A stretch of 54,639 nt of DNA from Candidatus Chloroploca asiatica (GTDB taxonomy: Bacteria; Chloroflexota; Chloroflexia; Chloroflexales; Chloroflexaceae), in assembly GCF_002532075.1 (NCBI RefSeq), contig NZ_LYXE01000096.1:1-54639 (forward strand), given 5' to 3'. The notes under the pieces are model-generated. The model was not told the DNA's origin. It was given only the letters and a program-made list of their open reading frames with translations, and did not search any database. Position 1 is the first letter of the stretch. Each line of letters opens with the position of its first letter. This document shows, piece after piece, positions 1-54,639 of this stretch. A program made the translations under genes and the position numbers.

Positions 1-243
1 AGAGGTTGGCTTCAACATAACGCACTCCTTGCGTGGAGTCCATCGTACCACGGCAGGCCACATTTTTCAGCAGTCTCTCTTGGGGGTGGGTTTTTTCATA
101 TGACGTGCGGGTCATGACCATTTCTGCGCCGCTGATGGGCACACACACCGAGCGTGGACTCGTTCGTCTGGGGTGGAGCGTCCTCCTGGTGCGGGCATTG
201 AACTACCCCGCTGCACCAGCAATGTCACCCCGAGCGCCCTCGC

Positions 244-314
244 TGTCACCCCGAGCGGAGCGAGGGGTCTTCCATGCGCCGCCGTGAAGATTCCTCACTT
301 CGTTCGGAATGACA
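244..314. repeat. REP-like imperfect hairpin, copy 1
   Basis: The left arm TGTCACCCCGAGCGGAGCGA pairs imperfectly with the right arm, whose reverse complement begins TGTCATTCCGAACGAAGTGA. Both arms end in a TCTT-type motif around a short variable loop. Elements of this general form are dispersed in intergenic DNA of many GC-rich bacteria. No transposase is encoded. Confidence 0.7.
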
Positions 315-455
315 TGGCTGGCGTTGGCACCCCGCTGCGCCCACCCTGGCCCCCCGCTGCGCTCGCCGTGTCACCCCGCTGCGCCAGCCATGTCACCCCG
401 CTGCACTCGCCGTGTCACCCCGCTGCACCAGCAATGTCACCCCGAGCGCCCTCGC

Positions 456-526
456 TGTCACCCCGAGCGGAGCGAGGGGTCTTCCATGCGCCGCCGTGAA
501 GATTCCTCACTTCGTTCGGAATGACA
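456..526. repeat. REP-like imperfect hairpin, copy 2
   Basis: Same hairpin as at 244-314, displaced by exactly 212 bases as part of the tandem duplication. Confidence 0.7.
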
Positions 527-624
527 TGGCTGGCGTTGGCACCCCGCTGCGCCCACCCTGGCCCCCCGCTGCGCTCGCCGTGTCACCCCGCTGCGCCAGC
601 CATGTCACCCCGCTGCACTCGCCG

Positions 625-695
625 TGTCACCCCGAGCGGAGCGAGGGGTCTTCGATGCGCCGCAGCGAAGCTTCCTCACTCCGTTCGGAATGACA
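625..695. repeat. REP-like imperfect hairpin, copy 3 (diverged)
   Basis: Third copy of the hairpin. It differs in the loop (CGATGCGCCGCAGCGAAGC instead of the loop of copies 1 and 2) and reads CTCCG where the others have CTTCG. It is therefore older than, or independent of, the 212-bp duplication. Confidence 0.65.
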
Positions 696-886
696 TGGCT
701 GGCGTTGGCACCCCTTGGTGCGGGTCCTGAACCACCAGGCCATCCCTATGCCGCAACGCGTGTCCCCCGAACCCTGGCCAACAACCCCGCCATACCATCC
801 CGAACGAAACGAACGTCATGTCGCTCCCTCGGCCCGTGAAGAAAAAAACCTACCCCCAAAAGGTCTCTCACCCCCCCTGCTTTCAA

Positions 887-895
887 TGGTATAAT
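887..895 (+). promoter_or_regulatory. Extended -10 promoter of moeA
   Basis: TGG directly followed by TATAAT (890-895) forms an extended -10 box about 62 bases before the moeA start codon. No good -35 hexamer is visible, as expected for extended -10 promoters. Confidence 0.5.
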
Positions 896-957
896 GACAG
901 CAACCAGTATATTTCCTATATCTCCACTGAAGACCGGCCCCCGGGCCTGGAGTCGTT

Positions 958-2187
958 ATGCCCGAGTTGTTTCATGTTGTCACCGCAGATGAGGCCAATG
1001 CGCGGTTGCAATCTTTGCTGACGTTGCTCGATCGCGCTGAGGAACTGCCTTTACATGCGGCGCTTGAGCGTGTGTTGTTTCAGGATTTGCATGCACCATG
1101 CGATCTTCCCGCGTTTCCCCGTTCGACGATGGATGGCTTTGCTGTGCGTGCCGCCGATACCTTCGGGGCGAGCGAGGGTCTACCGGCCTATCTGACGCTC
1201 TGTGGTGAGGTGACGATGGGCCGCCAGGCCGATCTGCGGGTTGGTTCCGGCCAGGCTGCGCGTGTCCATACCGGGGGGATGTTGCCGCCCGGAAGCGATG
1301 CGGTAGTGATGGTGGAACATACGCAAGCTGTTGATGCGACGATGATCGAGGTGGTGCGCCCGGTCGCCGTGGGTGAGAATATGCTCCCCGTCGGCGAGGA
1401 TGTCCGTGCGGGGGCGTTGCTCTTTGCTCGGGGGCATCGCTTGCGTCCTCAGGATCTTGGTGGGCTGGCTGGGGTTGGGCTGACAACCGTTTGCGTCGTC
1501 GCCCGGCCTCGGGTGGCGCTACTCGCAACGGGCGATGAGGTGGTACCTGCGGATACAACGCCTGGCCCAGGGCAGGTACGCGATATTAATAGTTATACGC
1601 TTGCCGCCCTGACCCGTCGCGTCGGCGGCGAGCCAGTGCTGTGTGGCATTGCCCCCGATGATAAGGCGACGTTGCGCCGCATGGCCGTCGCTGCCCTTGC
1701 AACCGCTGATGTCCTGGTCGTTTCGGCGGGCAGTTCCGTGAGTACTCGCGATATGACCGCCGAGATCATTGCGAGTCTGGGGCAGCCGGGCATTCTGGTG
1801 CATGGCGTTGCCATTCAGCCCGGCAAGCCGACGATCCTCGCAATGGCCGATGGGCGTCCGGTGTTTGGGCTGCCCGGCAACCCGGTCTCGGCAATGGCTG
1901 CCTTTGAACTCTTTGTGGCGCCGACGCTGCGCCGCTTGCAAGGGGCCGGTGAGGCGCTCAGCGCTGTCACGACCGCACGCCTTGCGCGCAATATCGCGTC
2001 GAAACCGGGACGCGAAGATCTGGTGCCGGTGCGCCTCGAACGACGCGCTGACCAACTCTGGGCCGATCCGGTCTTTGGCAAATCAAATCAGATCTATACC
2101 CTCGCCCGCGCCGATGGCATTGTGCGCGTTCCCCTTGACCAGTCGGGGCTCTATGCTGATGCGCTGGTCGAGGTGCGGTTGTTTTAG
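958..2187 (+). CDS. moeA: Molybdopterin molybdenumtransferase MoeA
   Basis: MoeA inserts molybdate into adenylylated molybdopterin, the last step of molybdenum cofactor synthesis, in the cytoplasm. The 409-residue product has the usual length. It shows the N-terminal domain motif PRSTMDGFAVRAADT, then GSDAVVMVEHT, the GD-containing segment LLATGDEVV, and the C-terminal LPGNPVSAM motif. The start is the ATG at 958, the first in a frame that opens in the leader. The ribosome site is weak. A second, longer moeA-type gene follows about 85 bases later in the same direction, so the two probably form one operon. Paired moeA paralogues are common and may differ in substrate handling (inference). No molybdoenzyme gene is in the window; actB belongs to a molybdoprotein-derived family but is not expected to bind cofactor. 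Confidence 0.93.
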   Translation: MPELFHVVTADEANARLQSLLTLLDRAEELPLHAALERVLFQDLHAPCDLPAFPRSTMDGFAVRAADTFGASEGLPAYLTLCGEVTMGRQADLRVGSGQAARVHTGGMLPPGSDAVVMVEHTQAVDATMIEVVRPVAVGENMLPVGEDVRAGALLFARGHRLRPQDLGGLAGVGLTTVCVVARPRVALLATGDEVVPADTTPGPGQVRDINSYTLAALTRRVGGEPVLCGIAPDDKATLRRMAVAALATADVLVVSAGSSVSTRDMTAEIIASLGQPGILVHGVAIQPGKPTILAMADGRPVFGLPGNPVSAMAAFELFVAPTLRRLQGAGEALSAVTTARLARNIASKPGREDLVPVRLERRADQLWADPVFGKSNQIYTLARADGIVRVPLDQSGLYADALVEVRLF

Positions 2188-2271
2188 CCGCAATACCTTG
2201 CAAAGAAGGCGGTTGTTTTGACGCAACGGCGCAACGGCGCAACGTGTGGGTCGGGGATTTTGTCGGGAGCA

Positions 2272-4230
2272 ATGACGATGGCACGGAGACGTTATTATCT
2301 TGAGGATGTCGCCCTTGATGAGGCAGTACGCCGTTTTGAGGCGGCCTTGGAACGGGTCGGTGGGCTGCGGTTGCCTCCAGCAGAAGAGGTGCCACTGGCC
2401 GAGGCGCGTGGGCGCTTGACGGCGGGGCCGGTCTGGGCGGCGCTCTCCTCGCCCCATTACCACGCCGCCGCGATGGACGGTATTGCAGTCCGGGCTGCCG
2501 ATACACTCGGGGCCACCGAATCGCAGCCGCTCCAATTGACGGTCGGGACACAGGCGATCTGGGTGGATACCGGTGACCCAATGCCGCCCGAGACTGATGC
2601 CGTGATTATGGCCGAGCATGTGCAGACACTTGATGAGACGACGCTTGAGATTGCCGCCTCGGTCGCACCCTGGCAACACGTTCGTCCGCTTGGCGAGGAT
2701 CTCGTGGCAACCGAACTTGTTTTGCCCGAGGGCCATCTGTTACGCCCGGTTGACCTGGGTGCCCTGGCGGCGGCAGGTCACGCGACCGTCGCCGTGCGGC
2801 GCCGCCCTCGCGTAGCGATCATTGCCACTGGCACCGAACTGGTGACCGTCGAAGAGGCCGCAAGCCGCGCGCTGGAACCAGGCGAGATTATCGAGTTCAA
2901 TGCGCTGATGCTCGCCGGCATGGTCAACGAGTGGGGCGGTGAAGCGATCCGCTTGCCGCTTGTCCCTGATCGCAAGGATCTGCTGCGTGCGACCGTCGCC
3001 GAGGCGCTTGATACCCACGATCTTGTCGTCGTGAATGCCGGCTCCTCGGCGGGCTCCGAGGATTATACCGCGACCATCTTTGGTGAACTGGGCGAAGTAG
3101 CCGTCCACGGTGTCGCGATCCGTCCTGGTCACCCGGCGATCCTCGCGGTCGCCAATGGCAAACCGGCGCTTGGCTTGCCCGGCTATCCGGTGTCGGCTGC
3201 CTTGACTGCTGAATTGTTCCTGCGCCCGCTTGTCTATCGGCTCCAGGGCATGGTAGCCCCCAAACGTCCCGTCATTGAGGCAACGATGAGCCGCAAGTTG
3301 CTCTCGCCGCTTGGGGAAGACGAGTTTGTACGGGTCGCGCTGGGCCGTGTTGATGACCGCCTGATTGCGACGCCCCTCTCGCGTGGGGCGGGGCTCGTGA
3401 TGTCGCTGGTACGCGCCGACGGCATGGCGCACATTCCGCGGTTTGCCGAAGGCGTTCACGCCGGCGCCAGTGTCGCCGTGACCTTGCTGCGCGATGCCGC
3501 CGAGATCGAAGGCACGCTGGTTGCCATCGGCAGTCACGACCTGGCACTGGATCTGCTGGCAAGCCATATGCGGCGGCTTGCGCCGGGTACGCGGCTCAGT
3601 TCGGCCAACGTAGGGAGCCTCGGTGGTTTGCTGGCGCTCAAACGGCGTGACGCCCACCTTGCCGGCACGCACCTGCTTGACGAAGCAACCGGCCTCTACA
3701 ACAGCCCCTTTATTGAACGCCTCTTGCCCGACGAAGAGATCGTCCTTGTCCATCTCGCCTACCGCGAGCAAGGCTTTCTGGTGCCACGCGGCAACCCGCT
3801 GGGCTTTGCCGAACTACGCGACCTAGCGCGGCCCGGTGTGCGTTTTGCCAACCGACAGAAAGGCTCGGGCACCCGCGTCCTGCTCGATTATCACCTCAAC
3901 CGCACTGGTCTCAGCAGCGACCAGATCGTCGGCTACGAGCGCGAAGAATTCACGCATATGGCGGTGGCCGCCGCCGTGATGAGCGGATCAGCGAGTGTGG
4001 GGTTGGGCATCCTCGCGGCGGCGCGTGCGCTAGGCCTCGACTTTGTCCCCCTCTTCAGCGAACGCTACGACCTCGCCATCCCGCGACGCCACTGGGAAAG
4101 CCCCTTGCTCGAACCACTGCGGCGCACCCTGGCCGACCCGGCGTACCAGGCTGCCGTAGCGAACCTCGGCGGCTACGACGTGAGTCATATGGGGGACGTA
4201 GGGCCGAAGCACGCATCCCCGCCCGCATAG
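2272..4230 (+). CDS. MoeA fused to periplasmic-binding-like molybdate-sensing domain
   Basis: Residues 1 to about 410 form a second complete MoeA (HYHAAAMDGIAVRAADT, IIATGTELV, LGLPGYPVSAA). The last 220 residues form a LysR-substrate/periplasmic-binding-type domain (GSHDLALDLLASHM, GSGTRVLLDYHLNRTG, AAVMSGSASVGLGILAAA) like those of the COG1910 family. The fusion is a known architecture, and the C-terminal domain presumably binds molybdate or a related oxyanion. I chose ATG 2272 because GGGAG lies just upstream; the frame could open earlier at a TTG at 2218. The last residues (GPKHASPPA) and the stop codon lie inside an intergenic hairpin repeat (4198-4258), so the C-terminus has been rewritten by a repeat. 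Confidence 0.88.
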   Translation: MTMARRRYYLEDVALDEAVRRFEAALERVGGLRLPPAEEVPLAEARGRLTAGPVWAALSSPHYHAAAMDGIAVRAADTLGATESQPLQLTVGTQAIWVDTGDPMPPETDAVIMAEHVQTLDETTLEIAASVAPWQHVRPLGEDLVATELVLPEGHLLRPVDLGALAAAGHATVAVRRRPRVAIIATGTELVTVEEAASRALEPGEIIEFNALMLAGMVNEWGGEAIRLPLVPDRKDLLRATVAEALDTHDLVVVNAGSSAGSEDYTATIFGELGEVAVHGVAIRPGHPAILAVANGKPALGLPGYPVSAALTAELFLRPLVYRLQGMVAPKRPVIEATMSRKLLSPLGEDEFVRVALGRVDDRLIATPLSRGAGLVMSLVRADGMAHIPRFAEGVHAGASVAVTLLRDAAEIEGTLVAIGSHDLALDLLASHMRRLAPGTRLSSANVGSLGGLLALKRRDAHLAGTHLLDEATGLYNSPFIERLLPDEEIVLVHLAYREQGFLVPRGNPLGFAELRDLARPGVRFANRQKGSGTRVLLDYHLNRTGLSSDQIVGYEREEFTHMAVAAAVMSGSASVGLGILAAARALGLDFVPLFSERYDLAIPRRHWESPLLEPLRRTLADPAYQAAVANLGGYDVSHMGDVGPKHASPPA

Positions 4231-4258
4231 CAGGTGGGGGCGCGTGCTTCGGCCCTAC
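4198..4258. terminator. Hairpin repeat spanning the stop of the moeA fusion
   Basis: GTAGGGCCGAAGCACGC (4198-4214) is matched exactly by its reverse complement at 4242-4258, a perfect 17-bp stem whose loop contains the TAG stop codon. There is no clear T tract. A related GGCCGAAGCACGC motif recurs at 34915 and 35056, so this is a dispersed repeat that may double as a terminator. Confidence 0.65.
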
Positions 4259-4306
4259 TTTCTGTGAATATATAGACACGCCTGGCAAAACACCGAGGAG
4301 TTGAAT

Positions 4307-4984
4307 ATGACCATGCCGCGCTATACACGCGAAGTGGGCCGTAAGTTTCATGCCGATGGCACCCCCCAGTACTTTCCCGGCAATACGATCATCTGCTTGG
4401 TTGCCCCGACCCACTCGCTTTTTCAGGTGGCCAGTGCCTTTCAGGAGGCGCTTCGCAAGACGAGCGTTGGGTCAATGTTTGCTTTTTTGCCACCAGCGAG
4501 CTTTCACATGACGGTCATGGATCTGTTGTGTGATCAGGTTCGCGATCCAGACCACTGGGCCCCCGCTTTGCCGCGTGAGAGTACGATGGCCGAGGCTGAT
4601 GCCTTTGTCTATGCACGGGTGCAGCCGCTTGTGCCACCAACTGAGCTTGTTATGCGCGTCGTCGGCATCTTCTTCGGTGACAACCTGATGCTAACGCTCG
4701 AACCTGCCGATGAAGCGACCCGCAAGGCTTTGCATACCTATCGAGCGTCGGTTGCGGTAGCGACCGGCCTTCGGTTTCCCGATCACGACACGTATGGCTT
4801 TCACCTCTCTCTGGCCTATCGCCTGATCGAGCTAACAGCAGCAGAAGAGGAGGTGCTAACGAACGTGTGTCATGACTGGGAACCTGCGTTACGGGCAGCC
4901 GGGGCTGAGCTTGTTTTGCCCCAACCGCAACTCTGCCGCTTTGACGACATGAGCCACTTCGTCCCGATCGAAGGCTTGCGTTGA
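4307..4984 (+). CDS. DUF1868-like 2H phosphoesterase (RNA ligase/phosphodiesterase fold)
   Basis: The 225-residue protein has two HxT/S-type motifs, SFHMTVMDL (near residue 68) and YGFHLSLAY (near residue 165). This is the hallmark of the 2H phosphoesterase superfamily, whose members act on cyclic phosphodiester or 2'-5' bonds in RNA or nucleotides. The overall sequence resembles the DUF1868 group, which lacks a firmly assigned substrate. ATG 4307 is chosen because GAGGAG ends six bases upstream; the frame also contains an earlier TTG at 4301. The gene stands alone between the moeA-fusion hairpin and a strong terminator that faces the converging response regulator. No signal peptide is seen, so it is probably cytoplasmic. 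Confidence 0.72.
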   Translation: MTMPRYTREVGRKFHADGTPQYFPGNTIICLVAPTHSLFQVASAFQEALRKTSVGSMFAFLPPASFHMTVMDLLCDQVRDPDHWAPALPRESTMAEADAFVYARVQPLVPPTELVMRVVGIFFGDNLMLTLEPADEATRKALHTYRASVAVATGLRFPDHDTYGFHLSLAYRLIELTAAEEEVLTNVCHDWEPALRAAGAELVLPQPQLCRFDDMSHFVPIEGLR

Positions 4985-4989
4985 AGCTC

Positions 4990-5042
4990 GCTTGTGGTGG
5001 CGCAAACGGCCAGCGAAGCTGGCCGTTTGCGCCACCACAAGC
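4990..5042. terminator. Bidirectional terminator, 25-bp perfect stem
   Basis: GCTTGTGGTGGCGCAAACGG...CAGC (4990-5014) pairs perfectly with 5018-5042 around a GAA loop. It lies between the convergent ends of the phosphoesterase gene and the response-regulator gene and probably ends transcription from both sides. Confidence 0.8.
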
Positions 5043-5059
5043 ATTGGGATGCGTACCCC

Positions 5060-5713
5060 TCAGCTTGTCTCAAGCCAGCCGCGCTCGAGGGCATAGCGCA
5101 CCAGGGCTGAACGGCTCGTCAGTCCGAGTTTCTCGAGGGCGCGCGCTCGGTAGGTTTCAACCGTCTTTACGCTCAAACTGAGTTGGTTGGCAATGTCTTT
5201 GTTACTGTAGCCTTGCACAACGCCTTGGACAACCTCACGCTCGCGTTCGCTGAGTTCGGCACCCAGCAGATCAGAAGCGGCTGAGGGTCGTTGCACATAC
5301 CGACTCACCACATGTTCGGCGAGCGATGGTTCGAGGTAGACGCCTCCTGCCGCAACAATGCGGATAGCCTGGATGAGGGCGTCCGCTGCGGTGTGTTTGA
5401 GGATATAGCCCGAGGCCCCAACGCTCAGCATCTGGCGCAGGTAGCTCGTGTCGTCGTGGATACTCAGGACCAGCACCTTGACCTCTGGGTAGGTCTGCTT
5501 GATTCGCTCGGTGGCCTTGATGCCGTTTCCCCCCGGCATCGAGATGTCCATGATTACCACATTTGGGCGGGTCTCAGCGATCTGCTCCCAGGCATCCTCC
5601 CCATCGCTTGCCTCGCCGATCACGTTCATATCGGCCTGGGCGGCGATCAAGGTCTTGAGCCCCTCACGTAATACCATGTGATCATCGACCAGGAATACCG
5701 TGATCGGCGTCAT
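5060..5713 (-). CDS. NarL/FixJ-type response regulator
   Basis: DNA-binding response regulator of 217 residues. The receiver domain covers residues 1-125, with the acidic pair D10-D11, phosphoacceptor D56 (VVIMDISMPG) and the switch/lysine region near YILKHT. A LuxR-type helix-turn-helix covers the C-terminal 65 residues (LSEREREVVQGVVQGYSNKD, SVKTVETYRARALEKLGL). ATG 5713 is chosen because AAGGAG lies seven bases upstream; the open frame extends eight codons further. The gene follows the CheB-CheR-kinase gene with almost no gap, so the kinase is its likely partner. Its ribosome site and first codons exist a second time just upstream as a 54-bp duplication that now forms the kinase tail. Confidence 0.9.
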   Translation of the reverse strand: MTPITVFLVDDHMVLREGLKTLIAAQADMNVIGEASDGEDAWEQIAETRPNVVIMDISMPGGNGIKATERIKQTYPEVKVLVLSIHDDTSYLRQMLSVGASGYILKHTAADALIQAIRIVAAGGVYLEPSLAEHVVSRYVQRPSAASDLLGAELSEREREVVQGVVQGYSNKDIANQLSLSVKTVETYRARALEKLGLTSRSALVRYALERGWLETS

Positions 5714-5780
5714 TGCTGTCTCCTTCCATATGATCATTGACCAGGAAGATCAAGATCGGCGTCATTGCTGTCTCCTTCCA
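5675..5780 (-). repeat. 54-bp tandem duplication of the regulator's start region
   Basis: Positions 5675-5728 and 5727-5780 are tandem copies (48 of 54 positions identical by eye). Each contains AAGGAGACAGCAATGACGCC on the minus strand, that is, a ribosome site plus a start codon. The downstream copy is the functional start of the response regulator. The upstream copy is read in another frame as the last residues of the histidine kinase, including its stop codon. Its own start would read MTPILIFLVNDHM, recognisably like the regulator's MTPITVFLVDDHM. Confidence 0.85.
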
Positions 5781-8700
5781 GGGCAGTGGGCAACGGGATG
5801 AGGACAAAGATCCTGGTGCCGCTGCCGGGTTCCGACTCGATCGTCATATTGCCACCCAGTAGCTTCACCCGCTCTCGCATCCCGATCAGCCCCAACTGCT
5901 GTGTTGCGACGAGGTTATCCCAGTTTGCTGGCACACTAAAACCAAGCCCGTCGTCTTCAATAATCACACGCACCCGGTCGGCGTCCCGCTCGATGATGAT
6001 GCTTACCTCAGAGGCCTGGGCGTGCTTGAGCACGTTCGTCAGGCCCTCCTGAACCAAGCGGTAGATTGTTGTCTCGACCGCCAGAGGCAGGCGCCTTTCG
6101 TCGAGCCCACTGGTGTGCAAATCCACCCCGACATGCGTACGTGCCGACCATTGCTCGACGTAGTTGCGCAGCGCCAGAATTATGCCTAAGTCGTCTAACA
6201 CCGAGGGACGCAACTGCACCGCCAGATTGCGGATCTCCTGGCTGATCTGCATCGCCATTGTTTGGAGTTGCGCAACGCGCTCGGACGAGGGGTTGTCATT
6301 TGATAAGCGATCCTGGAGGGCCTTGAGGCCCAGGATCAGCGCGGTGAGATCCTGCCCCATCTGATCGTGGAGCTCGCGTGCGATGTGGCCCCGCTCTTCT
6401 TCTTGCGCCATCAGGAGTTGCTGGAGCAACTCCTGGCGGGTTTGCTCACCGCGCGTCCGCGCAACTACCTGGGCCTGAAGTGCCACATTGGTCAGGGCGA
6501 GCTCATCAGTGCGGGCATTCACACGCTCCTCCAGTTCATTACGAGCGTTCTGGAGCACTGCCTCGGCCTGTTTGAGCGTGCTGATGTCGGTAAAGGTAAG
6601 CACGATCCCGTCCACGGTACCCGCAAGGGTATGATACGGACGGATGTGCATATTCCACCAGCGATCCCGCTCGGGTTGGTGGATCACCTCTTCAATGGCC
6701 GTGACGGTCTGGAGAACTTGGGTGATCAGGAGGGGGAGATTGTCGTGGTAAAAATAGGTGCGCAGGTCGCTAAGCGGACGCCCAATGTCGCTCTCGATCA
6801 ACGCGAAGAGTTCGGTTGCCTGGGGTGTGAAGCGAGCGATCCGACTATCTTGAGACAGAAAAATGGCCGGGATCTGGGCGCTCGCAAAGAGGTTGGCAAG
6901 GTCGGCATTGGCCCGATCGAGTTCGATGATCTTGCTGCTAAGCTCGGCGTTGACCGTTTGCAACTCTTCGTTGATCGACTGAATTTCCTCCTTCGAGGTC
7001 TGCTGTTCCTCATTGGTCGCCTGGAGCTCCTCGTTGAGCGAGCGCAGTTCCTCGTTCGCTGCGGTCAAGTCGCTGTTGGCACTCTGGAGTTCGTTGATCG
7101 TTGCCTCCAGGGTTTCGCGAGTGTGTTGCAACTCCTGGGCGAGGGCGTCAGCAGGCGTTGTGGGTGAAGCTGTCAGGTCAACGGGGGAGGGTTGGGGCAG
7201 GGTAACTCGACTCGCCTGAAGTATCACCAAAAGCAACCCCCCTTCCGAGCTCGTCTCGGGAAAGGGTCGCACCGTGAGGGACAGTTGCCGTTCTCCTTCG
7301 GCAGTTCTCAGCGTCACATCTTCGCGTACCACTGGTGTGAGCGTCTGGGCAACCGTACGGATAGCGGCCTGCAGGGGGAAGCGGAGATCGGGATGTGCCA
7401 TGTCGAACAGGTTTGCTGTGGGTTCGCCCGGCGGCACGCTGAGGTACGGATAGGCTTGACCACTGAGGTAAGCGACGAGCCCCTGCGGATCAACTGCGAG
7501 TGCCGTCGGCGTATAATCCTGGATCAGGATGCGCTCAATCGTGGTACCAAGATTGCTCGGTGCCGCACTTTGCTGATGTACCGTCGTGCCAGAGATGCGC
7601 ATAGCGGGTCGGCGGGCGCTGGCCCACGGCAGCACAATCCGCGGCTGCACACTCCGTTCTTTGCGCTGGTAGATGCGGTGCCGACTATCAATGACCCGGA
7701 ATAGTTCGGACGGATCGATAGCGCCGACCGCACTCTCGGCTGAGCCCAGGAAGAGATAGCCGCCCGGCGACAGGGCATAGTGAAAAACCGGGATTAACTG
7801 GCGCTGGAGGTCGGTGTCAAAGTAGATCAGCAGATTGCGGCAGGCGATCAGATCCATCCGCCCGAAGGGCGGATCGCTAATCAAATTATGCACCGAGAAG
7901 AGGCACAACTCGCGAAGGGCTTTCTTCACCTTGTAACCCGCGCCCTCTGGCACAAAGTACCGGCTGAGGCGCTCGGGGTTGACGTGGGCGAGAATCCTCG
8001 CATCGTACCAGCCCGTCCGTGCGATGGCGAGGGCGGTCTCGTCAATATCGGTGGCGAAAATCTGAATGGGTGGCGGCGTATCGAGTTGCGCCAATTGCTC
8101 GCGCAGGATGATGGCGATCGAGTAGGCTTCCTCGCCAGAAGCGCAGCCGGGCACCCAGACACGCAGCGGTGCGCTGGCATCTTTGCTGCGCAATAGTCCA
8201 GCAATCACGTTCGGGGCCAACGCTTCACAGGCGGCCGGGTCGCGGAAGAATTCTGTTACGCCAATGAGCAGATCCTGGAAAAGCAGATCGACCTCATCGC
8301 GATCCTGCTGAAGGCGTACGAGGTATGTTTCGAGGCTGGACAGATGCAGCAACTGCATCCGGCGATCGATGCGGCGCTGGAGGGTCGTACGTTTGTAGTG
8401 GCTGAAATCGTGGCCAGAGGCCTGGTGCAGAAGCGCCAGGATCAGACGGAACGTATCGACGGGTGGGGTGACTGGCGGCGGCGAGGCTCCGGAAGGGTCG
8501 CTTGCGAGCAGCAGCGCAGGCATCTCGGCAATCGCGACGATGTGATCAACGACGCCGCGTGTGATCGCCGCCTGTGGCATCGCTGAATAGGCTGCCGAGG
8601 TCGGCGTTTGGACAAGTGTGAGCCCGCCCTGCGCTCGGATCGCTGTCAGACCCTCGGTGCCATCGGCTCCGGTGCCCGAAAGCACGATGCCCACAGCTTG

Positions 8701-9129
8701 CGCACCCTGGTCTATGGCCAGTGAGTGAAAGAAATAGTCGATTGGCAACCGTTGCCCGCGCGCTGCGGCGGGCGGCTCCAAGTAGAGTTTGCCATGTTTG
8801 ATGGTGAGCGCGGTGTTTGGCGGAATCAGATAGACGTGGTTGGCCTCAACCACGGTCAGGTCACTGATTTGGTCTACGGGCATCTGCGTTTGTACCCTGA
8901 GCAGTTCTGGAAGATAGCTGGGCTGTTGAGGGTCGAGATGCTGGATCAGCACAAAGGCCAGCCCACTGTCGGGTGGCATGTGCTGAAGAAACTCCGTGAA
9001 AGCCTGTAGGCCACCAGCTGATGCACCGATCCCGACAACTCTCGGGCTCGTCTCTGGCACGGGACTCTGTTCTGGGAGTGGCGAACGAACGGTATCCAGG
9101 TCTGGCGCTGAAGTGGCATCATCGGTCAT
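5734..9129 (-). CDS. CheB-CheR-PAS-histidine kinase fusion
   Basis: A 1131-residue soluble signalling protein. Residues 28-210 form a CheB methylesterase domain with the putative triad S37 (GIGASAGG), H64 (LIQHLDP) and D156 (GTGADGTEG). Residues about 225-490 form a CheR methyltransferase (VWVPGCASGEEAYSIAI, LIACRNLLIYFD). A PAS-like region follows, then a long heptad coiled coil rich in NEEL/ELQ repeats, a second PAS domain, and a HisKA_3/HATPase kinase (ARELHDQMG; EGLTNVLKHA; IEDDGLGF; GLIGMRERV). ATG 9129 is chosen for GGAGG seven bases upstream. CheB and CheR here lack a receiver domain and chemoreceptor neighbours, so they probably tune the kinase itself rather than classical chemotaxis (inference). 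It is paired with the NarL-type regulator downstream. Confidence 0.9.
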   Translation of the reverse strand: MTDDATSAPDLDTVRSPLPEQSPVPETSPRVVGIGASAGGLQAFTEFLQHMPPDSGLAFVLIQHLDPQQPSYLPELLRVQTQMPVDQISDLTVVEANHVYLIPPNTALTIKHGKLYLEPPAAARGQRLPIDYFFHSLAIDQGAQAVGIVLSGTGADGTEGLTAIRAQGGLTLVQTPTSAAYSAMPQAAITRGVVDHIVAIAEMPALLLASDPSGASPPPVTPPVDTFRLILALLHQASGHDFSHYKRTTLQRRIDRRMQLLHLSSLETYLVRLQQDRDEVDLLFQDLLIGVTEFFRDPAACEALAPNVIAGLLRSKDASAPLRVWVPGCASGEEAYSIAIILREQLAQLDTPPPIQIFATDIDETALAIARTGWYDARILAHVNPERLSRYFVPEGAGYKVKKALRELCLFSVHNLISDPPFGRMDLIACRNLLIYFDTDLQRQLIPVFHYALSPGGYLFLGSAESAVGAIDPSELFRVIDSRHRIYQRKERSVQPRIVLPWASARRPAMRISGTTVHQQSAAPSNLGTTIERILIQDYTPTALAVDPQGLVAYLSGQAYPYLSVPPGEPTANLFDMAHPDLRFPLQAAIRTVAQTLTPVVREDVTLRTAEGERQLSLTVRPFPETSSEGGLLLVILQASRVTLPQPSPVDLTASPTTPADALAQELQHTRETLEATINELQSANSDLTAANEELRSLNEELQATNEEQQTSKEEIQSINEELQTVNAELSSKIIELDRANADLANLFASAQIPAIFLSQDSRIARFTPQATELFALIESDIGRPLSDLRTYFYHDNLPLLITQVLQTVTAIEEVIHQPERDRWWNMHIRPYHTLAGTVDGIVLTFTDISTLKQAEAVLQNARNELEERVNARTDELALTNVALQAQVVARTRGEQTRQELLQQLLMAQEEERGHIARELHDQMGQDLTALILGLKALQDRLSNDNPSSERVAQLQTMAMQISQEIRNLAVQLRPSVLDDLGIILALRNYVEQWSARTHVGVDLHTSGLDERRLPLAVETTIYRLVQEGLTNVLKHAQASEVSIIIERDADRVRVIIEDDGLGFSVPANWDNLVATQQLGLIGMRERVKLLGGNMTIESEPGSGTRIFVLIPLPTALEGDSNDADLDLPGQ

Positions 9130-9529
9130 GGTGAACCTCCTGGAGACGGCTCTGCCTCCTGAACCTATATACACCATTGTAGCTTACCGTGGGCTATAAG
9201 GCGAGCTTTTTTCATTAGGGCGATTGGATCTGCTGTTCCTGCGTGTCGCCAGGCTCACGGATGGCTCTGCTGCGCCGTCGCGCTGATGGTTATTAAAAAT
9301 GACCATACCATCGCTATGCCCTTGCCATGACAGGATTTGCCTGACACGACACCGATGGTTTGCCCGCTTCCTGTCGAGGCCGCCTGGTGCTAGACTCAGG
9401 AGAGAATCCACCAAGGTTTTTGTACTGGCGATGAACGATTGAGCGCACCCGGGACGTGGGGGATGTCGTCTTTCCCTGCGGGGTGACGGTCGCAGACGAC
9501 GGTGACACCATACGAAGGAGTTCAACTCA
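9130..9529. other. Intergenic region with half of a dispersed inverted repeat
   Basis: No gene is seen. On the minus strand, TACAAT (9176-9181) could be the -10 of the kinase operon. TAGGGCGATTGGATC at 9216-9230 matches, with one mismatch, the 15-bp terminal repeat of the MITE-like element at 32568-32813, but no partner arm is visible here. On the plus strand TGCTAGACT (9387-9395) is a possible extended -10 for the small protein gene at 9530. Confidence 0.5.
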
Positions 9530-9793
9530 ATGTCTGATCGCACATTATCAGTCTATGAATCCGCCAATTGGGGGGCGCGACTCGCCGGTGTCGCCCTCGT
9601 CCGCTATGATGCGTGTGGCATCCTCTTGGTCAATGAAGTACCTGTCGAGACGACCCGCAAAAGCGGGCACTTCACCGTGCTGCACTGCGTGGACGGAAGT
9701 ACGAGCGTGGTGTTGAGCAGTTTTCTCCGTCTGGTACCAGATGCTCGCCATCAAGGTGAGCAGAGCGCTGCATTGGTGGAGATCTGTGGTTGA
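9530..9793 (+). CDS. Conserved small protein, paralogue A
   Basis: An 87-residue protein with an AAGGAG site nine bases before ATG 9530. It has no signal peptide or membrane segment. The pattern is short beta-type strands, e.g. GILLVNEVPVE, SGHFTVLHCVDG and SVVLSSFLRLVPD, so a small beta-rich fold is likely. A very close copy lies on the other strand at 15340-15597: about 60 of the first 71 residues are the same, and they share DRTLSVYES, WGARLAGVA, RKSGHFTVL and VVLSSFLRLVPD. I do not recognise the family. Two conserved copies with good ribosome sites argue for a real protein rather than a shadow frame. Confidence 0.75.
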   Translation: MSDRTLSVYESANWGARLAGVALVRYDACGILLVNEVPVETTRKSGHFTVLHCVDGSTSVVLSSFLRLVPDARHQGEQSAALVEICG

Positions 9794-10308
9794 CCCGTGT
9801 TGACGCAAAGACGCAAAGCTGCGCATGCAGATCCATCAAACCTTTGCGCCTCTGCGCCTTTGCGTCAAATAACCCGCCTTCTTTGTCGGCACTCCCATAG
9901 ACCCGATGTTAAGACTGAATATTCATGAAGCCGGCCCTCCTGCATACAACCCAAGTAGGATTGCTCTAGGCCACGTCATCGGCCAGTTAGCAAGCATGGT
10001 GCTAGCCATGCTTGTATCGATGTGGAAGCCGTCCGATCGTGTCAGGTATTTCCTTGCACAGATGTCAAACTTTACCTGCTAGAGGGCGCAGATCTTTCTT
10101 GCTACAATGAGGTGGCAAATCGGTTGAACGTCGCTCCTACCGTGAAACCGGAGAGTGACATCGGTCTCTGCTGTGGCACTGAGTATGACGAACTGCCTTC
10201 TTCTCCCCACTCGGTCTCTCTTGCAACACTGAACACCAGGATCTGCTAAGGTGTTTGCTTCCCTCTTCCACCCATGAGGCATGCGCACTCGTGAAAGGAA
10301 CTACTCGT
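9794..10308. other. Intergenic region upstream of the PAS kinase
   Basis: Apart from the hairpin repeat at its left edge, no gene can be supported. A 75-codon frame at 10022-10249 has no ribosome site and Cys-rich random composition. CCATAGACCCGATG at about 9895 recurs at about 11607, so a short sequence is shared by the two flanks of the kinase gene. TGCTACAAT (10100-10108) is a plausible extended -10 promoter about 200 bases before the kinase start. Confidence 0.5.
9802..9872. repeat. Dispersed intergenic repeat (GACGCAAAG/CTTTGCGTC type)
   Basis: TTGACGCAAAGACGCAAAG is followed after a short loop by CTTTGCGCCTCTGCGCCTTTGCGTCAA-type sequence, forming an imperfect hairpin. Relatives lie at about 31436-31570, 35085-35110, 43125-43206 and 47852-47924. 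It sits directly after the small protein gene and may act as its transcription end. Confidence 0.7.
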
Positions 10309-11532
10309 ATGATCGAGAAAACCGGTGTCTCTCGCACCAATGGGCATTCGTCGCAGCATATCCCCTCCACTTCGATCACAATACATGCAGCAAATACGAC
10401 GAACGGTGTTGCGCAAGGTGCAGAATTTTCTGCCGATCACCAATTGCTTGCCGTCATTCCGGCCCTTGTCTTTACCAGCCAACCCAACGGCACCTGGAAC
10501 TATGTCAGCCCGAGGTTCTGCACGTATACCGGTAAGTCAGCAGAGGCCCTCACAGCTCTCGGTTGGCTAGAACGTGTACACCCCGATGAGCGAACCACTA
10601 CGCTCCAACAGTGGCAGACTGCCATGAGGAATGGAGTGTCGTTTCAGATCGAACACCGGCTGTGCGGGGCTGATGGCATGTACCATTGGTTTCGCTCCCA
10701 GTGTACACCTCAACTCGACGCAATGGGGACACTTATTGGCTGGACAGGCATTGCCGTACCAATTGATAGTGAACACCAACTGGTAGACGAGCAGATGTTG
10801 CGCCAGAAGGCAGAACAGGCACGTGACGAGCGCGATTGCATGCTGGCGTTCATCGCCCACGAGCTTCGGTCGCCCCTGACGGTGCTGCTAGGCCAGAGTA
10901 CGCTGCTGCAACGAAGACTGAACAACCACGAGGGCGTTGAGCCACATGTCCGCCGCATGGCTGAAATAGTGGTCGCGCAGACCATTCACCTCAAAGATCT
11001 CATGAACACGTTGTTGGAAGCGACCCAGCTTGACTATGGCGAGTTGCAACTCTGCAAGACTACCCTTGACCTTGGTGCCCTCGTGGAGCGCGTGGTACAG
11101 TCGTTCGCGCCTACCCTGAGTTCTCACACACTCTGGCTACACCCTGATCCGTCACCGCTCTGGGTTAAGGGCGATGCGCTCCGCTTAGAGCAAGTGCTCC
11201 ATAATCTGATCGAGAATGCGGTCAAGTATAGCCCTGGTGGCGGCGAGATTGTGATCCGAACGATGCTCCATGAAGGTCAGGTGCAGATCGAAGTGTGCGA
11301 CTCGGGGATCGGGATTCCAGCTCACGTTCAGCCGTATCTCTTCCAGCGCTTCTTTCGGGTCAAGGCTGATGACAGACGCGTAGCCTCAGGGCTCGGCCTC
11401 GGGCTCTATCTCTGCAAGGCGATTACGGATCTCCACGAGGGCAGCATTAGCGTGCAGAGCGTCGAGGGAGAGGGCAGCACCGTCTCCTTGTTGCTCCCTC
11501 GCATCCTTGTCGAGCATGCTCGGCACGTCTGA
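10309..11532 (+). CDS. PAS domain histidine kinase
   Basis: A 407-residue orphan sensor kinase without membrane segments. After about 50 low-complexity residues comes a PAS_3-type domain (LLAVIPALVFTSQPNGTWNY, WLERVHPDERTTTLQQW, GWTGIAVPID). The HisKA dimerisation domain has phosphoacceptor His in FIAHELRSPLTVLLG, and the HATPase domain shows HNLIENAVKYSP (N box), VCDSGIGIP (G1) and SGLGLGLYLCKAI (G2). ATG 10309 is chosen because AAAGGAA lies eight bases upstream; a TTG at 10255 opens the same frame. No response regulator is adjacent, so the partner is elsewhere, or is one of the regulators in this window. An inverted repeat follows the stop codon. Confidence 0.9.
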   Translation: MIEKTGVSRTNGHSSQHIPSTSITIHAANTTNGVAQGAEFSADHQLLAVIPALVFTSQPNGTWNYVSPRFCTYTGKSAEALTALGWLERVHPDERTTTLQQWQTAMRNGVSFQIEHRLCGADGMYHWFRSQCTPQLDAMGTLIGWTGIAVPIDSEHQLVDEQMLRQKAEQARDERDCMLAFIAHELRSPLTVLLGQSTLLQRRLNNHEGVEPHVRRMAEIVVAQTIHLKDLMNTLLEATQLDYGELQLCKTTLDLGALVERVVQSFAPTLSSHTLWLHPDPSPLWVKGDALRLEQVLHNLIENAVKYSPGGGEIVIRTMLHEGQVQIEVCDSGIGIPAHVQPYLFQRFFRVKADDRRVASGLGLGLYLCKAITDLHEGSISVQSVEGEGSTVSLLLPRILVEHARHV

Positions 11533-11558
11533 ACTGGCTTTTAAGAATTACATCAGGG

Positions 11559-11605
11559 AGTGCCGACTTCAGTCGGCGTCCGGCTTAGCCGACTGAGTCG
11601 GCACT
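11559..11605. terminator. Hairpin after the PAS kinase
   Basis: AGTGCCGACTTCAGTCGGC (11559-11577) pairs with GCCGACTGAGTCGGCACT (11588-11605) with one bulge. There is no T tract. It probably ends the kinase transcript and belongs to the same type of hairpin as the one at 16940-16965. Confidence 0.6.
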
Positions 11606-11651
11606 ACCATAGACCCGATGCACTCACACGATACATTCGTAAGGGAGAGGC

Positions 11652-11855
11652 ATGGACTATTTTGTTTGGTACGATGAAAGCACACAGAAAACTGCGGCTG
11701 AGAAGATTCACGAAGCCAGCATAGCCTATCAGGCCCGCTTTGCCCGCATACCACAGTTAGTCCTCGTGCATAACGACGACCAGACCCACGTTGGCGGCCT
11801 GGTCGTTCGCAGCGAGCATGCTATTCAGCGTAATAACTTCTGGCTAGCGATCTAA
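11652..11855 (+). CDS. Hypothetical small protein (67 aa)
   Basis: ATG 11652 follows AGGGAGAGG at a good distance, and the sequence is soluble and protein-like: MDYFVWYDESTQKTAAEKI, RFARIPQLVLVHNDD, GGLVVRSEHAIQRNNFW. The pattern strand-helix-strand-strand suggests a small compact domain. I recognise no family and infer no function. It lies between the kinase hairpin and the converging crtI gene, and its stop is about 50 bases from the crtI stop. Confidence 0.6.
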   Translation: MDYFVWYDESTQKTAAEKIHEASIAYQARFARIPQLVLVHNDDQTHVGGLVVRSEHAIQRNNFWLAI

Positions 11856-11905
11856 GTTCATCGCGGTGTGAAGCGCAGCAAGCTTCGGCTAGATCCGTTG
11901 CGCAT

Positions 11906-13420
11906 CTACACGAGGTGCGCGGTTCGCTGGAGGGTCGGCAGATCTTCGCCGATAAAGTGGGCGGCACTCTTCGCGGCTTCAAGGATCGTCAGCAGACCAC
12001 TGCCAGGATGCACGGCCCCGCCGATCCAGTAGAGATTCTTCGCCCCGTTGTGGCGAATGTGCGGGCGCAATGGGCCGAGCTGGTTCCAACTGTGGATCAG
12101 GTTAAAGACCGCGCCCAGGTGCGTCCGGTGTTCGTCACGCCACGATTCGGCGGTGTAGCAATGCTCGGCCACAATATGACGCTCGATATCCTCGTACCCA
12201 AGCTTCGCCATCTGGCGCAGAATCCGCTCGCGGTACGGCACCTGCTTGGTTGACCAGTCCACCCCGTGGCGCAGGTTCGGGATCGGCACCAGCACAAAGA
12301 GCGTACTGTGGCCCTCGGGGGCATTGGCAGGATCAACAATCGTCGGGTTGCACACGTAGAACGAAGGATTTTCCTCGTCAAGCACCGCGCTCTTCGCCCA
12401 CATTGGATCGTGACGGCGGATATTCTCCGAGAGATAGAGTTGATGATGTGGCAGATCCTCCCAGCGCCGATCAACGCCCAGATAGAGCATAAAGGTCGAA
12501 CACGAGAACTCCATCTTGTCGAGTTTGCGGTCGGTGTACGGGCCGCGTGCGTGTGCCGGCAACAGGTTCTGGACGGCGTGACCAAAGTCGGCATTGAGCA
12601 CCACCGCATCGGCCATCACCCTACTTCCATCGGCAAGCAACAACCCCTTGGCCTTGCCCTCTTCGACGACAACCTGGCGCACCGGACTATTCAGATGGAT
12701 CTGGACACCGAGGTCTTGGGCGGCACGCGCAAGGCCACCGGCCAGGGCGCGAAAGCCGCCCTTGGGGTGCCAGATGCCATAGTGGAATTCGAGAAACGTA
12801 ACGAGGCTAAAGACACTCGAACAGGCCGTCGGGTGCATACCGAGATACTTGGCCTGATAGCCCATCGCATAGACCAGGCGCTCATCGGGGAAGAAGCGCT
12901 CGAAATGCTGATAGAGCGTCTCCCAGGGGCGAAAAGGCAGCGCCGCGGCAATCTCGGTCGGCTTCAAATAGCCCAGCGGTGAACGCACGGGCGAGCCAAG
13001 ATAGGGGCCATACCCAATAACATCTTTGCGTAGATGCTCAATATACCAACGGTCAAACGCCTCGGGCAGATCAGCCCCAAAAGTCGCCAACTGCTGCTTG
13101 AAAGAAGCAAGATCTGAACTCAAATCGAGATGGGTATTATCCCAGAATTTTATCCGTGTATTTGGATCGAGCCGAGTCAAGGTTACATAGTCATAAAAAT
13201 TGAGCCCACAGGTCGCAAAGAGTTCTTCATAGACACGGGGCACCTGCAAAATCGTCGGGCCAGTATCAAAATGGTAATCACCAACACTGAGCCCACGCAT
13301 GCGCCCGCCAACCCGGTCAGCAGCCTCATAGATGCTCACCTCATACCCTGCTGCTGCCAACCGCATCGCCGTTGACAAGCCCCCAGGGCCAGCCCCGACG
13401 ATCAAAATCTTCTGTGACAC
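11906..13420 (-). CDS. crtI: CrtI-type phytoene/carotenoid desaturase
   Basis: FAD-dependent carotenoid desaturase or isomerase of 504 residues, a normal CrtI length. The N-terminus has the Rossmann dinucleotide motif ILIVGAGPGGLSTAMRLAAA followed by YEAADRVGGRM, and the C-terminus has the family signature NLYWIGGAVHPGSGL. It would extend the conjugated double bonds of phytoene or a later intermediate at the membrane. The start is a GTG at 13418-13420 with GGAGG six bases upstream (residues VSQKILIV read as MSQKILIV). A TGTTATACT extended -10 (13481-13489, minus strand) gives a leader of about 55 bases. No other carotenoid gene is adjacent. Which desaturation it performs cannot be told from sequence alone. 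Confidence 0.9.
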   Translation of the reverse strand: MSQKILIVGAGPGGLSTAMRLAAAGYEVSIYEAADRVGGRMRGLSVGDYHFDTGPTILQVPRVYEELFATCGLNFYDYVTLTRLDPNTRIKFWDNTHLDLSSDLASFKQQLATFGADLPEAFDRWYIEHLRKDVIGYGPYLGSPVRSPLGYLKPTEIAAALPFRPWETLYQHFERFFPDERLVYAMGYQAKYLGMHPTACSSVFSLVTFLEFHYGIWHPKGGFRALAGGLARAAQDLGVQIHLNSPVRQVVVEEGKAKGLLLADGSRVMADAVVLNADFGHAVQNLLPAHARGPYTDRKLDKMEFSCSTFMLYLGVDRRWEDLPHHQLYLSENIRRHDPMWAKSAVLDEENPSFYVCNPTIVDPANAPEGHSTLFVLVPIPNLRHGVDWSTKQVPYRERILRQMAKLGYEDIERHIVAEHCYTAESWRDEHRTHLGAVFNLIHSWNQLGPLRPHIRHNGAKNLYWIGGAVHPGSGLLTILEAAKSAAHFIGEDLPTLQRTAHLV

Positions 13421-13848
13421 GCGCTTCCTCCAGTTAGATTAGAGATCTTTTTCATTTTATCGCTTTCATACGATGTAAGTAGTATAACATGAGAGGACGT
13501 ACGCGATCGGACTTTGTTCAGCCCTTGGCAGAGCTGCACAAAGTCCGCCTCTGGCGGTGGGGTGTGGAGCGGCTTCGCCGCTCCACGAGATTCTTTTGGT
13601 TCGTTGTGGCGGCGAAGCCGCCAACACGAACCAAAAGCCGGCATTTGGGGGGTGCAGCCCCAACGACGTTGCCTCAGCACACGATGCGCGTGCCGGCGCA
13701 CCACCACGAAGGAAAACGGGGGCGTGGGGGAACTTGGTTCCCCCATTTTCAGCGTAGCCGCCAAAACGAACCAAAAACTGGGGTTTGGGGTGCAACTCCA
13801 ACCACGATCCCTCGGTGCGCTGATGCTTGGCGGCGAAGCCGCCAAGCA
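13421..13848. other. Intergenic repeat block with three hairpins
   Basis: No gene is supported, although several frames stay open. Frames on both strands give low-complexity translations such as AAKPPTRTK and LGGAAPTT, typical of repeat DNA. Three stems are visible: 13564-13586 (10-bp stem, TTC loop), 13594-13636 (20-bp stem with two mismatches, GAA loop) and 13814-13858 (21-bp perfect stem, GAA loop). The last one runs into the end of the next gene. Confidence 0.65.
13481..13489 (-). promoter_or_regulatory. Extended -10 promoter of crtI
   Basis: On the minus strand the sequence reads TGTTATACT, an extended -10 box, about 60 bases before the GTG start of crtI. No convincing -35 box is seen. 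Confidence 0.5.
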
Positions 13849-13858
13849 TCAGCGCACC
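13814..13858. terminator. 21-bp perfect hairpin overlapping a gene end
   Basis: GGTGCGCTGATGCTTGGCGG...C (13814-13834) pairs perfectly with 13838-13858 around GAA. The TGA stop of the membrane-protein gene on the minus strand (13849-13851) lies in the right arm. Probable terminator derived from a repeat. Confidence 0.7.
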
Positions 13859-14541
13859 AGAAACTCTGACTCACGTATGGCGAACAGACGCTGCACCAAC
13901 CCGCTGCCAAGCACGAGCAACACGAGCCCGGTCAAACCCGCACTGAACCCGGCGACGGGAAGCCAGCGCGCAGCGCGGCTCTGCGCAAGGACGTAGGCGT
14001 CGCGGCTCCCTGGATAGACAAATTCGGCGGCCACTTCATTGCCCTCATTGCCCCGCACAACAGTGCCAATCGTCATCACCATTTCACCAGGCACCAGACC
14101 CTCATAGCGGTGCGAACCCTCCTGCGAAAATGTCCGCGAACGAAGGGTTGGTTCTTGCCAGTACGCGTGGTAGCCCGTTATCCGGTACGGCTGAGCGGCG
14201 AGTTGCACCAGGCCACTGGCTTCGATCAAAAGGGGCGGCGTGATACGTTCAACAACATCCCATTGATCGGAGCCATCATCGTCTTCGCCCAGATATTCGT
14301 AGCGCGTAAAGGCAACAAAATTATGCACAAGCACCGGATTGCGCGTGCTTAACACCCCCTCAACCAGCACCGTCCGATTGCTCCCGGCCAGACGAACTTC
14401 AGCGGCCGTCACTGGCGCGAGACTATTGGCACGGGCTAAACGAGCACGTGCATCCTGCGCCAGCACCGTCGCCATGATCACGCCAACAATGATCAGCGCA
14501 ACGCCAAAAATGATCAGCAACATACGAACTGCCGTCTTCAT
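13849..14541 (-). CDS. Two-TM membrane protein with a GIDE-like domain (tentative)
   Basis: About 230 residues with one N-terminal membrane helix (MLLIIFGVALIIVGVIMATV), a roughly 150-residue soluble region and a second helix near the C-terminus (GFSAGLTGLVLLVLGSGLV). The layout and the segment around LVHNFVAFTRYEYLG resemble the bacterial relatives of the GIDE/BAM domain of mitochondrial E3 ligase MUL1, but no RING finger is present. The function in bacteria is unknown to me. ATG 14541 is preferred, with AGGA eight bases upstream; a TTG at 14562 is an alternative. The last residues are encoded by a hairpin repeat. A divergent winged-helix gene starts about 90 bases away and could share its control region. 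Confidence 0.6.
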   Translation of the reverse strand: MKTAVRMLLIIFGVALIIVGVIMATVLAQDARARLARANSLAPVTAAEVRLAGSNRTVLVEGVLSTRNPVLVHNFVAFTRYEYLGEDDDGSDQWDVVERITPPLLIEASGLVQLAAQPYRITGYHAYWQEPTLRSRTFSQEGSHRYEGLVPGEMVMTIGTVVRGNEGNEVAAEFVYPGSRDAYVLAQSRAARWLPVAGFSAGLTGLVLLVLGSGLVQRLFAIRESEFLVR

Positions 14542-14629
14542 CTGCTTGATCCTGTCTTGCAAGGGCGGATACTTTTATTATAGAATACCCAGACAAGACC
14601 CACTCTCACTGAAGAGCTGAGGAATAGCT

Positions 14630-14899
14630 ATGGCTCACTGGACATTTCTGACCAATCACGCCCAGGTGTTGCTGTGCATTGCCCGCAATCAGAGTGTTAC
14701 AGCGCGCGACGTTGCCAGTCAAGTTGGCATCACCGAGCGCGCGGTGCAACGTATTTTGCGTGATCTTGATGAGGGTGGCTATCTCAGCCACACCCGCGAT
14801 GGGCGCACCAATCGTTACCAGATCCACGCCGACGCGCCGATGCGCCATCCTGCCCAACAAGGGTTCGCCGTGCGCGAGTTGCTTGATCTCCTTGGGTAG
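14630..14899 (+). CDS. Small winged helix-turn-helix regulator
   Basis: An 89-residue protein that is almost entirely one winged-helix DNA-binding domain of the MarR-like kind. The pattern VTARDVASQVGITERAVQRI gives the helix-turn-helix, LRDLDEGGYLSHTRDGRTNR gives the wing, and a short C-terminal helix follows. There is no sensor domain. ATG 14630 is preceded by GAGGAATAGCT, a short-spaced ribosome site. The gene is divergent from the two-TM protein and is followed by a strong terminator, so it may regulate its divergent neighbour or itself (inference). Confidence 0.8.
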   Translation: MAHWTFLTNHAQVLLCIARNQSVTARDVASQVGITERAVQRILRDLDEGGYLSHTRDGRTNRYQIHADAPMRHPAQQGFAVRELLDLLG

Positions 14900-14942
14900 G
14901 GGTCAAAGTGCCCTGCCCCTTGCTGAATAGGTGCTCCCCACC

Positions 14943-14992
14943 TTTGCGGACAAAAAGCCAGCGTCGCTGGCTTTTTGTCCGCAAAAAAATAC
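14943..14992 (+). terminator. Strong terminator after the winged-helix gene
   Basis: TTTGCGGACAAAAAGCCAGC (14943-14962) pairs perfectly with GCTGGCTTTTTGTCCGCAAA (14966-14985) around a GTC loop. An A run follows (14983-14989), so the T tract is best placed for the other strand. It may terminate in both directions. Confidence 0.7.
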
Positions 14993-15034
14993 CCCGTCGT
15001 GTATAATACCCCCTCATCACCAAGTAAAATTCCC

Positions 15035-15324
15035 TCATACGTGCTCGATATCGACTCGGATCGGGTCGATCTCTTGCGAAAACTGGGGCTAAAAGTCTAC
15101 TATGGCGATGCCTCACGCTACGATCTGCTCGCCTCGGCAGGCGCCGGCCATGCGAAGATTCTTGTGATTGCGCTTGACACCCCCGAAAAGACGATGGCCC
15201 TCTCGCCGATCTCGAGCAGCTGCTGCTGGCCGATCTCGCCGATGCCGACCTCGACCGCGATGCCGGCTGGGATCCCGACTCGCTGCGCGAAGAGATACGC
15301 CAGCAAGCCGGGTTGAGTGCTTGA
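15035..15324 (+). pseudogene. Remnant of a Kef-type K+/H+ antiporter (TrkA-N part)
   Basis: Positions about 15035-15190 encode VLDIDSDRVDLLRKLGLKVY followed by GDASRYDLLASAGAGHAKIL and ALDTPEKT. This is the NAD-binding TrkA-N (RCK) fold found near the end of glutathione-regulated K+ efflux transporters. At about 15195-15208 the frame shifts, and a second frame reads DLEQLLLADLADADLDRDAG and then WDPDSLREEIRQQAGLSA to a TGA at 15322, like the acidic C-terminal tail of the same family. The membrane domain and the middle of the RCK domain are gone. A TATAAT at 15002-15007 just upstream may be chance. This is a doubly deleted, frameshifted pseudogene; no functional protein is expected. Confidence 0.75.
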
Positions 15325-15339
15325 TGCAGTAGGGTACGT

Positions 15340-15597
15340 TCAAATCTTGAGCAGTGGATCGCCTGGCGCATCCTGATGGTCTTGATCAGGCACCAGACGG
15401 AGAAAACTGCTCAACACCACGGTCGTACTTCCGTCCACGCAACTCAGCACCGTGAAGTGCCCGCTTTTGCGAATCGACTCAACGGCTACCTCATTGACCA
15501 GGAGGATGCCTCCAGCATCATAGTGGACATGGGCGACACCGGCGAGTCGTGCTCCCCAATCAGCGGATTCGTAGACCGATAATGTGCGGTCTGGCAT
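15340..15597 (-). CDS. Conserved small protein, paralogue B
   Basis: An 85-residue copy of the protein at 9530-9793, sharing DRTLSVYES, WGARLAGVA, GILLVNEV, RKSGHFTVL, CVDGST and VVLSSFLRLVPD. The two copies diverge only after about residue 71. ATG 15597 is chosen because AAGGAG lies nine bases upstream; an earlier in-frame ATG (15615) overlaps that ribosome site. It is soluble, beta-rich and of unknown function. It abuts the Kef pseudogene, whose end is only 15 bases from its stop, so this locus has been rearranged. Confidence 0.75.
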   Translation of the reverse strand: MPDRTLSVYESADWGARLAGVAHVHYDAGGILLVNEVAVESIRKSGHFTVLSCVDGSTTVVLSSFLRLVPDQDHQDAPGDPLLKI

Positions 15598-15656
15598 TGC
15601 TTTGGGCTCCTTCATCTATAACTTTGCATTTCTTAGGCTCGCGCAGTTGCCAAGCC

Positions 15657-16130
15657 CTACGCAAGCTGGAATTTCGCCAGCGAGGCAAGCAACGGGCTTC
15701 CGCTGATCTCCGGAATGATCTGTAACTCAATGATGCTCACGCCAGCCAGTTCCACACGGTAGTCCTCGACCTGCTGCGTCGTGTTGGGTGGGCTGAACGT
15801 GAACTGCTGGCGCACGATCTCGCGATGTGGTGCGTCCATCGCCGCTGACCAGGTAAGCGCAAACTCCTGCGTGCGCTGATACGTGGCTTCATCAATAACA
15901 AGCCGGATACGCCGAAGGGCCTGGGGCGCGGCGAAGATAAGCCGAATCGTCTGGCGCCCGGGTGAAGCTGCACGCCAACCTGGCCCGAACCCAGGACGGA
16001 AAGCCGCCTCGATCGGGTGGTCAGGATCTTCGGAAGAAAGCTCAACTCTGGCGAGTGACTCCAGGTCGAGCCAGGTGCTGGTATCATCCGCGCCAATGGC
16101 AGCTTCTGAACCAAGAATGCGTTTTTGCAT
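15657..16130 (-). CDS. Hypothetical protein, possible beta-sandwich (discoidin-like) domain
   Basis: A 157-residue protein that begins MQKRILGSEAAIG, with AAAGGAG seven bases before ATG 16130. Alternating strand patterns (RQTIRLIFAAPQALRRIRLV, EFALTWSAAM, QFTFSPP, VEDYRVELAGVSIIELQII) suggest a beta-sandwich of the galactose-binding/discoidin type, in which a ligand-binding jelly roll is decorated with exposed loops. This is a fold impression, not a recognised family. No signal peptide is present, so it is probably cytoplasmic. TGCTATACT (16158-16166 on the minus strand) is a convincing extended -10 promoter. Confidence 0.6.
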   Translation of the reverse strand: MQKRILGSEAAIGADDTSTWLDLESLARVELSSEDPDHPIEAAFRPGFGPGWRAASPGRQTIRLIFAAPQALRRIRLVIDEATYQRTQEFALTWSAAMDAPHREIVRQQFTFSPPNTTQQVEDYRVELAGVSIIELQIIPEISGSPLLASLAKFQLA

Positions 16131-16157
16131 CGGAAACTCCTTTGTTCTTCTCTGCTC

Positions 16158-16166
16158 AGTATAGCA
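16158..16166 (-). promoter_or_regulatory. Extended -10 promoter TGCTATACT
   Basis: The minus strand reads TGCTATACT about 30 bases upstream of the ATG at 16130. The identical nonamer occurs before the VWA gene (53110-53118). Confidence 0.55.
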
Positions 16167-16216
16167 CCAGAAGGCTGTTGTGGATAGCCGATCCAAGCAT
16201 CGCTACATAATAGAGG

Positions 16217-16245
16217 TTGCTTTTTGGCTCAAGGCTTGGTATAAT
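16217..16245 (+). promoter_or_regulatory. Promoter of the RRM protein gene
   Basis: TTGCTT (16217-16222), a 17-base spacer and TATAAT (16240-16245) preceded by TGG form a strong promoter with both -35 and extended -10 elements. The transcript start would be near 16252, leaving a leader of about 220 bases before ATG 16471. Confidence 0.7.
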
Positions 16246-16251
16246 AGATAT

Positions 16252-16470
16252 GTTAGCCAACATCACCTGCTGTGAGACCTTACTTTCCACTTAGTTCCTG
16301 GTTCCACGGATACCCTTCGTCGCTCGAAGTATGCTGTTGTTGTTGTGTTTGCCGGAGCGAGCGCGTCAGGCTCATGCCTGACCAACGGCGATTCGAGTTA
16401 TCGACGGATGTATCGTGATGATAGCAATGCTGTCATCTAATCCTGCGCAGTTGCGCAGAGGAGTGTTGGA
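16252..16470 (+). promoter_or_regulatory. Long structured 5' leader of the RRM gene
   Basis: About 220 untranslated bases. GTCAGGC-TCAT-GCCTGAC (about 16368-16385) and CTGCGCA-GT-TGCGCAG (16443-16458) form stems. The second stem ends inside the AGAGGAG ribosome site (16457-16463), so its folding could limit ribosome access. Long leaders of this kind occur on cold-induced RNA-binding protein genes, and a temperature-responsive role is an inference. No known riboswitch is recognised. Confidence 0.45.
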
Positions 16471-16758
16471 ATGCAGGTCAAACTATTTGTCGGAAATCTT
16501 CCCTGGAGCGTGAATGATGACGTGTTGACGCAGATCTTTGCGGATCACGGCGATGTTCAGAGTGCACGTGTCATTAGCGACCGTGATACTGGCCGTTCAC
16601 GCGGCTTTGGTTTTGTCGAGATGGAAACAAATGACATCGGTGCGCTGATCCAGGCGACTGACGGTCACGAGGTTGATGGTCGTAACCTTCGGGTGAACCA
16701 GGCCGAGGAAAAGTCCTCCGCAGGCCGTGGCAGTTACGATCGGCGTGCTCGTTACTAA
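16471..16758 (+). CDS. Single-RRM RNA-binding protein
   Basis: A 95-residue protein made of one RNA recognition motif with RNP2 (KLFVGNLPW, residues 4-12) and RNP1 (RSRGFGFVEM, residues about 42-51), followed by a short Gly/Ser/Arg tail (GRGSYDRRARY). This is the layout of the small cyanobacterial Rbp and other bacterial RRM proteins, which bind single-stranded RNA and are often induced by cold. AGAGGAG lies seven bases before ATG 16471. It is monocistronic: it has its own strong promoter and long leader, and a 21-bp perfect hairpin follows. Abundant and regulated expression is likely. Confidence 0.92.
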   Translation: MQVKLFVGNLPWSVNDDVLTQIFADHGDVQSARVISDRDTGRSRGFGFVEMETNDIGALIQATDGHEVDGRNLRVNQAEEKSSAGRGSYDRRARY

Positions 16759-16783
16759 ATGAGCCCAGGCCCTTCATACGATC

Positions 16784-16830
16784 TAAAACGCAATGCCTAT
16801 GGGGCCCAGCCCCATAGGCATTGCGTTTTA
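16784..16830 (+). terminator. Terminator of the RRM gene
   Basis: TAAAACGCAATGCCTATGGG...G (16784-16804) pairs perfectly with 16810-16830 around CCCAG. The right arm ends GCGTTTTA, giving a short T stretch. Strong terminator. Confidence 0.75.
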
Positions 16831-16939
16831 CGCGTGCGTGCTTTATGATCTTCCAGAAATGAATCCGCGCAAGCCCACGAGATGGGCTTTGCATCATCTT
16901 AGTGGTCTGTCACGTACGTTTTCTGCTCTGCTGCCAAAG

Positions 16940-16965
16940 GGAATGCCGGCTGAAGCCGGCACTCC
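16940..16965. repeat. Short hairpin GGAATGCCGGC-TGAA-GCCGGCACTCC
   Basis: An 11-bp stem with one mismatch around a TGAA loop, in the 318-base gap between the RRM gene and the glycolate oxidase gene. The rest of that gap shows no gene. TACAAT at 17036-17041 is a possible -10 for glcD-glcE. Confidence 0.5.
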
Positions 16966-17076
16966 AGCATACCAGGAAACTTATTTCACACACTATTTAG
17001 GGCGTGCGGAGTGCCACAAATAAAGAAGAACATGTTACAATAAGGCCGTTTCCGCTTGAGGTTTCCTGGATAGGCG

Positions 17077-19869
17077 ATGCTGCCAATGGATCACGTTGCC
17101 CCCGCTGATGGTCTGGTTGCCGCATTATGCCAGGCCCTCGGTTCACACGCTGTTGTGACCTCACTTGATGCTCTGCGTACCTACGATGCAGATGCGAGCA
17201 TGATTGTTGCCTGCATACCCGATCTCGTGGCGGTGCCTGCGACCCCCCAACAGGCGGCGACTGCGGCGCGCCTCGCACTGCAAGCCGGGTATCCTATCGT
17301 CGCCCGTGGTGCCGGTACGGGCATTGCCGGTGGGGCCGTCCCCGTCCGTCGTGGGCTCGTGCTGAGCTTCGCTCGGATGGAGCAGATCGAGCAGGTTGAA
17401 ACGCGCTCACGCTTCGCGGTCGTTCAAGCAGGCGTGGTCAATGCCGAGTTGAATGCTTACCTCGCCCCCCTCGGTTTTCAGTTTGCCCCCGACCCTTCAT
17501 CCCAACGCGCCAGTACGATCGGCGGCAATCTCGGTACCAATGCCGGCGGGCCTCATTGTCTGAAGTATGGGGTGACAACCAATCATATTCTCGCTGTCGA
17601 ACTTGTGCGTCCCGATGGGACGCTGGTCTGGACTGGCGATGGGGTTGCTGAGGCGTCTGGCTATGATCTGACTGGCGTGATCGTCGGTAGCGAAGGAACC
17701 TTTGGGCCGGTGACGCGGGCGATCGTCCGCCTGACGCCATTGCCCGAAGCGAATCGCGTCGTGCTCGCCCTCTTCCCCAGTGTGATTACCGCCTCGGCAG
17801 CGGTCAGCGCCGTCATTGCGGCTGGTTCGCTTCCTACCTCGCTTGAGGTGATGGATCATAATGGCATTCGCGCCGTTAATGGGGCCTATGGCCTCGGCTT
17901 GCCCGAAGCTGAGGGTACGACCCTTCTGATTATTGAGGTGGATGGGGTCGAGGATGGGCTTGATGATCTACTCGAGCAGATCCTGCAGATCTGTCGTGAC
18001 CAGGGCGCGTTTGAACTGCGCCCGGCTCGCACCCCCGCTGAACAGGCCCGCGTCTGGGCGGCGCGCAAGGCGTTTGCCGGGGCGATTGGCCGCCTCGCCC
18101 CCGCCTATTTGCTGGTTGATACGTCGGTGCCGCGTACCCGCTTGCCCCTGATGATGGAGCATGTCGAGCGTCTGCGTCAGGAATATGGCGTGGAGGTTTG
18201 CAATGTCTTTCATGCCGGCGATGGCAATTTGCATCCCCTTGTGCTCTACGATCCAAGTGATGCCGACCAGACCCATCGCGCCCACGCGATCGCCGAGGCG
18301 GTGCTTGCGTTGAGCATCGAGCAGGGCGGGGTCATTAGCGGTGAACACGGCATTGGGTTGGAAAAGCAGGATTTTCTGCCCCTGTTGATGAGTCCCGCCG
18401 ATCTGCAATTGCACGCCGCTGTCTTTGCGGTCTTTAATCCGACCAATCAGTTCAATCCGGCCAAGATCTTTCCGACGGCAACGCCACCACTTGAATTGGC
18501 GGCCCAGCGACGCGCACGCTTGCACGCCGCACGCGAGCCACAGTTGCCCGTCACCGCCCTGGCCGACACACTCCGCCAGGTGCTCGGTTCCGCCTATGTC
18601 AGCGAGCACGACGCGCAGGTGACGATCCAGCCCGGTACCGTCGAAGAATTAGCGGCGAGTGTCGCCGTCTGTTATCGCGCCGGGGTCGCCGTTGTGCCGC
18701 TCGGTGGTGGTACACCACCTGAGCTCGACCACACAAGCACCGAAGTGCAGGTCGTCATCTTGACGCAACGCTTGACGCGGGTCTGCACCTATGCCCCCGA
18801 TGATCTGACCATTGGCGTCGAGGCAGGGATGACGCTGGCTGAATTGCACCGCTTGCTCGCCGCGAATGGGCAACAGCTCCCCCTCGATGTCGCCGAGGCC
18901 GATCAGGCGACCTTGGGGGGCCTCGTGGCCGCCGCCGCCGATGGGCCACGGCGGGCAGGGTATGGCACCCTGCGTGACTGGGTGCTCGGCATGACCGTCG
19001 TGGAAGCCGATGGCACCCTGGTGCGCCTCGGCGCTCAGGTGGTCAAGAATGTGAGCGGCTATGACCTGCCCAAGCTCTTGGTCGGGAGCCATGGTACCCT
19101 GGGCATTATTGCCACCGTCAGCCTTAAGGTCTTTCCGCAACCACCTACTACGGCGACGCTCGCCCTGACCTGCCCTGATCGTGCCAGTGCTTTTGCGCTG
19201 GTTGACCGGTTGGCCGCCAGTCGCTTGCAGCCAACTGCCGTTGAATATGTCGAGGCCTTTCAGGCCACTGCCGCCGCGGTCTCACTCCAGGTTCCTGAAC
19301 ATATCCCAACCATCGAAGTAGGATCGCCTTCATCCCAGACCGTGCCCTCTCCTCTTCCGCTGCTCTATGTACGTGCTGAAGGCCATCCCGCGGCGGTTGA
19401 ACGCCATCTGCGTGAGCTTGCGCGGATGGCAGGCCCCCAGATGGCGAGCCAACACCTGGAGGGTGAAGCCGAAAGCGCCCTGTGGCACGAGCTCACCGCC
19501 CTTGATGCTTCTGGTTCTGACCCACACACTGCCCGCATCCGCTTGGCCGTGCCACCCGCCGAGTTGTGTGGGGCGGTGGAAGATGCCGGACAGCTTGCCG
19601 TGCAGTCTCGCCTTGGCCTGCGCCTCAACGCACGCGCCCTCAATGGCGTCGCGTATCTGCATGCCACCGGTGCCACGGAAGATCTCCGCCAGTTCTATAC
19701 AGTGCTCGCCGAACGCTGGCTGCATGTCCACTTGCTTGACGCCCCACCTGCCGTACGGGCGGGCCTCCACCCCTGGGGGTTCGTACCTGCCCAGGATCTG
19801 ATGCGTACGCTGAAGAGCGAACTCGATCCACAAGGATGCATGCATCCTTCGGTGCGTTTTGTTCCGTAA
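17077..19869 (+). CDS. glcD: GlcD-GlcE fusion, FAD subunit of glycolate oxidase
   Basis: A 930-residue fusion of two FAD-binding_4 flavoproteins. Residues 1 to about 465 match GlcD: GAGTGIAGGAVPV, PDPSSQRASTIGGNLGTNAG, GSEGTFG, and near the end of the domain HAGDGNLHPLVLYDP and GGVISGEHGIGLEKQ. Residues about 490-930 match GlcE: PLGGGTPPELD, a second FAD fold, and the hallmark VVKNVSGYDLPKLLVGSHGT. In other bacteria these are separate genes. Together with GlcF the enzyme oxidises glycolate (or a related 2-hydroxyacid) to glyoxylate and passes electrons to quinones at the membrane. The start codon is uncertain: ATG 17077 has poor ribosome-site support, and ATG 17086 is also possible. In phototrophs it would salvage photorespiratory or excreted glycolate (inference). 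Confidence 0.9.
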   Translation: MLPMDHVAPADGLVAALCQALGSHAVVTSLDALRTYDADASMIVACIPDLVAVPATPQQAATAARLALQAGYPIVARGAGTGIAGGAVPVRRGLVLSFARMEQIEQVETRSRFAVVQAGVVNAELNAYLAPLGFQFAPDPSSQRASTIGGNLGTNAGGPHCLKYGVTTNHILAVELVRPDGTLVWTGDGVAEASGYDLTGVIVGSEGTFGPVTRAIVRLTPLPEANRVVLALFPSVITASAAVSAVIAAGSLPTSLEVMDHNGIRAVNGAYGLGLPEAEGTTLLIIEVDGVEDGLDDLLEQILQICRDQGAFELRPARTPAEQARVWAARKAFAGAIGRLAPAYLLVDTSVPRTRLPLMMEHVERLRQEYGVEVCNVFHAGDGNLHPLVLYDPSDADQTHRAHAIAEAVLALSIEQGGVISGEHGIGLEKQDFLPLLMSPADLQLHAAVFAVFNPTNQFNPAKIFPTATPPLELAAQRRARLHAAREPQLPVTALADTLRQVLGSAYVSEHDAQVTIQPGTVEELAASVAVCYRAGVAVVPLGGGTPPELDHTSTEVQVVILTQRLTRVCTYAPDDLTIGVEAGMTLAELHRLLAANGQQLPLDVAEADQATLGGLVAAAADGPRRAGYGTLRDWVLGMTVVEADGTLVRLGAQVVKNVSGYDLPKLLVGSHGTLGIIATVSLKVFPQPPTTATLALTCPDRASAFALVDRLAASRLQPTAVEYVEAFQATAAAVSLQVPEHIPTIEVGSPSSQTVPSPLPLLYVRAEGHPAAVERHLRELARMAGPQMASQHLEGEAESALWHELTALDASGSDPHTARIRLAVPPAELCGAVEDAGQLAVQSRLGLRLNARALNGVAYLHATGATEDLRQFYTVLAERWLHVHLLDAPPAVRAGLHPWGFVPAQDLMRTLKSELDPQGCMHPSVRFVP

Positions 19870-19934
19870 CCAGAATATAACGATAGCCCGCGCAATGAAG
19901 GCCTTGTGCAACTATATCTAGAGGAGCAGCAACT

Positions 19935-21335
19935 GTGACGAGTGAGCCTACCAGAGCAAGAACAAAGGTCGACATTCCCCTGGTTGGATTTAGCAATAAG
20001 GATCGCCCCAGCACCGAGATCATCAATACCTGTGTCCACTGCGGGCTCTGTCTCTCGTCGTGCCCGACCTATCGCGAGACGGGCCTGGAAATGTCGTCGC
20101 CACGTGGGCGCATCTATTTGATGAAGGCCGTTGATGAAGGCCGCATCGGCATTGACAGCGAGGTCTTTCAAGAGCAGATGAGCCAGTGCCTCAACTGTCG
20201 CGCCTGCGAGGCCGTCTGTCCTTCGGGGGTGCAGTATGGGGCCATTCTCGAAGCAAGCCGGACGCAGATCGAGCAGGCACGTGATGCCGGGCGCAGCGCC
20301 GAGACACCAGCGCCCATCACCGCGCAACCCGTGTTGCCACCGCGCCCACTCTGGCAGGAAGGCCTGCGCCGAGGGGTATTTGATCTGCTCTTTCAAGATA
20401 TGCGGATCTTCCGTACCTTCTCATGGTCAATGCGGCTCTATCAACGCAGCGGGTTGCAGTGGTTTGCCCGTAACAGCGGCATCCTGAAACTGATCCGCAT
20501 GGACGAAACCGAGACGATGCTGCCGCCGATCAGCACGAGTTTTACGGTACCCCAGGGGCAGATCTTCCCGGCCATCGGCGAACGGCGCTATAGTGTGGCT
20601 GTGTTGACTGGATGCATTATGGGTACAGCCTTTGCTCACGTTCACGAGGCCACCATTCGGGTGTTGCAACAGAATGGCTGTGAAGTGATTTTGCCGCCCG
20701 ACCAGGGGTGCTGCGGGGCCCTACACACGCACGGCGGCGATCTCGACGGTGGACGCGAATTGGCCCGGCGCAATATTGCGGCCTTCGAGCACCTCGGTGT
20801 TGATGCGATTGTCATCAATGCGGCTGGCTGTGGTAGCACGCTCAAAGAATATGGGCACCTGTTGCACGACGATACCGCCTGGCACGCCCGTGCCGAAGCC
20901 TTCAGCGAGAAAATTAAGGATATCCACGAATTCCTGACCAGTATCGACATGAACCAGGCTGGGCTCGCCCCCCTGCCGATCAGTGTCACCTATCAGGAAC
21001 CGTGTCACTTGGCGCATGCGCAACGCATTACCGCCGAACCACGCCAACTCTTACGTGCGATCCCTGAACTTGAGTTGCGCGAAATGAACGAAAGTTCGTT
21101 GTGTTGTGGCAGTGCTGGAGTCTATAATGTGACTCAACCCGAGATGGCCGCTCAGCTTGGCGCACGTAAGGTCAAGAATGCCCTTGCGACAGGTGCAAAG
21201 GTGATTGCCACCGCCAATCCGGGCTGTGCCCTCCAACTTGCCGGTGAACTGCGCCGCCGCGGCGAAGAGGTGCAGGTGCGTTATATCGTTGAACTGCTCG
21301 ATGAGAGCTACCGTCGCAAGATGGATCATTCGTAG
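19935..21335 (+). CDS. glcF: Glycolate oxidase iron-sulfur subunit GlcF
   Basis: A 466-residue electron-transfer subunit. Two ferredoxin-type [4Fe-4S] motifs lie near the N-terminus (CVHCGLCLSSCP and CLNCRACEAVCPSG). Two CCG domains follow (DQGCCGALHTHGG ... NAAGCGSTLKEYG; EPCHLAHAQR ... SSLCCGSAGVYN ... NPGCALQLAG), as in the GlcF/heterodisulfide-reductase-D family. It links the FAD sites of the fused GlcD-GlcE to the quinone pool. GTG 19935 is the start, with GAGGAG eight bases upstream. It follows glcD-glcE after 65 bases and is presumably co-transcribed. A long hairpin after the stop separates it from the ACIII operon. Confidence 0.92.
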   Translation: MTSEPTRARTKVDIPLVGFSNKDRPSTEIINTCVHCGLCLSSCPTYRETGLEMSSPRGRIYLMKAVDEGRIGIDSEVFQEQMSQCLNCRACEAVCPSGVQYGAILEASRTQIEQARDAGRSAETPAPITAQPVLPPRPLWQEGLRRGVFDLLFQDMRIFRTFSWSMRLYQRSGLQWFARNSGILKLIRMDETETMLPPISTSFTVPQGQIFPAIGERRYSVAVLTGCIMGTAFAHVHEATIRVLQQNGCEVILPPDQGCCGALHTHGGDLDGGRELARRNIAAFEHLGVDAIVINAAGCGSTLKEYGHLLHDDTAWHARAEAFSEKIKDIHEFLTSIDMNQAGLAPLPISVTYQEPCHLAHAQRITAEPRQLLRAIPELELREMNESSLCCGSAGVYNVTQPEMAAQLGARKVKNALATGAKVIATANPGCALQLAGELRRRGEEVQVRYIVELLDESYRRKMDHS

Positions 21336-21360
21336 GAAGTCGGCAACAGGCAAACACCGG

Positions 21361-21413
21361 TGCTCTGCTTGGCGCAAGAGCCAGCTAAGCCGGCTCCTGC
21401 GCCAAGCAGAGCA
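21361..21413 (+). terminator. Terminator after glcF
   Basis: TGCTCTGCTTGGCGCAAGAG...CC (21361-21382) pairs with 21392-21413 with one mismatch, giving a 22-bp stem with a nine-base loop. It lies 25 bases after the glcF stop. Confidence 0.7.
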
Positions 21414-21502
21414 ACCACATTATCCTAGATCTTCTATTCCTAAAGGTACGATCTTTCAGGTCTAACAGATATCTTTCTTGATGTCTGAAAACGCTTCCTG
21501 TC

Positions 21503-21511
21503 TGCTATAAT
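21503..21511 (+). promoter_or_regulatory. Extended -10 promoter of the ACIII/oxidase operon
   Basis: TGCTATAAT, a perfect extended -10 box, lies about 120 bases before the actB start. It is the only strong promoter seen before 31 kb in this strand, so all nine genes of the cluster may depend on it. The leader of about 110 bases shows no obvious structure. Confidence 0.55.
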
Positions 21512-21631
21512 AGCCTTGAGATCCTAGTGCCTGTTTTCACAATGTACCCGCTATACTCTTCAAACTAGTGTTTTTCTTCACAAAGTGCGCGTCGCCGCTA
21601 TGTGCCTGTCTGGCTAGTCTGGCTGCTGCCA

Positions 21632-24600
21632 ATGAGTGAGATCACTCTTCACGCTTCCGAGCACGAGCTTGAAGCAATTCGCTCCCGCCTGCAATCCTCA
21701 CGAGGGCGGAAGTTCTGGCGTTCGCTTGATGAACTGGCTGATAACCCGACCTTTCACGAGTTTCTGAATCGCGAATTCCCTGCGGGTGCGTCCGAATTGA
21801 ATGATCCGGTGACGCGCCGTACCTTCTTGAAGCTGATGGGCGCGTCGCTTGCCCTTGCCGGTCTGTCAGGCTGTACGATGGCAATTCGGCAACCGCAAGA
21901 GCAGATCGCCCCCTTTGCGCGTGCTCCGTATGATCGCGTGCCCGGTATCCCTCAATACTACGCAACCGCACTCCCTTTAGATGGCTTTGGGCTCGGTGTG
22001 GCCGTGAAGAGCTACGATGGCCGCCCGATCAAGATCGAGGGCAATCCTAACCACGCTGCCAGCCTCGGCGCAACCGATCTCTTTGCCCAGGCCGAGATCC
22101 TTTCTCTTTATGACCCCGATCGTCCCGAGACGGTGTTGAGCCGGAATACGATCCGGACATGGGATCAATTTGTGGTCGCGTTGAGCGAGGTGATGCAGCT
22201 TCAGCGGGCGCTGCAGGGCCAAGGGTTGCGTCTGTTGACGCCGACAGTTACGTCGCCAAGCCTGGCCGCGCAGATCAATGAGTTGCTGGCAAGCCTGCCC
22301 AATGCGCGTTGGGTGCAGTACGATCCCATTGGCCGTTCGCAGACCTATGGCGGTACCGAATTGGCGTTTGGTGAGCCGCTCGAGCCACGGTATCGCCTGG
22401 ATCTCGCCAGGGTGATCGTGACCCTCGATGCTGATGTGTTCAGCGAGGGGCCAGGCCGTGTGCGTTATGCCCGCGATTGGGCCGCTGGGCGCCGTGTGCT
22501 TGGTACTAGTACCGAAGTGAGTCGCCTCTATAGCGTCGAACCGGCGCTCTCACCAACTGGGATTGTGGCCGACCATCGTTTGCCCCTCAAGGCTGGTGAC
22601 GTCGCTAGTCTCGCGTATGCGCTCGCGAGTGGCCTTGGTATCCCAGGGCTCAACGGAACCGCCCCCGCGCTCGCTGAGTCGGCAACCGCGTTCGTTGCGG
22701 CCGTCGTCGCTGATCTGCGGGCCGCCGGCGGGCAAGGCCTGGTGATCGCCGGCGAGACGCAGCCGCCCGAGGTGCATGCCCTCGCCCACGCGATCAATGT
22801 GGCCCTCGGTGCCGTTGGGACAACCGTAACCTATAGCGATCCTGTCGCCGTTGCTCCTACCAATCAACTCGCGGACCTCCGTACCCTGGCCGATGAGTTG
22901 AAGAGTGGGGCCGTTGAGGTCTTGATCATTCTCGACTCCAATCCGGTCTTTACCGCGCCCGCCGATCTCGATTTTGAGAACGCAATGGCCCAGGCGCGCT
23001 TTAGCGCGGTGCTCAACCATTACGATGATGAGACCGCTGCCCTTAGTACATGGTTTGTGCCCGCCGCACATCCACTCGAGAGTTGGGGCGATGTGCGGGC
23101 CTTCGATGGCACCACTACGATCATTCAACCCTTGATTGAACCGCTCTATGGCGGGCGCACTCCCCACGATCTGCTCGCGGTGATGCTCGGGCAGAGTGGG
23201 CAGACGGATTATTCGGTCGTGAGTAGCTATTGGCAGCAGGCCAGTGGCTTCGAAGATAATGCCGATTTTGAGCCGTTCTTCAAGAGTAGTCTGAATAATG
23301 GTGTGGTTCCAGGCACCAGCCTGTCCGCCCGCAATGTTACGCTCCGCAGTGGGCTTACCTTCCAACCGCCCGCGGCAGCCCCCGCCGGGCTTGAACTGAA
23401 CTTCCGGCCCGATCCGGGCATCTATGATGGGCGCTACGCCAATAATGGCTGGCTCCAAGAGGTTCCCCGGCCTACCACCAAGTTGACCTGGGATAATGCG
23501 GCGCTGATCAGTCCGCGTACGGCGATTAGTCTGCTCAACCTGCGCATCAACCCCGAAGATCTTGCTGCTGATGACAATCTTACCGCCCAGCGCACCCTCG
23601 AAGGGCTGATTCAAGCGAATGGCACGTTGATCGAACTCCAACACGCCGGGCGGACGCTGACGATGCCGATCTGGGTTGTGCCCGGCCACGCCGAGGGAAC
23701 TGTCACGGTGACGCTCGGCTATGGGCACGGTCCCCGAGGTGGGCGCGTTGCCGAGGGAACGGGCTTCAATACGTACCGCCTGCGCACCAGTGAGGCACCC
23801 TGGTTTGGTTCGCTTGAAGTGAACCTGGCCGGCGGTACCTATCCGCTGGCAAGTACCCAGAACCACTGGACGCTCGAGGCACGCGATATTGTGCGCGTCG
23901 GAGCCTTCGCCCGCTTCAAAGAAGACCCCAAGTATATCTCGCGTGAAATTTATCAGGAAGCGTACGGCAAAGATACGCCCGGCCCCGGCACCGACGGCTA
24001 CATCAGTCTGCTCCCTGATGAACTTCCCGCCCCCAACGACTTCAAGACCGGCCCGCAATGGGGAATGAGCATTGACCTGACGGCCTGTACCAGTTGCAAT
24101 GCCTGCGTGGTCGCTTGCCAGGCCGAGAATAACATCCCTATCGTCGGCAAGGAGGAAATCGCCCGCGGGCGCGAGATGCACTGGATCCGCATTGACCGCT
24201 ACTTTGCTGGGCACGATTTCGATAACCCCGAAACCTATGTGATGCCGATGCTTTGCCAGCACTGCGAACGTGCGCCGTGCGAACTGGTTTGCCCGGTCAT
24301 CGCAACCGTCCATGATGCCGAAGGCGTCAATAATATGATCTACAACCGTTGTGTCGGCACTAAGTATTGCTCGAACAACTGCCCCTACAAAGTGCGCCGG
24401 TTCAACTTCTTCCAGTATCAGGATCTCAACGCGCCGAGCCTGAAACTCGGGCGCAACCCCGAAGTAACGGTACGTAATCGAGGGGTTATGGAGAAGTGCA
24501 GTTTCTGTATCCAGCGCATCAGTGCCGTGCGGATCAAGGCCAAGGTTGAAGGCAATCGCCCCATTCGCGATGGTGAAGTCCTCACCGCCTGCCAGCAAGT

Positions 24601-24784
24601 CTGCCCGACGCAGGCCATCGTCTTTGGCGATATCAGGGATGATCAAAGCCTCGTGACGCAACGCAAGGCCGAGCCGCACAACTATACGGTCTTCGGTCTG
24701 CTCAATGTTCGCCCACGGACAAGCTACATGGCCCGTGTGCGCAATCCCAATGAAGCCCTGGGTGGCGAAGAAGGCGAGGCCTGA
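21632..24784 (+). CDS. actB: Alternative complex III subunit ActB (molybdoprotein-like/FeS)
   Basis: A large periplasmic iron-sulfur subunit of alternative complex III, the quinol:acceptor oxidoreductase that replaces cytochrome bc1 in Chloroflexus. The 1050 residues hold a Tat-type signal near residue 60 (TRRTFLKLMGASLALAGLSG) ending in a Cys, so it may also be lipid-anchored. A degenerate molybdopterin-oxidoreductase region of about 700 residues follows, then a four-cluster ferredoxin domain (CTSCNACVVACQ, CQHCERAPCELVCP, CVGTKYCSNNCPY, CSFCIQRI with CQQVCPTQAIVFGD). ActB proteins do not bind molybdenum cofactor. ATG 21632 is chosen; no good ribosome site is visible, and a GTG at 21602 opens the frame. 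It is the first gene of the operon. Confidence 0.9.
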   Translation: MSEITLHASEHELEAIRSRLQSSRGRKFWRSLDELADNPTFHEFLNREFPAGASELNDPVTRRTFLKLMGASLALAGLSGCTMAIRQPQEQIAPFARAPYDRVPGIPQYYATALPLDGFGLGVAVKSYDGRPIKIEGNPNHAASLGATDLFAQAEILSLYDPDRPETVLSRNTIRTWDQFVVALSEVMQLQRALQGQGLRLLTPTVTSPSLAAQINELLASLPNARWVQYDPIGRSQTYGGTELAFGEPLEPRYRLDLARVIVTLDADVFSEGPGRVRYARDWAAGRRVLGTSTEVSRLYSVEPALSPTGIVADHRLPLKAGDVASLAYALASGLGIPGLNGTAPALAESATAFVAAVVADLRAAGGQGLVIAGETQPPEVHALAHAINVALGAVGTTVTYSDPVAVAPTNQLADLRTLADELKSGAVEVLIILDSNPVFTAPADLDFENAMAQARFSAVLNHYDDETAALSTWFVPAAHPLESWGDVRAFDGTTTIIQPLIEPLYGGRTPHDLLAVMLGQSGQTDYSVVSSYWQQASGFEDNADFEPFFKSSLNNGVVPGTSLSARNVTLRSGLTFQPPAAAPAGLELNFRPDPGIYDGRYANNGWLQEVPRPTTKLTWDNAALISPRTAISLLNLRINPEDLAADDNLTAQRTLEGLIQANGTLIELQHAGRTLTMPIWVVPGHAEGTVTVTLGYGHGPRGGRVAEGTGFNTYRLRTSEAPWFGSLEVNLAGGTYPLASTQNHWTLEARDIVRVGAFARFKEDPKYISREIYQEAYGKDTPGPGTDGYISLLPDELPAPNDFKTGPQWGMSIDLTACTSCNACVVACQAENNIPIVGKEEIARGREMHWIRIDRYFAGHDFDNPETYVMPMLCQHCERAPCELVCPVIATVHDAEGVNNMIYNRCVGTKYCSNNCPYKVRRFNFFQYQDLNAPSLKLGRNPEVTVRNRGVMEKCSFCIQRISAVRIKAKVEGNRPIRDGEVLTACQQVCPTQAIVFGDIRDDQSLVTQRKAEPHNYTVFGLLNVRPRTSYMARVRNPNEALGGEEGEA

Positions 24785-24827
24785 GATGCAGCCTGTTGCC
24801 CGATCCCTCCGTAGGAAGCCAACCGTG

Positions 24828-25397
24828 ATGAGCCGCCTGGCCCGTTTTGCCTGGTTGCCCCTCTGTTTCGTGCTGGTCGGATGTCACGTCGATATGTACG
24901 ATCAGCCCAAGTATCGGCCCAATCGCCCGAGTGATTTTTTTGAGGATGGCCGCTCGATGCGCCCACCGGTCGAAAATACGGTTGCGATGGGCAGTTTCGA
25001 GGCCGACTCGGCACTCTTTACCGGGCGCCTCAATGGTGAACTGGCGGTTGAATTGCCCATGGAATTGACTGCCGAGTTACTGGAGCGAGGGCAGACCCGC
25101 TACGACGCCTTCTGTGCCCCGTGTCACGGCCTGGCCGGCGATGGCAACGGCGTGATCGCCTATCGCGGCCCCATGGAGGTGCCAACCTTGCATAGTGACC
25201 GCCTCCGCACGGTTGCCATTGGCTACTACTTCGACGTCATTACCAATGGCGTCAACCGGATGTATAGTTATGCGCATCGCATTCCACCTGAAGATCGCTG
25301 GGCCGTCGCTGCGTATGTGCGTGCCCTGCAGTTGAGCCAGAATGTTGACGCTGATACCCTGACCGCCGAAGAGCGTGCCCTGCTTGGTGGGCCGTAA
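24828..25397 (+). CDS. actE: Alternative complex III subunit ActE, monohaem cytochrome c
   Basis: A 189-residue lipoprotein-like cytochrome. The N-terminus MSRLARFAWLPLCFVLVGC ends in a lipobox cysteine, so it is probably anchored in the outer leaflet of the cytoplasmic membrane. One haem-binding motif, CAPCH (in FCAPCHGLAGDGNG), lies near residue 100, and a Met-containing region downstream (NRMYSYA) may supply the second axial ligand. ATG 24828 is preferred because TAGGAAG lies nine bases upstream; ATG 24786, which almost touches the actB stop, is an alternative. By analogy with Chloroflexus it carries electrons from the complex towards the oxidase. Confidence 0.85.
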   Translation: MSRLARFAWLPLCFVLVGCHVDMYDQPKYRPNRPSDFFEDGRSMRPPVENTVAMGSFEADSALFTGRLNGELAVELPMELTAELLERGQTRYDAFCAPCHGLAGDGNGVIAYRGPMEVPTLHSDRLRTVAIGYYFDVITNGVNRMYSYAHRIPPEDRWAVAAYVRALQLSQNVDADTLTAEERALLGGP

Positions 25398-25421
25398 CGG
25401 TATAGAGAGCGAGTTTCCGTC

Positions 25422-26084
25422 ATGTCTGCACAGATCTTCTCGCGCAACGCCAATGCAATCCTGCTGGTGAGTATCGCTGCGATTGTGCTGCTCATTGTCG
25501 GCATTATCGCAGCTCTGATCGGGCTCTACCTGTCACCCTGGTATACCGGGGTCGGTGATGCGATCGAGCAGCCAGTGCCTTTTAGTCATAAACATCACGT
25601 TGATGAACTGATGATTGATTGCCGCTATTGCCATTCGACGGTCGAACGGGTTGCCCACGCCGGCATTCCTTCGACCGATACCTGTATGTCGTGCCACTCG
25701 CAGATCTGGACGAATAGCCCGCTTTTGCAACCAGTGCGCGATAGCTATCAGACCGGTGAACCCGTGCTCTGGAATCGGGTCTACGATTTGCCCGATTTTG
25801 TCTATTTCAACCATAGCGTTCACGTTGCCAAGGGCATCGGGTGCGCATCGTGCCACGGACGGGTCGATCTGCAACATTTGACGGCCAAGGAACAGCCCCT
25901 CTATATGGGGTGGTGTCTCGGTTGCCACCGCGCTCCCGAAGAGTATATCCGCCCACGTGACGAAGTTTTTAATATGGCCTATGAACCACAGATGATGCCC
26001 ATCGACGAGCGGCTCGCGCTGGTTCAAGAATATCAGATTCCAGTTGATGGTCGGCTGACCCATTGTTATATGTGTCACCGTTAA
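25422..26084 (+). CDS. actA: Alternative complex III subunit ActA, pentahaem cytochrome c
   Basis: A 220-residue membrane-anchored cytochrome. One N-terminal helix (AILLVSIAAIVLLIVGIIAA) is followed by a periplasmic domain with five CxxCH motifs in order: CRYCH, CMSCH, CASCH, CLGCH and CYMCH. Extra histidines (HKHH, FNHSVH) can be distal ligands, as in cytochrome c7-type folds. Five haems is exactly the number in ActA. It follows actE after 24 bases, and the stop is 13 bases from actG. Confidence 0.92.
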   Translation: MSAQIFSRNANAILLVSIAAIVLLIVGIIAALIGLYLSPWYTGVGDAIEQPVPFSHKHHVDELMIDCRYCHSTVERVAHAGIPSTDTCMSCHSQIWTNSPLLQPVRDSYQTGEPVLWNRVYDLPDFVYFNHSVHVAKGIGCASCHGRVDLQHLTAKEQPLYMGWCLGCHRAPEEYIRPRDEVFNMAYEPQMMPIDERLALVQEYQIPVDGRLTHCYMCHR

Positions 26085-26097
26085 TAGAGGGAACCCA

Positions 26098-26532
26098 ATG
26101 AGCCATACGTCAGACAGCCACACCATTAAAGAACCCTCGCCAGAGAGTCTCGCTAAAGGGTATGAGGTGAGCGACTGGAGCATGCGTCCGGTCTTCATCC
26201 TCACAATTGCCTGTGTCAGTCTCTTGCCGCTGGCAATTGTCGTTATTTTTATCATGCTTGGGGCAACCAAGGGCCAGCTTGGCGATGTCAGTCATAACCT
26301 GGCCCCACCCGAACTCGCCCAGTTGCCTCCTTCGCCGCGCCTCGAACAGAACCCGAATGTTGATGGGACACGCATTATGCGTGAAGCGACTGAACAGATC
26401 GAGAACTACGGCTGGGTCAATCAGCGTACCGGCGTTGCCCATATTCCTATCGAGCGGGCCAAGGAATTGTTGCTTGAGCAGGGCATCGCTCCGTTTGCAA
26501 CAACTCAACCCGAGGGCGGAACAAGACCATGA
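26098..26532 (+). CDS. actG: Alternative complex III subunit ActG (membrane anchor)
   Basis: A 144-residue protein with one membrane helix (VFILTIACVSLLPLAIVVIF) and a periplasmic C-terminal domain without cofactor motifs. Identification rests mostly on its place after actA in the B-E-A-G order known from the respiratory-type ACIII cluster. The small conserved block WVNQRTGVAHIPIERAKELL occurs in several proteins of such operons. AGAGGG lies seven bases before ATG 26098. The stop codon overlaps the next start (ATGA), so it is translationally coupled to SCO1. Confidence 0.75.
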   Translation: MSHTSDSHTIKEPSPESLAKGYEVSDWSMRPVFILTIACVSLLPLAIVVIFIMLGATKGQLGDVSHNLAPPELAQLPPSPRLEQNPNVDGTRIMREATEQIENYGWVNQRTGVAHIPIERAKELLLEQGIAPFATTQPEGGTRP

Positions 26533-27380
26533 CGATGTATACGCCCCTTTTTCGCTGGTTCTCAGCCCTGTTGCTTGCGCTCATGCTGATGCTCAGTCTG
26601 GCACCCGCAGTGGTGCAGGCGCAGAGTGGGGCCCATCATCTCGAGAATATCTCGTTCGAGCAGCGCCTTGGTGAGAAGGTGCCGCTCGATCTGACGTTTG
26701 TCAACGAACATGGCGCAACCGTCGTTCTGGGTGACTACTTCGGTGACTTGCCAGTGGTACTCTCATTGGGCTACTATGAATGCCCAATGCTCTGTTCGCT
26801 GGTGCGCAATGGCATGGTCGACGGCTTGAGTGATGTGCGCCTCACCGCAGGCATTGATTACCACGTCGTCAATGTCAGCATTGACCCCACCGAGACGACG
26901 ATGCACGCAGCCAATACCAAGGCTGCGATCGTGTCACGTTATGCTCGCCCTGGCAGCGAAGAGGGCTGGCACTTTTTGACGGGAACCCAGGATAGTATCA
27001 AGCAACTGGCCGATGCTGTCGGCTTTGCCTATTTTTATGATGAGACGATTGACCAGTATGCGCACGCCGCTGGTATTCTCGTGCTCACCCCTGAGGGTGC
27101 CCTGGCCCGTTATTTCTACGGCATCGAATATAACGCCAGCGATCTGCGCCTCGGGCTCGTTGAGGCGTCGGGGAACAAGATTGGCACACCGGTTGACCAG
27201 TTGTTGTTACTCTGTTATCACTTTGACCCTTCGACTGGCAAGTACACCGGTCTGGTCATGACCATCACTCGCATCGCCGGAACCATCACGGTGATGATCA
27301 TCCTTGGCTCGATCTTTTTCCTGAGCCGTAGTTCTCAGCAACGTGGCGCACCTCCCGGGTCAGCTGCTAGCGCAGATTGA
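26529..27380 (+). CDS. SCO1/SenC copper chaperone for cytochrome oxidase
   Basis: A 283-residue thioredoxin-fold protein that delivers copper to the CuA site of oxidase subunit II. It has an N-terminal signal or anchor helix (LLLALMLMLSLAPAVVQAQ), the copper-binding CPMLC motif (GYYECPMLCSLVRNG) and the distal histidine in YAHAAGILVL. A C-terminal membrane helix (IAGTITVMIILGSIFFLS) is also present. The start overlaps the actG stop by four bases. Its position between ACIII and the oxidase genes matches the Chloroflexus cluster. Confidence 0.92.
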   Translation: MTMYTPLFRWFSALLLALMLMLSLAPAVVQAQSGAHHLENISFEQRLGEKVPLDLTFVNEHGATVVLGDYFGDLPVVLSLGYYECPMLCSLVRNGMVDGLSDVRLTAGIDYHVVNVSIDPTETTMHAANTKAAIVSRYARPGSEEGWHFLTGTQDSIKQLADAVGFAYFYDETIDQYAHAAGILVLTPEGALARYFYGIEYNASDLRLGLVEASGNKIGTPVDQLLLLCYHFDPSTGKYTGLVMTITRIAGTITVMIILGSIFFLSRSSQQRGAPPGSAASAD

Positions 27381-27391
27381 GAGGAAGCACT

Positions 27392-28447
27392 ATGCCCGAC
27401 TTCCCTTTATTTCCTGAACAGGCCTCAACCTTTGCCGGGCCAATTGATGCCCTCTATGGCGTTTTGATCGCGCTCAGCCTAATCTTTGGCGGCATCCTGC
27501 CGTTCATTATTCTCTATCTGATGGTGCGCTACCACCGGAGCCAGAAGGCCGACCGGAGAAACCAACCCGAGGGAAGCCTGCCGCTCGAATTGACGTGGAC
27601 GATCATTCCGCTGGTGCTTGTGCTGGGGGTCTTTTTCTGGGGCGCGTTTCTCTATATTGACATCCGCACCCCACCCGAGCGCAACCTTGAGATCTATGTC
27701 ATTGGCAAGCAGTGGATGTGGCACGCCCAGCATCCTAATGGCAAGCGCGAAAATAATGAGTTGCACGTGCCCATCAATCAGCCGGTCAAGCTCGTTATGA
27801 CTTCGCAGGATGTCATCCATAGCTTCTATATTCCCGCCTTCCGGGTCAAACAGGATGTTTTGCCAGGTCGCTATACCACGATGTGGTTTGAAGCGACGCA
27901 AACTGGCGAATACCATCTCTTCTGTGCCGAGTATTGTGGCACCGAACACTCACGCATGGTTGGACGTGTCGTTGCCATGAGCCTCGCCGATTACGAGCGC
28001 TGGTTGACGACCCCCGGCGAGATTATCCTGCCCGACGGCAGCGCTGGCGCGGGCGGTGGTGGTTCAACCCTGATTCCGTCGATCGGCGATCCTATGGCCC
28101 TTGCTGGGGCGCAACTCTTTACGAACTTGGGCTGCGTCGGTTGTCATCGCGATGACGGGGCTGGCATTGGCCCGAGCATGGTGGGGCTCTATGGTGTTGA
28201 GACACGGATGCAGGATGGCAGCCTCGTGACTGCCGATGAAAATTATCTCCGCGAGTCGATCCTTAATCCTGGGGCCAAGATTGTCGCTGGCTATGCCAAT
28301 GTGATGCCGTCGTACGATGGGCAACTCAGCGAGGATCAGTTGAATCAGTTGATCGCGTATATCAAGTCGCTCTCGGATAGTGAGAGCGCCAGCACCCGCC
28401 TCTCGAATGCCCAGATCGCCAGTGTCGTTGCTGACGAATTGAAGTAG
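27392..28447 (+). CDS. coxB: Cytochrome c oxidase subunit II with fused cytochrome c (caa3 type)
   Basis: A 351-residue subunit. After a short N-terminus, two membrane helices lead into the periplasmic cupredoxin with all CuA ligands: the His of VIHSF and the cluster [12 protein letters not shown] (two Cys, Glu, His, Met). A Gly-rich linker (GAGGGGS) then joins a C-terminal cytochrome c domain with CVGCH and a Met ligand region ([13 protein letters not shown]). This fusion defines caa3-type oxidases, in which the attached cytochrome receives electrons directly. ATG 27392 is preferred because GAGGAAG lies just upstream; a TTG at 27377 opens the frame. Confidence 0.94.
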
Positions 28448-28478
28448 ACCCGCTAGAACTATCCAGGGAAGATGCATT

Positions 28479-30137
28479 ATGGCAACCACAGCCCTTCCGT
28501 CACGTGGCTATCTCGAAGATGATACTCCAACCGTCTGGGCTTGGATCAAGTCCTGGCTCTTCACGGTCGATCACAAGCGCATTGCGATTCTCTATCTCCT
28601 TGCGATCAATTTTTATTTCCTCCTGGGTGGTCTGGCTGCGTCAGTCGTCCGGATCGAGTTGATTACCCCGCAGGGCGATCTGCTCTCCTCTGACCTCTAC
28701 AACCGGGCGTTTACGCTGCACGGGATCATCATGGTCTTCTTTTTCTTGATCCCGGGTATTCCTGCGGTGCTCGGTAATTTTTTGATCCCGCTGATGGTCG
28801 GGGCACGCGATATGGCTTTTCCCCGCCTCAATCTCTTCAGCTGGTATCTCTATATGATCGGCGGGATCTTTGCCCTCTCCGCCGCTGTCTTTGGTGGCGT
28901 TGATACCGGCTGGACCTTCTATACGCCTTTTAGTTCGACCTATTCCAATTCAAATGTGATCCTGACGATTGCCGGGGCGTTTGTGATGGGCTTTTCGTCC
29001 ATCGCCACTGGCGTGAATTTCATCGTGACAACCCATACGATGCGCGCCCCCGGGCTGACCTGGTTCCGTCTGCCGCTCTTTGTCTGGTCAAGCTATGCCA
29101 CGAGTCTGATTATTGTGTTGGCAACGCCGGTCGTCGGGATTACGCTGCTTTTGGTTGCTATCGAGCGCATCTGGGGCGTCGGGATCTTCGATCCGGCCCT
29201 CGGTGGCGATCCACTGCTCTTCCAGCATCTCTTCTGGTTCTATTCGCATCCCGCCGTCTATATCATGATTTTGCCCGGGTTCGGGGTGATTTCGGAACTG
29301 ATCTCGACCTTCTCACGCAAACGCATTTTTGGCTACGAATTCATTGCCTTCTCTAGTATGGCAATTGCCATCATCGGCTTCCTTGTCTGGGGCCACCATA
29401 TGTTCGTGAGTGGGCAGTCGGTCTATGCTGGCCTGGTCTTCAGCTTCATTACGATGCTCGTCGCCATTCCTTCCGCCATCAAAGTCTTTAACTGGACCGC
29501 GACGCTCTACAAGGGGTCGATTAGCTATCGCACCCCGATGCTCTATGCCCTCGGGTTCATCGGGCTTTTTGTCATCGGCGGGCTGACCGGTATCTTCCTC
29601 GGCGTGGTTGCGATTGACATTCACGTCACCGATACCTATTTTGTCGTGGCGCACTTCCACTATGTGATGGTCGGCGGCACGATTATGGCCTACCTCGGCG
29701 GCATCCATTTCTGGTGGCCCAAGATGACCGGACGGATGTACAACGAGGTCTGGGGCGGGATTTCAGCCCTGATTATCTTTGTTGGCTTCAATATGACCTT
29801 CTTCCCCCAGTTTGTGCTGGGTTATCTGGGCATGCCCCGCCGCTATCACGTCTATCCCCAGGAGTTCCAGGTGCTCCACGTGCTCTCGTCGGCTGGCTCG
29901 ACGGTGCTGGCGATTGGCTTCATTATTCCCCTCGTCTACCTGACGCTTTCGCTCTGGAAGGGCAAGCTGGCCGGAGATAATCCGTGGGACGCAACCGGGC
30001 TTGAGTGGACGGTTTCGTCACCGCCGCCAGCCCACAATTTCGATGAGATCCCTGTGGTGACCACCGAGGCGTATGCCTACCCACCCGAGGCCGCCGAGCG
30101 CGACGCGGCTGCGTGGCGCCCTGGTTCACCTCTGTAA
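28479..30137 (+). CDS. coxA: Cytochrome c oxidase subunit I
   Basis: The catalytic haem-copper subunit, 552 residues with about 12 membrane helices. Visible ligands are the haem a His in [11 protein letters not shown], CuB His plus cross-link Tyr in [15 protein letters not shown], the CuB pair in GHHMFVSG, and the haem a3/a pair in [11 protein letters not shown]. The YSHPxV sequence in place of GHPEV is the mark of A2-type oxidases, which lack the D-channel glutamate and use a Tyr-Ser pair instead; that fits the caa3 subunit II. AGGGAAG lies seven bases before ATG 28479. Confidence 0.95.
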
Positions 30138-30222
30138 ACTGGTCAGTCGCAGAGGTCACCAACCTCTGCCCGTTTCTCGCGGTGGTATGCCTACCCCGCG
30201 CAAAGGTTTGAGGAGCGAAACC

Positions 30223-31035
30223 TTGGCGACAACAACAACAACGCAAGGATCAGAGGTACAGGGGCACGAGGCACATGCTGACCACGGTCACGCCGGCCAC
30301 GGCCGCGAGCTGCAGCACCATTTTGAGACGGCCCAACAGCAGAAAGAGGCGGCCACCCTGGGGATGTGGGTCTTTCTGGTGACCGAGTTGATGCTCTTTG
30401 GCGGGATCTTTATGGCCTATGCGGTCTATCGTTGGGCTTTTCCCGACATCTGGGCCGAGGCAGCCCATCATCTCAACACGCCCCTCGGCGCAGTCAATAC
30501 GGTCGTCTTGCTCGTCAGTTCGCTCACCGTCGCCCTCGCGGTCAATGCCGCCGAAGAAGGGCGCAACAAACGCCTCATCCGCCTGCTTGGTGTGACAATG
30601 GTGCTCGGTGTGGCGTTCCTGGGCATCAAGGCGTATGAGTATAGCGAGAAGTTTGCCCATTGCGCGGGCTACAAAACGCCGTTCGCCTGGGCTTCTGGTG
30701 GCGCACCCCTCGGCGAAACCGAGTGCCTCGTGCCCGGGCGGGCGTTTGTCTTCCCCGAGGCCCACGGCACAACTGCCGCCGATGCGCACAACGAGGTTAC
30801 GCCAGGCCAGGGCAGTCCCTACCAACTCTTTTACCTGCTCTACTTTATCTCCACCGGGCTGCACGCCGTCCACATGCTGATCGGGTTAAGCATCGTCGGC
30901 ATGCTGACCTTTATGGCCGCACGCGGTGTCTTTACTGCGGCCTACTCCACACCCGTCGAGATCGGGGGCCTCTACTGGCACCTGATCGATATTATCTGGG
31001 TCTTCCTGTTTCCGCTCTTTTATCTGGTACACTGA
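30223..31035 (+). CDS. coxC: Cytochrome c oxidase subunit III
   Basis: About 270 residues. A His-rich N-terminus (HEAHADHGHAGHGRELQHH) is followed by five predicted helices, including MWVFLVTELMLFGGIFMAYA, TVVLLVSSLTVALAVNAAEE, LLYFISTGLHAVHMLIGLSI and WHLIDIIWVFLFPLFYLVH. These are typical of subunit III. A TTG at 30223 is the likely start, because AGGAG (30211-30215) lies seven bases before it. ATG 30187 and a frame reaching back into coxA are less likely. The stop overlaps the coxD start (TGATG). Confidence 0.9.
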   Translation: MATTTTTQGSEVQGHEAHADHGHAGHGRELQHHFETAQQQKEAATLGMWVFLVTELMLFGGIFMAYAVYRWAFPDIWAEAAHHLNTPLGAVNTVVLLVSSLTVALAVNAAEEGRNKRLIRLLGVTMVLGVAFLGIKAYEYSEKFAHCAGYKTPFAWASGGAPLGETECLVPGRAFVFPEAHGTTAADAHNEVTPGQGSPYQLFYLLYFISTGLHAVHMLIGLSIVGMLTFMAARGVFTAAYSTPVEIGGLYWHLIDIIWVFLFPLFYLVH

Positions 31036-31415
31036 TGGCAGAACACAGCAACCCCATACCTGGCGCCGATGGCCACGCTGCGGCAAGCGACCATCATAGC
31101 CACGGCCATATCGGACGCGACACCTATTATCGGGTCTTTGCCGCCCTGATGGTGCTGATGGTTTTGACGGTGGGAGCCTGGTGGGTCGAGGGGTTTATGG
31201 AGATCCCTCGTGTCTTGGGGGTGATCGTCGCGCTGGCGATTGCGTCAACCAAGACGGTGCTGATTATCTACTATTTTATGCATATCAAGATCAGCAATCG
31301 GGTCACCCAGCTCTACGCAGTCTCGGCTTTTATCGCCTTCACGATCCTCTTCGTCATTGTCATGGGTGATTATTTTGCACGCGGCTGGCCTCCAGAAATC
31401 GGTCCGCTCCCCTAA
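31035..31415 (+). CDS. coxD: Cytochrome c oxidase subunit IV
   Basis: A 126-residue small subunit of the prokaryotic COX4 type with three membrane helices (VFAALMVLMVLTVGAWW, VLGVIVALAIASTKTVLIIY, YAVSAFIAFTILFVIVMG). The family signature of a Lys in the second helix followed by YYFMHIK is present. ATG 31035 overlaps the coxC stop by one base. It is the last gene of the operon, and repeat DNA follows. Confidence 0.9.
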   Translation: MAEHSNPIPGADGHAAASDHHSHGHIGRDTYYRVFAALMVLMVLTVGAWWVEGFMEIPRVLGVIVALAIASTKTVLIIYYFMHIKISNRVTQLYAVSAFIAFTILFVIVMGDYFARGWPPEIGPLP

Positions 31416-31435
31416 ACCCATAAGTTTGGCCCGTG

Positions 31436-31570
31436 TTGACGCAAAGGCGCAAAGACGCAAAGCTGTGGATGCCAATCCATAAAATCTTCGCGCCTCTGCG
31501 CCTTTGCGTCATATACCCCGCCTTATTTGCAAGATTGGCCCGGTGTTGACGCAGAGACGCAGAGCCTGCA
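31436..31570. repeat. Dispersed GACGCAAAG-type hairpin repeats
   Basis: GTGTTGACGCAAAGGCGCAA and, further on, GCGCCTCTGCGCCTTTGCGT are arms of an imperfect hairpin like that at 9802-9872. A third half-copy (TTGACGCAGAGACGCAGAG) follows at about 31547. They fill the gap between the convergent coxD and TIGR01777 genes and probably stop both transcripts. Confidence 0.7.
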
Positions 31571-31575
31571 CCCAT

Positions 31576-32511
31576 TTACCCTAGCAGATCCTGCAACGCC
31601 GGACGCAATTCTGGATACGCAAACTGATACCCGAGTTTTTGTGCCCGGTTCGGCACGACGCGCTGGCCTTTGACTACCAAATCCGCCATTTCACCAAGCG
31701 TGAGCCGCAGGCTGAATTCGGGCACCGCTAGCCACGAGGGCGACCCGATCACCTTGCCGAGTATCTCAGAGAAGTCGCGGTTGGTCTCGGGGTTCGGGGC
31801 CGTGCCGTTGAGTGGGCCGCTGATCTGCTCATTTTCGAGTGCAAAGAGAAAGAGCCCGATCTCGTCATCGGGGTGAATCCACGAATAGTATTGTGAACCG
31901 GGCATAATTGGGCCGCCAGCGCGCACCCGAAACGGGATCAGGATTTGCCCAAGGGCCCCGGCGTCAGGATCAAGCACAATGCCCGTACGAATAAAGGCCA
32001 CTCGCACCCCATACTCACTCGCCCGTTGCGCCTCACGCTCCCAGGCGATGCTCACCTTGGCCACAAAGTCGTTGCCTGCCGCCGAGTCTTCATCAAAGGT
32101 AGCCGTGGTGCTGTACCCGTAAAAGCCTGCCGCCGAGGCATTGACCAGGACGGTCGGGCGGGTTTGCGCAGCGGCAATCGCCTTCACCAATCCGCGGGTT
32201 CCGATCACCCGACTACTCAGAATCTCTTCTTTGTACGCCGGGGTCCATCTCACACCGATCACCCCCTGCGAAATCGGTGCCCCGGCTAAATTGATAATGG
32301 CATGCGCCCCATCAATCGCCGCCGCCCAGGGGCCATCCTCCGCCGGCGACCACGCGACATACTCAGCCGCCCCCGGCAAGACGCGCCGCGCCGCATCAGG
32401 ATTGCGCGAAAAGATAACCAGTGCATAGCCGCGCTCGCGTAGCGCCGCAAAAAGCTTCCGTCCGACCAACCCGGTTGCCCCAGTGAGAATGATGCGTTTT
32501 GTTGTGTTCAT
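31576..32511 (-). CDS. TIGR01777 family NAD(P)-dependent epimerase-like protein
   Basis: A 311-residue extended short-chain dehydrogenase-type protein. The N-terminal Rossmann motif is IILTGATGLVGRKL, followed by AHAIINLAGAPI and SSRVIGTRGLVKAI. VNASAAGFYGYS takes the place of the catalytic Tyr region, and a C-terminal DUF1731-like tail is present. E. coli YfcH and plant homologues with a chloroplast division or cold-stress role belong to the same family; the substrate is unknown. No ribosome site precedes ATG 32511. Instead TTGACG and TACCCT lie so close that transcription should start within a few bases of the ATG, so the mRNA may be leaderless. Confidence 0.88.
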   Translation of the reverse strand: MNTTKRIILTGATGLVGRKLFAALRERGYALVIFSRNPDAARRVLPGAAEYVAWSPAEDGPWAAAIDGAHAIINLAGAPISQGVIGVRWTPAYKEEILSSRVIGTRGLVKAIAAAQTRPTVLVNASAAGFYGYSTTATFDEDSAAGNDFVAKVSIAWEREAQRASEYGVRVAFIRTGIVLDPDAGALGQILIPFRVRAGGPIMPGSQYYSWIHPDDEIGLFLFALENEQISGPLNGTAPNPETNRDFSEILGKVIGSPSWLAVPEFSLRLTLGEMADLVVKGQRVVPNRAQKLGYQFAYPELRPALQDLLG

Positions 32512-32518
32512 ACTATTG

Positions 32519-32548
32519 AGGGTACCCTGAATCTAGCTCTGGCGTCAA
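32519..32548 (-). promoter_or_regulatory. Promoter placing the transcript start at the ATG
   Basis: On the minus strand TTGACG (32548-32543), an 18-base spacer and TACCCT (32524-32519) form a promoter. Its start point would fall at about 32512, next to the ATG at 32511. Confidence 0.5.
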
Positions 32549-32567
32549 GTGCTCTGCGCCTCTGCAT

Positions 32568-32813
32568 TAGGGCGATTGCATCATACGAAATCGGATACAA
32601 CGGGGCACCCGCAAGGGGTGCCCGTACCGGGCCCGGGGGGCACCCGCAAGGGGTGCCCGTACCGGGGTGGGGCACCCGCAAGGGGGGGCCCGTACCGGGC
32701 CGGGGGGCACCCGCAAGGGGAGCCCGTACCGGGCCGGGGGGGCGGGCACGGTGTAGGGGCACCCCTTGCGGGTGCCCTGGCGGGGTGCATACACGGAAGA
32801 TGCAATCGCCCTA
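32568..32813. mobile_element. MITE-like element with 15-bp terminal inverted repeats
   Basis: TAGGGCGATTGCATC (32568-32582) is matched exactly in inverse orientation by GATGCAATCGCCCTA (32799-32813). The outermost TA at each end could be the target duplication typical of IS630/mariner-type transposition. The 246-base element has no gene; its interior consists of reiterated palindromes of GGGCACCCGCAAGGGGTGCCC and GTACCGGGCC. A second left end with the same next 18 bases except two lies at 54426, and a one-mismatch end lies at 9216. This points to a non-autonomous element mobilised by a transposase encoded elsewhere. Confidence 0.65.
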
Positions 32814-32985
32814 GCCTCCCCGCCTCCCTGCCGCTGCGTTAAAACGAAACGCCACGGTGAAGAGATATGGTATCCTATGACCCGACTACTTAACCGCACC
32901 GCTTAGTCCGACAACGAAACGTGCCGCTTCGTCCTATTTCCTATTTCCTGAATCCTTCTCGTAAGACAAATGAGGTTTCCCCCAG

Positions 32986-34914
32986 ATGATGCGTTTGTTT
33001 CCACTGATCTTCCTTACGGTGTTCATCCTGATCACCATAGGCTTGTTGCCCCCCGCCACCCCAACCGTCCAGGCTGCACCACTCGCAGCACGCCAACCGG
33101 GCCTGCCGCCTTCACTCTTTGGCCTCAATATGTACATCACCGGGCGCGAACGCTCTGAAGCCGAAGCCGCCCAACTCGTCCGCCTCGCCGGGCCAATTGG
33201 CGCACGCTGGACGCGTGAAGAGATCTGCTGGGCCTGCTGGGGCCGTGAGGTGCGGAACGATTTCTATGACCGCCGGATCGCGATGCTCGCCGAGGCCGGG
33301 ATCGGCATTATTGGCATGTTGCTCACGACCCCTGAACAGTACCGCGATCCCGCCTGCGTCGCCCACGCTCGCCGCGTCAATGAACCCGAATACTGGTGTG
33401 CGCCAACTGATATGGACGCCTTCGCCCGCTGGGTTGGTCAGGTCGTCGAACGCTACGATGGCGATGGCTACCAGGATGCCCCTGGCTCACCACGGATCGC
33501 CGCCTGGGAGATCTGGAATGAGCCCGATATGGACGGGACGTGGCTGCCCAAGGCGGATCCCGTCGCCTACGCCGAAATGCTCCGCAAAGCCTCAGCCGCT
33601 ATCCGAGCCGCCGATCCGACGGCCATCGTGCTTGTCGGTGGCGTCTATGTCTTCGATGCCGTCGGCGAAAAGGGGTTCCTTGATCGCGTCGTTGATCTTG
33701 CCGGCTGGGATAGCTTCGATGTGCTCTCGATCCATCCCTGGCTCATTGACCACGCCCCCGACAATCCCGCCCTCATCAATCCTCGTGAGCGTTTTGATGT
33801 CACGATCCCCGGGCGCCTCGAACTGGCCAAGCGCTGGGTGGCCGCTCGCGGTGGCGGCAAGCCAATTTGGATTACCGAAGTAGGCTGGAGCACCTGCGGC
33901 AGTGCGTGCGCGCCCCAGTTTGCCAAGAATGGCGAAGAACAGGCCAACTATATGGTACGCACCTTCGTCCTCGCTGCGGCTGCGGGCATCGAACACGTCA
34001 GCTATTTCCAACTCAGTGATAAATTCAAGGGCGGCCAGCAACCCTGGGGGCCTGCTGCCATTCTCAATGATGACCTGAGCCCTAAACCAGCCTATCAAGC
34101 CTATGGCACGATGGTCTCGCAACTCCAGTTTGCCCGTTACCAGGGCACTGGGTCGCTCCACCGGCAGGGCATACTCGCGAACCATCGCTTCACGCTGCCC
34201 GACGGCGGCGTCGTTGACGTACTCTGGACAATCAGCGGTCAGCGTGCGATCGACTTCCCGCTAGCCGCTGGCCTGAGCGCCACCCTGGTTGAACGCGATG
34301 GACGGCTGCGTGAACTTGGCGGCGGCACGGCCCGGTTAACTGTCAGCGAACGCCCGCTCTACATCCGTCAGGTGCCCGGCGGCAGTCGCAGCTTTGCCGA
34401 AACTGGGCAGAGCATCCGCGGCAGCTTCCTGCGCACCTGGGAACGCGGCGGTGGCCTGGCGATCTACGGCTTGCCCATCACCCCCGAACGCCTCGAACGT
34501 GGCAGCGACGGGGTCGAACGGATCGTGCAGTGGTTCGAACGCACCCGCTTCGAGAGCCATCCCCAGTATCGTTCGCCCAATGACGTGCTGATCGGCCTCG
34601 TCGGGGTTGAATACCTCGCCCGTCAGGGCCTTGATTGGCGCAGTCTCCCGACCGTTGACGGGGCACCCGCAGGATGTCGCTACTTCCCTGAAACCCGCCA
34701 CAGCCTTTGTCCACCCTTCCGCGCCTATTGGGAACGCAACGGTGGCCTGGCGACCTTTGGCTTCCCCATCAGCGAACCGACCAACGAAACTGTTGAAAAC
34801 GGACGCACCCTGAGCGTCCAATATTTCGAACGTGCCCGCTTCGAAGACCACCCCGATCTAGCGCCAGCCAACCGCGTCCAACTCAGTCGTCTTGGTATAC
34901 GCCTCGCCCCGTAA
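32986..34914 (+). CDS. Secreted glycoside-hydrolase-like protein with C-terminal repeats
   Basis: A 642-residue exported protein. The N-terminal signal is MMRLFPLIFLTVFILITIG with a cleavage site near VQAAPLA. Residues about 45-390 form a TIM-barrel glycosidase-like domain of the GH5/GH39 (clan A) style, with the acid/base motif WEIWNEPD and the candidate nucleophile in IWITEVGWSTCG. The C-terminal 200 residues contain two copies of a module seen in many Chloroflexota surface proteins (ETGQSIRGSFLRTWERGGGL ... WFERTRFESHP; ETRHSLCPPFRAYWERNGGL ... YFERARFEDHP). The substrate is probably an extracellular polysaccharide, but it cannot be named. TGGTATCCT at 32868-32876 is a possible promoter. 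The GAGG upstream of ATG 32986 is a weak ribosome site. Confidence 0.78.
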   Translation: MMRLFPLIFLTVFILITIGLLPPATPTVQAAPLAARQPGLPPSLFGLNMYITGRERSEAEAAQLVRLAGPIGARWTREEICWACWGREVRNDFYDRRIAMLAEAGIGIIGMLLTTPEQYRDPACVAHARRVNEPEYWCAPTDMDAFARWVGQVVERYDGDGYQDAPGSPRIAAWEIWNEPDMDGTWLPKADPVAYAEMLRKASAAIRAADPTAIVLVGGVYVFDAVGEKGFLDRVVDLAGWDSFDVLSIHPWLIDHAPDNPALINPRERFDVTIPGRLELAKRWVAARGGGKPIWITEVGWSTCGSACAPQFAKNGEEQANYMVRTFVLAAAAGIEHVSYFQLSDKFKGGQQPWGPAAILNDDLSPKPAYQAYGTMVSQLQFARYQGTGSLHRQGILANHRFTLPDGGVVDVLWTISGQRAIDFPLAAGLSATLVERDGRLRELGGGTARLTVSERPLYIRQVPGGSRSFAETGQSIRGSFLRTWERGGGLAIYGLPITPERLERGSDGVERIVQWFERTRFESHPQYRSPNDVLIGLVGVEYLARQGLDWRSLPTVDGAPAGCRYFPETRHSLCPPFRAYWERNGGLATFGFPISEPTNETVENGRTLSVQYFERARFEDHPDLAPANRVQLSRLGIRLAP

Positions 34915-35110
34915 GGCCGAAGCACGCGCCTCTCGCAGCCTCGCATCAACAGGCCTGCAGGCGGGGCGCGTGCATCGGCCCACCCGTCGCCGCGCTCACC
35001 CCGCCTGCAGGCGGGGCGCGTGCATCGGCCCAACTATCGTCGCGCCGGCCTCGTAAGGCCGAAGCACGCATCTACGCTCCAACCTTTGCGCCTTTGCGTC
35101 TTTGCGTCAA
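34915..35110. repeat. Dispersed short repeats after the hydrolase gene
   Basis: AAGGCCGAAGCACGC occurs at 34914 and 35054 and matches the hairpin arm at 4200-4214. CCTGCAGGCGGGGCGCGTGC followed by ATCGGCCCA is repeated at about 34955 and 35004. From 35085 there is a half-copy of the CTTTGCGCCTTTGCGTCTTTG repeat. No gene is seen. Confidence 0.65.
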
Positions 35111-35148
35111 AAAACTCACCTTCTTTGCAAGGTAGTGGCTCTGGCTCC

Positions 35149-35640
35149 CTACGCCTCGTCGCGCGCACCAAGCGCGATCAGTGACGCACGCTGGGCTGTG
35201 GTCAGGCCGGTGGCTCCGGTGAGGTCGAGCCCGTCGTATGGACGCGGGGTTGCCAGGCGCTTGAGACAGGTGCCTGTCCTGCTGTCCCAGATGAGCACGG
35301 TGCCGTCTTCGCTGCCGCTGATGAGCCGCTCGCCATCAGGGTGAAAGGCGACCCCAATGACCGACCGGGTGTGCCCGGTGAGCATGTGACGACAGCTACC
35401 TGTCGCTAGATCCCAGATGCGTACGGTGCGGTCGTCACTGCCGCTGGCGATCAGGCGATCATGTGGGCAGACGGCAACGGCGATGACACGGTTGTCGTGG
35501 CCGCTGAGGGTGGCGCATAACTGGGCTTGATCGAGCGTCCAGACCCTGATGCACTGATCCTGGCCGCTGCTGACGAGGCGGTTTGAGTCGCCAGCAAAGG
35601 CAAGCGACCAGACCGCCCCACGGTGCCCGGTGGTGCAACG
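35149..35640 (-). pseudogene. 5'-truncated WD40 repeat gene
   Basis: The frame encodes three WD40 blades (GHRGAVWSLAF ... IRVWTLD; GHDNRVIAVAV ... VRIWDLA; GHTRSVIGVAFHPDGERLIS ... VLIWDSR). A tail follows (PRPYDGLDLTGATGLTTAQR) like that ending Chloroflexota or cyanobacterial NACHT/WD40 proteins. Homologous sequence stops abruptly near 35640, with no ribosome site and too few blades for a propeller. The 5' part is missing. The break coincides with the broken 5' end of the gene on the other strand. Confidence 0.75.
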
Positions 35641-36406
35641 CATTGATGTCGAGGGTGGCAACGGCACCACGCTGCGCGAGCCGCGCGTGCGGGTCGAGGT
35701 CGAGGCGATCGATCCGCCGCCCGATGCGAGTGGCGTGCAAGCGCTGCACGTGATCGAGTATGTCTACAACCTCGGCGCCGGCCAGTGGGTGCCCGTGGTG
35801 CAATCGGGTTGGATGCCCTATAGCGCGACCCCCACTGGCTTCAACTGGACGCTGCTGCCTGTGCCGGGCATGCACTATCTGCAGGTGCGCGCCATTGACC
35901 AGGCCGGCAACATCTCGATTGGCCGTTCGCAACAACTTGCCAACTATCAACCGGATACCGAGCAGATCGGGCGACGCCAGACCCATGTCTACCGGTATCT
36001 CGCCGAAGCCGGCCAGCAACTCACCGCCAACCTGGAGGTCTTGAGTGGCGACGCCGACCTCTATGTCTGGTCATCGCGTGCCGACCAATCGGCGCGGGTG
36101 AGCAACCTCGAAGGCGATGCCAACGAGCAAGTGATCATCCCGGCCAGCGAGATCGTCCCTGGCGTCTACCAAGTCGAAGTCTACGGCTTCACCGCCGCGC
36201 GCTATCGGCTCAGCGTTGCGCTCGCTGCGCCAGCCTCAACCCGACTACTGATGCGCACGGAAGGCGGGCTAGCCGAAAGCAAACCGCTGCCGACCGCGCC
36301 AGTTGCGCCTGTCACCAGCCTGCCCGACGAACGCTCGGGCAACGTGCCACCTCCAGTGGTGAGCGCGACCAGCAACAATGTCTACTTGCCGCTGGTCAGG
36401 CGGTAA
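35641..36406 (+). pseudogene. 5'-truncated surface protein gene (C-terminal part)
   Basis: An open frame without ribosome site or signal peptide encodes the end of a secreted protein. It has an Ig-like segment (VRVEVEAIDPPPDASGVQAL ... YLQVRAIDQAGNISIG), a PPC-type beta-sandwich (AEAGQQLTANLEVLSGDADL ... VYQVEVYGF), a Pro/Ser linker and the terminal NNVYLPLVRR. Ends of the type YLPLV are common on Chloroflexota exported proteins (from memory, not searched). The frame could start at GTG 35630 but nothing supports translation. The N-terminal half, with the export signal, is absent, and the break meets that of the WD40 remnant head to head. Confidence 0.7.
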
Positions 36407-36436
36407 GCAACGGGTTATAGGGCGCAAAACCTGATC

Positions 36437-36481
36437 TTGACGCAAACTGAGGCAACAGCACGTTGCCTCAGTTTGCGTCAA
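36437..36481. terminator. 20-bp perfect hairpin between convergent genes
   Basis: TTGACGCAAACTGAGGCAAC (36437-36456) pairs perfectly with 36462-36481 around AGCAC. It contains the stop codon of the Uma2 gene and sits 30 bases beyond the truncated surface-protein gene. The arm begins with the same TTGACGCAAA as the dispersed repeat family. Confidence 0.75.
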
Positions 36482-37052
36482 ACACAGCATCAACCGACAG
36501 AGCCAACCCCTCTAGCAAGGCCGACGTAACCGTGGTGCCGCGGGCAAACAGACCGTACTCCTGATACGATGAACCAACCAGAGTCAGCACTGTAATCGTC
36601 TCGCTCGTAGGATCGACAATCCAGTACTCGGGGATGGCGGCCTCGGCGTAGTCGTTGCGCTTGACGACCGTATCGCGTTCAGGGTTATCGGGGCTGATAA
36701 TTTCAACGACGAGATCGGCCCCGAGCCAGTACCGGTTCTGGCGGCGCGGATCTTGGGCCTGACACAGCAGCAACAGATCAGGCTCACGATACTTGCCCTC
36801 GCGGATCTGAAGACGCAGCGGGGCAAAGCGAACTTTGCCCCCCATTTGCTCAATCAAGGTACGTAGCACCAAAAAGAGGACTTCGAGCATCGCCTGATGT
36901 TTATCGGTGGGCATAGCAAGAACCTCGATTGTACCATCGGTAAACTCGATCAATTGGTTGCCGTGGTCGGTTAAGCGCAAGTATTGTTCATCAGTCCAGA
37001 GGCCCTGAAGTGGTTCGAACGCAAGGATTGACTCAGTGTTCTGCCAGATCAT
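36468..37052 (-). CDS. Uma2 family (DUF820) restriction-endonuclease-like protein
   Basis: A 194-residue PD-(D/E)xK-fold protein. Visible core motifs are EFTDGTIEVLAMPTDKHQ near residue 35, YREPDLLLL near residue 95, and LVVEIISPDNPERD, with the downstream lysine in VVKRNDYAEAAIPEYWIVDP. The Uma2 family is hugely expanded in Chloroflexota and cyanobacteria; its biological role is unsettled, although the fold predicts nuclease activity. ATG 37052 is preferred because GGGGGAG lies five bases upstream, although the frame is open 44 codons further. It ends in the hairpin shared with the converging pseudogene. Confidence 0.88.
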   Translation of the reverse strand: MIWQNTESILAFEPLQGLWTDEQYLRLTDHGNQLIEFTDGTIEVLAMPTDKHQAMLEVLFLVLRTLIEQMGGKVRFAPLRLQIREGKYREPDLLLLCQAQDPRRQNRYWLGADLVVEIISPDNPERDTVVKRNDYAEAAIPEYWIVDPTSETITVLTLVGSSYQEYGLFARGTTVTSALLEGLALSVDAVFDAN

Positions 37053-37183
37053 ATCTCCCCCTGCACGATATATATGGTAGTTCTCTCGATACATATTCAT
37101 GGTATCATGATTTAGGAACGATCGCTTATCGCAACGTATCGTTAGATTTGATAAAACTTGTCTCGTCGTCTCAAGGAAGTGCA

Positions 37184-38128
37184 ATGATGCGCGTACTGGT
37201 TGCCGATGACGATCCGCTCGTCTGTCATGCTGTGTGTGCGCTTGTTCGTGCCTTTGGTTATGAGGTTCTGATTGCCGAAGATGGGTTGCAGGCGTGGGAG
37301 ATAATCCAGCGCGAAGCTATTGCGCTGTTGATTACCGATTGGCAAATGCCTGGACTCGATGGACCTAGCCTGATCCGTCGTATTCGTGCTGCTCATCTTC
37401 CTCATTATATCTCGTGCCTCTTGTTGACGGTGCGCGATCAGCGTACCGACCGCATCCACGGTCTTGATGCTGGTGCCGACGATTACTTGGTCAAACCGGT
37501 GGATCCCGATGAATTGCGGGCGCGTCTTGCGGTTGCCTCCCGGATCTTTCACCTTGAACAAGATCTGCGTGAGGCCAATATGCGCTTGCAAGAGCTGGCA
37601 AATGAGTTTCAGTATCAGGCTGATCATGATCCGCTGACCGGGCTCTTGAATCGTCAGGGCCTGGTGAGTCATGCCAATCTCGAACTGAATCGTGCCAAAC
37701 GCACCGGTCAGATGCTGGCGATTGCCTTGCTTGATATTGATCACTTCAAGCAGGTGAATGATCGTTATGGTCATATCATTGGCGATCAGGCCCTGATCCA
37801 TGTTGCGTCACTGCTGCGTGGTGTCCTGCGTTCGTATGACCGCGTGGGGCGCTGGGGTGGTGAAGAGTTCCTGGTGCTGCTGCCTGGCACCAGTGTTGAA
37901 GCTTCGTGTCGTATCGCCGAGCGCATGCGTGAACAGATCGCGGCGCAACCACTGGTGTTGCCCAATCATCAACAGATTGTGCTCCACATGAGCATTGGGG
38001 TCGCCAATACTTCTGCCGAGTTACCTGATCTGGATGCGCTGGTTGCCGCTGCCGACCATGCGCTCTATGCGGCGAAACATAATGGGCGTAATCGGGTTGT
38101 CTGTTATGCCCACCTTAGCCCTATTTGA
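37184..38128 (+). CDS. Response regulator with GGDEF domain (diguanylate cyclase)
   Basis: A 314-residue REC-GGDEF protein that would make cyclic di-GMP when phosphorylated. The receiver has the acidic triple D8-D10, phosphoacceptor D52 (LLITDWQMPGLDG) and the conserved Lys in DDYLVKPVD. A coiled linker follows, then the cyclase domain (DHDPLTGLLNRQGL, LLDIDHFKQVND) with active site GGEEF and an allosteric I-site RSYD exactly five residues before it, so product inhibition is likely. AAGGAAG precedes ATG 37184. The large hybrid kinase follows after 19 bases, so the two are one signalling operon. Confidence 0.93.
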   Translation: MMRVLVADDDPLVCHAVCALVRAFGYEVLIAEDGLQAWEIIQREAIALLITDWQMPGLDGPSLIRRIRAAHLPHYISCLLLTVRDQRTDRIHGLDAGADDYLVKPVDPDELRARLAVASRIFHLEQDLREANMRLQELANEFQYQADHDPLTGLLNRQGLVSHANLELNRAKRTGQMLAIALLDIDHFKQVNDRYGHIIGDQALIHVASLLRGVLRSYDRVGRWGGEEFLVLLPGTSVEASCRIAERMREQIAAQPLVLPNHQQIVLHMSIGVANTSAELPDLDALVAAADHALYAAKHNGRNRVVCYAHLSPI

Positions 38129-38147
38129 TGGCCTCGACTGGTAGCTT

Positions 38148-41100
38148 ATGGTACCTGCATCTCACTCTTCGCCTTCACAACCCGCGCTTGATGATCCACT
38201 CGTTGCCTGGCGTCAGCGCACGATCAACCTGCTGCTCAAGATCTTTGCGTTCGTCGGGATTCCCGTCCTGCTCTTTGATGCCTTCCTCCATCTCCAGTTT
38301 GGCCGCTGGCCGATGGCGGTGTGGAGCTTTTGTTTTGCGGTGCTGGTTGTGGTGCTGGCGCTCTTGCCTCGCCTTGATGATCGTGTGCGCAGCTTCCTCT
38401 TGCTTGGGAGTTTTTTGCTCGGGTGTCTTCTTGCCCTCGCGACGATGGGCTTCTATGGGATCAATGCTGCTCTGGTTGCCATCAATGTGGTGCTCGCTGT
38501 CTTATTGCTCGGTTCACGCCCAGCGCTGGTGATAGGGATCCTGGGGAGTATCGGGGCTGCCCTTGTCTTTACCGGGTTTGCCTTCGGCCTCTTGCCTTAC
38601 CCCTATGTTGCGCTGAGTAACGTGACTGACCCCTGGGTGCTGACCAATAATCTATTGTTGATCATTGCGCTCGCGGCTGGCCTGGGCTTGATGGTCAATT
38701 CGTTGCTCGTGACGTTGCAAACGAGTCTTCGGACAACCCGGGCGACGCTCACCGAGTTAGAAGAGGTGAATGCTACCCTTGATGCTAAGGTTGATCAGCG
38801 CACCGCCGAGGTGCGCCGTGCTTCACTGCTGCTCGAGGCGATCCATAGCATTACTCGTGTGGGTGGCATTGCCTTTAATTCAGAGGATGGTACCGTCGCC
38901 TGGACCGATGAGTTGTATCGTATTCACGAAGTGGAACCAGGTACCGTGATTGATCAGCCGTTGCTGCGACAGCTCTATCCTCCTGATACCTGGGCAATGA
39001 TCAGCGATGCAAGTGGCCGGCTGTGTCGCGCAGGTGAGCCGTATGATCTCGAACTTCCGGCCTTGACGCTCACCGGTCGTCCGATCTGGTTGCGGGTCAT
39101 TGGCATGGCCGATTCGACCTCAGGCCCCCCGCATTATACTGGCGCAGTGCAGGATATCACCGCCTACAAACAGGCTGAACAGCGCATTGCTACGCAGTTG
39201 CAGTACGCCGAGGCGCTGGCACGCTGTTCGCAGATCTTGTTGACCTCGGTGGAGAACCAGTCGGCCTTGCAGCAGACCTTGAATGAGGCGCTGGGCATTG
39301 TGCGTGAAGCAGTAGACGCGGATCGCATTTCACTTGCCCGGTACCCTCATTATTCGCTGGGTGAAACAACATTGAAGCGCGCATTTCAGAATCTGGCTGG
39401 CAATGATCGGCCTGGTTTGCCGCCACCGCGCCCCTTTCCTGCCGAAGCGATTCGGGATTTGCCCCCCGCGTTGAATGTCTGGCAACAGGGTGGTGGCATG
39501 TACAATGGCCCGGTGATCGGTCAATTTCCTGAGCATCCCATCTATCAGCGTGCCTGTGAGTCTAGTGGCCTCAAATCACTCTGCATTCAGGCGGTGCAAC
39601 TGCAAGAACGCTGGTGGGGGCATATCATCATCTTTGACTATCAGCATTTGCGTTCATGGGATGCCGGTGCTGTTCAACTACTTCGTACGGCGGCTGAGAT
39701 GATGGTGACCTTTGTTGAAGCAGCTGAGACCGCCCAGGCCCTCCGAGAACGTGAAGTGCTCCTCCGTGAGGTGGGCCAGATGGCCCGCGTTGGCGGCTGG
39801 GCCCTTGATTGCGCGACCTGGCGTGTCCAGTGGTCCGAACAGGTCTATGCTATTCACGATCTACCGGTGGGCGAACCGCCACCTCTTGATGAGGCGATCA
39901 ATTTCTATGCCCCCGAAGCGCGCCCGGTCTTGCAGGCGGCGATCAATGAAGGTCTCGAGCATGGAACCTCCTGGGATCTAGAGTTGCCGTTCATTACGGC
40001 GCAGGGCCGCCGGATCTGGGTGCGTGCGCAGGGGCAACCGGTGATCCGTGAGGGGGTTGTGGTGCAACTTAGCGGTACGGTGCAGGAAATCACCGTGCGC
40101 AAAGAAGCTGAGTTGGCCCTCGCCCGTGAGTTGCGGTATGCCGAAGCCCTCGAACAGTGCTCACGGATGTTGCTTGTCGCCAGTACGGATGTTGCTGACT
40201 GGCAACCAGTCGTGCAACAGGCCATTGCGCTTCTTCGTCAGGCAATTGGTTGTACCCGCTTGAGCATCAATTTCTTTCCGGTTGCCGATGGCACCTTTCG
40301 CATTGCTGAGCGCAAATTGGTCGATCAGGATCAAGATGCACCACCCTATCAGGCCTCTCCCGTTGAGGTTGCCGATATTCCGGTGGCACTCCTTGAGCAG
40401 TTGCAACCAGGTAAATCCATTACCGGCTTGATTGATGATCTCGTTCCCCCCGATTCCTCGCTCTACGCCTATTTCCACGCCAATCAGCGCCCAAATCTCT
40501 GCATTGCCGGTGTTTTTATCAATGGCATCTGGCGTGGCTATCTGGTCGCAAGTGATCGTGACGCAACCAAGCGGTGGGATGACCCAACCATACGCTTGTT
40601 GCATACGGGGATTGAGATGATCACCGCGTTTCTCCAACAGTGGGAAATGTCGAGCGCCCTGCGCATCCGTGAGGCTCAACTCCGTGCGGTGGGCGACAAT
40701 TTGCCCAATGGGTTCATCTATCAATACTGTCACGATCAGTCAATGCAACCCTCCTATCGCTTCATTAGTGGTGGCGTGCAACAAGTGCTTGGCGTTTCTG
40801 CTGAAGAGGTCTTTGTTGATCCGTCGGTACTGCATAAGCTGATCAGCCCTGATGAGCGTGAGCGCGTCTTGGCTGCTCAGTTGCATTCGTTCCAAGAACT
40901 GAGTCTGTTTGCTGAAGTGGTGCATTTCATCTTGCCTGATGGCACCGAGCGCTCGCTCTATCTTTCGTCACGCCCTCGCCGTGAGGCCGATGGGAGTGTG
41001 GTCTGGGACGGTCTTTCACTTGACATAACTGAACGTCAGCGCGCTGCCGCTGAACTTGCGCAGGCGCGTGATGCCGCCGAGGCGGCGACCCGCGCCAAAA

Positions 41101-42590
41101 GCGCGTTTCTTGCCCATATGAGTCACGAGCTTCGTACGCCCCTGAATGCAGTGCTTGGCATGACGGCTTTGCTGCGTGATAGTGAACTGACCGCTGAGCA
41201 GCGTCTCTTGACTGATACGATCAATACAGGTGGACAGGCTCTGCTCGCGGTGCTCAGTGATATCCTCGATCTTTCACGGATCGAATCGGGGCGCCTCGAA
41301 CTTGCATTGGCCCCGTTTGACCTCTATGCCTCGCTTGCCGCGACGGTCGATCTCGTGAACCACACAGCCCATGCAAAAGGCTTGGCTGTTGGCTATGCCT
41401 CTACCCCCGATCTCCCCCGCGTGGTCGTCGGCGACGAAGCTCGCCTTCGCCAGGTTCTGCTGAATTTGCTCGGCAATGCGGTGAAATTCACCAATCACGG
41501 CGAAGTGACGCTCACGGCTGATGCCTCCCCCGGCGCCGACGAGACGGTGCTGATAACCTTTGAGGTGCGCGATACGGGCATTGGCATGACTGTTGCACAG
41601 TCGGAACATATCTTTGAGCCGTTTGTGCAGGTCGATAACAATTCCTCGCGTCGGTATGGGGGGACTGGCCTTGGTCTGGCGATTACGCGGCAGTTGCTTG
41701 ATTTGATGCAAGGTACGGTTGAGGTCGCGAGTAGCCCCGGAATTGGAACTACCTTTACGGTGCGTGTGCCCTTTGCGCTCGCTACCGAAGATCGCTTACC
41801 CCAACCAGTCGCGCTCCCCGTGCAGTTTGCGCATCCCTTGCAGATCCTGATTGCCGAAGATAACCCAATTAATCAGCAGGTGATTGATCGGGTTGTGCGG
41901 CGGATGGGCCATCAGGTGACCCTGGTCAACAATGGTCAACGCGCACTCGAAGCCGTCAAGCAGCATCCGTATGATGTTATCCTGATGGATATGCAGATGC
42001 CTGAACTCGATGGCGAAACAGCGACCCGTATGATCCGTGAGCTTGGCACCACGATCAACCAGCCTCGCATTATTGCGCTTACCGCTCATGCCCTTGATGG
42101 CGACCGGCAGCGCGCTTTGCAGGCAGGGATGGATGACTACCTCTGCAAGCCAGTGCAAGTGAGCGATCTCAAGCGCCTGCTTGGTGCTGTGCCCCTCGCT
42201 CATCAGCCTGAACCTGAAGCCTTACCCCTCCGCCATCAGTCGCACGAGGCAATCATTGACTGGAAGATCCTTGATCAATTGCAGGCGGCCCTTGGCCCGC
42301 ATGGCCCCGAAGCCATTGCAACCATGATTGCTCTCTTTGAAGAGACGATCCCTTCCCAAATTATCGCCCTGGAAACAGCCGCCCTCGAGCACAATCTCGC
42401 TCGGCTTCACGCGGAAGTCCATCGTTTACGTGGTGGCAGTCGCCAGATGGGCGCGCAGGCAATGAGTTCCCTTTGCCAGCAAATTGAGGATGTGCCCTCT
42501 GATAAAGATGTGTCGCCCTTGATTGCCCAACTACGTACTTGTTATGCACAGACGCGCTCAGTGCTGCGCCAGCGCTATCCTGATGGGTAG
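38148..42590 (+). CDS. Membrane hybrid histidine kinase with PAS/GAF array, REC and HPt
   Basis: A 1480-residue sensor. About six membrane helices cover residues 25-190 (e.g. IFAFVGIPVLLFDAFLHL, LGSFLLGCLLALATMGFYGI), followed by a coiled coil. A doubled module comes next: PAS (WTDELYRIHEVEPG), GAF, PAS (WSEQVYAIHDLPVG), GAF, then a third PAS. The kinase core has FLAHMSHELRTPLNAVLGM, LNLLGNAVKFTN, VRDTGIGM and GGTGLGLAITRQLL. A receiver follows (ILIAEDNPINQQV, VILMDMQMPELDG, DDYLCKPVQV), and then a C-terminal HPt domain with phosphotransfer His in EVHRLRGGSRQMGAQ. All stages of a phosphorelay are thus in one protein; the likely output is the GGDEF regulator upstream. The GAF domains could bind chromophores, but no bilin-ligating cysteine motif was identified. 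Confidence 0.92.
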   Translation: MVPASHSSPSQPALDDPLVAWRQRTINLLLKIFAFVGIPVLLFDAFLHLQFGRWPMAVWSFCFAVLVVVLALLPRLDDRVRSFLLLGSFLLGCLLALATMGFYGINAALVAINVVLAVLLLGSRPALVIGILGSIGAALVFTGFAFGLLPYPYVALSNVTDPWVLTNNLLLIIALAAGLGLMVNSLLVTLQTSLRTTRATLTELEEVNATLDAKVDQRTAEVRRASLLLEAIHSITRVGGIAFNSEDGTVAWTDELYRIHEVEPGTVIDQPLLRQLYPPDTWAMISDASGRLCRAGEPYDLELPALTLTGRPIWLRVIGMADSTSGPPHYTGAVQDITAYKQAEQRIATQLQYAEALARCSQILLTSVENQSALQQTLNEALGIVREAVDADRISLARYPHYSLGETTLKRAFQNLAGNDRPGLPPPRPFPAEAIRDLPPALNVWQQGGGMYNGPVIGQFPEHPIYQRACESSGLKSLCIQAVQLQERWWGHIIIFDYQHLRSWDAGAVQLLRTAAEMMVTFVEAAETAQALREREVLLREVGQMARVGGWALDCATWRVQWSEQVYAIHDLPVGEPPPLDEAINFYAPEARPVLQAAINEGLEHGTSWDLELPFITAQGRRIWVRAQGQPVIREGVVVQLSGTVQEITVRKEAELALARELRYAEALEQCSRMLLVASTDVADWQPVVQQAIALLRQAIGCTRLSINFFPVADGTFRIAERKLVDQDQDAPPYQASPVEVADIPVALLEQLQPGKSITGLIDDLVPPDSSLYAYFHANQRPNLCIAGVFINGIWRGYLVASDRDATKRWDDPTIRLLHTGIEMITAFLQQWEMSSALRIREAQLRAVGDNLPNGFIYQYCHDQSMQPSYRFISGGVQQVLGVSAEEVFVDPSVLHKLISPDERERVLAAQLHSFQELSLFAEVVHFILPDGTERSLYLSSRPRREADGSVVWDGLSLDITERQRAAAELAQARDAAEAATRAKSAFLAHMSHELRTPLNAVLGMTALLRDSELTAEQRLLTDTINTGGQALLAVLSDILDLSRIESGRLELALAPFDLYASLAATVDLVNHTAHAKGLAVGYASTPDLPRVVVGDEARLRQVLLNLLGNAVKFTNHGEVTLTADASPGADETVLITFEVRDTGIGMTVAQSEHIFEPFVQVDNNSSRRYGGTGLGLAITRQLLDLMQGTVEVASSPGIGTTFTVRVPFALATEDRLPQPVALPVQFAHPLQILIAEDNPINQQVIDRVVRRMGHQVTLVNNGQRALEAVKQHPYDVILMDMQMPELDGETATRMIRELGTTINQPRIIALTAHALDGDRQRALQAGMDDYLCKPVQVSDLKRLLGAVPLAHQPEPEALPLRHQSHEAIIDWKILDQLQAALGPHGPEAIATMIALFEETIPSQIIALETAALEHNLARLHAEVHRLRGGSRQMGAQAMSSLCQQIEDVPSDKDVSPLIAQLRTCYAQTRSVLRQRYPDG

Positions 42591-42604
42591 GTTGCATCTC
42601 GCAT

Positions 42605-43124
42605 GCGCATGCGGGGCCCCGTGGGGGCACCCCTCGCGGGTGCCCTGCCCTGCCGTCGCGGGTGCCCTGCCGTCGCGGGTGCCCTGCCCATACACCGTAC
42701 CCGGCCCGCGTTGTTGGCGGGTGCCGCCGGGCCCGTAGGGGCACCCCTCGCGGGTGCCCTGCCCTGCCCTTGCGGGTGCCCTGCCCTTGCGGGTGCCCTG
42801 CCCTTGCGGGTGCCCTGCCCATACACCGTACCCGGCCCGCGTTGTTGGCGGGTGCCACCGGGCCCGTAGGGGCACCCCTCGCGGGTGCCCTGCCCTTGCG
42901 GGTGCCCTGCCCTTGCGGGTGCCCTGCCGTCGCGGGTGCCCTGCCCCATACACCGTACCCGGCCCGCGTTGTTGGCGGGTGCCACCGGGCCCGTAGGGGC
43001 ACCCCTTGCGGGTGCCCTGCCCTGCCGTCGCGGGTGCCCTGCCCTTGCGGGTGCCCTGCCCTTGCGGGTGCCCTGCCCTTGCGGGTGCCCTGCCCTGGCA
43101 CCCGCAAGGGGTGCCCCTACTCTT
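42605..43124. repeat. GC-rich tandem repeat array with two periodicities
   Basis: The array is built from a 17-base unit GGGTGCCCTGCCCTTGC (with GTCGC variants) nested in a larger unit of about 127-131 bases. The larger unit starts with TACACCGTACCCGGCCCGCG at 42691, 42822 and 42949. It ends with CACCCGCAAGGGGTGCCC, the palindrome that also fills the MITE-like element at 32.6 kb and recurs at 54.53 kb. Long frames run through it on both strands because the unit has no stop codons; none is a gene. Confidence 0.85.
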
Positions 43125-43206
43125 TTGACGCAAAGGCGCAAAGGTTTTTGCGTAGGTGAGCTTCACCCTTCGCGTCTTCGCGTCTTCGCGTGAGCTTATT
43201 TGCAAA
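43125..43206. repeat. Left copy of an inverted repeat flanking 43.1-47.9 kb
   Basis: TTGACGCAAAGGCGCAAAGG followed by TTTTTGCGTAGGTGAGCTTC and tandem TTCGCGTC units. The reverse complement of this sequence, with one TTCGCGTC unit fewer and a few changes, occurs at 47852-47924. Confidence 0.8.
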
Positions 43207-43322
43207 GTGTTCGCTTTAGGCGACGCTCGATGTAGTACAATAGCTTGTGCTGCATCGTGTCATGGCGTGTCGTTGTGGCATCGTGGCAGAAGAAAAAGGG
43301 CGACGAACGAAAGGAGAACCGT

Positions 43323-44189
43323 ATGTCGCCGCTGATCGCAGATGACCTCAGCATCGATGAAACTATGCTCACCGTTGATGGGTTGCGGCTCCGTGTGCTG
43401 ATGGCTGGTGAAGGCCCACCTGTGCTTTTGTTGCACGGCTTTGCTGTCAATGCGGATGATTGGCGTCCAACGATTGCGCGTCTGGTCAAGGCAGGTTACC
43501 AGGCGATTGCCCCCGACTTGCTCGGCTTTGGGCGCTCTGATAAACCGGGTGGCGACGCCTATAGTCTGCACCATTATGCCGATCTGCACGCTGGCTTGCT
43601 CGATGCCCTCGGTCTTGATCAGGTTGCGCTCGTGGGCCATTCGATGGGGGGCAAACTGGCCCTCGCCACGACGATCCTCCATCCGACGCGGATCACGCGC
43701 GTGCTCATTGCCGATAGCGAGGGCTTTATGCAGATCCCTCTCTTTATGCGCAAAGGTGGTACGTTGCCCTGGCTCGGTGAAGCCATTCTGTCGCTGACCT
43801 CGCGACCGGGGCTTATTCGTATGCAACTTAATGCTGCTTTTGCCAATCCGCAACAGTATGTAACCCCTGAATTGATCGAACGAGGACGGCAAACGCTTAG
43901 CGATCCTGGTGTGCGCCAGACGATGCTCGCCCTGAGTCGCAGCTATGCCTCCACTGACCTCAAAGCGAGTGGCCTCTGGCCGCGCCTGGCCGCGATCAAA
44001 CAGCCAATCTTGATCATCTGGGGGGCCGAAGATCGCATGTTTCCCGTGAAGTATGCTCAACTCGCTCACCAGGCCCTCCCAGGTGCGCAACTGGTCGTCA
44101 TCCCCAACTGCGGCCACTTTCCGATGATCGAAGCCGACGCAGCGTTCCACGGCATGCTCCTCGGTTTTCTTGCCGGTGCTGAACGATGA
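43323..44189 (+). CDS. Alpha/beta hydrolase
   Basis: A 288-residue soluble alpha/beta-hydrolase-fold enzyme. It has the oxyanion-hole motif LLLHGFAVNADDW, nucleophile elbow GHSMGGKLAL (Ser), acid in WGAEDRMFPV (Asp) and base in NCGHFPMIE (His). This is a full catalytic triad, in the order typical of esterases, haloperoxidase-like and C-C-bond hydrolases. A cap domain lies between about residues 130 and 200. The substrate cannot be named. ATG 43323 is chosen because AAAGGAG lies six bases upstream. The gene lies inside the segment bracketed by the inverted repeats and is followed by a GC-rich hairpin. Confidence 0.9.
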   Translation: MSPLIADDLSIDETMLTVDGLRLRVLMAGEGPPVLLLHGFAVNADDWRPTIARLVKAGYQAIAPDLLGFGRSDKPGGDAYSLHHYADLHAGLLDALGLDQVALVGHSMGGKLALATTILHPTRITRVLIADSEGFMQIPLFMRKGGTLPWLGEAILSLTSRPGLIRMQLNAAFANPQQYVTPELIERGRQTLSDPGVRQTMLALSRSYASTDLKASGLWPRLAAIKQPILIIWGAEDRMFPVKYAQLAHQALPGAQLVVIPNCGHFPMIEADAAFHGMLLGFLAGAER

Positions 44190-44218
44190 GTGGGTGCCTC
44201 AGGGTGCCCTACAGAGGT

Positions 44219-44251
44219 GGCGGTGGGGCGGGTGAAGCCCGCCCCACCGCC
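44219..44251 (+). terminator. Hairpin after the hydrolase gene
   Basis: GGCGGTGGGGCGGG (44219-44232) pairs perfectly with CCCGCCCCACCGCC (44238-44251) around TGAAG. There is no T tract. Confidence 0.6.
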
Positions 44252-44517
44252 TTGCCCCATACCCTTTAGCCGGTACTTTCGTACCAACAATACCCTCTAG
44301 CAAAATACAGATAATTCGTGTATACTGTACTCAGCTTACAAAACATTCATCTCTGCGTTATCACGAATAAGCTGCGTACAGCCCTCCAGGTTCTTGCTCC
44401 TCCCCTGCTTGCAGGAGCCTGCTTTCCCTTAGAATAGCAAAAATCGAAGCGTGAAATGAGGGTTTCCCCCGGTGCCCCTGTGGTCACTGGTGATCACACG
44501 TTTGAGGAGGCATGGCA
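44252..44517. other. Leader region of the winged-helix gene
   Basis: TATACT (44321-44326) is a possible -10 box about 190 bases before the gene. The stretch from GCTCC to GGAGC near 44397-44419 can fold into a hairpin. Just before the ribosome site are two similar near-palindromes, GTGGTCAC and GTGATCAC (about 44480-44497), two bases apart; they could be operator half-sites for autoregulation. No gene is seen. Confidence 0.4.
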
Positions 44518-44901
44518 ATGGTTGATCCAATGGTTCAGGAATTACTTGAGCAGGCAGTTGACTCGCCTGTGAAACTACATCTGCTCATGATGTTTTACGA
44601 AAATCCCCGTATGGAAGCAACAGCACGCGCTATTGCCGACCGTGTCTGTCGCGATATGTGGAGTGTTTCGCAAGCGTTGAGCGAGATGGCACACGATGGA
44701 ATTATGTTGATTTCCGCAGTCTCGAATGGCGAACCGGTCTATCGTTACGAACCGGCACAGGAACGGCTTGAGTCGATCGAGCGCCTTGTCTCACGGTACG
44801 ATGACCCGATGGAACGTGATCTGCTTCACCATTCGATTCGTGATCTTGCTGCCTATGCGATCTTTCGTCATACCAATGTCTGGGAGACACAGGTCGCCTA
44901 A
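44518..44901 (+). CDS. Winged-helix-like regulator (127 aa)
   Basis: A small protein whose N-terminal 80 residues read as a winged helix-turn-helix (SPVKLHLLMMFYENPRMEA, ATARAIADRVCRDMWSVSQA, LSEMAHDGIMLISAVSNGEP, YRYEP). A helical C-terminal tail (ERLVSRYDDPMERDLLHHSI) may mediate dimerisation. ATG 44518 is preferred, because AGGAGG ends seven bases upstream; ATG 44512 is only one base from that site. The long structured leader and a textbook terminator make it a single-gene unit. I do not recognise a named family. Confidence 0.7.
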   Translation: MVDPMVQELLEQAVDSPVKLHLLMMFYENPRMEATARAIADRVCRDMWSVSQALSEMAHDGIMLISAVSNGEPVYRYEPAQERLESIERLVSRYDDPMERDLLHHSIRDLAAYAIFRHTNVWETQVA

Positions 44902-44930
44902 TTTGCGGTAATAATCCGGCAATGGTTGGT

Positions 44931-44961
44931 CCCTCTGGCCCTTATGCCAGAGGGTTTTTTT
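44931..44961 (+). terminator. Intrinsic terminator with T tract
   Basis: CCCTCTGGC (44931-44939) pairs with GCCAGAGGG (44946-44954) and is followed by seven T. It is the clearest intrinsic terminator in the window and lies 30 bases after the winged-helix gene. Confidence 0.9.
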
Positions 44962-45023
44962 GTGCGCTCCCTCTGGCCTGCAGGATGGGTTTGATCTTCT
45001 TAACACCGTTCTAACAAAAAAAC

Positions 45024-45054
45024 CTTGACAATGATTCTATCAAGTTTGTACAAT
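45024..45054 (+). promoter_or_regulatory. dnaJ-hspR promoter overlapped by a HAIR-like operator
   Basis: TTGACA (45025-45030), an 18-base spacer and TACAAT (45049-45054) form a strong promoter. CTTGACA-N7-TATCAAG (45024-45044) matches the outer five bases on each side of the HAIR consensus CTTGAGT-N7-ACTCAAG bound by HspR, and it covers the -35 box. Because hspR is the second gene of this operon, the arrangement predicts negative autoregulation that is relieved on heat shock. Confidence 0.7.
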
Positions 45055-45089
45055 ACGTGTGGATGTAAGACCAAAGAAAAAGGCAAACA

Positions 45090-45968
45090 ATGAAAGATTA
45101 CTATCAAGTCCTCGGCTTGAATCGTAGCGCCTCTGAGCAAGAGATCAAACAGGCGTATCGTAAATTGGCCCGTACCTATCACCCCGATATCAACCCTGGG
45201 GATAAACAGGCCGAGACCCGTTTCAAAGAAATAAATGAAGCGTATGAGGTGCTCTCCGATGCCGAAAAGCGTGAGAAATATGATCGCTTTGGCAGCGACT
45301 GGCGCCGCTACGAGCAAGCCGGCGGCCCTGGGCCTGATGTTAGCGGTACCGATTTTGCCGATATTTTTGAGACGCTGTTTGGTGGCGGCACAGGGCGACG
45401 TGCCGGTAACTCGGGCTTCAATGTCCGGATGAATGGTCATGATATTGACCAAGAAGTCGAATTGACCCTCGAAGAGGCGTTCAGTGGTACGCAACGTAGT
45501 GTGCAGTTCTCGCATGCCAACGGAACCCCGCGCACAGTGACGGTTAAAATTCCTGCCGGGGTGGATACCGGCAATCGCGTGCGTGTCCCCGGTGAAGGCG
45601 CCCCGGGTTTGAACGGTGGCAATCGTGGCGATCTCTATATGGTCGTCAAGGTGCAGCCGCATCCGCGCTATGAGCGTCGTGGTGATGATCTTCATATCAC
45701 CGTGAAAGCCGATCTCTATACGTTGATACTTGGCGGTCAGGTGGCTGTCCCAACGCTGACGGGCAAAACGCTTAATCTGACTATTCCCGAGCAGACCCAG
45801 AATGGGCGTGTCTTTCGCCTCGGGGGGCAGGGCATGCCAACGATGCGCTCGGAGCGTCGTGGCAATCTCTATGTCACGGTCAGCGCCGAGTTGCCAACCA
45901 ATTTGACTGCCAGTGAGCGAGAACTTTTCGTGCAATTGCGCCAGCTTCGGGAGGTAGCTGCATCATGA
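45090..45968 (+). CDS. dnaJ: DnaJ/CbpA-type co-chaperone (no zinc finger)
   Basis: A 292-residue J-domain protein. Residues 1-70 form the J domain with the essential HPD ([12 protein letters not shown]) that stimulates DnaK ATPase. A short Gly-containing linker leads directly to two C-terminal substrate-binding beta domains ([59 protein letters not shown]). The CxxCxGxG zinc-finger repeats of type I DnaJ are absent, so it is a type II, CbpA-like protein. The stop overlaps the hspR start (ATGA). Expression should rise on heat shock through the HAIR-like site upstream. Confidence 0.93.
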
Positions 45969-46273
45969 GCAGTGAGTTGAGGCGGGTGCAACCAACCTAT
46001 ACCATTCGGGTCGCTGCCGAGTTGACTGGTTTGCACGAGCAGAGTTTGCGGATGTACGAGCGTCGTGGCTTGATCAGTCCGGCTCGTAGCAAGGGCAATA
46101 TTCGCCTCTTCAGTGATCGCGATATCGAACAGATCCGTTTTATCAAGCGCCTCGTTGATGACCTCGGCGTCAATCTGGCCGGGGTCGAAGTCATTATTCA
46201 GTTGCGCCGTCAACTCCTCGATGCTCATCACGAGGTGCTGACCCTCCGCGAAGAACTCAGTAGGTGTCAGTAA
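45965..46273 (+). CDS. hspR: HspR, MerR-family heat-shock repressor
   Basis: A 102-residue MerR-type regulator: an N-terminal winged helix-turn-helix ([40 protein letters not shown]) followed by a short coiled coil ([18 protein letters not shown]). The sequence [12 protein letters not shown] with the KGNIRLFS wing is characteristic of HspR, which represses chaperone operons from HAIR sites with DnaK as co-repressor. Here it is translationally coupled to dnaJ. No dnaK or grpE is in the window. Confidence 0.88.
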
Positions 46274-46284
46274 GTTCCTTTTTA

Positions 46285-46293
46285 TGCTACACT
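46285..46293 (+). promoter_or_regulatory. Possible extended -10 promoter of glnA
   Basis: TGCTACACT fits the extended -10 pattern seen elsewhere in the window and lies about 130 bases before glnA. It precedes the hairpin at 46313-46355, so that hairpin would sit in the glnA leader. Confidence 0.35.
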
Positions 46294-46312
46294 ACGCATC
46301 GGAACATCTCGA

Positions 46313-46355
46313 TGCCGTTGGGGGTTGGACGCCACACGGCCAACCCCCAACGGCA
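46313..46355 (+). terminator. 16-bp perfect hairpin between hspR and glnA
   Basis: TGCCGTTGGGGGTTGG (46313-46328) pairs perfectly with CCAACCCCCAACGGCA (46340-46355). It is either the terminator of the dnaJ-hspR operon or, if the promoter at 46285 is used, a leader structure of glnA. The similar core CGTTGGGGG occurs in the hairpin at 49349. Confidence 0.65.
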
Positions 46356-46416
46356 CGCTCCGCCTGTGGTGCGAGCATTAACGCCGACGGCATACGTCCT
46401 GTAAGACGAGGAACCC

Positions 46417-47841
46417 ATGCATACCCCACTCCGCGATTTCCTGGAAATTCCGTATGATGAACTCGAGGAACTTAATCTTGAGGTGAAGCGCAAGCGTATG
46501 GCGCGAATGCCCTTTGATGAGCTTCGCGAAGAGCGCATTCGCTATCTGACTGATGAGAAACGGATCAAGGCCGTGACGGTCTGCTTTGCCGATCTCGAAG
46601 GTCGCTTGCATATGCTCGACTACGATAAGAAGTTTCTCCTCTCCTCTTCGGATAATCTTACCTTCGATGGTTCGTCGATTCGTGGCTTTTCACGTCAGGC
46701 CGAGAGTGACCTGCGCCTGGCCGTTGATTGGCCCGCCTTTTACTGGCTCCCTGCTGATGTCTTTGGGCCAGGCAAGGTGCTCGTCTTTGGTGATGTGTTA
46801 GAACCCAATGGGACGCCCTATAGTGCCGATATGCGGGCTCGCCTCAAGGCTTTTACCAGCGATCTCTATGCCCGTGAGGGGTTGATCTGCAATGTCGCCA
46901 ATGAGATCGAGGGCTTTCTCTTCAAGGGGCGCAATGCCGAGCAGCGCTTCCGCGAGACGGATCGCTTTGAGTTTGTTAGCCCTGGGGGTTATTATCATAC
47001 GCTGCCCAATGATCCGTTACGCCTCTTTATTGATAGTGCCGCCGAGGTGCAGCGGGCGATGGGCTTTGATAATGAAAAAGACCATCCTGAGGTGGCCCCT
47101 TCCCAGTTCGAGATGAACTATTCGTATGCCGAGGCCACGATTGCCGCTGATCAGGTGCTCTTGTACAAGCTCATCTGCCGCCAACTTGCCGATCGCCTCG
47201 ACATGACGGCAAGTTTTCTGCCCAAGCCAGTCACTGGCGTGAATGGCAGTGGCATGCATACCAACCTTTCTGTGAGCCAGGCTGATACCAACCTCTTTTA
47301 TGACGCCGATGGGCGCCACGACCTCTCTACCTTCGGCTGGCGGTTTGTCGAGCACATCCTCGAAGCGGCTCAGGATCTCTGTCTGATCTTGAACCCCAGT
47401 GTCAATGCCTATCGTCGCCTTGATCCTCACTACGAGGCCCCAAATCAGGTCAAGACCTCGGCGATTGACCGGAGCTCGATGATCCGCATTCCGATCTGTA
47501 ATCCTCGCTCAGCTCGGATCGAAGTTCGCTCAATGTCTCCCGATGCCAATCCGTACATGGCGATCTATGCGTTGCTCCGTACCGGCTTGTATGGCAGTAG
47601 TCGTGCCTCGACCCCCTTCACCAACGAGTTTTTGCCAGCCAATATCTATGACGCTCTCGAGCGCTTCCGGGTGAGCACGTATATGTCTGACCTGCTGGGC
47701 GAAGCGGCCAAAGCCCGCTACCTCGAGGAAAAACTGGCCTCGGCTGAGCGCTGCCCGCGCCTCCTTGGCAACGTCATCAAACGCGCCGAGGTGCAGTTCC
47801 ATCACGAAGTAACCAACCAACAACTCTGGAGTCTCTTTTAA
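46417..47841 (+). CDS. glnA: Glutamine synthetase, type I
   Basis: It makes glutamine from glutamate, ammonia and ATP in the cytoplasm, probably as a dodecamer. The 474-residue protein contains the beta-Grasp signature FDGSSIRGF, the metal/glutamate-binding EIEGFLF and NYSYAEATIAADQ, the ATP-binding KPVTGVNGSGMHTNLS, NPSVNAYRRLDP, and RSSMIRIPICNPRSARIEVR. About 40 extra residues precede the usual beginning (MHTPLRDFLEIPYDELEELN). The adenylylation site Tyr context NLYDLPP of the GSI-beta group is not found, which suggests regulation by other means. GAGGA lies seven bases before ATG 46417. The gene stands alone inside the inverted-repeat-bracketed segment. Confidence 0.93.
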   Translation: MHTPLRDFLEIPYDELEELNLEVKRKRMARMPFDELREERIRYLTDEKRIKAVTVCFADLEGRLHMLDYDKKFLLSSSDNLTFDGSSIRGFSRQAESDLRLAVDWPAFYWLPADVFGPGKVLVFGDVLEPNGTPYSADMRARLKAFTSDLYAREGLICNVANEIEGFLFKGRNAEQRFRETDRFEFVSPGGYYHTLPNDPLRLFIDSAAEVQRAMGFDNEKDHPEVAPSQFEMNYSYAEATIAADQVLLYKLICRQLADRLDMTASFLPKPVTGVNGSGMHTNLSVSQADTNLFYDADGRHDLSTFGWRFVEHILEAAQDLCLILNPSVNAYRRLDPHYEAPNQVKTSAIDRSSMIRIPICNPRSARIEVRSMSPDANPYMAIYALLRTGLYGSSRASTPFTNEFLPANIYDALERFRVSTYMSDLLGEAAKARYLEEKLASAERCPRLLGNVIKRAEVQFHHEVTNQQLWSLF

Positions 47842-47851
47842 GCCCGATACT

Positions 47852-47924
47852 TTTCAAATAAGCTCACGCGAAGACGCGAAGGGTTACGCTCACCTACGCA
47901 AAAACCTTTGCGCCTTTGCGTCAA
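47852..47924. repeat. Right copy of the inverted repeat flanking 43.1-47.9 kb
   Basis: TTTCAAATAAGCTCACGCGA through CCTTTGCGCCTTTGCGTCAA is the reverse complement, with small changes, of 43125-43206. It lies between the convergent glnA and lipid-kinase genes. Confidence 0.8.
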
Positions 47925-47938
47925 TATAGGTCAACCGT

Positions 47939-49321
47939 TTACGGCACGATCACGCGCACGGCCCCCGGCAAGACGCGCGCCGTAAACGGTGTTTCCCCCC
48001 AGACTTCGCCGTCGCCAATGAGCGTTTCGCTTGGCTCGGTTGTCACCGTTACTTCGCGAGCCTGCCAGTGACGTACCATTTTGTTGTGCTCGGCTGCTTC
48101 ATCTGTCGAGACGCTTTGGCGCAAGAGCGAGAGGTAGTTCAGGTTTTGCACGATGACCAGATCAAGCAACCCGTCGCTGATGCTGATCCGCGAGAGCAAG
48201 GGCAACCCGGCGATGCCGATGTTGCCCGAGTTGGCAACCATGCACGTATACCCCTCGGTTTCGACTTCTTCGCCGTCAATCACCAGCTTGTAGCGTACTA
48301 GTTCCAAATCCTGTTGGATTGCCGTCAGTGCATACGCGAGCTTGCCGAGCCGCTCTTTTGACTCACGCGTTGTCTCTTTGACATAACGCGCTTCGTAGCC
48401 TGTTGCGACACGCAACGCGAAACGATGCTCGCCAACCTCGCCCATATCAATGTCGCGGACAGGAATCTCGTCACGGGTCAAGAGCGCAGCCGCCGTTTCG
48501 ATATTGTTTTCGATCCCGAGTTCGATCGACATTACGTTGCCTGTGCCCCCAGGAATGATCGCCAGCGGCACGCCGGTGCCCGTCAGACCACTGGCCGCCT
48601 CCATGACGGCCCCGTCGCCGCCGTAGATCATCACGACATCGTAACCATCAAGCGCGGCATGAGCGGCTATTCGTTGCGCATCACCGCTGCGATGGGTCAG
48701 GGCGATGTCCCAGGTGAAAGGCGCCTCCTTCAAGATGCGGTTGAGGGGGCGCAGGATGGGGCGTTCGACGCCCGACGCGGGGTTGACAATTACCTTGACT
48801 CGTTTCAGCGCGGTGCCATCAAGGGTTGTCAATGGGGTTTGAATTGATTCACTCAAGGTGTTTAGGAGATCATCGGGCAGGTTGGTCTGCAGAAACGTCG
48901 CCCCAACGAGAAATGGTTGTAACTGGCTGAGCAGTTCTTCCGCATTGGCGGCTTTCCCAACCACAAACAGCGCCGACATTCCGGGTTCGATCGCATCGTT
49001 GAACTGCCGTATCCGTCGCGCCAGTTGTTTGCGTGACATAAACCGGTTGGCGAGCAGTCCCCCGGCGGCCATGCCGACAATTGGCAGCGAAGCCAGGGCG
49101 CCTACCAGCAATCCCAGGCCAACCCCGGTTGCCGTCGAACCAATCTGGGGCAAGGTTTCATCGAGGCCGTGCATCCGCCGGAGTGTCCCGTCTTCATCGC
49201 GCACCAGTACGACAACCTCATCAAGCTCGACAAGCTTGTCCTTCTCGAACTGACGCAACGAGTCCAGCACTCGTCCGGCTTGATGTTTATCCTGAAAGGC
49301 AATCGCGGTGAGATGGCTCAT
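47939..49321 (-). CDS. DUF1269-like domain fused to diacylglycerol kinase catalytic domain
   Basis: A 460-residue fusion. Residues 1-165 resemble DUF1269 proteins: a small beta-alpha domain (HLTAIAFQDKHQAGRVLDSL, VELDEVVVLVRDEDG) with a Gly-rich hydrophobic stretch (GVGLGLLVGALASLPIVGMA) that could insert into or lie on the membrane. Residues about 170-460 form a YegS/BmrU-type lipid kinase with nucleotide-binding motifs IYGGDGAVMEAASGL and IPGGTGNVMSIEL. The kinase domain phosphorylates diacylglycerol or a similar lipid with ATP. AAGGAAGG lies about nine bases before ATG 49321. I do not know this fusion as a common one. It follows two same-strand genes that also have membrane-related features. 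Confidence 0.83.
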   Translation of the reverse strand: MSHLTAIAFQDKHQAGRVLDSLRQFEKDKLVELDEVVVLVRDEDGTLRRMHGLDETLPQIGSTATGVGLGLLVGALASLPIVGMAAGGLLANRFMSRKQLARRIRQFNDAIEPGMSALFVVGKAANAEELLSQLQPFLVGATFLQTNLPDDLLNTLSESIQTPLTTLDGTALKRVKVIVNPASGVERPILRPLNRILKEAPFTWDIALTHRSGDAQRIAAHAALDGYDVVMIYGGDGAVMEAASGLTGTGVPLAIIPGGTGNVMSIELGIENNIETAAALLTRDEIPVRDIDMGEVGEHRFALRVATGYEARYVKETTRESKERLGKLAYALTAIQQDLELVRYKLVIDGEEVETEGYTCMVANSGNIGIAGLPLLSRISISDGLLDLVIVQNLNYLSLLRQSVSTDEAAEHNKMVRHWQAREVTVTTEPSETLIGDGEVWGETPFTARVLPGAVRVIVP

Positions 49322-49348
49322 CTAAGGTTTCCTTCCTTCAGAACCGTG

Positions 49349-49383
49349 CGTTGGGGGAACTGCTCACAGCAGTTCCCCCAACG
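49349..49383 (-). terminator. 16-bp perfect hairpin between the DUF6325-like and kinase genes
   Basis: CGTTGGGGGAACTGCT (49349-49364) pairs perfectly with AGCAGTTCCCCCAACG (49368-49383) around CAC. It lies upstream of the lipid-kinase ribosome site, so it would separate the kinase gene from, or attenuate, transcription coming from the genes upstream. Confidence 0.65.
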
Positions 49384-49393
49384 GCACAAAAAA

Positions 49394-50221
49394 CTACCAC
49401 TCAGCCGCCAATTCAGTCGCCGCCGTATCCGCCGCCTCAAGCGCTTCATCGAGAGCCGCTTCGGTAATCAGTTCGGCTGCCACCAGGGTCTCAATCGCCT
49501 CGGGGGCGTCAGATTCTTCGAGCAGGCCAGCCACAACCAGCGCTCGCACGGCCTCGGCGGCAATGGCGGTGCGGAAGGCTTCCACCCCCACCATCGTTGC
49601 GGTGGCCTGATTGATCGCTGCTTGCTCCAATTCCTCAGCGGCCGCCACGGTGCTCAGGGCATCAAGCATCGCAGCCCCGCGGAGCGCTTCAGCCCGCTCG
49701 ATGCTCACTTCGGCTTCAACGATGGCGTGCATTTCGCGCCCGACGGCCAGCAGCGCATCACGTGTCAGGAAACCCTGGGCAACCAGGTAGCCATCGGCCC
49801 CCTTGATCGCCGCACTCAGGCCCATGGCCCACGTATGCTCTACCATCAGCCACGCCGCAGCTTTGCCCGGCGGGATGGTCGCTGCCGCCTCACGGATCTC
49901 GGCGATTCCCATCCCCTGGCCTGGGGCCTCACCAACGATATCCGCGAGCAATTCCCCTGCCAGCGCTTCTTCTTCTTCACTCAAAGCAAGCCCGAGCATG
50001 TGCCCGAGCAGTGCGCCAAATTCAGCCTCTTCGTGGGCGAGCATATCGCTCATCTGGAGGCTATGGGTCGATCCATCATGTTCTTTCAAGATAAAAAGCA
50101 GATCAATGATCCGAATGAGACCATGCCCGCGCAGGTGATCGAGTTCTTCCTGGATCTGGCCTTTGAATTTTTCAATACTCTCAAACTCGAAGGCGAGCAC
50201 CTGAATTGGTCCAATCTTCAT
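49394..50221 (-). CDS. DUF6325-like protein with Ala/Glu-rich helical C-terminus
   Basis: A 275-residue protein. The N-terminal 100 residues (KIGPIQVLAFEFESIEKFKG, LIRIIDLLFILKEHDGSTHS) resemble the DUF6325/DUF1269-type beta-alpha domain, the same kind of module that begins the lipid kinase next door. The rest is Ala/Glu-rich and helical, with two SHOCT-like repeats at the end (VRALVVAGLLEESDAPEA, IETLVAAELITEAALDEAL). Membrane association through the Gly/Ala-rich middle is possible. No enzyme motif is seen. ATG 50221 is supported by GAGGAG nine bases upstream. Confidence 0.65.
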   Translation of the reverse strand: MKIGPIQVLAFEFESIEKFKGQIQEELDHLRGHGLIRIIDLLFILKEHDGSTHSLQMSDMLAHEEAEFGALLGHMLGLALSEEEEALAGELLADIVGEAPGQGMGIAEIREAAATIPPGKAAAWLMVEHTWAMGLSAAIKGADGYLVAQGFLTRDALLAVGREMHAIVEAEVSIERAEALRGAAMLDALSTVAAAEELEQAAINQATATMVGVEAFRTAIAAEAVRALVVAGLLEESDAPEAIETLVAAELITEAALDEALEAADTAATELAAEW

Positions 50222-50249
50222 ACGTGTGTCTCCTCTTGCTGTTTCAGGG

Positions 50250-50825
50250 CTACCTTCCACCATGGGCCATCATATCAATCACAATCGTCACGGCGAGGAT
50301 CAGCACATCATTCTGCGATGGCTCAATGGCGACACCATAGGTGTCACGTACGCGAAACCATTTCTTCGAGACCTCGGCAACGCGCCGTCCCTCCTCACCA
50401 ATCGTATATTCGTGATGGAGCACATTGCCGCGCACTTCAAGATCCGGCGCATTGCCGATTTTGACCGTCCAGCGGTCGCGGATCGGCGTGATCAACGCTT
50501 TCCGGACGGTTGCCATCACTTCGCCGGTGGGGCTTTCGATTTGCATCGTGTCGCGCACCCGCAGCATACGCTCTTGAATCCGGCACAGATCGTTGCCCTG
50601 GGCATCTTGCAACACGAGCGTCTTGCGAATACGCAGGACTTTACCATCAACCTTGAAGGCCCGTTGGCCCGATTCATCTTCGATCCAGAAATCGTCACCA
50701 ATCGCCAGCATCCGCTGACGCACTCGATATCGTGTCGCCGTTCCCCGGCGCCCAAAGGTCGCCCGCTCTTCGCGGCGTTCTTCCCGCCGCTCTTCCCGCC
50801 GATCCTGCCGTCGTCCTCGTACCAT
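50250..50825 (-). CDS. LURP-one-related (LOR/Tubby-like) protein
   Basis: A 191-residue protein with a very basic, acid-alternating N-terminus (RRQDRREERREERREER). A beta-rich LOR domain follows: YRVRQRMLAIGDDFWIEDES, FKVDGKVLRIRKTLVLQD, WTVKIGNAPDLEVRGNVLHH, EVSKKWFRVRDTYGVAIEP. A short hydrophobic C-terminus (VLILAVTIVIDMMAHGG) completes it. The fold is shared with phospholipid scramblases and Tubby, so a membrane-lipid role is plausible but unproven. AAGGAG lies eight bases before ATG 50825. It is the first of three same-strand genes, and only 28 bases separate it from the DUF6325-like gene. Confidence 0.85.
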   Translation of the reverse strand: MVRGRRQDRREERREERREERATFGRRGTATRYRVRQRMLAIGDDFWIEDESGQRAFKVDGKVLRIRKTLVLQDAQGNDLCRIQERMLRVRDTMQIESPTGEVMATVRKALITPIRDRWTVKIGNAPDLEVRGNVLHHEYTIGEEGRRVAEVSKKWFRVRDTYGVAIEPSQNDVLILAVTIVIDMMAHGGR

Positions 50826-50963
50826 ACCGCAACTCCTTCTATGCGAATTCGACCAGCGCAAAGCGCTAGTTGTCCTTGCTACAAACAATATATATTCAGC
50901 AGCAGGGTACGTATCTATGCTGAGGGCTAGTTTTTGCGGTTGGAGGGTTCAACGTTAACCGTA

Positions 50964-51007
50964 CGAGCACACGTGCGCGGGCCTGCAGGCCCGCGCACGT
51001 GTGCTCG
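50964..51007. terminator. 44-bp perfect palindrome after surE
   Basis: Starting CGAGCACACGTGCGCGGGCC and centred on CCTGCAGG (50985/50986), the sequence equals its own reverse complement over 44 bases with no loop. It directly abuts the surE stop codon (51008-51010). It is most simply the surE operon terminator, but such a perfect palindrome could also extrude as a cruciform. Confidence 0.75.
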
Positions 51008-51769
51008 CTACTCAAGCCCCCACTCGCGCAACTCCTCGAGCCAACGGTGGCTCGTCAGATCCATATGGACTGGAGTGATGCTGACATAGCCTGCGGCAAT
51101 CGCGGCAATATCGGTACCTTCTTCGTGGTAATCCTCGGGTTCGGCCCCGCCGATCCAATAGTAGGGTTTACCCCGTGGATCGTGGCGCACCACCAGTTCG
51201 TCACGATAGAAGCGTCGCCCCAGGCGGGCGATCCGCATGCCATAGACCTCTTCGGGTGGGCGCGCTGGGGCGTTCAGGTTGAGCAAAACGCCCGCCGGTA
51301 AGTGATGCTTGGTGGCGAGCCCCACCAGGCGAATCACCGCCTGCTGGGCCGCCCGAAAATCCCAGTTGCCCTCTTTGGGGCGTACTTGCGAGACGGCAAT
51401 GCCAGGTATCTCAAACATAATGCCTTCCATCGCCGCCGCGACCGTGCCCGAATAGAGCAGGTCGGTGCCAAGGTTGGAGCCTAGATTGATCCCCGAGACG
51501 ATCAGATCTGGTTTGCGCGGCAAGAGGCCCATCACGCCGAGTGCAACGCAATCAGCAGGGGTTCCATCGCAGAGGATCGCCGCACTGCCGTCGGCCAGCG
51601 TACCATCCCAGGCTCTGAGTGGATCAAACAACTTCCGATAATGCCCTGCGGCACTCCAGTTTCGATCGGGTGCCACGACGACGGTCTCGCCAACTTCGTT
51701 CAAGGCGGCTCGCAACGCGACCAGGCCTTCGCTCTGATAGCCGTCGTCATTCGTCAAAAGAATATACAT
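51008..51769 (-). CDS. surE: 5'-nucleotidase SurE
   Basis: A 253-residue metal-dependent survival nucleotidase that removes phosphate from nucleoside 5'- or 3'-monophosphates. It shows the metal-binding start ILLTNDDGY, VVAPDRNWSAAGH, and the signature VSGINLGSNLGTDLLYSGTV followed by AAAMEG. Length and order are standard. The start codon shares one base with the stop of the VWA gene upstream (TAATG), so translation is coupled. No tRNA or stress gene is adjacent, unlike the surE-pcm-rpoS arrangement of proteobacteria. Confidence 0.93.
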   Translation of the reverse strand: MYILLTNDDGYQSEGLVALRAALNEVGETVVVAPDRNWSAAGHYRKLFDPLRAWDGTLADGSAAILCDGTPADCVALGVMGLLPRKPDLIVSGINLGSNLGTDLLYSGTVAAAMEGIMFEIPGIAVSQVRPKEGNWDFRAAQQAVIRLVGLATKHHLPAGVLLNLNAPARPPEEVYGMRIARLGRRFYRDELVVRHDPRGKPYYWIGGAEPEDYHEEGTDIAAIAAGYVSITPVHMDLTSHRWLEELREWGLE

Positions 51770-53031
51770 TATTGTTGGGGGATATCAATATCGCTGAGGC
51801 GTACCGTTTTACGCCCCTGGAACTTGATCGTCTTCTGTCCTTCACTGGAGAGTTGCCCGCTCTGCTCGAGATTGGCAATCTCTTTCTGCATCGTCTCGGC
51901 CAGTTCCAGTTCGCCCTGGCTCAACAGGCGCGTTACCGCACTCTTGAGTTTCTGCGTGCCACCCTGCACATCGCCCTGGGCAATGTCTTGCAGGGCGCGG
52001 GTTTGCAGTTTGAAGGCGCTCACTTTTTCAACGATATTCATGACGCTGGGATTCACCTGGTTGAGTTGCGCCTGATCGGCGGTGAAGGTCAGCAGCAGAT
52101 CAACCCGTGCTTTCTCACCGAGCAAACCGAGCACTGGCACATCATAGGTTACTTCCACCTGCCCAACGCGATAAGACCCCACGGCTCGTGGATCAACCAG
52201 CAGTTCGATCAGCAACGTGCGCCCCTGCCCCGTCTCGAGCTCGCCAAGGGGCACACTGACATCGCGTTCCGAAATCGGCTGATACCCGAGGTTGTTGATC
52301 ATCGGGAGCACTTGCCACACTGCCCGCGGGGTTACCCCCTGGACCAGGCGCAGATTCATCACGCTATTCTGCACGGCACTATTCTGGGCCTGTTGCACCG
52401 TATTCTGAAAATAGGTGGTAATCTGATCAGGATGGCTGATCTGATCGGCGGTGCCGCCAGAACGATTGCCAATTTCGATCAACAGATCCTCATTCCAATC
52501 CTTGCCCACCCCGAGCGCCGTAATCGGCACGCCCATGCGTCCGGCATCTTCCGCCCGCCGCAGACAATCGGCTTCGTGCTCGGTCTGACCATCAGTGAGC
52601 AACACCATCCGCCGGATCGCCCCGCTTCGGTCTTTCTCGATCTCACGGAGCCCGCGCTCAAGTGCTGGCGCAATGCGCGTGCCACCCGCATCGCGGATGC
52701 GGCTAATACGGTCTTTGATTGACCGTGAATCCTGGACGGGGCTGGCAGGAATAAGTACCTCGGTGCGATGATCAAACGTGACCACCGAGACAATATCCTG
52801 GCGATCAAGCCGATCAATTGCCATTGACGTTGCCTGGCGCACGCGCTCGATCTTCTCACCTTTCATTGAACCACTGCGGTCAAGCACGAAGCTCACATTA
52901 ACAGGTACGCGCACGCGGGCCAACACCTGCGTCGGTTGCACCTCAATCAATGCATAGGCGACTTGTGCGGTTGTGGTAGCGGCAAGAAAGGGTCGTGCCA
53001 GTGTTGCACGCACATGGACTTCACCAGACAT
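51769..53031 (-). CDS. VWA domain protein
   Basis: A 420-residue soluble protein with a VIT-like N-terminal strand region and a von Willebrand factor A domain. The MIDAS residues are intact: DRSGSMKG (DxSxS), the Thr in RDAGGTRIAPAL and the Asp in VLLTDGQTEHEAD. The C-terminal 200 residues are beta-rich, then helical (LKSAVTRLLSQGELELAETM). Such proteins bind metal-dependent partners; the partner may be the zinc-ribbon protein upstream. There is no signal peptide. ATG 53031 is preferred because GGAGGA lies six bases upstream. Its own TGCTATACT promoter is visible. Confidence 0.88.
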   Translation of the reverse strand: MSGEVHVRATLARPFLAATTTAQVAYALIEVQPTQVLARVRVPVNVSFVLDRSGSMKGEKIERVRQATSMAIDRLDRQDIVSVVTFDHRTEVLIPASPVQDSRSIKDRISRIRDAGGTRIAPALERGLREIEKDRSGAIRRMVLLTDGQTEHEADCLRRAEDAGRMGVPITALGVGKDWNEDLLIEIGNRSGGTADQISHPDQITTYFQNTVQQAQNSAVQNSVMNLRLVQGVTPRAVWQVLPMINNLGYQPISERDVSVPLGELETGQGRTLLIELLVDPRAVGSYRVGQVEVTYDVPVLGLLGEKARVDLLLTFTADQAQLNQVNPSVMNIVEKVSAFKLQTRALQDIAQGDVQGGTQKLKSAVTRLLSQGELELAETMQKEIANLEQSGQLSSEGQKTIKFQGRKTVRLSDIDIPQQ

Positions 53032-53109
53032 ATATCTTCCTCCTGGTGGCGCCACATGATCTGCGAGCGCCAGCATCTGTTACCTTTAATCTAGGTGTTT
53101 GAAGTCTAC

Positions 53110-53118
53110 AGTATAGCA
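53110..53118 (-). promoter_or_regulatory. Extended -10 promoter of the VWA-surE pair
   Basis: The minus strand reads TGCTATACT about 80 bases before the VWA start. It lies in the 146-base gap after the zinc-ribbon gene, so VWA and surE can be transcribed independently. Confidence 0.5.
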
Positions 53119-53177
53119 TGGTCGTTGTCCGGATGCCTGATTCATGCCGGTGTGATGACAGATCGTGCCGTCTGGCC

Positions 53178-54290
53178 TTAATCTTTGATCTGCGCCAGTT
53201 GCGCCCGGCGAAAGGCAATCACAACCTGGTTGACCTGATAGCGATCCTGCGCCTGAGTAAAGATCACGCCGTCGTACCCATTACGGTCGAGCCACCATTC
53301 AGCGGCCAGGGCCGGTTCGAGGTTGAGCCCAAGACTCGCGGCTTCCCGGGTAATTGTACGCAACTGTGCTTTCCATTGCCGCCATTCACACCGGAACGGA
53401 TTCATGATGCGCACGCGATAGCGTGTTGCTGTGATCCCCGGCAAGAGACGCGCCCACCATGGGCTTTCGCCTTCACGTCCTTCACGCAGCCCGATCAGCG
53501 TGATGCCCCGCCCGACCGGCGTATGCTCTTGCACCAGCGTTTCGCGCATAAGCCGGTAGGCCCCGAGCGCTTGTGATCCTTCCACCCAGAGCGTCGCCTC
53601 ACGGGCGACAAGCAGCGCTGCTTCTTCTTGATAATCGGAGACCCGTGGGACGCGGGGTGGGGCCATCAACTGAATCTGTGGAATGGGGCGGTCAGCGACG
53701 GGTTGTCCATGCTCGTCTTGCCAGGCGGCTTTGATGACCTGCATTGGCCCGTCGCGATGGAGGCCAAAGCGAAAGCCGCGCCGACTCCGCCCATCGTAGG
53801 TACGCGAACTGGCGGCTACCTCGGTGATCAGGCGCAGGCCCCGGCCACATCCTTCCGCAGGAAACCAGGGTACCTCGGCACGGAAGTGAAAGACCATGGC
53901 CTGTCCTTTTGGCTCACTTCCTGCGGCCCGCCATCCCCGCCCAACGAGCCCACTCCACCCATCACGCACCGGGCGCAGGGGCGGGTAGATCGCGACCACA
54001 TCCAGCGCACCGGGTGGTTCATCGAGTACCCAGAGCCCGGGCGGAACCGCCCCTGACATCGGTAGTTTGACAGTTCCTCCAATGACCTGTTGTTCGACTC
54101 CGGCATTGGCGAGGCGCACTGTTGGAACCCCGCTTGCCGGCGTTGGGTCAGGTGGCGGTGGTGGTGGCGGCGGGGCACCTGCGATAGCTTTGCCACATGC
54201 GATACAGAAACGGACTTCACCAGGGGGGAGTTCGGTACCACAGTTTGGGCAAAATTTCGTACGGCGTGGTAAGGGTGTGTCAGTCGTCAT
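53178..54290 (-). CDS. Zinc-ribbon protein of unknown function
   Basis: A 370-residue protein that starts with a four-cysteine zinc ribbon (KFCPNCGTELPPGEVRFCIACG). A run of eight prolines and a Thr/Pro linker follow. The 280-residue C-terminal region is rich in Trp and Arg (DGWSGLVGRGWRAAGSEPKG, FHFRAEVPWFPAEGCGRGL, RMRETL-type helices, WWARLLPGITATRYRVRIMN), with no recognised catalytic motif. CCGGGAAC lies about seven bases before ATG 54290. Zinc ribbon plus proline linker is a layout found in many Chloroflexota proteins that assemble with VWA or FHA partners, and here a VWA gene follows directly (inference). I do not recognise the main domain. Confidence 0.72.
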   Translation of the reverse strand: MTTDTPLPRRTKFCPNCGTELPPGEVRFCIACGKAIAGAPPPPPPPPDPTPASGVPTVRLANAGVEQQVIGGTVKLPMSGAVPPGLWVLDEPPGALDVVAIYPPLRPVRDGWSGLVGRGWRAAGSEPKGQAMVFHFRAEVPWFPAEGCGRGLRLITEVAASSRTYDGRSRRGFRFGLHRDGPMQVIKAAWQDEHGQPVADRPIPQIQLMAPPRVPRVSDYQEEAALLVAREATLWVEGSQALGAYRLMRETLVQEHTPVGRGITLIGLREGREGESPWWARLLPGITATRYRVRIMNPFRCEWRQWKAQLRTITREAASLGLNLEPALAAEWWLDRNGYDGVIFTQAQDRYQVNQVVIAFRRAQLAQIKD

Positions 54291-54639
54291 CTGGTTCCCG
54301 GGAGAGTGGCAGTTGAAAGCCTTGCAGACAGTTTGCCGGCGACCATGCCTTGCATTATACGATACTTTTCGGCCAACATGCCTCTGATCTTACGACGTTC
54401 AGAACCATGCAATCCCCCTACAGCCTAGGGCGATTGCATCATACGAAACCGGATGCAAACATACGCTCTATTTGGCAGCATGTGCATGCAACCAGCGTCG
54501 CAAACGGCGGCCCCGGCAACAACGGGGCACCCGCAAGGGGTGCCCGTACACCGGCCCCCGGCCCCCGGCCCCTGGCCCCCGGCCCCTGGCCCCCGGCCCC
54601 TGGCCCCCGGCCCCTGGCCCCCGGCCCCTGGCCCCTGGC
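54291..54639. repeat. Terminal repeat region: element end plus 14-base tandem array
   Basis: TATAAT on the minus strand (54359-54354) may be the -10 of the zinc-ribbon gene. TAGGGCGATTGCATC at 54426 repeats the end of the MITE-like element at 32568, and the next bases match too. GGGGCACCCGCAAGGGGTGC follows at 54531. From about 54552 to the window end a 14-base unit, CCTGGCCCCCGGCC, is repeated about five times. The element probably continues beyond the window, so its other end is not seen. Confidence 0.75.

Follow-up and report, generated by a model that had tools for sequence, protein, structure and literature searches.

Probable ISAs1-driven MITEs with a changeable hairpin core in Candidatus Chloroploca

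The DNA analysed here, referred to as the window, is a stretch of 54,639 nucleotides of contig NZ_LYXE01000096.1 of Candidatus Chloroploca asiatica. Two divergent frames, one of 311 aa on the minus strand (5' side at 32511; presumably epimerase-like) and one of 642 aa (start at 32986), flank a complete MITE of 246 bp (32568-32813), which reads from left to right on the plus strand, with one of the two frames starting 56 bp away. The element is bounded by the exact 15-mer TAGGGCGATTGCATC, located at 32568-32582 on the plus strand and at 32799-32813 on the minus strand, as stated in the initial annotation. Both terminal inverted repeats have the form YAGGGCGATTGCATC, with Y being T in this copy, and are kept across 113 aligned elements. 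The two arms pair across 20 bp at 90%. A search of the window for the 15-mer, with up to three mismatches allowed, yielded seven matches, a number reached by none of 100 shuffles. Next to the left end, the element alignment reveals a subterminal module of the short-arm type, ATACGAAAYCGGATACAAC (32583-32601, plus strand), followed by a tandem array of about four units of about 35 bp (32602-32741, plus strand), in which a hairpin, GGGCACCCGCAAGGGGTGCCC, is joined to a linker beginning with GTACCGGG. A spacer (32726-32756, plus strand) extends from the last direct palindrome to the single inverted palindrome, GGGCACCCCTTGCGGGTGCCC (32757-32777, minus strand), beyond which lies the right subterminal module, reading TTCCGTGTATGCACCCCGCCA inward from the right end (32778-32798, minus strand). 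Of the five hairpin units in the interior, four are direct and begin with GGGCACCCGCAAG, two of these being imperfect, and the fifth is inverted. Single-strand folding with DNA parameters gave -97.1 kcal/mol compared with -65.3 kcal/mol in shuffles (z -8.2). No frame of at least 120 aa overlaps the 246 bp, and a transposase gene is therefore absent inside the element. A scan of the element region detected a single weak terminator-like site and nothing resembling a promoter.

Further places in the window are related to this element. The third exact copy of the 15-mer (54426-54440) forms the left end of a second element on the plus strand, of the long-left-arm type, which is truncated by the end of the window (54426-54639). 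An end with two mismatches faces it on the minus strand at a distance of about 6 bp (54406-54420) and may be the relic of an adjoining copy. An expanded array of the element's palindromes, with a 131-bp unit present in 3.3 copies and no recognisable end pair, occupies positions 42586-43120 and is probably a decayed copy. Three ends had been claimed for the window, of which those at 32568/32799 and 54426 are real. The third, a one-mismatch copy of the 15-mer at 9216, was rejected as a demonstrated element end because this lone near-match has no partner and its surroundings are uninterrupted in C. mongolica (94% over 661 bp), where the 15-mer is identical. Since the similarity of Khr17 to this region stops near the near-match, it could conceivably be a fossil end. 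Elsewhere in the window (205-714), a 212-bp unit is present in two identical copies, within 22-bp and 44-bp repeats.

The C. asiatica draft genome (5,839,665 bases, 199 contigs) contains 166 copies of the 13-mer GGGCGATTGCATC, 85 and 81 by strand, and no copy of the reversed-pattern control; the whole window element, used as a DNA query, gave 133 matches. Analysis of 100 retrieved C. asiatica stretches around end or element matches, together with the window, revealed 59 inverted end pairs, so that the 15-mer does not merely occur singly, and 58 unpaired ends, many of which are situated at contig ends or next to a decayed partner. The C. asiatica elements (n=58, a 769-bp IS remnant excluded) measure 122-454 bp, with a median of 207 bp. 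Many draft contigs, including C103, C109, C133, C139 and C153, terminate inside element copies, which identifies the family as a main cause of assembly breaks. The 14-mer AGGGCGATTGCATC is present in 158, 136 and 93 copies in the three genomes of Candidatus Chloroploca, a genus of green photosynthetic bacteria, and in 0 or 1 copy per genome in the 38 genomes elsewhere in the taxonomic family (reversed control 0 in 41 of 41). Similarly, the exact palindrome is found in 279, 209 and 101 copies in the three Chloroploca genomes and in none of the 38 others. The co-occurrence of palindromes and ends in all three genomes bears out the earlier proposal that the palindromes form the interior of the element and are carried along with it. 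In a collection of named species genomes from which C. asiatica is possibly absent, 62 stretches contained the 28-bp left end; they derive from C. mongolica M50-1 or Chloroploca sp. Khr17.

Behind the ends lie two distinct fixed modules, YAGGGCGATTGCATC-ATACGAAAYCGGATACAA on the left and YAGGGCGATTGCATC-TTCCGTGTATGCACCCC on the right; their difference distinguishes the left side of the element from the right. In the core between them, direct and inverted copies of a 21-bp palindrome, GGGCACCC-GCAAG-GGGTGCCC, surround a GC-rich spacer. Among the 113 aligned elements, 60 from C. asiatica and 53 from the sister species, the left arm is short in 49, as in the window element, medium in 29, long in 33 and of another length in 2. 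In two C. asiatica elements, L016 (299-666; G000:C15) and L116 (574-957; G000:C101), the palindrome is interrupted by an insert bounded by CAAAGGGTTTCACC.../...GGTGAAACCCTTTG, apparently another small mobile element nested within the first.

Insertion of the elements is accompanied by a 10-bp direct repeat outside the terminal YA. In the 59 pairs, 15 of these repeats match at 10/10 bases, 13 at 9/10, 3 at 8 and 28 at fewer. A match of at least 9/10, found in 28 of the 59 elements, did not occur in 3,422 left-right flank mispairings, the best of which was 8/10 (reached by 0.18%). Perfect flank repeats of 5 to 8 bp are absent from the 59 pairs, those of 9 bp occur three times and one of 11 bp once. 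In loci from the two sister species, a match of 9/10 or better is shown by 37 of 60 pairs; the mispairing control covers the 59 C. asiatica pairs. For the window element, the expected sites of the left and right target copies, GCCTCTGCAT (32558-32567) and GCCTCCCCGC (32814-32823), both on the plus strand, have 6/10 bases in common. About 4% of the mispaired controls reach 6, such that this match is by itself a weak sign of duplication. Both sister species, C. mongolica and Khr17, lack the element at the site that it occupies in the window. In Khr17 this site consists of a short GCGCCTCT tandem repeat, which makes decay of the duplication plausible; this setting and the 6/10 match render the exact duplicated letters unreadable at the window element.

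Of 12 flank-joined sites prepared, ten, the tenth in part, were searched for empty counterparts, with L128 lying outside the inspected set. At the sites of L103 and L013, C. mongolica has no element and exactly one clean copy of the 10-bp target; at the site of L127 it reads through with small differences. In Khr17 the element is missing at L013 and L017, but the target sequence there has diverged. C. mongolica carries an element at L017, L025 and L134 and, judged by one flank, probably at L024; the L009 site falls on contig ends. The comparison of filled and empty sites, proposed in the initial annotation, thus reveals insertions that are polymorphic between species, and the TA duplication expected there was not seen. 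Inverted ends, repetition throughout the genome, sites empty in relatives and the lack of genes agree with the original description of the element as non-autonomous and MITE-like. The right flanks of L009 (query 448-506) and L024 (query ~1345-1495) contain two other dispersed repeats, with many matches in both sisters.

Evidence on the transposase comes from insertion sequences that share the ends of the MITE. L027, on C. asiatica contig C108, is a 769-bp internally deleted ISAs1 copy bounded by exact 14-bp MITE ends; it carries two transposase pieces (PF13808 6e-30, PF01609 1.4e-5, NF033564 4.4e-24 and 3.5e-34). L043, from Khr17, is a 1,233-bp ISAs1 copy with exact 14-bp ends and the whole transposase region (NF033564 9.7e-45 and 2.9e-52), which is disrupted by a TAG inside it and by an altered C-terminus. 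A transposase flanked by the same ends, as had been sought, therefore exists in ISAs1 copies, but the copies with exact ends are broken. Other genomes of the taxonomic family contain more ISAs1 copies, with the near-identical ends YAGGGCNATYGCATCTW. Of all ISAs1 copies examined that have ends of this kind, ten in number, six carry a 10-bp duplication (at least 9/10 bases). One of these duplicated copies, L049, has an open 409-aa frame (NF033564 1.2e-118). The two IS copies closest to the MITE, L043 and L027, have no 10-bp duplication (1/10 bases each). MITE and IS resemble each other over no more than 20 bp at a stretch, located at the ends among the top matches. In the taxonomic order, 30 of 82 genomes contain some match to the query transposase, including L288, which is 70% identical, has a 415-aa frame and possesses similar ends. 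No unbroken close relative of the transposase was found in the three Chloroploca genomes, all of which are drafts, in which an intact copy may be hidden.

Members of the ISAs1 family listed in ISfinder duplicate 8-10 bp of their target. The ends shared with L027 and L043, together with the 10-bp duplication found both in six of ten IS copies and in the MITEs, place the elements with this family. Based on these sequence comparisons, the family of the window element, which has spread to dozens of sites in each of the three Chloroploca genomes, is very probably a MITE mobilised in trans by a DDE transposase of the ISAs1 family. Arguing against an ISAs1 helper are the missing duplications of L043 and L027, the failure to find an unbroken close relative of the transposase in the three drafts, the 28 of 59 elements with a target match below 8/10, and the window element with 6/10. 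According to this scheme, a transposase of an ISAs1 subgroup would have recognised the MITE ends and moved the element; later, the helper would have been lost or broken in the Chloroploca genomes, which would explain why the family now looks like an orphan.

The ends and the core of the elements differ in their constancy. Fifteen same-site pairs of C. asiatica and sister elements were defined by their flanks, 11 by both and 4 by one; 13 pairs are with C. mongolica and 2 with Khr17, and L157/L087 was excluded as not alignable as orthologous. Flank identity is mostly 93-98% (84-100% for single flanks). The core architecture differs in 14 of the 15 pairs and is alike only in L267/L223, a count taken from draft assemblies in which short repeats may be misassembled and of which that of L230 contains Ns. 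L130 and L074 carry the 29-bp spacer between inverted palindromes in exactly opposite orientations. The pair L024/L252 differs by the flip of one palindrome, and in L134/L202 one arm has been copied, by which the palindrome has become longer and perfect. In other pairs the number of units has changed. The long-arm element L126 (560-779) has, apparently at the same site, a short-arm counterpart in Khr17 (L189, 3427), with a right flank 84% identical; these very different cores possibly reflect independent insertion or replacement. Among elements with one spacer, the two orientations are represented by 33 and 8 elements in C. asiatica and by 30 and 3 in the sisters, with 4 undecided in each. All the core differences observed in the drafts are best accounted for by replication slippage and template switching within the hairpins, by which the palindromes around the spacer would be altered. 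According to PMC8604942, template switching between inverted repeats in yeast genes has as products arm homogenisation and spacer inversion. The changes in L134/L202 and L130/L074 are of the same two kinds, although there the system is one of yeast genes and here it is the core of a bacterial MITE, deduced from assemblies.

Other explanations of the family have to be weighed against an ISAs1 helper. The initial annotation assigned the element to IS630/Tc1-mariner, with the outer TA as the duplicated dinucleotide. TA does border the window element on both sides and is the commonest outermost dinucleotide, at 67 of 118 ends; however, 45 ends start with CA, and the consensus YA represents the outermost bases of the element itself. 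The duplications of 10 bp lie outside YA, empty sites hold single 10-bp targets, and the full-length relatives with these ends encode ISAs1 transposases. The IS630/TA reading was rejected on account of the 10-bp duplications and retains virtually no credibility. The palindromes could instead be the mobile units, REP/BIME/REPIN-like repeats spread by a RAYT (Y1 HUH) with the 15-bp ends being incidental. Their short GC-rich sequence, alternating orientation, mostly intergenic-looking positions and more than 100 copies per genome are in keeping with such an origin, as are arrays without recognisable ends, to which 11 of the 97 C. asiatica palindrome copies listed (of 279) belong. Among the same 97 copies, however, 73 have an exact end no more than 500 bp away and another 13 adjoin an end with one or two mismatches, which indicates that the palindromes travel with the element, and the unit delimited by the 10-bp duplication extends from end to end rather than over a palindrome pair. 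A REP-like origin is therefore extremely improbable.

An origin as a MITE of the ISAs1 kind would also be compatible with a driver other than a lost close relative, namely a distant intact ISAs1 transposase that acts in the genus today. Two elements of identical sequence at different C. mongolica sites suggest recent movement, and a 456-aa open frame of C. mongolica is a candidate for the enzyme. This frame is only 34% identical to the query transposase, a low similarity, and no matching end pair was found around it in the retrieved locus with up to two mismatches, which makes a distant driver rather unlikely. Domestication of the element, with the core under selection as a regulatory or RNA structure such as a terminator or mRNA stabiliser, would account for the strong folding of the window copy and for its position between divergent frames, close to one start. 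Arguing against this possibility are the absence of the element from the window site in both sisters, the failure of the core architecture to be kept at shared sites, and the scarcity of regulatory signals, limited to the one weak terminator-like site. We consider domestication very unlikely.

With mobilisation by an ISAs1-family transposase as the preferred reading, the choice of insertion sites can be considered. A stem of at least 10 bp occurs within 70 bp of 11 of the 31 sites with a clear duplication and in 63 of 620 pieces drawn at random from these loci; this preference for hairpins is only suggestive, as the random control is unmatched for intergenic position. The insertion points of L025, L103, L127, L134, L168 and others coincide with the base of a long perfect terminator-like hairpin or lie close to it. 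In 9 of 175 ends a facing end (up to two mismatches) lies within the next 35 bp, which amounts to six distinct junctions; the controls gave 0.02 per shuffled set, 0 with the reversed pattern and 1 in the same-direction orientation. Ends standing face to face, 6-12 bp apart, were seen in the window (54406-54440) and in L018 (200-235), L119 (619-629), L265 (466-477), L094 (520-532) and L130 (734-745). They may reflect either repeated use of one site or insertion next to older copies. A wider model, which in our judgement is evenly balanced between true and false, regards the element as a mobile hairpin cassette, the core of which would be rewritten by template switching faster than the ends and flanks mutate, and the insertion of which may also be biased towards the bases of terminator-like hairpins and the immediate surroundings of older copies.

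The Chloroploca elements are short, multicopy and without a transposase gene, and they have inverted ends, a target duplication and empty sites, as do bacterial MITEs. With ISAs1 insertion sequences (NF033564, PF13808 and PF01609) they have in common the terminal YAGGGCNATYGCATC and the 10-bp duplication seen in relatives of the same order; unlike these, they contain no transposase gene, and no similarity was found past the last 15-20 bp. Bacterial MITEs with other helpers are MITEPye1, with one of the IS1182 family (PMC11578231), and the TIMEs, with one of the Tn3 family (PMC4133298). The features shared with these are a short, gene-less sequence, the inverted ends of a full element, target duplication and strong folding, whereas the Chloroploca family differs in its ISAs1 helper, in its 93-158 ends per genome instead of a few, and in a core formed by a variable palindrome array. 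REP/BIME/REPIN palindromes are likewise short, numerous and of alternating orientation, but those of Chloroploca sit inside an element with DDE-type ends and a duplication. In the open-access literature searched, to the exclusion of subscription journals and ISfinder, no description of this end or of an ISAs1-driven MITE was encountered. We regard the Chloroploca elements as a new MITE family, ordinary as a class and with an unusually changeable core.

These findings replace IS630 by ISAs1 as the helper family and trace a substantial part of the assembly breaks, and of the GC-rich palindromes, in Chloroploca genomes to a single mobile family. Sites occupied in two or three of the sister species provide many replicate loci at which palindrome turnover can be measured. 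If the core is indeed rewritten as proposed, bacterial template switching would have a natural recorder in this family, with dozens of comparable loci.
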